Source: a virus
Virus record (IMG/VR): IMGVR_UViG_3300020420_000050
Coordinates: 1-27,921 of that record
DNA: 27,921 bases
Reading direction: 5' to 3' (one strand)
Both the position numbers and the translations under genes were made by a program. Shown one piece after another: positions 1 through 27,921 of the stretch. The notes under the pieces were generated by a model. The model worked only from the letters and a program-made list of their open reading frames with translations, was not told the DNA's origin and did not search any database. The stretch's first letter is position 1. Each line of letters begins with the position of its first letter.

Positions 1-3
1 ATA

Positions 4-174
4 ATGTTAAGAGGTATCGCTTTAATGATAATGTTAATAGCATCAGTAATTTTACTGGTGCTAACATTCAACGAGATATACGGATTAGTTCCAAACGGAG
101 CATTGTTATTATTTCCAATTGCATTATTAACGATCAACTATACAATAATTCAAATTATAAAGGAGTTTAAATAA
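4..174 (+). CDS. Small two-helix membrane protein, possibly 5' partial
   Basis: The frame encodes 56 residues if it starts at the ATG at 4, but it is open to the left edge, so the true start may lie outside the window. Residues 1-22 (MLRGIALMIM then isoleucine/valine/leucine-rich) and about 31-48 (ALLLFPIALL region) are two hydrophobic stretches separated by a short polar loop, which predicts a two-pass inner-membrane protein ending in a charged cytoplasmic tail (KEFK). The stop overlaps the next start (TAATG), so it is co-transcribed with the 64-residue gene that follows. Small two-helix proteins in phages include holins, but nothing here proves that role, and the endolysin candidate is on the other strand 19 kb away. 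Function unknown. Confidence 0.6.
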   Translation: MLRGIALMIMLIASVILLVLTFNEIYGLVPNGALLLFPIALLTINYTIIQIIKEFK

Positions 175-368
175 TGAAAAAATGGAAAGCAATATCTATT
201 GATAATAAAAAAATATGTAGTTTTAAAACAAAGAAGGAAGTAATACATTGTTTAAAGGAAAGTTATTTAAAAGATCATGTTCCTTTTTTTGAACTGGATA
301 GTCAAGGAAGACTGGATGGCTTTACCTTCAAAGAGTTCTTAACAGACTTTAAAATAACAAGAGTTTAA
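174..368 (+). CDS. Hypothetical protein, 64 aa
   Basis: I do not recognise this 64-residue protein. It is soluble-looking and basic at the N terminus (MKKWKAISIDNKK), mixed in the middle, and ends in KITRV. AAGGAG at 160-165 gives a well-placed ribosome binding site, and the start overlaps the preceding stop by one base. The strong intrinsic terminator at 378-405 follows directly, so this is the last gene of the rightward transcription unit entering from the left edge. Confidence 0.7.
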   Translation: MKKWKAISIDNKKICSFKTKKEVIHCLKESYLKDHVPFFELDSQGRLDGFTFKEFLTDFKITRV

Positions 369-377
369 CCTCGGAAG

Positions 378-405
378 ATGGGAGCTTCGGCTCCCATTTT
401 TTTTT
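378..405 (+). terminator. Intrinsic terminator after the left-edge unit
   Basis: An eight-base-pair perfect stem (ATGGGAGC / GCTCCCAT) with a TTCG loop is followed by nine T residues. It lies 9 bases after the stop at 368. This is the clearest Rho-independent terminator in the window. Confidence 0.92.
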
Positions 406-408
406 GAC

Positions 409-431
409 CTACGGTCGCTCCCTACGGTCGC
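409..431 (+). repeat. ACGGTC repeat block, copy A (23 nt)
   Basis: The 23-nt sequence that reads CTACGGTCGC, TCC, CTACGGTCGC is itself an internal direct repeat. It recurs without change at 1892-1914. It begins a noncoding block (409-520) that also holds further ACGGTC units near 436 and 467 and the CGCAAGACGCAAG motif near 487. Confidence 0.85.
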
Positions 432-441
432 TATAAACGGT

Positions 442-458
442 CATGACCTTCGGTCATG
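442..458 (+). repeat. Short perfect hairpin CATGACC/GGTCATG
   Basis: A seven-base stem CATGACC (442-448) and GGTCATG (452-458) encloses a TTC loop. There is no T-run after it, so it is not an ordinary terminator. It sits among the ACGGTC repeats and contains the same GGTC core. Confidence 0.6.
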
Positions 459-498
459 GTTATTGTACGGTCACTATAGGACAAGACGCAAGACGCAA

Positions 499-520
499 GC
501 AATCGTTAACATGTTAAGTT
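499..520 (+). repeat. 22-nt direct repeat carrying palindrome TTAACATGTTAA (copy 1)
   Basis: GCAATCG followed by TTAACATGTTAAGTT is repeated exactly at 557-578. Inside it, TTAACATGTTAA (506-517) is a perfect 12-bp palindrome that recurs at 564, 1704, 1957 and 4909. It is intergenic and looks like an operator. Confidence 0.8.
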
Positions 521-534
521 TATTTTTCTTGACT

Positions 535-552
535 TGTTGCATTTATGCAACA
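535..552 (+). promoter_or_regulatory. Inverted repeat TGTTGCAT/ATGCAACA
   Basis: TGTTGCAT (535-542) and ATGCAACA (545-552) are perfect inverted repeats two bases apart. They lie between the two palindrome copies at 506 and 564. The core TTGCA-N4-TGCAA matches inverted repeats at 1011, 3037, 4932 and, imperfectly, 9448, so it is a candidate protein-binding site. Confidence 0.5.
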
Positions 553-556
553 CTTG

Positions 557-578
557 GCAATCGTTAACATGTTAAGTT
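557..578 (+). repeat. 22-nt direct repeat carrying palindrome TTAACATGTTAA (copy 2)
   Basis: This is identical to 499-520 and starts 58 bp after it. The palindrome core is 564-575. It lies just upstream of the promoter-like sequence at 596-624, where a bound regulator could act on the gene at 660. Confidence 0.8.
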
Positions 579-595
579 AATAATTTAAAAAAATG

Positions 596-624
596 TTTAC
601 TTGCAATTAATTGCGTGATATTGT
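596..624 (+). promoter_or_regulatory. Candidate promoter for the 660 gene
   Basis: TTTACT (596-601), a 17-bp spacer and TATTGT (619-624) form a sigma70-like pair. A GCAATTAATTGC palindrome lies in the spacer, and a TTGTTAT/ATAACAA hairpin (621-636) lies at the start of the presumed transcript. Confidence 0.4.
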
Positions 625-659
625 TATTTATAACAATAACAAAAATGAGGATTAAAAAA

Positions 660-995
660 ATGAGTTATAAAAAAATAAATATAGATCAAGAAATAATTAA
701 GGACGAATTTAATTGCTATTCAATAGAAGATAGACAAGAGGCAATTATTGCAATTCTTAAGCTTTTTAAAAATTCTAATAATAAGAAAAAAGTTTTAATT
801 GGTTTAGAAGAATTTAATAGTTTTATCAATAAAGAGATTAAAGCTTTAAAAGATAAAGCAATTGAAAAAAATAAAGCTTATTATAAATTTGGTAAAAAAT
901 TTGATGACTATAAAAAAGGTATTAAAGAGACCATTTTAAAAAATCATCCAGAATATTTTAGAAAAAATAAAAGAAAATATTTTACTTGGAAGTAA
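660..995 (+). CDS. Hypothetical basic protein, 111 aa
   Basis: I do not recognise this protein. It is lysine-rich throughout, mostly predicted helix, with an acidic N-terminal segment (DQEIIKDEF) and a strongly basic C terminus (FRKNKRKYFTWK). The frame is open further upstream to 615, but I place the start at 660 because GAGGA lies about seven bases before that ATG, and the same leader (AAAATGAGGA, then TAAAAAAATGA) is repeated before the next gene. Codon use is extremely AT-rich compared with the genes downstream, and the gene sits in a cassette bounded by repeat blocks, so recent acquisition is possible. Confidence 0.65.
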   Translation: MSYKKINIDQEIIKDEFNCYSIEDRQEAIIAILKLFKNSNNKKKVLIGLEEFNSFINKEIKALKDKAIEKNKAYYKFGKKFDDYKKGIKETILKNHPEYFRKNKRKYFTWK

Positions 996-1003
996 TTAAT
1001 AAA

Positions 1004-1033
1004 ATACTAGTTGCATTTTATTGCAACTAGTAT
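1004..1033 (+). promoter_or_regulatory. 12-bp perfect inverted repeat between the cassette genes
   Basis: ATACTAGTTGCA (1004-1015) and TGCAACTAGTAT (1022-1033) pair perfectly around a TTTTAT loop. No T-run follows on the plus strand. It carries the TTGCA-N6-TGCAA core found at other promoters, so it may be an operator, or a processing or attenuation hairpin between the two genes. Confidence 0.55.
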
Positions 1034-1063
1034 AAACTTAAATTAAAAATGAGGAATAAAAAA

Positions 1064-1693
1064 ATGATACAATTAAATAAACAAGAAAAAGCTTATTATA
1101 AAAAGATGTTATCTAATACATCAAAACTTGGCGTTAAATCAATTTCTTTAAATGCTAAAAATTGCAAAACTGGTTCAAAACTTGCCAAGAAAAAAGGTTC
1201 AGTTTGTCATGGATGTTACGCATTAAAAGGATGTTATCAATTCCCAGTTGTTCAAGATGCAATGGCAAGACGTATGGAATTCTTTAACCATAAAGATTTT
1301 ATTAAAATTATGGTTTGGTTATTACAATCACAAACCAAAAAATATTTTAGGTGGTTTGATTCTGGGGACGTTCAAAGCGTGATTATGGCGTTAAACATTT
1401 TAGAAGTTTGTAAACTAACGCCAGATATTAAACACTGGATACCATCCAAGGAATATAAAATTTGGCGTGATGTTTTAAAGATTGAAAAACTACCATCAAA
1501 CGTATGTTTAAGAATGTCATCCCCAAATATTGATCAAGAACCATTAAAAGGTTTTAACAATACATCTACAGTACATGAAAATAAAAAAGCTTTTGGTTTA
1601 GAATGCATTGCATATAAACAAGATGGAAAGTGTTTAAATTGTAAAGCTTGTTATGATCCAACAGTTAAAAATATTTCATACCCTAAACATTGA
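1064..1693 (+). CDS. GP88-like phage protein, Cys-rich, 209 aa
   Basis: The protein resembles the phage 'gene product 88' (GP88) family, whose biochemical role is not established. What is visible is an N-terminal cysteine cluster (NCKTGSKLAKK, then VCHGCYALKGCY, about residues 35-60), a middle segment FRWFDSGDVQS resembling the family's F-R-x-SGD motif (about 92-102), a PS-KEYKIW segment where the family has its Tyr/Thr-rich stretch, and a C-terminal cluster with three close cysteines (CLNCKACYDP) ending in SYPKH. The paired cysteine clusters suggest metal binding. I use the ATG at 1064 rather than 1049 because GAGGA at 1051-1055 is then correctly spaced. It is the second gene of the AT-rich cassette and is followed by hairpins and a terminator. 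Confidence 0.7.
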   Translation: MIQLNKQEKAYYKKMLSNTSKLGVKSISLNAKNCKTGSKLAKKKGSVCHGCYALKGCYQFPVVQDAMARRMEFFNHKDFIKIMVWLLQSQTKKYFRWFDSGDVQSVIMALNILEVCKLTPDIKHWIPSKEYKIWRDVLKIEKLPSNVCLRMSSPNIDQEPLKGFNNTSTVHENKKAFGLECIAYKQDGKCLNCKACYDPTVKNISYPKH

Positions 1694-1703
1694 CACCAGG
1701 TTT

Positions 1704-1715
1704 TTAACATGTTAA
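1704..1715 (+). promoter_or_regulatory. Palindrome TTAACATGTTAA (copy 3)
   Basis: This perfect 12-bp palindrome lies 10 bp after the GP88-like stop. TTGACA at 1690-1695 overlaps that stop codon. With a 17-bp spacer the palindrome would fall across a weak promoter with -10 TAACTA (1713-1718). CCAGG plus three bases precedes both this copy and the copy at 4909. Confidence 0.6.
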
Positions 1716-1721
1716 CTAAAT

Positions 1722-1746
1722 AGTGAGCTAATCGGGATAGCTCACT
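1722..1746 (+). repeat. Hairpin AGTGAGCTA/TAGCTCACT
   Basis: A nine-bp perfect stem with a seven-base loop lies directly upstream of the terminator at 1759. It has no T-run of its own. Confidence 0.6.
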
Positions 1747-1758
1747 TATCAAAATCTG

Positions 1759-1794
1759 AGAGCCTAGAAATCCTCCCTCTAGGCTCTTTTTTTT
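1759..1794 (+). terminator. Intrinsic terminator after the GP88 cassette
   Basis: AGAGCCTAGA (1759-1768) and TCTAGGCTCT (1778-1787) form a ten-bp stem with a nine-base loop, followed by eight T residues. ATCTGAGAGCCT (1754-1765) recurs at 18483-18494, next to the T-run at the convergence point. Confidence 0.9.
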
Positions 1795-1806
1795 ATCCTA
1801 CAATAT

Positions 1807-1834
1807 AAACGGTCACAATACGCAAGACGCAAGA
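1807..1834 (+). repeat. 28-nt direct repeat, copy 1
   Basis: AAACGGTCACAATACGCAAG followed by ACGCAAGA is repeated exactly at 1850-1877, 43 bp further on. CGCAAGACGCAAG also occurs near 487 in the left repeat block. Confidence 0.9.
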
Positions 1835-1849
1835 CAATTGACAAAACAC

Positions 1850-1877
1850 AAACGGTCACAATACGCAAGACGCAAGA
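1850..1877 (+). repeat. 28-nt direct repeat, copy 2
   Basis: This is an exact copy of 1807-1834 in the same orientation. Its iteron-like spacing makes the 1800-1930 block a candidate replication origin or recombination target. Confidence 0.9.
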
Positions 1878-1891
1878 TCATGGTTGCCGAT

Positions 1892-1914
1892 CTACGGTCG
1901 CTCCCTACGGTCGC
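1892..1914 (+). repeat. ACGGTC repeat block, copy B (23 nt)
   Basis: This is identical and co-oriented with 409-431. The two copies flank the 660-1693 cassette. AAACGGTCAC follows at about 1916-1924. Confidence 0.9.
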
Positions 1915-1954
1915 CAAACGGTCACGATCAAAAATTTATTGTCAAGATTTTTTT

Positions 1955-1970
1955 AGTTAACATGTTAACT
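1955..1970 (+). promoter_or_regulatory. 16-bp perfect palindrome containing TTAACATGTTAA (copy 4)
   Basis: AGTTAACATGTTAACT is the longest version of the repeated palindrome. The TAA stop of the leftward nuclease gene (1965-1967) lies inside it, so the site overlaps coding sequence. Confidence 0.7.
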
Positions 1971-2342
1971 GCTGCCAAGAACATTCTCCAGGATTTTTTT
2001 AACATCTTTCGTCTTCAATTGACACTTGGCAAGTAAGCCTTTTTCATATAATTCAATGGCTTGACCACCTCCAAATAAAAATAGGTCAGAGGTCAAGAGG
2101 TGCTTGACCAAGAAAAAAGACAACCCTTTTGAATGAAATAGTGACATATTCCAAGCAATCTGCGACTTTTGGAGTAAGATACTGTTGTTTTTTGTTGTTT
2201 TTAATTCAATAAATACAGATCTACCATTATGACACAAAAATGTATCACACATCCCATTTGAAGCTCTATTTTCAATTCTTTGATAATGTGTTTTTGGAGG
2301 TAGATTTTTCTTCAATAGCAACCAAAGGTTCTTCTCTGACAT
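1965..2342 (-). CDS. PD-(D/E)XK-like nuclease, 125 aa
   Basis: The arrangement Arg-Ile-Glu-Asn-Arg, then Gly-Met-Cys-Asp (residues 30-33), then VFIELKTTK (about 44-52) matches the core of small PD-(D/E)XK nucleases: an upstream Glu or Arg, an Asp about ten residues before, and a beta strand ending in E-x-K. Phage relatives include VRR-NUC and RecB-like or Holliday-junction-resolving enzymes, and one of those is likely, acting on phage DNA intermediates or packaging substrates. The start lies 71 nt inside the 3' end of the terminase small subunit gene, and no later ATG precedes the catalytic motifs, so the overlap appears real. The ribosome binding site is weak (GTAGAAG). The exact substrate cannot be read from sequence. 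Confidence 0.6.
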   Translation of the reverse strand: MSEKNLWLLLKKNLPPKTHYQRIENRASNGMCDTFLCHNGRSVFIELKTTKNNSILLQKSQIAWNMSLFHSKGLSFFLVKHLLTSDLFLFGGGQAIELYEKGLLAKCQLKTKDVKKILENVLGSS

Positions 2343-2808
2343 CTTCTACTTTCTTAAAATTACCATCAATAAATGCATGAGGATATTCTGATCTAATTTG
2401 ATTTAGTCTTGCAACAATTTCTTCTCGACTAAGTTTATCTAATTGATGGATATGATTTTGTTCTCTTCGATCAACTGTTAATCCACCTAATGCAGATCTT
2501 GTTTTTTCTGCATTTATTGATGCAGAAAATTGTCCCTCTTCTTCTGCTTTGTGTGATAGCTCAGATAATCTTTTCAATTGACCAATTAAAGTCACTCCAT
2601 ATCTTCGTTCTCTTTCATCTCGAAGTTCTTTTATATATTCAGTAACTAATGGAAAGTCTTTTCCATTTAATAATTTAGATGCATGATGTCTTGCACTATC
2701 TTCAGTATATCCACTTTTAATTGCACATTGTCGAGCAGAATAAATACCCTCGACATAATGTTTAGCGAATTCTATTTGTCTTGTAGTAAGTTTCGATTTA
2801 TTTCCCAT
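2272..2808 (-). CDS. terS: Terminase small subunit (Terminase_2-like)
   Basis: The N-terminal part reads LTTRQIEFAKHYVEGIYSAR, then CAIKSGYTEDSARHHASKLL (about residues 7-47). This is the classic small-terminase signature: a helix with Q-x-x-F-x-x-x-Y, then the A-x-x-x-G-Y helix-turn-helix that binds the packaging site. Residues about 60-110 form a charged helical oligomerisation region (RDERERRYGVTLIGQLKRLS). The tail is acidic and Ser/Lys-rich. At 178 residues the length is normal. It should recognise phage DNA and feed the large subunit, which is not in this window. The ATG at 2808 has no Shine-Dalgarno, and the best promoter -10 ends seven bases upstream of it, suggesting a leaderless mRNA. 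The 3' end overlaps the nuclease gene by 71 nt. Confidence 0.75.
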   Translation of the reverse strand: MGNKSKLTTRQIEFAKHYVEGIYSARQCAIKSGYTEDSARHHASKLLNGKDFPLVTEYIKELRDERERRYGVTLIGQLKRLSELSHKAEEEGQFSASINAEKTRSALGGLTVDRREQNHIHQLDKLSREEIVARLNQIRSEYPHAFIDGNFKKVEDVREEPLVAIEEKSTSKNTLSKN

Positions 2809-2815
2809 AAAAACT

Positions 2816-2844
2816 AATATAAGGGATTTTCACAACCAAATCAA
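2816..2844 (-). promoter_or_regulatory. Leftward promoter for terS, leaderless geometry
   Basis: On the minus strand TTGATT (2844-2839), a 17-bp spacer and TATATT (2821-2816) form a good sigma70 match. Transcription would start around 2809-2808, at the terS ATG itself. Confidence 0.5.
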
Positions 2845-2890
2845 ATTTCAAAAAACAAAATCTCGTATGTGTTAATGTGTTATTTAAAGC

Positions 2891-2915
2891 GTAGTTTTTG
2901 TAGTTAAATGTAGTT
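2891..2915 (+). promoter_or_regulatory. Three phased GTAGTT repeats in the divergent region
   Basis: GTAGTT starts at 2891, 2900 and 2910, about one helical turn apart. Another lies at 3028 and an inverted copy (AACTAC) at 2968. The whole 2809-3119 interval has no convincing gene. It holds two divergent promoters and these repeats, which could be activator or repressor sites. Confidence 0.4.
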
Positions 2916-3033
2916 GAAAATAAAAGTTAAATGGTTGTTTTTATTGAACTTATACGTTTGCTACGGAAACTACACCTTTTTCAAAAATATTTTTAAAATA
3001 ATTTTCGTTGTGAAAAAGACTATATAAGTAGTT

Positions 3034-3055
3034 TAATTGCAATAAAATGTAATTA
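3034..3055 (+). promoter_or_regulatory. Inverted repeat TAATTGCA-N6-TGTAATTA
   Basis: TAATTGCA and TGTAATTA are inverted with one mismatch around ATAAAA. The core TTGCA-N6-TGTAA recurs at 4932-4947. It lies five bases upstream of the -35 at 3060, where an activator or repressor site would be expected. Confidence 0.5.
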
Positions 3056-3059
3056 GTTG

Positions 3060-3088
3060 TTGACATATATATTTACTAAGTTTAATCT
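3060..3088 (+). promoter_or_regulatory. Rightward promoter for the small-gene operon
   Basis: A perfect TTGACA (3060-3065), a 17-bp spacer and TAATCT (3083-3088) precede the first gene of the long rightward operon. Confidence 0.55.
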
Positions 3089-3119
3089 ATTAATAATGAA
3101 AATGAAAATGGAGAAATTA

Positions 3120-3404
3120 ATGGAAAAAATTTGTAGTGGTAATTATGAAAATGTTTTGTCTTTGATTGAGAGGGCAAAACATTATTATTTTTGGATACAA
3201 ACTAGTGAAACTGATGGTCTTTACGATTGTATTAATAGACAACAGTTTGAAAATAAAATGATTGATAAAATCGAAGACAACAATTGTCACATTGAAGATC
3301 TTTATTTGAACGATGATGGCGAACTTTATTATAAAGATTGTTGTATAGAATTTTGGAAAAATAAATCTTGGAAAAGTGGAGGTAATAATGAATACATACG
3401 ATAA
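3120..3404 (+). CDS. Hypothetical protein, 94 aa
   Basis: First gene of the rightward operon; not recognised. It is Tyr/Trp/Asp-rich with an acidic middle (EDNNCHIEDLYLNDDGELYY) and a Trp-containing C terminus (EFWKNKSWKSGG). The frame is open upstream across the promoter. I choose the ATG at 3120 because GGAGAAATTA precedes it with proper spacing, while the earlier ATGs at 3096-3108 have no ribosome binding site. The 3' end carries the GGAGG for the next gene and overlaps it by 17 nt. Confidence 0.6.
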   Translation: MEKICSGNYENVLSLIERAKHYYFWIQTSETDGLYDCINRQQFENKMIDKIEDNNCHIEDLYLNDDGELYYKDCCIEFWKNKSWKSGGNNEYIR

Positions 3405-3762
3405 ATTATCAAGACTATATCAGAGATGGTTGCAAAGAAATAAACTTAATCCTCTGATTAGTGCAGACGATCTTTACTACGATTATTGTAGAGGAGAAGT
3501 GTCATTGGACAATGGTCAGTTGGCATGGCTCAAGAAGTTTAATGACATTTGGTATAAATCAGATCTTCATGAACAAAATAAAAGAGTTCCATTTGATGTT
3601 CATGATGAAGAGGGTATTCTTGACTTATGGTCTGAGTATCTTGCAGAAGACAAGAGATCATTCAACGAATATTTTTCTGAGGAATTTGGATTTACTTGTG
3701 ACGAGGGTATCACTCGAAAACAGTTAAAGTTTTTATGCGAAACATTAATAGGGAGGAAATAA
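3388..3762 (+). CDS. Hypothetical acidic protein, 124 aa
   Basis: Not recognised. The protein is acidic and rich in aromatic residues, with repeated Asp/Glu/Tyr clusters (SADDLYYDYC, EEGILDLWSEYL) that suggest a compact helical fold. GGAGG lies six bases before the ATG at 3388, inside the end of the previous gene. The stop overlaps the next start (TAATG). Its position in the early operon fits a small host-takeover or accessory protein, but no function can be assigned. Confidence 0.65.
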   Translation: MNTYDKLSRLYQRWLQRNKLNPLISADDLYYDYCRGEVSLDNGQLAWLKKFNDIWYKSDLHEQNKRVPFDVHDEEGILDLWSEYLAEDKRSFNEYFSEEFGFTCDEGITRKQLKFLCETLIGRK

Positions 3763-3926
3763 TGAATAAAACAGTTAAGTATTTTGTTTATGATTTTAAT
3801 CAAGTTCAAGTATTCAACATTGGTTTTGAAACTTTTCAACAAGCATTTGATTATTGTTTAGGTCACTTCAAAACAGATGAAGAAATGAATGAAATAATAA
3901 TATTACCATTTGTAGGGAGGAATTAA
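3762..3926 (+). CDS. Hypothetical protein, 54 aa
   Basis: Not recognised. The short protein begins MNKTVKYFVYDFNQVQ and has the look of a beta strand followed by a helix (FETFQQAFDYCLGHF), then an Ile-rich strand near the end. GGGAGG precedes the ATG at 3762, which overlaps the previous stop by one base. An upstream ATG at 3735 lacks a binding site. Confidence 0.6.
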   Translation: MNKTVKYFVYDFNQVQVFNIGFETFQQAFDYCLGHFKTDEEMNEIIILPFVGRN

Positions 3927-3927
3927 A

Positions 3928-4128
3928 ATGATCAACGGTCAATTGACAACATTAGCAGATAGTGGAGCAACTCTTCAGTTTGAATGTGAAGAGTGTGTTG
4001 GAGAGGGATACATTCCCATAAGCAATGAAGAAGTTGTAACATGCAAAGAATGTGGTGGTCGAGGATGGACAGAAAATTTATCCTCGATACCTCAAGATTT
4101 ATTTATAAGAATAGGGAGTAAAAAATGA
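3928..4128 (+). CDS. Zinc-ribbon protein with paired CxxC motifs, 66 aa
   Basis: Residues about 20-48 carry CEECVGEGY and CKECGGRGW, a pair of CxxCxGxG-type motifs 16 residues apart. This is the DnaJ-like or RubY-type zinc-binding arrangement that coordinates one zinc ion. The rest is short and without other domains, so it probably acts as a small adaptor or as a nucleic-acid or protein-binding module. GGGAGG lies before the ATG, and the stop shares ATGA with the next gene. Confidence 0.7.
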   Translation: MINGQLTTLADSGATLQFECEECVGEGYIPISNEEVVTCKECGGRGWTENLSSIPQDLFIRIGSKK

Positions 4129-4289
4129 ATGAACCAAGACCAACTAGTGTAGATGTAGCAAAAGCAATAGAAGATTTTCTTCTTCATGAACTCGATGTAG
4201 TTACGGAGAGTGATTGGTTTGATGAAGTTATAGAAAAGAAAGTAACTGAAGTACTAAATAAAAAACTAGCAGAATTAGGAAAGGATTAA
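4125..4289 (+). CDS. Hypothetical protein, 54 aa
   Basis: This short frame starts at the ATG overlapping the previous TGA (ATGA) with GGGAG eight bases upstream. The product starts MNEPRPTSVDVAKAIEDFLL and is an acidic helical protein ending KKLAELGKD. No family is recognised. Tight coupling to both neighbours and a good binding site support it as a real gene. Confidence 0.6.
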   Translation: MNEPRPTSVDVAKAIEDFLLHELDVVTESDWFDEVIEKKVTEVLNKKLAELGKD

Positions 4290-4293
4290 AAAG

Positions 4294-4488
4294 ATGCCTA
4301 AGACAATTGAAGAATATAAAAAACAAGAAATTATTGGTTTTGATGTTTGGCTTGATAGTGGAGTATGTATCAAAGGTTTCAAAGAGTTTGATGAAAAAGC
4401 TATCGAACAAGCTAAAAAACAAATCATTGACATGATAAAAAAAGATCAATGCTCATGGCATTGGGAAGAGTTTAGAGGAGAAGAATAA
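4294..4488 (+). CDS. Hypothetical protein, 64 aa
   Basis: Not recognised. It has a lysine/glutamate-rich N terminus (MPKTIEEYKKQE), a short strand-like segment (IIGFDVWLDSGVCIKGFKEF), then a helix and a Trp-rich acidic end (CSWHWEEFRGEE). A GGAAAGGA stretch upstream is a modest binding site. The stop overlaps the next gene (TAATG). Confidence 0.6.
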   Translation: MPKTIEEYKKQEIIGFDVWLDSGVCIKGFKEFDEKAIEQAKKQIIDMIKKDQCSWHWEEFRGEE

Positions 4489-4697
4489 TGTCACATTTTA
4501 AATTAGCAGAAAAAGAAATAAAATTATTTATTAAAAGTATGAAAGTATACAAGGATAAATTGAATGAAGATCATCCACATACACTCACATATCATCATGA
4601 GGTATCAAAAGAAAAAAGATATCTTGGTTTAACCATTGGCAAGATGGAAAATGAATTAAAGATAAGAGCAATGAGAAAATTCAAAGTCACAGTATGA
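4488..4697 (+). CDS. Hypothetical basic protein, 69 aa
   Basis: Not recognised. It is a small basic, mostly helical protein with a His-rich centre (EDHPHTLTYHHEVSKEKRY) and a positively charged C-terminal strand (RAMRKFKVTV). GAGGAGAAG precedes the ATG. It has the charge pattern of a nucleic-acid binder, but there is no diagnostic motif. Confidence 0.6.
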   Translation: MSHFKLAEKEIKLFIKSMKVYKDKLNEDHPHTLTYHHEVSKEKRYLGLTIGKMENELKIRAMRKFKVTV

Positions 4698-4707
4698 GGA
4701 GGAACAA

Positions 4708-4899
4708 ATGAACTTGATAGAACTAGAAAAACAAATTGAAAAAAATAAAGTTATAGAAAAATTTAAAGATGGTGTTGTCGATGGATTAATACATGGCATA
4801 AGAGATACCACTCAATCCCATCATTATTATCAAGAGGGGTATGACTTTGGAATAACTTTATATTCAAGACAAATAGATGAAGAAAATAAAAGTGGATGA
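4708..4899 (+). CDS. Hypothetical protein, 63 aa
   Basis: Not recognised. An N-terminal charged helix (LIELEKQIEKNKVIEKF) leads into a Gly/His-rich part (DGLIHGIRDTTQSHHYYQEG) and a strand-like end. GAGGAGGAACAA gives a strong ribosome binding site. It is the last gene before the palindrome at 4909 and the internal promoter at 4932. Confidence 0.6.
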   Translation: MNLIELEKQIEKNKVIEKFKDGVVDGLIHGIRDTTQSHHYYQEGYDFGITLYSRQIDEENKSG

Positions 4900-4908
4900 A
4901 CCAGGAAT

Positions 4909-4920
4909 TTAACATGTTAA
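4909..4920 (+). promoter_or_regulatory. Palindrome TTAACATGTTAA (copy 5)
   Basis: This fifth copy is preceded by CCAGG plus three bases, as at 1704. It sits 11 bp upstream of the -35 of the internal promoter at 4932-4960, so it is well placed to regulate it. Confidence 0.65.
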
Positions 4921-4931
4921 TTAAAAAATGG

Positions 4932-4960
4932 TTGCAATTATTTGTAATAAATCATATAAG
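4932..4960 (+). promoter_or_regulatory. Internal rightward promoter with overlapping TTGCA inverted repeat
   Basis: TTGCAA (4932-4937), a 17-bp spacer and TATAAG (4955-4960) form a good promoter. Its -35 is part of TTGCA-N6-TGTAA (4932-4947), the same inverted repeat as at 3037-3052. Confidence 0.5.
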
Positions 4961-4987
4961 AATTATATAACTATTATGGAGAAAAAA

Positions 4988-5173
4988 ATGACTAAAGAAA
5001 ACAAGTATGCTCTGATTGATGAACTTCCAAAAGAAACTCAATCAGATATAAGAAGAGCGATGATTGTTCAATCAAAACTTGGCAAAAAGAAATACAGAAA
5101 TGTATGGGTTGGTAGTGGTTGGATAAGTTTAGACTCAAATGACAGACTAACTTTTAGAGAGGCAAAATACTAA
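4988..5173 (+). CDS. Hypothetical protein, 61 aa
   Basis: Not recognised. A polar N terminus (MTKENKYALIDELPKETQ) is followed by a basic helix (RRAMIVQSKLGKKKYRNVW) and a Gly/Trp/Ser strand region. The frame extends upstream through the promoter to 4928, but the ATG at 4988 follows ATGGAGA at the right spacing, so I use it. The stop overlaps the next ATG. Confidence 0.6.
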   Translation: MTKENKYALIDELPKETQSDIRRAMIVQSKLGKKKYRNVWVGSGWISLDSNDRLTFREAKY

Positions 5174-5406
5174 TGAAACTTACTAGAAGAGAAAAGTCTC
5201 ACTTAATAATAGCCTTAGGCGAACTAATAAACTTAAGGCTATTGGAGAGTGAAAGATTTATCAATGCTCCTAATAAAGAATTAGATGCATTCGATATTAG
5301 TGAAAAGAAAAGCTATAGAAAAGAATTAAGAGAATTGAGTACACTTCAAAAGAAGATATATGCTCTTGATTATCTAGATTTTAAAAATAGTAGGAGGAGT
5401 AAATGA
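5173..5406 (+). CDS. Hypothetical helical protein, 77 aa
   Basis: Not recognised. It is highly charged and almost entirely helical (MKLTRREKSHLIIALGELIN at the start, then KELRELSTLQKKIYALDYL near the end), consistent with a helical hairpin or short coiled coil. It starts in a TAATG overlap and its end overlaps the next gene by four bases, so translation is probably coupled. Confidence 0.65.
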   Translation: MKLTRREKSHLIIALGELINLRLLESERFINAPNKELDAFDISEKKSYRKELRELSTLQKKIYALDYLDFKNSRRSK

Positions 5407-5654
5407 GTAGACTAAAAGATTTATTAATTGATGTGGAGAGCCATTTAGGTTCTCTGCTCAATGAAGATGGATTGACGAATGATCAAGCATTGAATGTTAT
5501 TGAACAAACACCTTTCGTGGTCGGTGGTCAAACATTCAAAGGCAATTTTGTTCGACAATGTGCAGAGCAAATTCTTAACGAATGGTCAGTTGAGGATTTA
5601 TATTACAAACCTTTTCTAGAAATATTTAACGGAGGAAAAAATGAAAATAAATAA
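5403..5654 (+). CDS. Hypothetical protein, 83 aa
   Basis: Not recognised. An acidic helical N terminus (LKDLLIDVESHLGSLLNEDG) is followed by a Gly/Val turn (FVVGGQTFKGNF) and another helix (CAEQILNEWSVEDLYYKPFL). AGGAGGAG precedes the ATG, which overlaps the previous TGA. GGAGG near its end serves the next gene, so it belongs to the same tightly coupled string. Confidence 0.65.
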   Translation: MSRLKDLLIDVESHLGSLLNEDGLTNDQALNVIEQTPFVVGGQTFKGNFVRQCAEQILNEWSVEDLYYKPFLEIFNGGKNENK

Positions 5655-5814
5655 GTCACAGAAAAGAATACAGTTTGAAAACAAGATGTTAAACACTCTT
5701 GTAACTGACTTGTATTGGGAATACGACAGAATGAGTAGTAGTGGTCAGAAGACACTTGACAACTTGGCAAAATTAATTGGTGTTCCTACTGAGGAAGAAA
5801 TGGAGAAGTTATAA
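5641..5814 (+). CDS. Hypothetical protein, 57 aa
   Basis: This short frame starts at 5641 inside the end of the previous gene, with GGAGG six bases upstream. The product begins MKINKSQKRIQFENKMLNTL and is basic at the N terminus and acidic at the C terminus (EEEMEKL). It is helical, with no recognised family. The TAATG junction with the next frame supports expression. Confidence 0.6.
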   Translation: MKINKSQKRIQFENKMLNTLVTDLYWEYDRMSSSGQKTLDNLAKLIGVPTEEEMEKL

Positions 5815-5984
5815 TGAACGATGTACAATGGTTAAAGTTAGATGTAACTCTTCCACATTACATGGAGGATGTATTGGAAAGAACAATCGATCTAGGTAAT
5901 GAAGACGAGTTACAAAGGTTTCATCAGTTTAGAAACGATGTAGAAAAATTAATTGATCAATATTATGGAGGAAATAATGGGTAG
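5814..5984 (+). CDS. Hypothetical protein, 56 aa
   Basis: This short frame starts with a TAATG overlap. The product starts MNDVQWLKLDVTLPHYMEDV and is acidic and helical. Its last codons contain the GGAGG that serves the next gene, which it overlaps by eight bases. No family recognised. Confidence 0.6.
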   Translation: MNDVQWLKLDVTLPHYMEDVLERTIDLGNEDELQRFHQFRNDVEKLIDQYYGGNNG

Positions 5985-6369
5985 ATATTATCATGGAGAT
6001 ATTGAGGGCAAATTTTGGTTTGCAGTTCAATCAAGTCAAGATGCAGATTTTTTTGGAAGTGAGGGTACTTCATCCCATCTTCACTATTACTTTGATGAAG
6101 ATCATAAGAAAGATGTCCATAAAGGTATTCTTGAGTGTAAAAGGAAACTGCATAAGTATAAAAGACTTTTAGATGAGTTCTTTGAAAATCGAGAGGGATA
6201 TAATAATAAAATGCTTCAAGACTTTTTAGATGAGAAGATGCATCCTCATAAACATACCGAGGATGGTATTAAATATTATCTAGAGTGGTATGCAAGAATG
6301 CATCTTGGCAAAAAGATTTATCTCTGCATACTTGAACACGGAACATGTCAGTTTGAGGCAGAACTGTGA
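5977..6369 (+). CDS. Hypothetical protein, 130 aa, His/Asp-rich
   Basis: The protein starts MGRYYHGDIEGKFWFAVQSS, which I associate with unnamed proteins of marine phages, and has no assigned function. It is rich in His, Tyr, Asp and Glu (SSHLHYYFDEDHKKDVH, HPHKHTEDGIKYYLEWY), which could bind metal, with an intervening charged helix (ECKRKLHKYKRLLDEFFENR). I start at 5977 because GGAGG at 5967-5971 is spaced five bases before it. The end overlaps the methyltransferase gene by four bases. Confidence 0.65.
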   Translation: MGRYYHGDIEGKFWFAVQSSQDADFFGSEGTSSHLHYYFDEDHKKDVHKGILECKRKLHKYKRLLDEFFENREGYNNKMLQDFLDEKMHPHKHTEDGIKYYLEWYARMHLGKKIYLCILEHGTCQFEAEL

Positions 6370-7469
6370 TCAATCATCTTGATTTATGTAGTGGCATTGG
6401 TGGGTTTGCTCTTGGATTTAAATGGGCAAACCTATCCAAACCAATAGCATTTTGTGACTTTGATATACCATGTCAGAAAGTGTTAGCAAAAAATTTTCCA
6501 AACGTACCAATATTTAATGATGTAAAGGAGTTAGCAAGTGACCCAACAAAATTTATTCAACAACCAATCGGAATCCTTAGTGGAGGATACCCATGCCAAC
6601 CATTCAGTACAAGTGGCAAAAGGCTCGGATCAGAAGACCCTCGACACATCTTTCCGTACATCCATGAAATTGTTAAACAAATTAGACCCTCTTACTGTGT
6701 TTTCGAAAACGTATATGGGCATGTCTCCATGGGACTTGACGAGGTACTCTTTGCAATGGAAAACCTTAACTACCAAACGAGGACATTTGTTGTTTCGGCT
6801 AGTAGTATCGGAGCGAGACACAAACGAGACAGAGTGTGGATCGTCTGTAAAAACTTGGGCGACTCCTACTACCATGGATTATCTACCACCAAGATCGGCA
6901 GAGGCAACGAAGAGATTGCAAGAGGGAGCAAGGAAAGGTCGGAAGAGACCAAGCAATCTGAGGGAGCAAGTGGATCCGAAAACAATGGAGATGTATCCAA
7001 CTCCGACAACCAAAGGCTTCGGTCATGCATCGGAGGGACAGACAATGATCTTCAGAAAGAAAGTGGAGAGAGGAGAACTGACAGAGAAAGAGGCTCAATC
7101 TATGATGAATGGGGTAACTTTAAGACCACCGAGGATGGAAGAGTGGAAGTTTCCGACTCCGAATTCTGGTCAAGTGAAACATTCGTACAATGGCAACAAT
7201 CAGTATTACGAAAAGCGATTGAAAGATGGGAGACAGATCGACCTCACAATGAAGATGTATCAAACGGAGGGAGATGCGAGACTCAACTGCGATTGGACAG
7301 AGTGGCTAATGGGGTATCCTATTGGATGGACGAGCCTAGAGGAGTCCCAAGAATCACAACCGAACAACAAAACAGACCTCAAAGACTAAAGATGTTAGGG
7401 AATGCAATCGTTCCTCAACATGCCTACCACATCGGATTAGCAATAAAGGAGGATATTAAAAATGGGTAG
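6366..7469 (+). CDS. DNA (cytosine-5) methyltransferase, 367 aa
   Basis: All catalytic blocks of the C5-methyltransferase family are present: motif I LDLCSGIGGFALGF (residues 5-18, SAM binding), motif IV GGYPCQPFS with the nucleophile Cys77, motif VI FENV (113-116), motif VIII RHKRDRVWIV (151-160), and motifs IX-X RLKMLGNAIVPQHA (340-353). It would transfer a methyl group from SAM to C5 of cytosine in phage DNA, probably for protection against restriction. The target-recognition region (about 161-336) is unusually hydrophilic, Gly/Ser/Asn/Arg/Glu-rich, and is encoded by purine-rich DNA unlike its neighbours. That stretch is also open in a second frame (6538-7389). The gene overlaps both neighbours by 4-8 bases. 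Recognition sequence cannot be predicted. Confidence 0.9.
   Translation: MINHLDLCSGIGGFALGFKWANLSKPIAFCDFDIPCQKVLAKNFPNVPIFNDVKELASDPTKFIQQPIGILSGGYPCQPFSTSGKRLGSEDPRHIFPYIHEIVKQIRPSYCVFENVYGHVSMGLDEVLFAMENLNYQTRTFVVSASSIGARHKRDRVWIVCKNLGDSYYHGLSTTKIGRGNEEIARGSKERSEETKQSEGASGSENNGDVSNSDNQRLRSCIGGTDNDLQKESGERRTDRERGSIYDEWGNFKTTEDGRVEVSDSEFWSSETFVQWQQSVLRKAIERWETDRPHNEDVSNGGRCETQLRLDRVANGVSYWMDEPRGVPRITTEQQNRPQRLKMLGNAIVPQHAYHIGLAIKEDIKNG
6538..7389 (+). CDS. Nested alternate-frame protein inside the methyltransferase gene, 283 aa
   Basis: This frame lies wholly within the methyltransferase gene, in another frame of the same strand, and stays open for 283 codons in AT-rich DNA. It begins with GTG at 6538, preceded by AAAGGAG (6524-6530) at an ideal seven-base spacing. 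The product has segments I recognise from database phage proteins annotated as hypothetical or methylase-associated: YSLQWKTLTTKRGHLLFRL, TWATPTTMDYLPPRSAEA, PKTMEMYPTPTTKG and, near the C terminus, EWLMGYPIGWTSLEES. These sit opposite methyltransferase motif VIII, the target-recognition region and the stretch before motif IX. No catalytic motif is evident, so function is unknown. It could be a real overprinted gene or an echo of constrained methyltransferase codons; the independent start signal favours translation. Confidence 0.5.
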   Translation: MTQQNLFNNQSESLVEDTHANHSVQVAKGSDQKTLDTSFRTSMKLLNKLDPLTVFSKTYMGMSPWDLTRYSLQWKTLTTKRGHLLFRLVVSERDTNETECGSSVKTWATPTTMDYLPPRSAEATKRLQEGARKGRKRPSNLREQVDPKTMEMYPTPTTKGFGHASEGQTMIFRKKVERGELTEKEAQSMMNGVTLRPPRMEEWKFPTPNSGQVKHSYNGNNQYYEKRLKDGRQIDLTMKMYQTEGDARLNCDWTEWLMGYPIGWTSLEESQESQPNNKTDLKD

Positions 7470-7731
7470 AGATAGACTTTATACTTTTAGGAAGATAGAT
7501 CGTTTACGAGCATTGTATGAGAGGCATTGTTTTTTGTTAAAGATTCCTAAATACACTCTTGATCGAGCAGAATACAATGGTGTTCTGCTTGGTATCGATC
7601 TGGTCTTGGAGGTGGATAAAAGCATAAAAGACTTTGAAGATGATATCAGAAGATTAGAGGGACTTACTAGGGCAGACAAAGTAAACATACCAAAAGGTCC
7701 CAAAGAGAGAACAAGAAGACAAAAGGAATAA
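7462..7731 (+). CDS. Hypothetical basic helical protein, 89 aa
   Basis: Not recognised. It is charged and helical, with an Arg-rich start (MGRDRLYTFRKIDRLRALYE), a hydrophobic Leu/Ile middle (YNGVLLGIDLVLEVDKSIKD) and a Lys/Arg-rich tail (KGPKERTRRQKE). AAAGGAGG at 7446-7453 gives one of the better ribosome binding sites, inside the end of the methyltransferase gene, which it overlaps by eight bases. It could be a DNA-binding partner of the methyltransferase, but only position suggests that. Confidence 0.6.
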   Translation: MGRDRLYTFRKIDRLRALYERHCFLLKIPKYTLDRAEYNGVLLGIDLVLEVDKSIKDFEDDIRRLEGLTRADKVNIPKGPKERTRRQKE

Positions 7732-7764
7732 TCCGTGCTAACATTTAATGTGAAAGGAAGAACA

Positions 7765-7956
7765 ATGGACAATGGTCAAGAAACAACATACCTAGAACCA
7801 CCACCTATGATCCAGGAAAATCAAATGGAGTGGGACATGGCAGTTGAAAAAGTCGCAAGAGTTATTAATGACACTTGCAATGACTATGATAAAAAAGGAC
7901 ATCCATATTATTCTAAATACTTAAGAGAAGCATTTCAGAGAATAATTAAGGGGTAG
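7765..7956 (+). CDS. Hypothetical protein, 63 aa
   Basis: Not recognised. It begins MDNGQETTYLEPPPMIQENQ, then an amphipathic helix (WDMAVEKVARVINDTCNDY) and a Tyr/Lys-rich end. The frame is open from a GTG at 7735, but the ATG at 7765 has GAAAGGAAG at the right distance. The first 15 bases of this gene are shared with the start of the primase gene at 12893 (both MDNGQ). Confidence 0.6.
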   Translation: MDNGQETTYLEPPPMIQENQMEWDMAVEKVARVINDTCNDYDKKGHPYYSKYLREAFQRIIKG

Positions 7957-7958
7957 TT

Positions 7959-8165
7959 ATGTTCAAAGCAATTATAGTTGTTTGCTCCATTTATGCGACA
8001 CCAAATTGCATAGAGATACATGATGTGGTAAGACCCAATGGATACCAAACTAAGACAAGATGTGAGGCTAGGTTGTCTCAGATGTTAGAGATGCTTATGC
8101 CAACTTTAATTTTTCCTCATAGCTTGACGATGAGTTGTTCAAAAGATAAAAGAGTACAAACATAA
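7959..8165 (+). CDS. Small secreted-type Cys protein, 68 aa
   Basis: A hydrophobic start (MFKAIIVVCSIYA) resembles a short signal or anchor. It is followed by a soluble part with cysteines at positions 9, 17, 35 and 60 (TKTRCEARL, TMSCSKDKRV). The layout matches two other proteins in this window, at 14419 (plus) and 18606 (minus): hydrophobic N terminus, Cys before a helix, Cys close to a basic C terminus. A periplasmic or membrane-facing role with a disulfide is plausible. AAGGGG precedes the ATG. No named family. Confidence 0.6.
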   Translation: MFKAIIVVCSIYATPNCIEIHDVVRPNGYQTKTRCEARLSQMLEMLMPTLIFPHSLTMSCSKDKRVQT

Positions 8166-8186
8166 ACTTTAACAATAGAGGGAGTA

Positions 8187-8372
8187 ATGAACAAAGAAGA
8201 ATGGCAAGAAAAATATGGTAGTGAGTGGCAAAATGAAAAAGTAAAAGAGCATTGCTCTGCAAGATGTCCTCGATGCCAAGGAGTTTTAAAAACAGTAGAA
8301 ATACACGGACATACTCAATGTGTAATCTGCAAGGCAGTTGTCGATGAATGTTGTCAAGGTCAACAAAGATGA
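8187..8372 (+). CDS. Zinc-ribbon protein, 61 aa
   Basis: The sequence has CPRC at about residues 27-30 and CVIC at about 45-48, a two-knuckle zinc ribbon about 15 residues apart, with extra cysteines on either side (KEHCSARC, DECCQGQQR). The fold probably binds one zinc ion and serves as a nucleic-acid or protein adaptor. AGAGGGAG precedes the ATG. The stop shares ATGA with the next gene. This is the second zinc ribbon of the operon after the one at 3928. Confidence 0.65.
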   Translation: MNKEEWQEKYGSEWQNEKVKEHCSARCPRCQGVLKTVEIHGHTQCVICKAVVDECCQGQQR

Positions 8373-8602
8373 GTGATAACATTATAAATTTTGAAAAGAT
8401 TCTCAAGACGAAAGATCCCGTAAAGAAAGTCTGTGACGTAGCATCAAAAGAATTTAAAGAGGTTATGCTTATCGGAGAAGATAAAAATGGAGAGTTGAGA
8501 ATGATTACAACATTAGATCACTATGCCGATATGTTGTATATGATGGAGATAATTAAAATGGGTATAATAACAAAGGGAGCAGAAGGAAATGAAGAAGAGT
8601 AA
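8369..8602 (+). CDS. Hypothetical protein, 77 aa
   Basis: The protein begins MSDNIINFEKILKTKDPVKK and continues with LIGEDKNGELRMITT, then a methionine-rich helix (YADMLYMMEIIKMG). I associate this with small proteins common in phages (a strand pair around E-x-NGEL) but cannot name a function. I start at 8369, overlapping the previous TGA (ATGA), because the in-frame ATG at 8348 is within the previous gene and has no better binding site. The end overlaps the next gene by 14 bases. Confidence 0.6.
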   Translation: MSDNIINFEKILKTKDPVKKVCDVASKEFKEVMLIGEDKNGELRMITTLDHYADMLYMMEIIKMGIITKGAEGNEEE

Positions 8603-8831
8603 TTCTGAAATTTATTTGGAGGCGAGTTTAAATTCAGTGACATCTTACATTAGGGGGGAACTTAACTTGGAAGAGGCAGTAGAAAGACTTGAACAACTCG
8701 GACATAACAAAAAAAGTGCGATTAAAGTTCTCAAAGACACTCATAGAAATAACGTCTTCAGTTTTCAAACAAAATCCAGACTTGGCGATAGTACAAGCGA
8801 GGAGGATGTGGGAGATGAGCAAACCGATTGA
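8589..8831 (+). CDS. Hypothetical protein, 80 aa
   Basis: Not recognised. A helical N-terminal half (SNSEIYLEASLNSVTSYIRG, then LEEAVERLEQLGHNKKSA) resembles a small helix-turn-helix-like bundle. The tail is Ser/Asp/Glu-rich (GDSTSEEDVGDEQTD). GAAGGAA lies close to the ATG at 8589, within the previous gene. The last 17 bases overlap the following gene. Confidence 0.6.
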   Translation: MKKSNSEIYLEASLNSVTSYIRGELNLEEAVERLEQLGHNKKSAIKVLKDTHRNNVFSFQTKSRLGDSTSEEDVGDEQTD

Positions 8832-9102
8832 AACGATCAGTTTTATGTGTGGGATAGAAATACCTACCTTAAAAATGTTAGCAGTTGGTTTGGAGTGGAA
8901 AAGAGTTAAGAGAGAATGGTGGGAAGTACAATGGTTTGGACCTTATCTAACGGCAGAAGAAATGAATCAATGTCAAGAGGATTGGAGTAGTCAAAACTTA
9001 AAAAGAGCACCAGATGAAAATGAGGGGAGATTTAGAAATAAATATACAATTAAAAATTCGGCTGCGTCAACTTTATCTTGGATAGATGACACTTATACAT
9101 GA
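8815..9102 (+). CDS. Hypothetical Trp-rich protein, 95 aa
   Basis: Not recognised. The product is Trp-rich (WKRVKREWWEVQWFGPYLTA) and ends in a basic and polar stretch. The frame is open from a TTG at 8689, but that start would lie deep inside the preceding gene. GGAGG at 8801-8805 is nine bases before the ATG at 8815, which I therefore use, giving a 17-base overlap. The stop shares ATGA with the HNH-like gene, so the two are probably translationally coupled. Confidence 0.55.
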   Translation: MSKPIETISFMCGIEIPTLKMLAVGLEWKRVKREWWEVQWFGPYLTAEEMNQCQEDWSSQNLKRAPDENEGRFRNKYTIKNSAASTLSWIDDTYT

Positions 9103-9440
9103 GCAAAAGTCAGAAAAGAAACGTAAGTCCAACAGAGCATAAAAGAATTAGAAGAGAACATTTTAATAATAAAAAAATTAGAATAGGTTGTCAGTTTGTT
9201 CTTATAAATTTGTTGGGTAAAAAAGTTCGATGTGGATACAACGAAGATCCAAGTCTATTAGATTGGCATCATCCTTCTCCAGGTCAAAAGTATAAACATG
9301 ATAATGGTAAAAGATTATCTGTTGCAGAAATGATATCGAGAGGATTGAGTAAAGATTTGATAGAGGCAGAAACAAATAAATGCATTGTTTTGTGTCGAAA
9401 ACATCATGCAGAAGTTGAGATGAAAAAAAATAAAACTTGA
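9099..9440 (+). CDS. HNH-endonuclease-like protein, 113 aa
   Basis: The core reads LLDWHHPSPGQKYKHDNGKR (about residues 53-72), then AETNKCIVLCRKHHAEVEMK (about 89-108). This is the beta-beta-alpha-metal pattern of HNH nucleases: the H-H pair with the catalytic His, a long connecting segment, and the C-x-x-x-C-x-x-x-H helix. An N-terminal Cys (GCQ) and RCGY supply the other zinc ligands. It may cut or nick DNA, or be a homing-type free-standing nuclease. The N terminus is very basic. It ends the rightward small-gene operon, and a new promoter overlaps its stop. The start shares ATGA with the preceding gene but has a weak ribosome binding site. Confidence 0.6.
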   Translation: MSKSQKRNVSPTEHKRIRREHFNNKKIRIGCQFVLINLLGKKVRCGYNEDPSLLDWHHPSPGQKYKHDNGKRLSVAEMISRGLSKDLIEAETNKCIVLCRKHHAEVEMKKNKT

Positions 9441-9464
9441 CAATTTTTTGCAACTATGCATAAT
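9437..9464 (+). promoter_or_regulatory. Promoter for the helicase/replication unit
   Basis: A perfect TTGACA (9437-9442), a 16-bp spacer and CATAAT (9459-9464) lie at the end of the HNH-like gene. The spacer holds TTGCA-N4-TGCAT (9448-9461), a near match to the recurring TTGCA inverted repeat. Confidence 0.6.
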
Positions 9465-9500
9465 GAAGAAATCATTTTAACAAAAAACGGAGGAAATAAA

Positions 9501-9665
9501 ATGACAAAATCTCAAAGTAAAAACTCTTTAAGACAATATCTTGAAGATCTAAAAGCAAAGAGAAATGAAAAACCTAAGACTATCCCGATCAAAAAAACTA
9601 AAGAAATGAAAAGGATAGAAAAAGGTCTTAGTGATCTTTTTAATAATACCATAGGAAAAATCTAG
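9501..9665 (+). CDS. Hypothetical basic protein, 54 aa
   Basis: Not recognised. It is very basic and helical: MTKSQSKNSLRQYLEDLKAK, then repeated Lys pairs, ending FNNTIGKI. The frame continues upstream through the promoter to 9456; CGGAGG at 9489-9494, six bases before the ATG at 9501, supports this start. The TAG overlaps the GTG start of the helicase (TAGTG), so it may be coupled to it. Confidence 0.6.
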   Translation: MTKSQSKNSLRQYLEDLKAKRNEKPKTIPIKKTKEMKRIEKGLSDLFNNTIGKI

Positions 9666-11122
9666 TGCATTTCAAATATAAAACAATGCCATATCAACAT
9701 CAAAAAGATGCATTGATGCATAGTTTCGACAAACGGAACTATGCATACTTTATGGAGATGGGATGTGGTAAGTCTAAAGTTCTGCTCGATAACATGGCAT
9801 GGCTAAGACTACAAAAGAAAATTGATACTGCAATCATCGTTGCACCAAAAGGAGTGTATAGAAATTGGGAACTGACAGAGATTCCAAAACATTTTTTAGA
9901 TGAAGTAGAGCATGAAGTATTTACCTGGAGAGCTAATCCAAACAAAACTCAAAGAGATGACTTAGTTAGAGCGACAAAAGATAGATCAAAGTTTAGAATA
10001 CTTCTAATTAATGTTGAAGGATTTGCCACACCAAAAGTAAAAAAATATACTGAAGCTTTTATCAAAGACTCAAACTTTTTATTAGCAGTAGATGAATCAA
10101 CAACGATAAAGAATCATCAAGCTAAAAGAACAAAGGCATTAGTTAATCTTGGGAAACAAGCAAGTTATAAAAGGATATTGACGGGTTCTCCCGTTACTAG
10201 GTCACCAATGGATTTGTTTTCTCAGTGTTTATTTATGAGCCAAGACTTGTTAGGGTTTGATTCTTATTGGTCTTTTCAAGGTCGGTATGCCGTCACTAGA
10301 AGACAGAAGATGGGCGCTCACTCTTTTAACCAGGTTATTGGTTATCGAAACTTGGATGAACTTGCACAAAGATTAAAAACATTCTCGTTTAGAGTTACAA
10401 AAGAAAATGTATTAAAAGATGTACCACCAAAAATTTATACAACTAGATATGTTAACCTATCGACAGAACAGTTAAGTCACTATCAATCAATGAAGAAACA
10501 TGCATTGACAGTGGTCGATGATGAGTTAGTAAGTGCAACTGAAGTCATGACACAATTAATTAAGCTGCAACAATTACTTTGTGGATTTATTGTGACGAAT
10601 GATGGGAAAACAATAGAAGTAAAGAACAACAGAATAAACTGCATGTTGGATGCTATCGAAGAGATGAGTGGCAAAGTTATTATTTGGGCAAGGTTTAGGC
10701 ACGACATTGTTGCTATAACAAATGCTCTTAGAAAAAAATATGGTCATGCATCTACTGTAAATTATTATGGAGATACATCTGAGAAAGATAGACAAGATGC
10801 AATTTTAGGAATTGAGAACGATCCAAGTATAAGATTTTTTGTAGCCAATCCTCAAACGGGAGGCAGAGGTTTAACCTTGGTCAAGGCGACAAATGTAATC
10901 TATTATTCTAATGATTTTGATTTAGAAAAACGGATTCAATCTGAAGATCGTAATCATAGATCGGGTCAAACGAATCAAGTTGTCTATGTTGATTTGATAG
11001 CAAAAGGCACGATTGACGAGTATATTGTGAAGGTTTTACACAATAAAATTGTCTTGGCGGGCAAGGCGCTAAACGAAGAAGCGAAGAAATGGTTACAAAT
11101 TTCTCCAAAAAAAGATGATTAA
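9665..11122 (+). CDS. SNF2-family superfamily 2 helicase, 485 aa
   Basis: The motifs of a compact SNF2/Rad54-type ATPase are in order: Q-like YQHQKDAL (10-17), Walker A MGCGKSK (32-38), motif Ia APKGVYRNW (60-68), motif II VDESTTIKN (142-150, DEST in place of DEAH), motif III LTGSPVTR (172-179), motif V GGRGLTLVKATNVIYY, and motif VI QSEDRNHRSGQ with the arginine finger. It uses ATP to move on double-stranded DNA and is probably a replication or recombination remodeler. It has only the two RecA-like lobes. GTG at 9665 overlaps the previous TAG and has AGGA upstream. An ATG at 9686 is possible, but the earlier start keeps the coupling. Confidence 0.9.
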   Translation: MHFKYKTMPYQHQKDALMHSFDKRNYAYFMEMGCGKSKVLLDNMAWLRLQKKIDTAIIVAPKGVYRNWELTEIPKHFLDEVEHEVFTWRANPNKTQRDDLVRATKDRSKFRILLINVEGFATPKVKKYTEAFIKDSNFLLAVDESTTIKNHQAKRTKALVNLGKQASYKRILTGSPVTRSPMDLFSQCLFMSQDLLGFDSYWSFQGRYAVTRRQKMGAHSFNQVIGYRNLDELAQRLKTFSFRVTKENVLKDVPPKIYTTRYVNLSTEQLSHYQSMKKHALTVVDDELVSATEVMTQLIKLQQLLCGFIVTNDGKTIEVKNNRINCMLDAIEEMSGKVIIWARFRHDIVAITNALRKKYGHASTVNYYGDTSEKDRQDAILGIENDPSIRFFVANPQTGGRGLTLVKATNVIYYSNDFDLEKRIQSEDRNHRSGQTNQVVYVDLIAKGTIDEYIVKVLHNKIVLAGKALNEEAKKWLQISPKKDD

Positions 11123-11152
11123 TTGCTGAAAATTATAACAAAATACTATATA
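11123..11152 (+). promoter_or_regulatory. Weak candidate promoter for the ribbon-helix-helix gene
   Basis: TTGCTG (11123-11128), an 18-bp spacer and TATATA (11147-11152) follow the helicase stop. The match is moderate, and read-through from upstream is also possible. Confidence 0.35.
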
Positions 11153-11187
11153 TGATAAGTGAGAGCAACAAACCACAAGGAGTAACA

Positions 11188-11328
11188 ATGAGAAAATATA
11201 GAACAGTGGCTATCCCAATAGATGTTTTTGAAGAACTCAAACAGATAGCAAACCAAGAGGGAAGATCTTACGCAAGACAGATCTCTTGGATGATTAAAAA
11301 TTATTTTTCAAAAAACATTGACAAGTAA
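11188..11328 (+). CDS. Ribbon-helix-helix (CopG/Arc-type) DNA-binding protein, 46 aa
   Basis: The tiny product begins MRKYRTVAIPIDVFEELKQI, then a Gly/Arg-containing turn and a second helix (YARQISWMIKNYF). A short basic N-terminal strand followed by two helices separated by a GRS-type turn is the ribbon-helix-helix fold, which works as a dimer and reads DNA with the N-terminal strand. AAGGAG precedes the ATG. It is the only recognisable DNA-binding regulator in the window and sits directly before the main replication promoter, which overlaps its 3' end, so autoregulation or control of that promoter is plausible. The link to the repeated palindromes is speculation. Confidence 0.65.
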   Translation: MRKYRTVAIPIDVFEELKQIANQEGRSYARQISWMIKNYFSKNIDK

Positions 11329-11345
11329 TTACTATTTATTATATG
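11318..11345 (+). promoter_or_regulatory. Main promoter for the replication genes
   Basis: A perfect TTGACA (11318-11323), a 16-bp spacer and TATATG (11340-11345) overlap the last codons of the ribbon-helix-helix gene. Transcription would begin near 11352, just ahead of the leader hairpin. Confidence 0.6.
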
Positions 11346-11357
11346 TTTACATATCGC

Positions 11358-11409
11358 ATAAAATCTCACTCGGTAGAATTTCTCCTTATTATTCTACCGA
11401 GGATTTTAT
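11358..11409 (+). promoter_or_regulatory. Long 5'-leader hairpin ahead of the replication operon
   Basis: An eleven-bp stem CTCGGTAGAAT / ATTCTACCGAG (11369-11379 with 11391-11401) is extended by ATAAAATC / GATTTTAT (11358-11365 with 11402-11409) across a three-base bulge. It falls at the very 5' end of the transcript predicted from the promoter at 11318. It lacks a proper T-run, so mRNA stabilisation or processing is more likely than full termination. Confidence 0.6.
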
Positions 11410-11450
11410 AAAAAGCCGAAGGGCATAACTTTAACAAAGGAGGTTCAATT

Positions 11451-12008
11451 ATGAACGAGTTATTTGAAACGATGGTTGCAGATGCGGGTGCGTTTGATAA
11501 TGTTAACGCAAAAAAAGGGAGTGAATTATCCTCTCTAATTCGTAATAGTCAACAACTTTCAAATCAAATCAAAGAAGCCGAACAACACCTTAAAGATCTT
11601 AAGGCAATGAGGCATAAGGTAGATACAGAATCTATTCCTGCAATGATGCAAGAAATGGGTATGGACTCTATTACTGTGGATGGTAATAAAGTTCAGTTAA
11701 AACCTTTTGTCCATGCAAGTATTCCTTCAGATCGAAAAGGAGAGGCATTTGATTGGTTAAGATCAATAGGAGAAAGCGACATTATTAAGAACGATGTCGT
11801 TGTTAGTTTTAGCATGGGAGAAGATAATCTTGCTAAATCTATCGTTGCCGATCTCGAAGAGAAAGGCGTTAATCCAAGTTCAAAGACACATATACATCCA
11901 ATGACTTTGAAATCTTGGTTATCGGATCGTATCAAAGATGGAAAAGATGTAGATCTTGAAATGTTTGGTGCATATGTTGGTACAACTGCTACATTTAGAA
12001 AGGTATAA
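11451..12008 (+). CDS. Hypothetical phage replication-module protein, 185 aa
   Basis: The N-terminal third is a coiled coil (LSSLIRNSQQLSNQIKEAEQ, then HLKDLKAMRHK, about residues 27-60), followed by a compact domain with MMQEMGMDSITVDGNKVQLK (about 65-84) and an alternating strand/helix C terminus. I recognise this only as a kind of protein found beside the SSB-like gene in marine phages, without assigned function. A role in loading or bridging replication proteins is an inference from position. AAAGGAGG before the ATG is among the strongest ribosome binding sites here, suggesting abundant product. The SSB-like gene starts two bases after its stop. Confidence 0.6.
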   Translation: MNELFETMVADAGAFDNVNAKKGSELSSLIRNSQQLSNQIKEAEQHLKDLKAMRHKVDTESIPAMMQEMGMDSITVDGNKVQLKPFVHASIPSDRKGEAFDWLRSIGESDIIKNDVVVSFSMGEDNLAKSIVADLEEKGVNPSSKTHIHPMTLKSWLSDRIKDGKDVDLEMFGAYVGTTATFRKV

Positions 12009-12010
12009 TT

Positions 12011-12814
12011 ATGACAACACAAGTAGTAGAAAAAAAGAAAGCAGGTCTTCCTGCAAATTTGATAAGTGAAATGGCAACCGATTCTGGCTTGGGACTATCT
12101 AACGTAACGGCAGATGATATGCAGATTCCTTTTTTAAGGATTCTACAAGCATTGTCTCCACAGTTAGTTAAAACTAATTCGGATTATATTAAAGGTGCAG
12201 AACAAGGAGATATCTTTAATACTGTTACCCATCAAGTATGGAAAGCAGATGAAGGTATTGTTGTTGTACCATGCTATTTTGAGCAAAAATTACTTGAGTT
12301 CGTACCAAGATCTCAAGGAGGTGGTTTTGTACAAGAGTTACCAAAGAATCATCCAGATGTTTTAAATGTTCAAAGAGACAAAGAAACAAACATGGATATG
12401 TTACCAAGTGGTAATGAACTTGTAAGAACGGGTCAACATTATGTCAAAATTCTTAATGAAGAACTAGGCTTATTAGAACCTGCTATCATCGACATGAAGA
12501 AAACTCAAATTAGAAGATCAAAGATTTGGGTTACACAGATGTCAATGCAAACGATTAAGTTGCAAGATGGTACATCAAAACCTGCTCCTATGTTTGCCAA
12601 TAAATGGAAACTGAAAACAGTAGCCGATGGCAATGACAAAGGATCTTGGTATTCCTGGCAAATAGAAAAAGTTGGGATGGTAGACTCTATGGACATGTAC
12701 AATGAGTGCAAAGAGTTCCATAGCAGTGTTGCATCTGGAGAAGTCAAAGCAACGGCAGTAGCCGATGAAATTGATCAAGCTCCTTCAGTTAATGCAGACG
12801 AAGTGCCGTTCTAA
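12011..12814 (+). CDS. Single-stranded DNA-binding-like protein, 267 aa
   Basis: The protein has an N-terminal helical lead (LPANLISEMATDSGLGLSNV), a central strand-rich domain with many aromatic and basic residues (VWKADEGIVVVPCYFEQKLL; KTQIRRSKIWVTQMSMQTIK; WYSWQIEKVG), and an acidic flexible tail ending NADEVPF. Such a tail with a terminal hydrophobic pair is the hallmark of SSBs, where the last residues (canonically DDDIPF) recruit polymerase, helicase and primase. This and its place just before the primase support an SSB role, although the core fold is not one I can match precisely. Phage recombination or annealing proteins are an alternative. Confidence 0.6.
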   Translation: MTTQVVEKKKAGLPANLISEMATDSGLGLSNVTADDMQIPFLRILQALSPQLVKTNSDYIKGAEQGDIFNTVTHQVWKADEGIVVVPCYFEQKLLEFVPRSQGGGFVQELPKNHPDVLNVQRDKETNMDMLPSGNELVRTGQHYVKILNEELGLLEPAIIDMKKTQIRRSKIWVTQMSMQTIKLQDGTSKPAPMFANKWKLKTVADGNDKGSWYSWQIEKVGMVDSMDMYNECKEFHSSVASGEVKATAVADEIDQAPSVNADEVPF

Positions 12815-12826
12815 CTTTATAAAGAG

Positions 12827-12871
12827 TTTCGGGTGGGGGTTCCTCCATTTTCATTTTACCTCCACCTGAAA
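12827..12871 (+). repeat. 13-bp intergenic RNA hairpin before the primase gene
   Basis: TTTCGGGTGGGGG (12827-12839) pairs with CCTCCACCTGAAA (12859-12871) with two G-U wobbles and a 19-base loop. There is no T-run, and the hairpin lies in the 78-base gap between the SSB-like and primase genes. It may set their expression ratio by RNA processing or partial termination. Confidence 0.6.
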
Positions 12872-12892
12872 GCCATTTGCGAGGAATAATTA

Positions 12893-14422
12893 ATGGACAA
12901 TGGTCAAAGGTTTATGGATGCTTTTGAGGGATTCTCAGAGGCACACGGAGAGACAAAGATTTCCCAGGAAAGAAGACAAGGGAAACAAGCGGCAAATTCA
13001 TATATAAAAAGAACTCCTTTAACATTAGAACTTATTAACGGTCATCTACAAGGTGGACTTGGTGTTGGTGCTATCCCGATTAACGAGGAGAACATGTGTA
13101 AGTTTGGTGCATTGGATATCGACACATATCCTATTGACCATGTTTCATTAGATAAAAAATTAAGAAAACTTAAAATACCATGCATCGTTTGTAGAAGTAA
13201 AAGTGGTGGAGCACATATCTTTTTCTTTCTTTCAGATTGGATGAATGCAGGTGAATTTAGAGATAAAGCATCAGAGATTGCATCAGTTATTGGATTTGGT
13301 AACTGTGAGATATTTCCAAAACAAGAACAAATATTAGTAGAGCGAGGAGATGTAGGTAATTTTATAAACCTACCTTACCATAACAAAGATCAAACCATGA
13401 GGTATGCCTTCAAAGAAGATGGAGAGGTTGCCACATTCGAAGAGTTTTTAGATTTAATAGACAAAAGAAAAGTCAAACCAAATACATTTTTTAAATTACA
13501 AGTAGGAACAAAAAAGACAGAACCATACCCCGAAGGTCCACCTTGTTTAAATGTCATGGCATTAAACGGCATTGGAGAGGGCGCAAGGAACATGTCTTTA
13601 TTTAATTATGGGTCTATGTTTAAGAAAATGGATCCCGATAATTGGAAGGCGCTGCTTGAAAAATTTAACATTGATTATTGTACGAGTCCCGTATCGGCAC
13701 AAGAGATTGTTCAGATACAAGGTCAGTTAGAAAAGAAAGAATATTTTTATACATGTAATCAAGAACCAATTAAATCTCATTGCAATAAATCTTTATGCAA
13801 AAGAAGAAAGTATGGGATTGGTGCAAATATAGATGCAGTAGAGATAACGGGTATATCGATTGTTAAATCAGAACCAAGAGTATTTTTTGCAGACTTAGAT
13901 GGCAGACGATTAGAGTTAACAAGTTTTGATTTACAATCACAATCAAAGTTTCAGATTGCATGTTTAGAACAACAAAATTTTATGCCACCAAAGATAAAAG
14001 AAGGCGATTGGCAGATTCTAATTAATGGGTTATTAGCAGAGGCGAATGAAATAGAAGTGCCAGAGGAACTTACATACAAAGGACATTTTAATCAACTACT
14101 TGAATCTTTTTGTTATGGCAGAGTACAAGCACAATCGGCAGAAGAACTTTTAATTGGTAAGCCATGGATAATGAACGGATTTGTATATTTTAAAATTGAT
14201 TCTTTACTTGAATTTTTTAGACAAAAAGGATTTACACAATATTCAAAAGGTCAAATACAAGAGAGAATAAAAGAAATAAATCATGGGGACAAATGTAATG
14301 AGCCTAGAAATTTTAAAACAACGGATGGTAAACAAAAATCAATTCGTGTTTGGTGGGTTCCAGAAGTTAAAGAAGAAGTTGAAATACCAAAAGTAGAGTT
14401 TGAAGAGGAGCCTCCGTTTTGA
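12893..14422 (+). CDS. Archaeo-eukaryotic-type primase (primase-polymerase), 509 aa
   Basis: The N-terminal domain carries the AEP signature as in TOTE-type and phage primases: the metal-binding pair ALDIDTY (Asp75, Asp77), SGGAHIFFF (Ser104 to His108), EIFPKQ (139-144) and GNFINLPYH (155-163). It is followed by a PriCT-like helical part (GEGARNMSLFNYGSMFKKMD, about 228-247) and a Cys/His cluster (Cys288, His296, Cys297, Cys302; perhaps with Cys218) that would bind zinc or an iron-sulfur cluster. It should make primers for PolA. The C terminus ends EEEPPF, resembling the SSB-like protein's tail. GAGGAATAATTA precedes the ATG. No helicase motifs are present, so unwinding must come from the separate helicases. 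Confidence 0.85.
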   Translation: MDNGQRFMDAFEGFSEAHGETKISQERRQGKQAANSYIKRTPLTLELINGHLQGGLGVGAIPINEENMCKFGALDIDTYPIDHVSLDKKLRKLKIPCIVCRSKSGGAHIFFFLSDWMNAGEFRDKASEIASVIGFGNCEIFPKQEQILVERGDVGNFINLPYHNKDQTMRYAFKEDGEVATFEEFLDLIDKRKVKPNTFFKLQVGTKKTEPYPEGPPCLNVMALNGIGEGARNMSLFNYGSMFKKMDPDNWKALLEKFNIDYCTSPVSAQEIVQIQGQLEKKEYFYTCNQEPIKSHCNKSLCKRRKYGIGANIDAVEITGISIVKSEPRVFFADLDGRRLELTSFDLQSQSKFQIACLEQQNFMPPKIKEGDWQILINGLLAEANEIEVPEELTYKGHFNQLLESFCYGRVQAQSAEELLIGKPWIMNGFVYFKIDSLLEFFRQKGFTQYSKGQIQERIKEINHGDKCNEPRNFKTTDGKQKSIRVWWVPEVKEEVEIPKVEFEEEPPF

Positions 14423-14679
14423 TAGAAGTCATCGTATCTTTTTGTATCGTTTTAGTAGAAGAGGCAAGACACAAGGGTGGAGAGTCTATTTGTAACTTTT
14501 ATAACCCTGGCATTGTGTTTGAAAATAGAAAGCAATGTATTAAAGAAAAAAAATTAATAGAGGACTATGTTGTAGAGGAGTTCTGGAAGATACGTCCAGA
14601 GGCAGTAAGAATATTTGCGAAAGGAGTATGCACACATGGCAAACGCACAGGAAGAAATAAGGGCAGAGACAGAGAATGA
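14419..14679 (+). CDS. Small Cys protein with hydrophobic N terminus, 86 aa
   Basis: The frame starts with TTG, sharing TTGA with the primase stop, and GAGGAG lies eight bases upstream. The N terminus (MIEVIVSFCIVLVEEA) is hydrophobic, followed by a soluble part with Cys at about 25, 40 and 71 (ENRKQCIKEKK, FAKGVCTHGKRTG). The pattern matches the proteins at 7959 and 18606 (minus): hydrophobic start, Cys before a helix, Cys near a basic tail. Function unknown, perhaps membrane or periplasm associated. Its 3' end overlaps the helicase gene by 44 bases and contains that gene's AAAGGAG. Confidence 0.55.
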   Translation: MIEVIVSFCIVLVEEARHKGGESICNFYNPGIVFENRKQCIKEKKLIEDYVVEEFWKIRPEAVRIFAKGVCTHGKRTGRNKGRDRE

Positions 14680-16201
14680 AACTGCTATATTCGGGCCACC
14701 AGGCACGGGTAAAACAACGACACTTTTAAATATCATGGAGGAGGCTATTGCTGATGGTGTCATGCCAGAGAGAATAGCCTTTTTATCTTTTACAAGGAAA
14801 GCGGCACAAGAGGCAATTGATAGAGCTTGTTTAAAATTTAATTTAGATGAAAAATGTTTTCCTCACTTTAGAACACTACATTCTCTTGCTTTTCGTTGGG
14901 TGGGCATGAAATCAGAAGATGTAATGAAAGCTGCCGACATGAGATTTTTAGCAAAAAAATTAGGTATAGTTTTTAAAAAAGAAGGTAAAATTAATGTAGA
15001 GGATGGAGATCTTTTTAGACCTGGGACAAGTGAAGGAGATAGATACTTTCACATACTAGCGATGTCTAAACTAAAAGAAAGAGATTACATGAAAGAATTT
15101 GATATGTTTGGGGATCTAACATTGGACAGAGCATATATGCCCGTGGTTGCAGAGGCATACGAGAGTTATAAAAAAACTCATAAAAAAATAGACTTTACAG
15201 ACATGCTTTTAGAATTTTTAAAACAACAAACGGGCCCAGAGTTAGACTTATTAATTATAGATGAGGCACAAGATTTAGTCCCAATACAATGGAGAATGGT
15301 CAAGGAATGTTTGTTACCTAATTCTAAAAAAGCATATTATGCTGGGGATGACGATCAATGTATATTTAATTTTACGGGTGCAAATGTAAATTATTTTTTG
15401 AACTGTGCTAACAATCACATTGTTTTAGATAAATCATTTAGAGTTCCATTTACAGTTTATCAAATTGCAAAAAATATAATAGACAAAGTTCATACTAGAA
15501 AAATAAAAAAATACAAACCAAAAGAAGAAGAGGGTTTGGTTTCTTACTATTACGATGTCATGGACATAAATTTTAATGAAGGAGAATGGTACATATTAGC
15601 CAGAACAAACAGAATATTGTTTGATGTTTCTGAGAGACTTAAAAAAGAAGGATATGTCTTTTGGAAAGAGGGCGCTGGTTGGTCAATATCAGAAGAGGTA
15701 GTTAGCAGTATAGAGGGGTGGTTAAAAATATGCAAAGATCAAAGCTTAACTGTGCATCAGTGGGTGCAGTTTTCAAAAAGAACAAAAAAGGGAATGATAG
15801 AACATGGTGGAAAAAGAAAGATAGAACAACTAGATCCAGGCAATACATATACGTTAGACGATTTATTGAACAGCGATTTGGGTTCTTATCTAAATTTAGA
15901 CAAAAAAATGATGTGGTACGATGTTTTAAATATAACGGAGGCTCAAAGAATATATATCATTGCGGCACGAAGGAGGGGAGAATTTATTCTAACAAAAAAA
16001 CCTAGAATAAGAATATCAACCATACATAAAGCAAAGGGTGGAGAGGCAGATAATGTTGCATTAATTCTTGACTGCCCTAAAATAATAAAGGAAAAAGGAG
16101 ATGAAGACAGCGAACATAGAATCTTCTATGTTGGAGCAACTCGTGCTCGTAAAACTCTTCATATCGTTGAACCTAAAGATAAGAATGGATATGAATTATG
16201 A
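14636..16201 (+). CDS. UvrD/Rep-like superfamily 1 DNA helicase, 521 aa
   Basis: Motifs in order are Walker A GPPGTGKTTT (20-29), Ia FLSFTRKAAQEA (49-60), Ib HFRTLHSLAF, motif II LIIDEAQD (206-213), motif III AGDDDQCIFNFTGA (236-249), IV/IVa region FRVPFTVYQIA, then motif V STIHKAKGGEADNV and motif VI YVGATRARKTLHI near the C terminus. This is a 3'-5' SF1A helicase, shorter than cellular UvrD because the 1B/2B insertions are reduced. It is the likely replication-fork or repair helicase paired with PolA. I start at 14636 because AAAGGAG (14620-14626) is nine bases upstream. The preceding frame to 14615 lacks a site. Confidence 0.9.
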   Translation: MANAQEEIRAETENETAIFGPPGTGKTTTLLNIMEEAIADGVMPERIAFLSFTRKAAQEAIDRACLKFNLDEKCFPHFRTLHSLAFRWVGMKSEDVMKAADMRFLAKKLGIVFKKEGKINVEDGDLFRPGTSEGDRYFHILAMSKLKERDYMKEFDMFGDLTLDRAYMPVVAEAYESYKKTHKKIDFTDMLLEFLKQQTGPELDLLIIDEAQDLVPIQWRMVKECLLPNSKKAYYAGDDDQCIFNFTGANVNYFLNCANNHIVLDKSFRVPFTVYQIAKNIIDKVHTRKIKKYKPKEEEGLVSYYYDVMDINFNEGEWYILARTNRILFDVSERLKKEGYVFWKEGAGWSISEEVVSSIEGWLKICKDQSLTVHQWVQFSKRTKKGMIEHGGKRKIEQLDPGNTYTLDDLLNSDLGSYLNLDKKMMWYDVLNITEAQRIYIIAARRRGEFILTKKPRIRISTIHKAKGGEADNVALILDCPKIIKEKGDEDSEHRIFYVGATRARKTLHIVEPKDKNGYEL

Positions 16202-16482
16202 AAAAAGACAGAGACTATTTTTTAGCAGAAGCTCAAAAATTAATTAAAGGTCCCAGAGCAAAAGATTATGGGCCAGTAAAAAAGAATCATCAAAGAATAG
16301 CAGATATATGGACTATTCTTTTGGATAAAAAATTAAAAGAGCCAATTACACCAGAGGAAGTTGTAGCTTGTATGGTAGGTGTTAAAACTGCTAGACTAGC
16401 AGAGGACATAAACAAAGATGATTCTTGGATAGATATTATAGGATACGCTGCACTAGGAGGCGAAATAATTAATGACAAGTGA
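16198..16482 (+). CDS. DUF6378-like protein, 94 aa
   Basis: The protein shows the DUF6378 pattern: KLIKGPRAKDYGPVKKNHQR (about 14-33), WTILLDKKLKEPITPEEVVA, then VGVKTARLAEDINKDDSWID and IIGYAALGGEI. The all-helical layout with Glu, Asp and Lys pairs recalls the MazG-like nucleotide pyrophosphohydrolase superfamily, so a nucleotide-pool role next to the polymerase is possible but unproven. It overlaps the helicase by four bases and the polymerase by eleven, so all three are translationally coupled. Confidence 0.65.
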   Translation: MKKDRDYFLAEAQKLIKGPRAKDYGPVKKNHQRIADIWTILLDKKLKEPITPEEVVACMVGVKTARLAEDINKDDSWIDIIGYAALGGEIINDK

Positions 16483-18388
16483 ACAATATCACTTAAACGG
16501 ATTTAATGTTATTGATCAAGACATAAAAGATTTATCTTGGGGTAACATAGATTTTGACTGGTCTCCTCCAAGTGACTTTCCAGATTTAACAAAAGCATCA
16601 AGAATATCCGTAGACTTGGAAACAAGAGATCCTAACTTAATAAAATTAGGGCCTGGATGGTGTAGAAAAGATGGATACATTATAGGAATAGCAGTTGCTG
16701 CAGGCGATTTTCAAGGTTATTATCCCATACGACATGCTCAAGGTAATATAGATTCAAAGTTGGTGTTTAACTGGTTTAGAAAACAAATGGACACACCACA
16801 TATACCAAAAATATTTCATAACTCTATGTATGATGTTGGATGGTTAAGAGCAGAGGGAGTAGAGGTCAAAGGTCCCATATTAGATACAATGATCATGGCT
16901 CCACTGATTGATGAAAATAGAAGGTTCTATAATTTAAATAGTCTCGCTATTGATTATTTAAAAGAGTTTAAAAACGAAAAAACTTTGAGACATGCTGCAA
17001 GTGAGTTTGGAGTAGATCCAAAATCAGAGATGTATAAATTACCTGCTAAATATGTGGGTGCGTATGCAGAACAAGATGCTGCTGTTACTTTAAAATTATA
17101 TGATCACTTTGTAACTCTTTTAGATAAAGAAGAATGTACAAGTATATTTGAATTAGAAACATCTTTACTGCCCGTTATCCTAGATATGAAAACAAAAGGG
17201 GTACGAGTTGATTTGGATCAAGCAGAAAAAACTAGAAAACAAATGGCAGTCCAAGAAAAGAAGTTACTTGATGAGATAGTCAAAGAGACTGGTGTTGCGG
17301 TTGAACCTTGGGTCAGCACATCTATAGCACAAGTCTTTGATTTTTTTGGACTTGAGTATTCTCGCACAAAAAAGAGCAGGTCTCCCTCTTTCACAAAACA
17401 ATTTCTCTCTCATCATCCTCATCCAATAGCAAAAAAGATTGTTAAAATAAGAGAGCTTAACAAAGCGAATACTACGTTCGTTGAAACAATTCTTAATCAT
17501 GCTCATAATGGTCGTATACATTGTGACTTTCATCCTCTTCGTACTGACGATGGTGGAACTGTAACTGGTCGTTTCAGTTCTAGTAATCCTAATCTACAAC
17601 AAATACCATCTAGAGACTTAGAAATCAAGAAGGCTATTAGAGGGTTGTTTATTCCAGAGGATGGATGTAAGTGGGGTTCTTTTGATTATGCTTCACAAGA
17701 GCCAAGATGGTTGGCGCATTATTGTGCTAAACCAATGGATGGATATGTGCATCCTTTGATCGAGGAAGTGGTAACCATGTATAAGGAAGGAAAAGCAGAC
17801 TTTCATCAAATGGTTGCAGATATGGCAAGTATAAGTAGAAAAGAGGCTAAAACTGTAAACCTTGGAATTATGTATGGCATGGGTCGTAAAAAACTAGCAG
17901 ACACTTTAGCTATAACGGAGGAAGAGGCGAAGGAATTATTAGAAACATATAATAAAGAAGTTCCATTTGTAAAAGACTTGGCAACAAGAGTTTCAAATTA
18001 TGCATCTAACCATGGAATTATAAGAACTCAATTAGGAAGAAAATGTCGTTTTGAATTATACGAACCAAGAGGTTTTACTGCCAAAAGACCTTTGCCACTG
18101 AAAGATGCAGTGAAAGAATATCAGAATGTTCAAAGAGCATATACATACAAGGCGCTCAATAGATTGATTCAAGGGTCAAGTGCAGACCAAACTAAAAAGG
18201 CAATGGTCGATTGTTATGCAGCAGGTTTATGTCCGATGTTAACAGTTCACGATGAACTTTGTTTTAATATTGAAAATCAAGAGCAAGTGGACAAAATAAA
18301 AGAGATAATGACTACTTGTGTCCCCGAAGTAAGAATACCCTTTGAAGTTGACGCTGAACTAGGCGATAATTGGGGTCAAATCAGTTAA
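16472..18388 (+). CDS. polA: Family A DNA polymerase with 3'-5' exonuclease, 638 aa
   Basis: The DEDDy exonuclease domain shows VDLE (Asp48, Glu50), HNSMYD (116-121, Asp121) and YAEQD (Tyr198, Asp202). The polymerase domain has the TGRFSSSNPNLQQIP block (365-379), motif A FDYASQEPR (Asp405, Glu410), motif B RKEAKTVNLGIMYG (456-469) and motif C VHDE (592-595). There is no 5'-3' exonuclease domain, as usual for phage replicases. Leu464 occupies the place of E. coli Phe762 (codon CTT at 17861). In marine virus studies Leu there has been linked to slower, more faithful synthesis and temperate-like lifestyles. It is the last gene of the rightward replication unit, overlapping the DUF6378-like gene by 11 bases. 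Confidence 0.95.
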   Translation: MTSEQYHLNGFNVIDQDIKDLSWGNIDFDWSPPSDFPDLTKASRISVDLETRDPNLIKLGPGWCRKDGYIIGIAVAAGDFQGYYPIRHAQGNIDSKLVFNWFRKQMDTPHIPKIFHNSMYDVGWLRAEGVEVKGPILDTMIMAPLIDENRRFYNLNSLAIDYLKEFKNEKTLRHAASEFGVDPKSEMYKLPAKYVGAYAEQDAAVTLKLYDHFVTLLDKEECTSIFELETSLLPVILDMKTKGVRVDLDQAEKTRKQMAVQEKKLLDEIVKETGVAVEPWVSTSIAQVFDFFGLEYSRTKKSRSPSFTKQFLSHHPHPIAKKIVKIRELNKANTTFVETILNHAHNGRIHCDFHPLRTDDGGTVTGRFSSSNPNLQQIPSRDLEIKKAIRGLFIPEDGCKWGSFDYASQEPRWLAHYCAKPMDGYVHPLIEEVVTMYKEGKADFHQMVADMASISRKEAKTVNLGIMYGMGRKKLADTLAITEEEAKELLETYNKEVPFVKDLATRVSNYASNHGIIRTQLGRKCRFELYEPRGFTAKRPLPLKDAVKEYQNVQRAYTYKALNRLIQGSSADQTKKAMVDCYAAGLCPMLTVHDELCFNIENQEQVDKIKEIMTTCVPEVRIPFEVDAELGDNWGQIS

Positions 18389-18393
18389 AAAGC

Positions 18394-18422
18394 TTGAAAA
18401 CGATAATAGATACCCGTACAAT
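18394..18422 (+). promoter_or_regulatory. Promoter-like sequence in the convergent gap
   Basis: TTGAAA (18394-18399), a 17-bp spacer and TACAAT (18417-18422) form a good sigma70 match just after the polymerase stop. No plus-strand gene follows, so any transcript would be a short RNA ending at the T-run at 18502. Confidence 0.45.
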
Positions 18423-18428
18423 AGAAGT

Positions 18429-18502
18429 GCATAACGTAACGTAAGATCACACACGGAGGTATCGTTTCACCTCTGTGTGGCGATCTGAGAGCCTCTTTTT
18501 TT
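18429..18502 (+). ncRNA. Candidate small RNA, about 74 nt
   Basis: A promoter-like sequence upstream, a strong hairpin (18450-18479) and a terminal T-run (18496-18502) delimit a possible short transcript. It would be antisense to the last codons of the DUF1289 gene. The hairpin exposes or sequesters a GGAGG sequence. The region could also simply be the 3' end of the polymerase mRNA. Confidence 0.25.
18450..18502 (+). terminator. Terminator region between converging units
   Basis: CACACGGAGGT (18450-18460) pairs with ACCTCTGTGTG (18469-18479) with one wobble and an eight-base loop. A seven-T run follows 16 bases later. ATCTGAGAGCCT (18483-18494) immediately before it is shared with the terminator at 1759. 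An alternative fold can pair GAGGTATCG with CGAT and GCCTC closer to the T-run. It probably ends the polymerase transcript. Confidence 0.6.
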
Positions 18503-18661
18503 CAAAGATTCCATGATTTTGGTACGTTTTTCGTGTGTTAGCGTTGACCAAGTAGATATTTCACTTAATGTTCTAAAACAACCAATGCAACTATAATTTT
18601 CTATCTTACATACGTTTCGGCACGGGCTTACAATACGCTGTGATTTTTTTTGAAGGTTCAT
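18467..18661 (-). CDS. DUF1289 family protein, 64 aa
   Basis: The DUF1289 signature is clear: SPCRNVCKIENYSCIGCFRT (about 12-31), then LSEISTWSTLTHEKRTKIME. Four cysteines in C-x3-C and C-x2-C form probably bind a metal or an iron-sulfur cluster. The family is widespread in proteobacteria and known in marine phages, with no settled function. Its 5' end overlaps the preceding gene by 56 bases, and its last codons lie in the terminator region for the opposite strand. It is the last gene of the leftward late unit. Confidence 0.75.
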   Translation of the reverse strand: MNLQKKSQRIVSPCRNVCKIENYSCIGCFRTLSEISTWSTLTHEKRTKIMESLKKRGSQIATQR

Positions 18662-18791
18662 CTTCTTGTGGAATCCTTGGTTGATCTGTTAGTTTTTGTG
18701 CAAAGTACAGACATCTGTCTACGCTTTTAAATCGTTGTGTCTGATTTACGATTTGTGAATCTATCATAAACACTAACAGAAATTCAATCAT
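18606..18791 (-). CDS. Small Cys protein with hydrophobic N terminus, 61 aa
   Basis: The product starts MIEFLLVFMIDSQIVNQTQR, has KSVDRCLYFAQKL in the middle and ends ITAYCKPVPKRM. The hydrophobic start plus two cysteines around a helix match the proteins at 7959 and 14419, including the MIE-hydrophobic opening shared with 14419. It may be periplasmic or membrane-anchored, with a single disulfide. It overlaps the upstream gene by four bases and the DUF1289 gene by 56. Confidence 0.6.
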   Translation of the reverse strand: MIEFLLVFMIDSQIVNQTQRFKSVDRCLYFAQKLTDQPRIPQEDEPSKKITAYCKPVPKRM

Positions 18792-19429
18792 TCTTTTTTT
18801 GTCTTCCAGAAATATTCATCAGTATCTCCAAGTCTAAACTTCTGTCCGTTTTCGACCTGGTATTCTATTGTACTGACTTTAAAGTCTGGTTGCAATGGCT
18901 CCTCTGGAGTTAAAGAATTATCATAGACACGCATTCTATTGTTTGGATATAAACAAAACTGTCCGTTGCTAAGTTCTATGATATTGTGTGATTTATGTTC
19001 TGCTGGTTTTTCACTGGTTGAATAATCAATAACATCTGGATCTGCATGATAGTTATCTAATGTTGCTATATATTGACCCGTCAATGTTCCGTGGTCTCTG
19101 GTATAGACTTCAAAGTCCATGGACGCTATAAAGTTCTTAGAAATAGCAACCACGCCATAATCCATGCAATTCCAAAACTGGAGATTGTAAAGATCCATAT
19201 CTGGAGTCGGGACAACTGGGTTAGAAACGAATGCACTAATAGGTAGCTTATCATACAAAGCACCATAATCGGGAAGGTAAGTTTCGAAATAAAACGCTCT
19301 CCCAGGTATAGACTTGGCTGTAATCCAAATACCTTTAACAAACTCTCCATGACCATCCTCATGATCTCTTAAATATTCTCTTCTGACCCATACATCTATC
19401 GATGGTAAATTGACAATTGATGTTGGCAT
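18788..19429 (-). CDS. Conserved marine-phage-type hypothetical protein, 213 aa
   Basis: The protein begins MPTSIVNLPSIDVWVRREYL and is strand-rich with many Tyr, Asp and Asn residues (YFETYLPDYGALYDKLPISA; LQFWNCMDYGVVAISKNFIA; ELSNGQFCLYPNNRMRVYDN). I recognise the general type from marine phage genomes but know no function. No signal peptide or membrane segment is visible. It lies in the post-lysis end of the leftward unit, with one- to four-base overlaps with its neighbours. Confidence 0.65.
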   Translation of the reverse strand: MPTSIVNLPSIDVWVRREYLRDHEDGHGEFVKGIWITAKSIPGRAFYFETYLPDYGALYDKLPISAFVSNPVVPTPDMDLYNLQFWNCMDYGVVAISKNFIASMDFEVYTRDHGTLTGQYIATLDNYHADPDVIDYSTSEKPAEHKSHNIIELSNGQFCLYPNNRMRVYDNSLTPEEPLQPDFKVSTIEYQVENGQKFRLGDTDEYFWKTKKE

Positions 19430-19683
19430 TATGACTTCGGATTCTTTTTTCTAGCTTTTTTTGTTCGTGCATAAGATCTGTTCTTCGATGCTGATACAAC
19501 TTTTAATTTACTATGTTTCTTCAGCGCATTACCACCAACATGATGTACATCTTTGCCATCACCTTTTTTGACGAGACCTTTCTTCATCATTTTTTTACGA
19601 GCGTAGTTACGATTGACCCTTTTCTTTCTACGAGACTTGGGTTCTATTTCATACTCTCTTTGATAATTACGTTTGTATGCCAT
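19429..19683 (-). CDS. Small very basic HNH-derived protein, 84 aa
   Basis: Lys and Arg dominate (SRRKKRVNRNYARKKMMKKG). Residues about 42-70 read GDGKDVHHVGGNALKKHSKL, then KVVSASKNRSYART. DVHH, a Gly/Asn turn, S-K-L-K-V and N-R-S mirror the HNH core, in which HH and a later Asn act on metal and DNA, but the zinc-binding cysteines are missing. It is probably a DNA binder or nuclease that works beside packaging or host DNA degradation. It starts and ends in TAATG overlaps. Confidence 0.6.
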   Translation of the reverse strand: MAYKRNYQREYEIEPKSRRKKRVNRNYARKKMMKKGLVKKGDGKDVHHVGGNALKKHSKLKVVSASKNRSYARTKKARKKNPKS

Positions 19684-19892
19684 TAATGTAACATTTCTTT
19701 TGGTATCATTTCTATTTCAACAAGAGGTTGTGAGATATGAGAATCATGATAGTCTCCATAAAAATCATAATCTCTTACAAAAGTTTCTTTAATAATAGTT
19801 CCATTCACAATTTTTATGGTGGAAAACTCTTGTCTAATTATATTGTCACCATGATCTGAATTCATAGCATCTTTTAACGGGCCTTCTTTCAT
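19683..19892 (-). CDS. Hypothetical protein, 69 aa
   Basis: Not recognised. It has a short polar start (MKEGPLKDAMNSDHGDN), then strand-forming segments (FSTIKIVNGTIIKETFVRDY) and a Tyr/His/Asp-rich turn (FYGDYHDSHISQP). The start overlaps the end of the M15 peptidase gene by four bases, which places it in the lysis cluster, but no membrane segment supports a holin role. Confidence 0.6.
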   Translation of the reverse strand: MKEGPLKDAMNSDHGDNIIRQEFSTIKIVNGTIIKETFVRDYDFYGDYHDSHISQPLVEIEMIPKEMLH

Positions 19893-20344
19893 ACTATTAA
19901 TCCTTTCCTATATCCATTTGTTCTGTCATAGGTAAGCACATCTTTTCTGTTTTCGCCATTGTTATTGTACGAGACATGAACCCAACCAGAACTTGGATCT
20001 CCAGTATAGCATTCTAAGATCAATTGATCAAAGTCCATCTTGTCTTGTATATATTGAGCAAGTTTTAAATTATCAACGCCTGGTATTTCTATATCAGCCG
20101 CTTGACCTTTTGCATGTTGACTGGTTGATTTTGAGCCAATCGCTTCACATAAGGCGGGACTGCGATACCCAGAGTTAATAACCATGGGTCTTTGAAAGTG
20201 ATATCGTATCTCTTCTAGAACAGCGTGACACAACTGTTCCATAGCTTGTATATGATTATCATCTGGTGTGTTGTCAATACCTTTGCGTTCTGCTGTTTGT
20301 GATTTTGTAAACTCTGTTAGACTAAAGTGAGCGGATAGTTTCAC
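19889..20344 (-). CDS. M15-family peptidase, endolysin candidate, 151 aa
   Basis: The peptidase M15 zinc site is visible: INSGYRSPALC (about 56-66), SQHAKGQAADIEI with the His and Asp ligands (about 75-87), and GWVHVSY with the third ligand (about 119-125). The N terminus (LSAHFSLTEFTKSQTAERKG) is the usual FSL-EF lead of phage M15_3 proteins. It should cleave peptide cross-links in peptidoglycan and so act as an endolysin, or as a virion-associated lysin. It has no signal peptide, so release would need a holin. It follows the giant virion protein with a four-base overlap. Confidence 0.85.
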   Translation of the reverse strand: MKLSAHFSLTEFTKSQTAERKGIDNTPDDNHIQAMEQLCHAVLEEIRYHFQRPMVINSGYRSPALCEAIGSKSTSQHAKGQAADIEIPGVDNLKLAQYIQDKMDFDQLILECYTGDPSSGWVHVSYNNNGENRKDVLTYDRTNGYRKGLIV

Positions 20345-23300
20345 TGATTTCTCCTTTGTAATATTTCCATATTCTTTGCTGCATCAATGGGATTACTTCC
20401 TAAAAGACCTGGAACCATTTTATTTGCAGTTCCTATTATATCAGAAATAGTATTTGTATTCACATTATTTATTGGCTTTGTTGTGGTCGTGGTTGTTTTC
20501 TTAGGAGGAGGTGGTGTTACTTTCCCTACATTTTTAGCTTTTCCAAATAAAGTTGTTTCGGCGGGGAAATCAAACTCAGATTTCATGGCTTCATCTACAC
20601 CACTGACTTCTAATGATTTACCATTTAAATCATCGTATATTTTTCCTAATTCTACTGTAGGAAACTCTTTGGCTACAACTGGTTCATTTGAAATTATTCT
20701 AGTGTTATAAAAGTCTTGAATCATGTCTCTGCTAATTGAATAGGGAGCAAATTTACCTTGAGAAATAAATTCAAAATCTTTTTCACTCATTTTGCCTTGA
20801 AGTTTCATGACTTTAAATATGGTAGTATCATCCATTCCTACTTCTTTTAATGCTTTTATTTTAGCATATAAATTTTGTTGCAATCTAAATAAAGTTTCAT
20901 TCCCATCTTTATAACCTTGAATTAAATCTGCCTCTGTTATATTTGCATCATCTATAAAAGCGTTTAAAGTTGTTTTTATACCATTTCTACCTCTGGTAAA
21001 TTCTTTAGCGCCATAATATAGTGAATCATTTAAGTTGGCTTTTAACCCTCTTATTCCAGTAAAGGCAGTTAAGACTTCAGATGGTGCATCGTACACTATA
21101 CCACTTTTACTAGGGACAACTTCTCCAGTTAGTTTCTCTGTAAATGCTTTACCTATTCTGCCTTGCTCAATATCAAATCTGCCTCCAGGTCCTACTGCTA
21201 CGGGTTTAAAAATGGTTTGTTCTAAAATAGCAGGATTAAAAGCATTTAAAACATGAGCAATTCTTTTTTTCATTTTAGTCCCAGCAGAATCTTCTCTGTC
21301 GTAAATTTTTATACCCATAGATGTTCTTCCATCTCTAAGACCTGGTGTTACATCAATAATTCTTTCTGCAAACAAAGACTCACCAGCAAAAGGTTCAGAA
21401 AAGTTTTTAAATGCTTCAAAAATAGCAAGTCCTACATCTCCGACATCTTGCACACCTAAAGATCCTTTTTTGTTGTAAACATCTAAAGCAGCTCTTGCAG
21501 GTTGTAATACAAAATCATATGGCATCATGTAACTTAGATCTGCATATTCAAACTGATACTCTCCTCTAGAATCTTTTTTAACACCAGAAAGAGGCATTAT
21601 ATTGTGTCCTAACATATATTCTGGTAATGCGTGTATTCTAATTTTTTCTAGCTCTTCATCAGTTACACCAGTGAATTTTTGTGCAGTCATGACAGCAGCT
21701 TTAGGAACGATATATGCAGAAGAGATATAACCAGTCAATCTCTGTGCTCCTATTGCTCTTATTTGTTTTTGTAATTCTTTTGCAGCTTGACTACCTATTT
21801 TTGAAATTAACTCTGGAGATGCAGTAAAAGCTAATTCATCTACACCTCTTGATAAAATATTAGTACTGTTTCTAATTATTTCTGCTGGAAAAGATGCAAA
21901 AGCACCAAAGAAAGGCACTCTTCTTATCTTCTTCACCACCTCTGGAACACGACTGTAAATGGGCATTGTATCTTTTACAATATCACCAGCTAAAACGTCC
22001 AAACCATCTATGTCACTGATTAATTGATTTTTTTGTCTTTTAGCTATTCCAGCTCTAATTAAATCATCAGTTATACCATCTATGTTTTGTATGCCTGCTT
22101 TTCTAAAAGCTGCACTATATTTTGCTTTTTCTGCTAAAAATCCTACTGTTTTCCAGTAAGTGTCTGTGCCAGTATATAATCTTTGTAAAGGTTTTGCTCC
22201 AGGTATTTTATCAACCACACCTAAAATACCATAGTCTTTACCTTCATTTTTTATTAACTCTCTAAATTCATTAACAACTAAGTTTTCATCTCTTATGCCA
22301 AGTCTGGCAGTTAAATCAAAAAATTGTTTTTGTTCTTGTGTAGATAAATTTTGAAGTTGTTTAAAAGACAACGCCATGGATTCACCTAAGTTCATGTTTC
22401 TCATGATGTTTCCATTAGCTCCAATAAAAAACACACCAGAGTTAAAGTTTCTAATTTGTGAAAGTGGATTATACACAGTTTTAGTCATTTGTGCTAATCC
22501 TTTTAATTGAAGAGAAGCACCCCACACTGTGTTAAAAATACCATCACCTCTAAGACCCATCGTTAAAGAATTATATATCTCTGGAGCAACATAATCGCCA
22601 GATAAGTTTCCATACTTACCTCCAAACACAGACAGTTTTTCTGCAACTTCTTGTGTTAATTCAGATCCACCTGCTTCATCTAAAACAGAACCTGGCACTC
22701 TTTGTGGAACATATTCTCCCAATTTAACATAACCATTTTGTTTTAAAAAATTTATTGAGTTAGGATCAGTTAAATTTTCACCAGAAATAATTAAAGGTCT
22801 ACCACCTCCACTTAAAGAAGCTATTCCTTCATCTGCATTAACTTTCATTTGGTTCGATAATCCAGCGTATAAACGACTTCCGTTTAGTGTCATAGACATA
22901 TCTTCTATTGTTTGTGTGTAAATATTTAAAGGATCTGTCTTTTCATTTAATAATTTTCTAAGTTCTGGCACTCTATCTAAAAAGGCACTTCTTTTTTTTA
23001 AAAGACCTTCTGAAACTTCATATAAAGGTTTTTGTCCAACCAGTTGAGGACCTTGTCTTAGAGCCAAAGCAGTTTTTTTCATTGTTTCTTTTGCAGTTAT
23101 ACCACCATTAACAGAATTTTCTTTTATGATATCTTCTACTATTTCTGTTGCTCTTACAGTTGCATTTTCGTCCTCTGGAAAACTAGCTGCTATTTTTCTT
23201 ACGGCGGCTGAATATTCTGGTTTTGCTCTAATTTGAGTTAATGTTTCACCTTTAGCAAAAGCACCTTCATAAGTTCTCCTTATATACTCTCCTTGTTGCT

Positions 23301-24519
23301 CGTTAATTGTATTAATAAGTTGATTTCCAAAATTTGCATCTAATTCACCACTATTTATTTTAGTCTGAATATCATCTCTAAATTGTGTTGATAGATCATC
23401 AATATGTTTTCTCATATTTGTTGCAGCCGTTTTAACTGCATTCCCATAAGAATCTAAAGCTGTTGAATTTCTATTTGTTAAAAAATCATACAAATTATTG
23501 TGCGCTTGATTAATGCCTAGTCTGCCTCTACCAAATAATCTTTGACCATTAACAACTTTATTTAGTTCTTTTTCAAAACCAGCTATGTTAGCTGCAACTT
23601 TATCTGCGTCTAATTTTGTAATGCCTTTTATATCTGCGAGTTGTTCATAAACTTCACTTGGAGTTATTCCTTTACTAGCAAAATATTTTTCTGGTAACCG
23701 ACCCAAACCTTTATTTATTGTAGAACCTAAGAAAGAAAAACCTTTACTTACTGCTTGTAAAATAGATGGAACACCTGGAACTTGCAAAGTTGTTTTAGCA
23801 GCAGCGCCTACAATAGGAAAAGCAGCTTCGACCGCTAAACCAAATGCAGTGGCTTCTGCACCTAGTTTTAGTTTGTTCGATATTCTTCTTTTAGCTTCAT
23901 CTATTGAATTAACTTTAATTTCATTATCTGTTTTTAAGGCATCTGGCAATGCATCAAAACTGTCAGATAATGTTACTGCATTATCTGGTGAAGATAAAAA
24001 TTCTGCTGCTCCACCTCTTATACTTGTTCTACCAGCTTGTTCTACTCTTCTAGCAACTGTAGATCTTTCTCCTATTTTTAAAGGTTTTTGAGCTATTTTA
24101 AGCACTCTAGCTACTTTTCCTAATCCTAAAAAAGAACCTAGAAAACCAGATAATCTTTCTGCTATTTTACCACCACCAGACTCTGGAGTAAGACCAGTAT
24201 ACTCTTGAAAATTATTATAAGATTTCTCTACTTTGTCTGCTCTTTCAGAGTCTCCCATGAGATTAAAAACAGTTTTAGTAGGCTCTACCACCAAACCTCT
24301 AGCAAGACCAGATCCAACTCCTTGTGCTATGTCACCAAAAGTTGTTTCTTCTACTTTTTGTGGAGTTTCAAGACCACCTTGATCTTCACTTATAGTTTCT
24401 GTTTTTTGTTTGTTTAATTCTGATTGAAGAGCACTTATAATTTGGTCATTACTTGTGTCATCTGGTGCTTCAACTTCATATTTAGATCCATCTGGTAATT
24501 CAACTTCATATTTAGCCAT
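20341..24519 (-). CDS. Very large virion-associated protein (internal/ejection-like), 1392 aa
   Basis: The protein opens with a tandem repeat (KYEVELPDGS, then KYEVEAPDDT), followed by acidic linker and amphipathic or hydrophobic helices (about 70-145 and 210-250, AFGLAVEAAFPIVGAAA). Long charged helical regions follow, then the segment TVYNPLSQIRNFNSGVFFIG near the middle, which I associate with giant phage proteins. A Pro/Thr-rich linker (PPPPKKTTTTTTKP) precedes a short C-terminal helix. It is the largest gene in the window and follows other virion proteins, fitting an internal or ejection protein like the large T7-type core proteins. No lysozyme or protease motif was found. A polyvalent toxin-like protein is an alternative. 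Confidence 0.6.
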   Translation of the reverse strand: MAKYEVELPDGSKYEVEAPDDTSNDQIISALQSELNKQKTETISEDQGGLETPQKVEETTFGDIAQGVGSGLARGLVVEPTKTVFNLMGDSERADKVEKSYNNFQEYTGLTPESGGGKIAERLSGFLGSFLGLGKVARVLKIAQKPLKIGERSTVARRVEQAGRTSIRGGAAEFLSSPDNAVTLSDSFDALPDALKTDNEIKVNSIDEAKRRISNKLKLGAEATAFGLAVEAAFPIVGAAAKTTLQVPGVPSILQAVSKGFSFLGSTINKGLGRLPEKYFASKGITPSEVYEQLADIKGITKLDADKVAANIAGFEKELNKVVNGQRLFGRGRLGINQAHNNLYDFLTNRNSTALDSYGNAVKTAATNMRKHIDDLSTQFRDDIQTKINSGELDANFGNQLINTINEQQGEYIRRTYEGAFAKGETLTQIRAKPEYSAAVRKIAASFPEDENATVRATEIVEDIIKENSVNGGITAKETMKKTALALRQGPQLVGQKPLYEVSEGLLKKRSAFLDRVPELRKLLNEKTDPLNIYTQTIEDMSMTLNGSRLYAGLSNQMKVNADEGIASLSGGGRPLIISGENLTDPNSINFLKQNGYVKLGEYVPQRVPGSVLDEAGGSELTQEVAEKLSVFGGKYGNLSGDYVAPEIYNSLTMGLRGDGIFNTVWGASLQLKGLAQMTKTVYNPLSQIRNFNSGVFFIGANGNIMRNMNLGESMALSFKQLQNLSTQEQKQFFDLTARLGIRDENLVVNEFRELIKNEGKDYGILGVVDKIPGAKPLQRLYTGTDTYWKTVGFLAEKAKYSAAFRKAGIQNIDGITDDLIRAGIAKRQKNQLISDIDGLDVLAGDIVKDTMPIYSRVPEVVKKIRRVPFFGAFASFPAEIIRNSTNILSRGVDELAFTASPELISKIGSQAAKELQKQIRAIGAQRLTGYISSAYIVPKAAVMTAQKFTGVTDEELEKIRIHALPEYMLGHNIMPLSGVKKDSRGEYQFEYADLSYMMPYDFVLQPARAALDVYNKKGSLGVQDVGDVGLAIFEAFKNFSEPFAGESLFAERIIDVTPGLRDGRTSMGIKIYDREDSAGTKMKKRIAHVLNAFNPAILEQTIFKPVAVGPGGRFDIEQGRIGKAFTEKLTGEVVPSKSGIVYDAPSEVLTAFTGIRGLKANLNDSLYYGAKEFTRGRNGIKTTLNAFIDDANITEADLIQGYKDGNETLFRLQQNLYAKIKALKEVGMDDTTIFKVMKLQGKMSEKDFEFISQGKFAPYSISRDMIQDFYNTRIISNEPVVAKEFPTVELGKIYDDLNGKSLEVSGVDEAMKSEFDFPAETTLFGKAKNVGKVTPPPPKKTTTTTTKPINNVNTNTISDIIGTANKMVPGLLGSNPIDAAKNMEILQRRNQ

Positions 24520-24528
24520 GTTTTACCT

Positions 24529-26199
24529 TTAATTTATTTTTTTTATTTTTATATCACTAGTATCTGTTTTCTTTTCCTCTTTAGTGTCAGTTTCTTTTTG
24601 TATGTTTTGAGGTATCTTTCCAGTCAAAACACCTCGTATTATTGCTTGTGTATCAAAGTTTGTAGCTTGATTTTTAAAAGGACTAGCATTGTATATGCCC
24701 ATCACTTTTTTTTGTATTGTATTAACTTTTTGAGAATCAGAAGATTTAATAAAATTGGCATACTCTGCCTCACTCATATAATCTTTAGGATTAGCTGCTA
24801 TTGTGGTGGTTAAAGTTTGTCCAAACTTATTGTTATTCTTACCAGCGCTATCAATCATTTTGTTTATAACTGAAGTAACTCTGTTTAATCTGTTTTCCTC
24901 TTTCTTAAAGATTCTTTCTTTTGCAGATTCTTCTGCTTGAATAGCTAATTTTGTGGCTGTTAATTGTATTTGTCTTTTTTCTTTTCTATCGTCATCCAGT
25001 GCATCACCATACATTTTAAAACCTTGAGCAAGTCCTCTTGTTATATTTGTCAATGCATCTGGACTGTCTCCAGCAGCGATTAATAATCCAGTCATAATAA
25101 GGTTAAAATCTTTATCTGATTTAATACTTCCTTTATCTCCAACTGTTGATTCTAATATATTAGAATATAAAGCTTTTCTATCGGTTAAACTTAATCCCTC
25201 TAAGTTAATTCCCAAAACATTACTTAAATTATCTGTATTTAAATTTTTATTGTTAGCATCTAAAAAATTATTAGAAAAAGAATGATTCTCTGCTGTAGCA
25301 TTTGAACCTTCTTTTTTAGCCTCATCTATTTTTTTAGTGTTTTTATTTTTTGTATTATTAATCACAACTTCTGTAGATTGTTTATCTTCTGACAAATCCT
25401 TTTCATTGTGTGATGCCTCTCCAACTATTGATGCCTCTCCAAGAAGATTTTCAGGTCTTAATTTAGGAACTTCTGGAAACTCCTCACCCTCACCTTTTAA
25501 TTGAGGACCACCAACAGCAGAACTAAATTCTTCAGCTTGTATCTTATCTTTTTTTTCTTGTTCGTATGCTTTTCTTCTAGATTCAAGTTTATCAATTACA
25601 TCACCTGGCATTTTTTTAAAAAAATCTAGTGTTTTATTTATTTTAGGTGTAATAAAATTTGTAAAGTTTTTAATGTCTTCGCTTGTTCTTTTCAAGAGCT
25701 GCGATCCTCTTGCCGATACATCACTAAAATAACCTGGTACATTTTGTTGCTCATCTCCCATTTTAAAAGCTCCAACATCTCCAGCAGGTTTTGCAGGCAT
25801 AATATCTATACCTTGAGTGGCTGCTATTCTATTTTTTAAAACATCTTTTCCTTCTGAAACTCTTGCTCTTTGTATTTCATTTTTTGTTCTAGCTTTTTCA
25901 TCGTCAAGAGCGTCTATATTAATTTGACGAATATCTTGAAACTTGTTGAGAGGATTAAGAATATTTAATATTGAACTCCCAATTCCTGTATCTCCAGTAG
26001 GAATAAAACTAGTGTTTGGTATTTGAGTAGAAAATTGAGAAGGATAATTTAGTCGAAACTTAGTGCCTGGTTGTGTTGGATTACCAACTACGTTAACACC
26101 ACCCACTCTAAACCTTTTCATAAGCTCTGGACCACTAGCCATGATACCAGTAGCGCCACCACCTTTTTTACGAAACATCTTTCTATTGTATACGGTCAT
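24529..26199 (-). CDS. Virion-associated protein, 556 aa
   Basis: The basic Gly-rich start (MTVYNRKMFRKKGGGATGIM) resembles openings of structural proteins in marine phages. A Pro/Asn-rich part follows, then charged coiled-coil stretches (about 205-225), an Asn/Lys/Ser low-complexity linker (about 275-320), and a conserved-looking helical domain with LIAAGDSPDALTNITRGLAQ (about 372-391) followed by a long charged helix. The Lys-rich tail ends KIKKIN. It is probably an internal or tail-tube-associated component. It sits between the Gln/Ala-rich protein and the giant protein, with a one-base overlap upstream and a nine-base gap downstream. Confidence 0.55.
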   Translation of the reverse strand: MTVYNRKMFRKKGGGATGIMASGPELMKRFRVGGVNVVGNPTQPGTKFRLNYPSQFSTQIPNTSFIPTGDTGIGSSILNILNPLNKFQDIRQINIDALDDEKARTKNEIQRARVSEGKDVLKNRIAATQGIDIMPAKPAGDVGAFKMGDEQQNVPGYFSDVSARGSQLLKRTSEDIKNFTNFITPKINKTLDFFKKMPGDVIDKLESRRKAYEQEKKDKIQAEEFSSAVGGPQLKGEGEEFPEVPKLRPENLLGEASIVGEASHNEKDLSEDKQSTEVVINNTKNKNTKKIDEAKKEGSNATAENHSFSNNFLDANNKNLNTDNLSNVLGINLEGLSLTDRKALYSNILESTVGDKGSIKSDKDFNLIMTGLLIAAGDSPDALTNITRGLAQGFKMYGDALDDDRKEKRQIQLTATKLAIQAEESAKERIFKKEENRLNRVTSVINKMIDSAGKNNNKFGQTLTTTIAANPKDYMSEAEYANFIKSSDSQKVNTIQKKVMGIYNASPFKNQATNFDTQAIIRGVLTGKIPQNIQKETDTKEEKKTDTSDIKIKKIN

Positions 26200-27110
26200 T
26201 ATGTAGCTCTTGGTTGAAAGTTAAATAAGTTTCCAAATCCACCTGCACTTCCCGCGGCACCGAGTCCAGCAATACCAAGTCCTAACATTTGTGATGTTCT
26301 ACTTGGTCCAGGGGTAGTGGTCGTTGAATAAGTTTGTTGCAATGCTGGAACACCTCTAAAGATGTCAGACATAAAACCAATCTGTTGATAAGGTAATGCT
26401 TGTTCTGCAAGTGTGTTTGCTCTTGCAACATCAAGTGCTCTTTGATCTTGTTGTTGTTGTAGTCCACCAATCCCTAACAATGTGTTAATATCTTGTACAC
26501 CCATTTGTTGTCCAAGTTGTCCAAGACCAGCTTGTGATACACCCAACTGACCTGCTAACTGTGCTTGTCTTAATTGTTGATTCGCTTGTTGTTGTGCTAA
26601 GTTTTGTGCTTGTGCAAAACCTTGTGATCTTAACTGTGCTCCAGTTCTTGCTTGTTGATCCATTGTATCAGCTGCAATCTGTCCTTGCAGTACGGCTTGT
26701 CTAGAGCCACCAAATGCACCAGATCCTACTGCACTTGCTTGTGCTTGATTTTGTTGCTGTCTTCCTTTATCTGCAATGTCTGCTTGAGTTCTTGCAATAA
26801 CATCTTCCGTGTAAGGATCCATGAATTTTTCATAACTTGTAGGATCAAAACTTGCACCTTGTGCGCCTGCAATACCTTGTTTAACAGCTTCACTTCCTTG
26901 TTGTAAAAAAGGTTGAAAAGCACCTACACCACTAAAAGCATTAAGTATAGCTTGTTTTTGTCCTTGTGATAAATCTGCTAACTCTTGTTCAGCAAATGGC
27001 ATTTGTGTGCCTTCGCCTGTTAAGGCTTTAGCACTTGCGAATAAATCTGCTAAAAACTGCTCTTGAAACGGAGCCAGTCTGACGGTTTGTTCTACACTTT
27101 GTTGAGCCAT
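26199..27110 (-). CDS. Gln/Ala-rich internal virion protein, 303 aa
   Basis: The protein is extremely rich in Gln, Ala and Gly (QQQNQAQASAVGSGAFGGSR; AQAQNLAQQQANQQLRQAQL) with a mid segment YEKFMDPYTEDVIARTQADI. This MDPY-T-x-V-I-x-x-T-x-A-D-I, then AGAFGGSRQA pattern is common in phage internal or head-tail-associated proteins. The Gly-rich C terminus (GLGIAGLGAAGSAGGFG) is hydrophobic and may insert into membrane during DNA ejection. It is co-transcribed with both neighbours (TAATG at each end). A structural role is likely; the exact one is unknown. Confidence 0.6.
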   Translation of the reverse strand: MAQQSVEQTVRLAPFQEQFLADLFASAKALTGEGTQMPFAEQELADLSQGQKQAILNAFSGVGAFQPFLQQGSEAVKQGIAGAQGASFDPTSYEKFMDPYTEDVIARTQADIADKGRQQQNQAQASAVGSGAFGGSRQAVLQGQIAADTMDQQARTGAQLRSQGFAQAQNLAQQQANQQLRQAQLAGQLGVSQAGLGQLGQQMGVQDINTLLGIGGLQQQQDQRALDVARANTLAEQALPYQQIGFMSDIFRGVPALQQTYSTTTTPGPSRTSQMLGLGIAGLGAAGSAGGFGNLFNFQPRAT

Positions 27111-27921
27111 TATGCTACCCTTTCTAATGAAGACATCATATCATACATTCTTGCTGCGCCCAAGTCCCTATCTCCTCCTCCAGCACCTCTTACGGCTTTA
27201 GCAGTTAATACGAACTCACCATCAGAAAGTCTTGCTGGGACTGAATCACTTGTACCAGTTCCAGGTCCTTCAACCTCTCCTCCATTATTCATGAATAAAC
27301 TTCCTATTGCACCTATACCACCTAACCTTGATTGACCAGCCCCAAAAGGTGAACTTGCAGCAGTTGACACACCTCTGTTAAAAGCATTGCCAAATAGCTC
27401 TAATGCTTTTGCAGAATCTTTAGGAACTGTAGTTGAACCCGTTGTTTCCATTGGTTTTCCAAACTGATCTATTCCGTCACCTTGATCTATAGGCATATAT
27501 GCTGCTTTTATATCTGATCTTGAGCTACCACTTGGTGCGTAAGCATTACTACCCATTTGATTTTTACCTGCTTCAAATAATCTGTTTGCCATGTCATCTG
27601 TAAAAGCAGGCAGTCTATTACCTAATTGATTAGCATTGGGCATACCTAGTCCACCACTTAAACCAGGCATTCCAGTAGGGTTTTTTGTTATATCAACACC
27701 AAACTTTTTTTGAGCCATATCGCTAACTTGATTTAAGAAAGGATCAATCTGTTCTTTTAGTGGCATTACTCCTTCCATTATTCCTTGATTAATTGTATCT
27801 CTTATCTGTGCAAGTCCTCCAGAAGACATAGTAACAACTTCATCATCGTCTTTATCTTTATCTTTATTTCTGTTTCTTAAGTCTTCAAAATATTGTCTTC
27901 TCTCATCTTCATCATTTAAAT
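27110..27921 (-). CDS. Virion-associated protein, 5' partial at the window edge
   Basis: An ATG at 27829 gives 239 residues, but the frame stays open upstream to the right edge (encoding an acidic/basic stretch, RRQYFEDLRNRNKDKDKDDD), and that ATG lacks a clear ribosome binding site. The real start is therefore probably outside the window. The C-terminal part shows GGEVEGPGTGTSDSVPARLS, then DGEFVLTAKAVRGAGGG, a motif I recognise from marine phage structural genes. The middle is Gly/Pro/Met/Asn-rich. It overlaps the Gln/Ala-rich gene by one base. A virion or scaffold-type role is inferred from context. Confidence 0.6.
   Translation of the reverse strand, partial: LNDEDERRQYFEDLRNRNKDKDKDDDEVVTMSSGGLAQIRDTINQGIMEGVMPLKEQIDPFLNQVSDMAQKKFGVDITKNPTGMPGLSGGLGMPNANQLGNRLPAFTDDMANRLFEAGKNQMGSNAYAPSGSSRSDIKAAYMPIDQGDGIDQFGKPMETTGSTTVPKDSAKALELFGNAFNRGVSTAASSPFGAGQSRLGGIGAIGSLFMNNGGEVEGPGTGTSDSVPARLSDGEFVLTAKAVRGAGGGDRDLGAARMYDMMSSLERVA

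Follow-up and report, generated by a model that had tools for sequence, protein, structure and literature searches.

We have found that a viral gene for a C5-cytosine methyltransferase contains, in its +1 frame, a second gene that is almost certainly real and ancient, and that the two very probably form an overlapping-gene alpha/beta methyltransferase, in which the long frame provides catalysis (alpha) and the nested frame provides motif IX and target recognition (beta). The function of the two chains as subunits is inferred, since there are no biochemical or expression data. The pair lies in a DNA of 27,921 nucleotides (positions 1 to 27,921 of the IMG/VR record IMGVR_UViG_3300020420_000050), which is called the window below, and its features are collected in Table 1.

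Table 1. Positions of the features of the overlapping gene pair in the window.
Feature	Position	Strand	Evidence
Alpha chain, C5-cytosine methyltransferase, motifs I-VIII and X, no recognisable motif IX	6366..7469	+	PF00145 4.9e-37, phrog_363 9.3e-58; M.HhaI match residues 4-162
Alpha catalytic part, motifs I-VIII, codons 1-164	6366..6857	+	Alpha-frame dN/dS 0.15-0.24, sliding windows
Alpha linker (roughly codons 165-305), translated, with its own frame near-neutral	6858..7280	+	Sliding windows: alpha dN/dS about 0.5-2, nested 0.03-0.14
Alpha motif X (RLKMLGNAIVPQ...), alpha-frame constraint back	7374..7445	+	dN/dS 0.31 then 0.12, windows over codons 301-360; R337, R340, G345, N346 invariant
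Shine-Dalgarno AAAGGAG of the nested gene, 7-nt spacer	6524..6530	+	AGGAG at identical spacing in 62/62 close relatives
Putative beta chain, nested +1 frame, GTG start, 283 aa, phrog_1008 ('DNA methyltransferase')	6538..7389	+	phrog_1008 1.6e-23; dN/dS 0.15, 95% CI 0.11-0.20
Beta conserved beta-hairpin segment (YSLQWKTLTTKRGHLLFRLVV), over alpha motifs VI-VIII	6748..6810	+	Model strands 71-78, 84-91; conserved in 102-sequence alignment
Beta [WYFL]xTP repeat 1 (WATPT)	6856..6870	+	Sequence
Beta [WYFL]xTP repeat 2 (YPTPT)	6994..7008	+	Sequence
Beta [WYFL]xTP repeat 3 (FPTPN)	7150..7164	+	Sequence
Beta motif-IX-like element RLNCDWTEWLMGYPIGW; alpha frame of the same DNA is LDRVANGVSYWMDEP	7279..7329	+	PSSM from nested sequences

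Two open frames on one strand

The original prediction, made from the letters alone, had pointed out that one strand is open in two frames over 6538-7389, and that the nested frame has its own AAAGGAG, a seven-base spacer and a GTG start. Both ORFs are present as described, one of 367 codons and the other of 283, and the spacer is found at 6531-6537, directly before the GTG at 6538. When the methyltransferase was recoded by synonymous-codon shuffling, the nested frame was open in none of 20,000 shuffles (at least 2 stops in each, on average 8.7). Out-of-frame (+1 or +2) open runs in 11 further long genes of the window reach 99 codons at most.

The alpha frame shows the catalytic motifs I-VIII (PCQ, ENV, RxR), and its alignment with M.HhaI covers residues 4-162, while the Pfam match extends to residue 361. 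Motif X (GNxV) is also present as RLKMLGNAIVPQ and is constrained. A search of the alpha frame for motif IX, with a PSSM derived from the nested proteins, has found none (best score about -17). Motif IX and the target recognition domain (TRD) are not recognisable within the alpha chain, and its codons 165-305 are near-neutral. The nested peptides named earlier (WATPTT, YPTPTT and EWLMGYPIGW) are all present and conserved. They had been placed opposite motif VIII, the recognition region and the block before motif IX; the peptides stand, but the last placement does not, as the alpha frame has no recognisable motif IX and EWLMGYPIGW, which is itself the motif-IX-like element of the nested frame, lies over the block just before motif X.

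Some further features of the locus can be described here. The G+C content is 45.5% in the overlap versus 34.2% for the window, which is perhaps a cost of two-frame coding or a sign of transfer. The methyltransferase starts at 6366 with GTG in the window, and ATG stands at the same position in 62/62 aligned relatives. Helicases, a primase and a DNA polymerase are encoded nearby (9665-18388, + strand), as is a DNA ejection protein-like product (26199-27110, - strand); the surroundings of the locus are a phage replication module.

Conservation and spread of the overlap

Among the IMG/VR loci found with the nested protein, the methyltransferase is present in 80/80 and the relative frame is unchanged. 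In the more diverged IMG/VR relatives, identity is higher for the nested protein than for the methyltransferase, e.g., 82% versus 64%. All 62 full-length relatives keep an ATG or GTG at the nested start, and all 62 keep AGGAG at equal spacing. When an alignment served as query, diverse viral contigs and genomes from more than ten bacterial phyla turned out to carry the pair. Of the 239 nested matches in this search, 237 are in the +1 frame relative to the overlapping methyltransferase; of the other two, one is a same-frame case and one has a nested frame that is broken in two.

An unbiased reverse check is given by the search with the methyltransferase alignment alone, where the nested frame was not used for fetching the loci. 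The nested family lies in the +1 frame at 80/80 of the loci so obtained. Motif IV can be read in 74 of them, and at least 67 of these 74 have an alpha frame that continues without a stop as far as motif X. Actually, the nested protein has never been found apart from this methyltransferase, neither in the 239 nested matches nor in the 80 methyltransferase-only loci. Judged from these sequences, the overlap looks obligate in a large methyltransferase lineage, as far as it is sampled.

The original prediction had asked whether homologs also sit inside methyltransferase genes in the same frame, and both searches answer this positively. It would have been refuted by methyltransferase homologs with frequent stops in the nested frame, and these were not met in the 80 reverse-check loci. 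Taken with the purifying selection described below, the 80/80 co-occurrence and the start and Shine-Dalgarno sequence kept in 62/62 bear out its claim of a conserved overprinted gene.

The number of [WYFL]xTP repeats varies among loci, being mostly 1-5 and most commonly 3. We have also observed second copies of the N-terminal part of the methyltransferase near the first copy, at L016:4552-4893 and at L255 and L257:673-1248.

Selection in the two frames

We have classed the substitutions in 31 disjoint close pairs by their effect in each frame, in an OLGenie-like way and with changes to stop excluded. Over the entire overlap, the 31 pairs give a nested dN/dS of 0.15 (95% CI 0.11-0.20). For the part of the overlap over alpha motifs IV-VIII, dN/dS is 0.21 in alpha and 0.45 in the nested frame (CI 0.28-0.79); for the variable region, it is 0.10 in the nested frame (0.07-0.14) and 0.73-0.81 in alpha, with a CI that includes 1. 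Both frames of the overlap are under purifying selection, jointly over motifs IV-VIII, and the rest is constrained in the nested frame. The two controls, namely the +2 frame and the part upstream of the overlap, show no such constraint.

In windows of 40 codons, constraint on the alpha frame lasts until about codon 165, gives way to near-neutral evolution between about 165 and 305, and returns at motif X (about 305-360). Constraint on the nested frame spans about alpha codons 85 to 320, and sliding windows over alpha codons 81-160 give nested values of 0.20-0.32. For 45 pairs from other lineages, dN/dS is 0.22 (alpha) and 0.46 (nested) in the N-terminal part, and 1.42 (alpha) and 0.36 (nested) in the C-terminal part. 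Overall, selection passes from the alpha to the nested frame along the overlap, and this is repeated in independent lineages.

Clear purifying selection on the large chain is lacking between motifs VIII and X, be it in the 31 close pairs, in the windows or in the 45 other-lineage pairs. Because dN/dS in the alpha frame is near-neutral there, we infer that this segment is a translated by-product with no role as a recognition domain. This fits the earlier proposal that overprinting would explain the odd recognition region, as the methyltransferase frame is close to neutral there. The overlapping-gene selection test, which had been suggested as a check, has likewise come out in favour of the nested gene, first in the 31 pairs and again in the 45.

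It can be argued that the codon choice of alpha merely leaves the +1 frame open and that no protein is made from it. The first ~60 nested residues do resemble the +1 reading of a canonical methyltransferase, that of Streptococcus phage MM1 (nested HMM, E=0.0018), and similarity in these residues alone is therefore weak evidence. The selection test already refutes such an artefact, however, and the shuffles (0/20,000), the conservation of start and Shine-Dalgarno sequence and the 80/80 co-occurrence speak against it as well, so that it can practically be dismissed.

The nested protein and its motif-IX-like element

The nested product matches phrog_1008 (E=1.6e-23) with its residues 13-268 against positions 40-282 of the 329 in the profile, and it has no match in Pfam, NCBIfam or PDB sequences. 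Its segment LNPxWVEWLMGYPxGW resembles motif IX, which in M.HhaI reads LHPRECARVMGYPDSY. Using 76 different xLNPxWVEWLMGxPxGW segments of nested proteins, we have built a PSSM whose best window is motif IX in 65/66 canonical phage C5 methyltransferases and in 22/22 Dcm-type enzymes; in the C-terminal segment of M.HhaI (taken from an alignment), it picks KLHPRECARVMGYPDSY. Absolute scores of this PSSM are low. A PSSM built from canonical motif IX finds the right place in 97/102, and it does not score the window's own nested copy above shuffles. No match between the nested family and canonical methyltransferases was obtained at the profile-profile level (E=0.91). Since the absolute scores are low and these last two tests are negative, the identity of the element as motif IX is inferred mainly from its position and a weak sequence pattern.

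The AlphaFold2 model of the nested protein is poor (pLDDT 67.6, pTM 0.34), and a Foldseek search with it returned only noise and no fold match.

Separately, a product of Streptococcus phage MM1 (L237:1655-2080) is annotated as 'C5 methyltransferase beta subunit'. We have considered it as a precedent and rejected it, as the gene in which it is nested encodes a complete canonical methyltransferase with its own motif IX; the call is probably spurious.

Single-chain, split and fused relatives

In gp71 of Mycobacterium phage WillSterrel, a single frame encodes motifs I-VIII, LLPTPxxxD repeats, LNPAFPEWMMGWPTGWVT and then motif X, and this plan is common to 23 single-frame proteins of suitable length (that of WillSterrel included). 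The nested profile aligns with this mycobacteriophage family between motifs VIII and X (hhalign E=9e-11). By this sequence comparison, these enzymes contain the C-terminal half of the nested module as an in-frame fusion at the place where target recognition and motif IX belong. Because of this in-frame fusion, we favour the option of a methyltransferase partner, one of the two that the original prediction had named; the other, an anti-restriction factor, is not supported by anything that would not hold for every phage methyltransferase. One point against our explanation is that the fusion spans only part of the beta module, with the N-terminal half staying in +1. In an AlphaFold2 model of the single-chain form, the core and the C-terminal element are of high confidence, with M.HhaI as the PDB match (E=1.6e-13), and the repeat region is unmodelled.

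Split forms also exist, namely gp81 plus gp80 in mycobacteriophage LHTSCC and gp54 plus gp53 in Gordonia phage Upyo, where the second gene encodes the repeats, an MMG element and motif X. In the catalytic-domain tree, the overlapping clade has the single-chain and split forms of actinophages as its sister group, which does not settle which form is older. In single-chain phages, the +1 frame across the catalytic part can still be read as the N-terminal half of the nested module. This suggests that the fused form arose from the overlapping form by a frame change, though the tree does not decide this.

Natural fusions were also observed. The alpha N-terminus is joined to the nested C-terminus in L207 and L232, and in L198, L212, L197 and L199 the nested protein runs on in frame into motif X, giving small chains like that of M.AquI; the latter four are either real variants or single-base errors. 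At L217:1144-2643, one frame holds methyltransferase motifs I-II, an HNH-like insert (CEIC...HHHDYNRP...CQKCHHQWH) and then a nested-family protein, which is possibly a homing-endonuclease insertion or a rearrangement.

Such fusions, and the mycobacteriophage enzymes with motifs I-VIII, repeats, a motif-IX-like element and X in one frame, could also be taken to support programmed frameshifting, where the ribosome would pass from alpha to the nested frame after motif VIII and return before motif X, so that a single full-length methyltransferase and no separate nested protein is made. This would require two shifts in opposite directions. Moreover, the nested frame has its own conserved Shine-Dalgarno sequence and start, alpha is open to motif X in most loci, and the nested constraint over alpha codons 81-160, well upstream of the end of motif VIII, would be unneeded if the shift took place after it. 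We therefore regard frameshifting as very unlikely.

The nested protein might also be no subunit at all, e.g., an anti-restriction factor or a regulator that was overprinted by chance. It has no solved relative and no fold match, and its family is otherwise without an assigned mechanism, which leaves room for an independent function. Against this, it was never found without this methyltransferase in either search, its constraint fills exactly the stretch that is unconstrained in alpha, its C-terminal half is fused in frame at the position of the TRD and motif IX, and alpha lacks a recognisable motif IX. An independent function thus retains only a small chance of being right.

Comparison with known two-chain methyltransferases

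The small-chain gene of M.EcoHK31I is likewise contained, out of frame, within the gene for its large chain. This two-polypeptide C5 methyltransferase, which we take as the precedent, has motifs I-VIII and X in the large chain, motif IX in the small chain and a predicted TRD in the large chain (PMC3404938). By analogy, the window's pair may share this division of the motifs, though its element is only motif-IX-like, as assigned by position and the nested-derived PSSM. The two systems differ in that M.EcoHK31I is a characterised restriction-modification enzyme (YGGCCR), and in that its predicted TRD is in the large chain, whereas in the window the large chain evolves almost neutrally from VIII to X, and the repeats and the motif-IX-like element are in the small chain. 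M.AquI is a natural C5 methyltransferase split between motif VIII and the end, where the small chain comprises half of the variable region, IX and X (PMC3404938). In the window, motif X stays in alpha; LHTSCC gp80 and Upyo gp53 are more like M.AquI than the window's pair is. WillSterrel gp71 and its relatives belong to the same catalytic family, and their LPTP repeats and [LM]MGxPxGW element are homologous to the nested C-terminal part, but this part is in one frame between VIII and X, with only the N-terminal part remaining in +1.

The same overlapping pair is found in Paenibacillus larvae phage Diva (gp49/gp50, annotated 'DNA-cytosine methyltransferase' and 'g49 internal gene') and in E. coli phage K1H (ORF29/ORF28, 'putative C-specific methylase' and 'putative Mte8-like protein'). 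Both are only distantly related in sequence to the window's pair (the Diva nested product is 28% identical), and their records state no mechanism. Among the open-access papers searched, none was found to describe an overlapping phage methyltransferase pair. What is new here is the evidence for three points: an obligate overlap across the lineage as sampled, near-neutral evolution of the variable region in the large chain, and the presence of part of the module within a single chain in related enzymes.

Proposed mechanism and significance

We propose that the long frame would yield the alpha chain, with the catalytic domain (AdoMet binding, motifs I-VIII) and motif X, in which the ~140 residues between VIII and X would be carried along as a by-product of the other frame. 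From its own Shine-Dalgarno sequence, the nested frame would yield beta, composed of an N-terminal segment, the [WYFL]xTP repeats and the motif-IX-like element. Beta would then act as a small target-recognition domain and supplier of motif IX. The two starts on one mRNA may couple the synthesis of the chains, which are inferred to assemble into one heterodimeric enzyme. Recognition of bases by the beta repeats is likewise an inference, and it is speculative that the repeat number may set the target site. A likely use of orphan phage methyltransferases is protection from host restriction, and the same role, protecting phage DNA, is inferred for this enzyme.

Gene callers keep one frame, the other frame or neither of this pair, and mis-annotation is the usual result. 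In a Salmonella e15-like phage (L241:1394-2389), the nested frame is the only one of the two to be annotated ('hypothetical protein'), the catalytic one being missed; in a prophage of E. coli cS100a (L459:1386-2555), both frames are intact and RefSeq gives two incomplete DNA cytosine methyltransferase pseudogene fragments. If only the annotated gene were cloned, the resulting enzyme would probably be inactive or lack specificity.

Overall, the pair offers a natural split two-frame methyltransferase for studies of specificity, and a clear natural example of selection switching between overlapping frames. We are inclined to believe, with some reservation, that this very widespread phage enzyme family has catalysis and target recognition written in two frames of one DNA. 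Specificity would then evolve in the nested frame, the catalytic chain would contain ~140 residues that are neutral but still translated, and the 'variable region' throughout this lineage of phage and prophage methyltransferases would be an out-of-frame shadow of the recognition domain.
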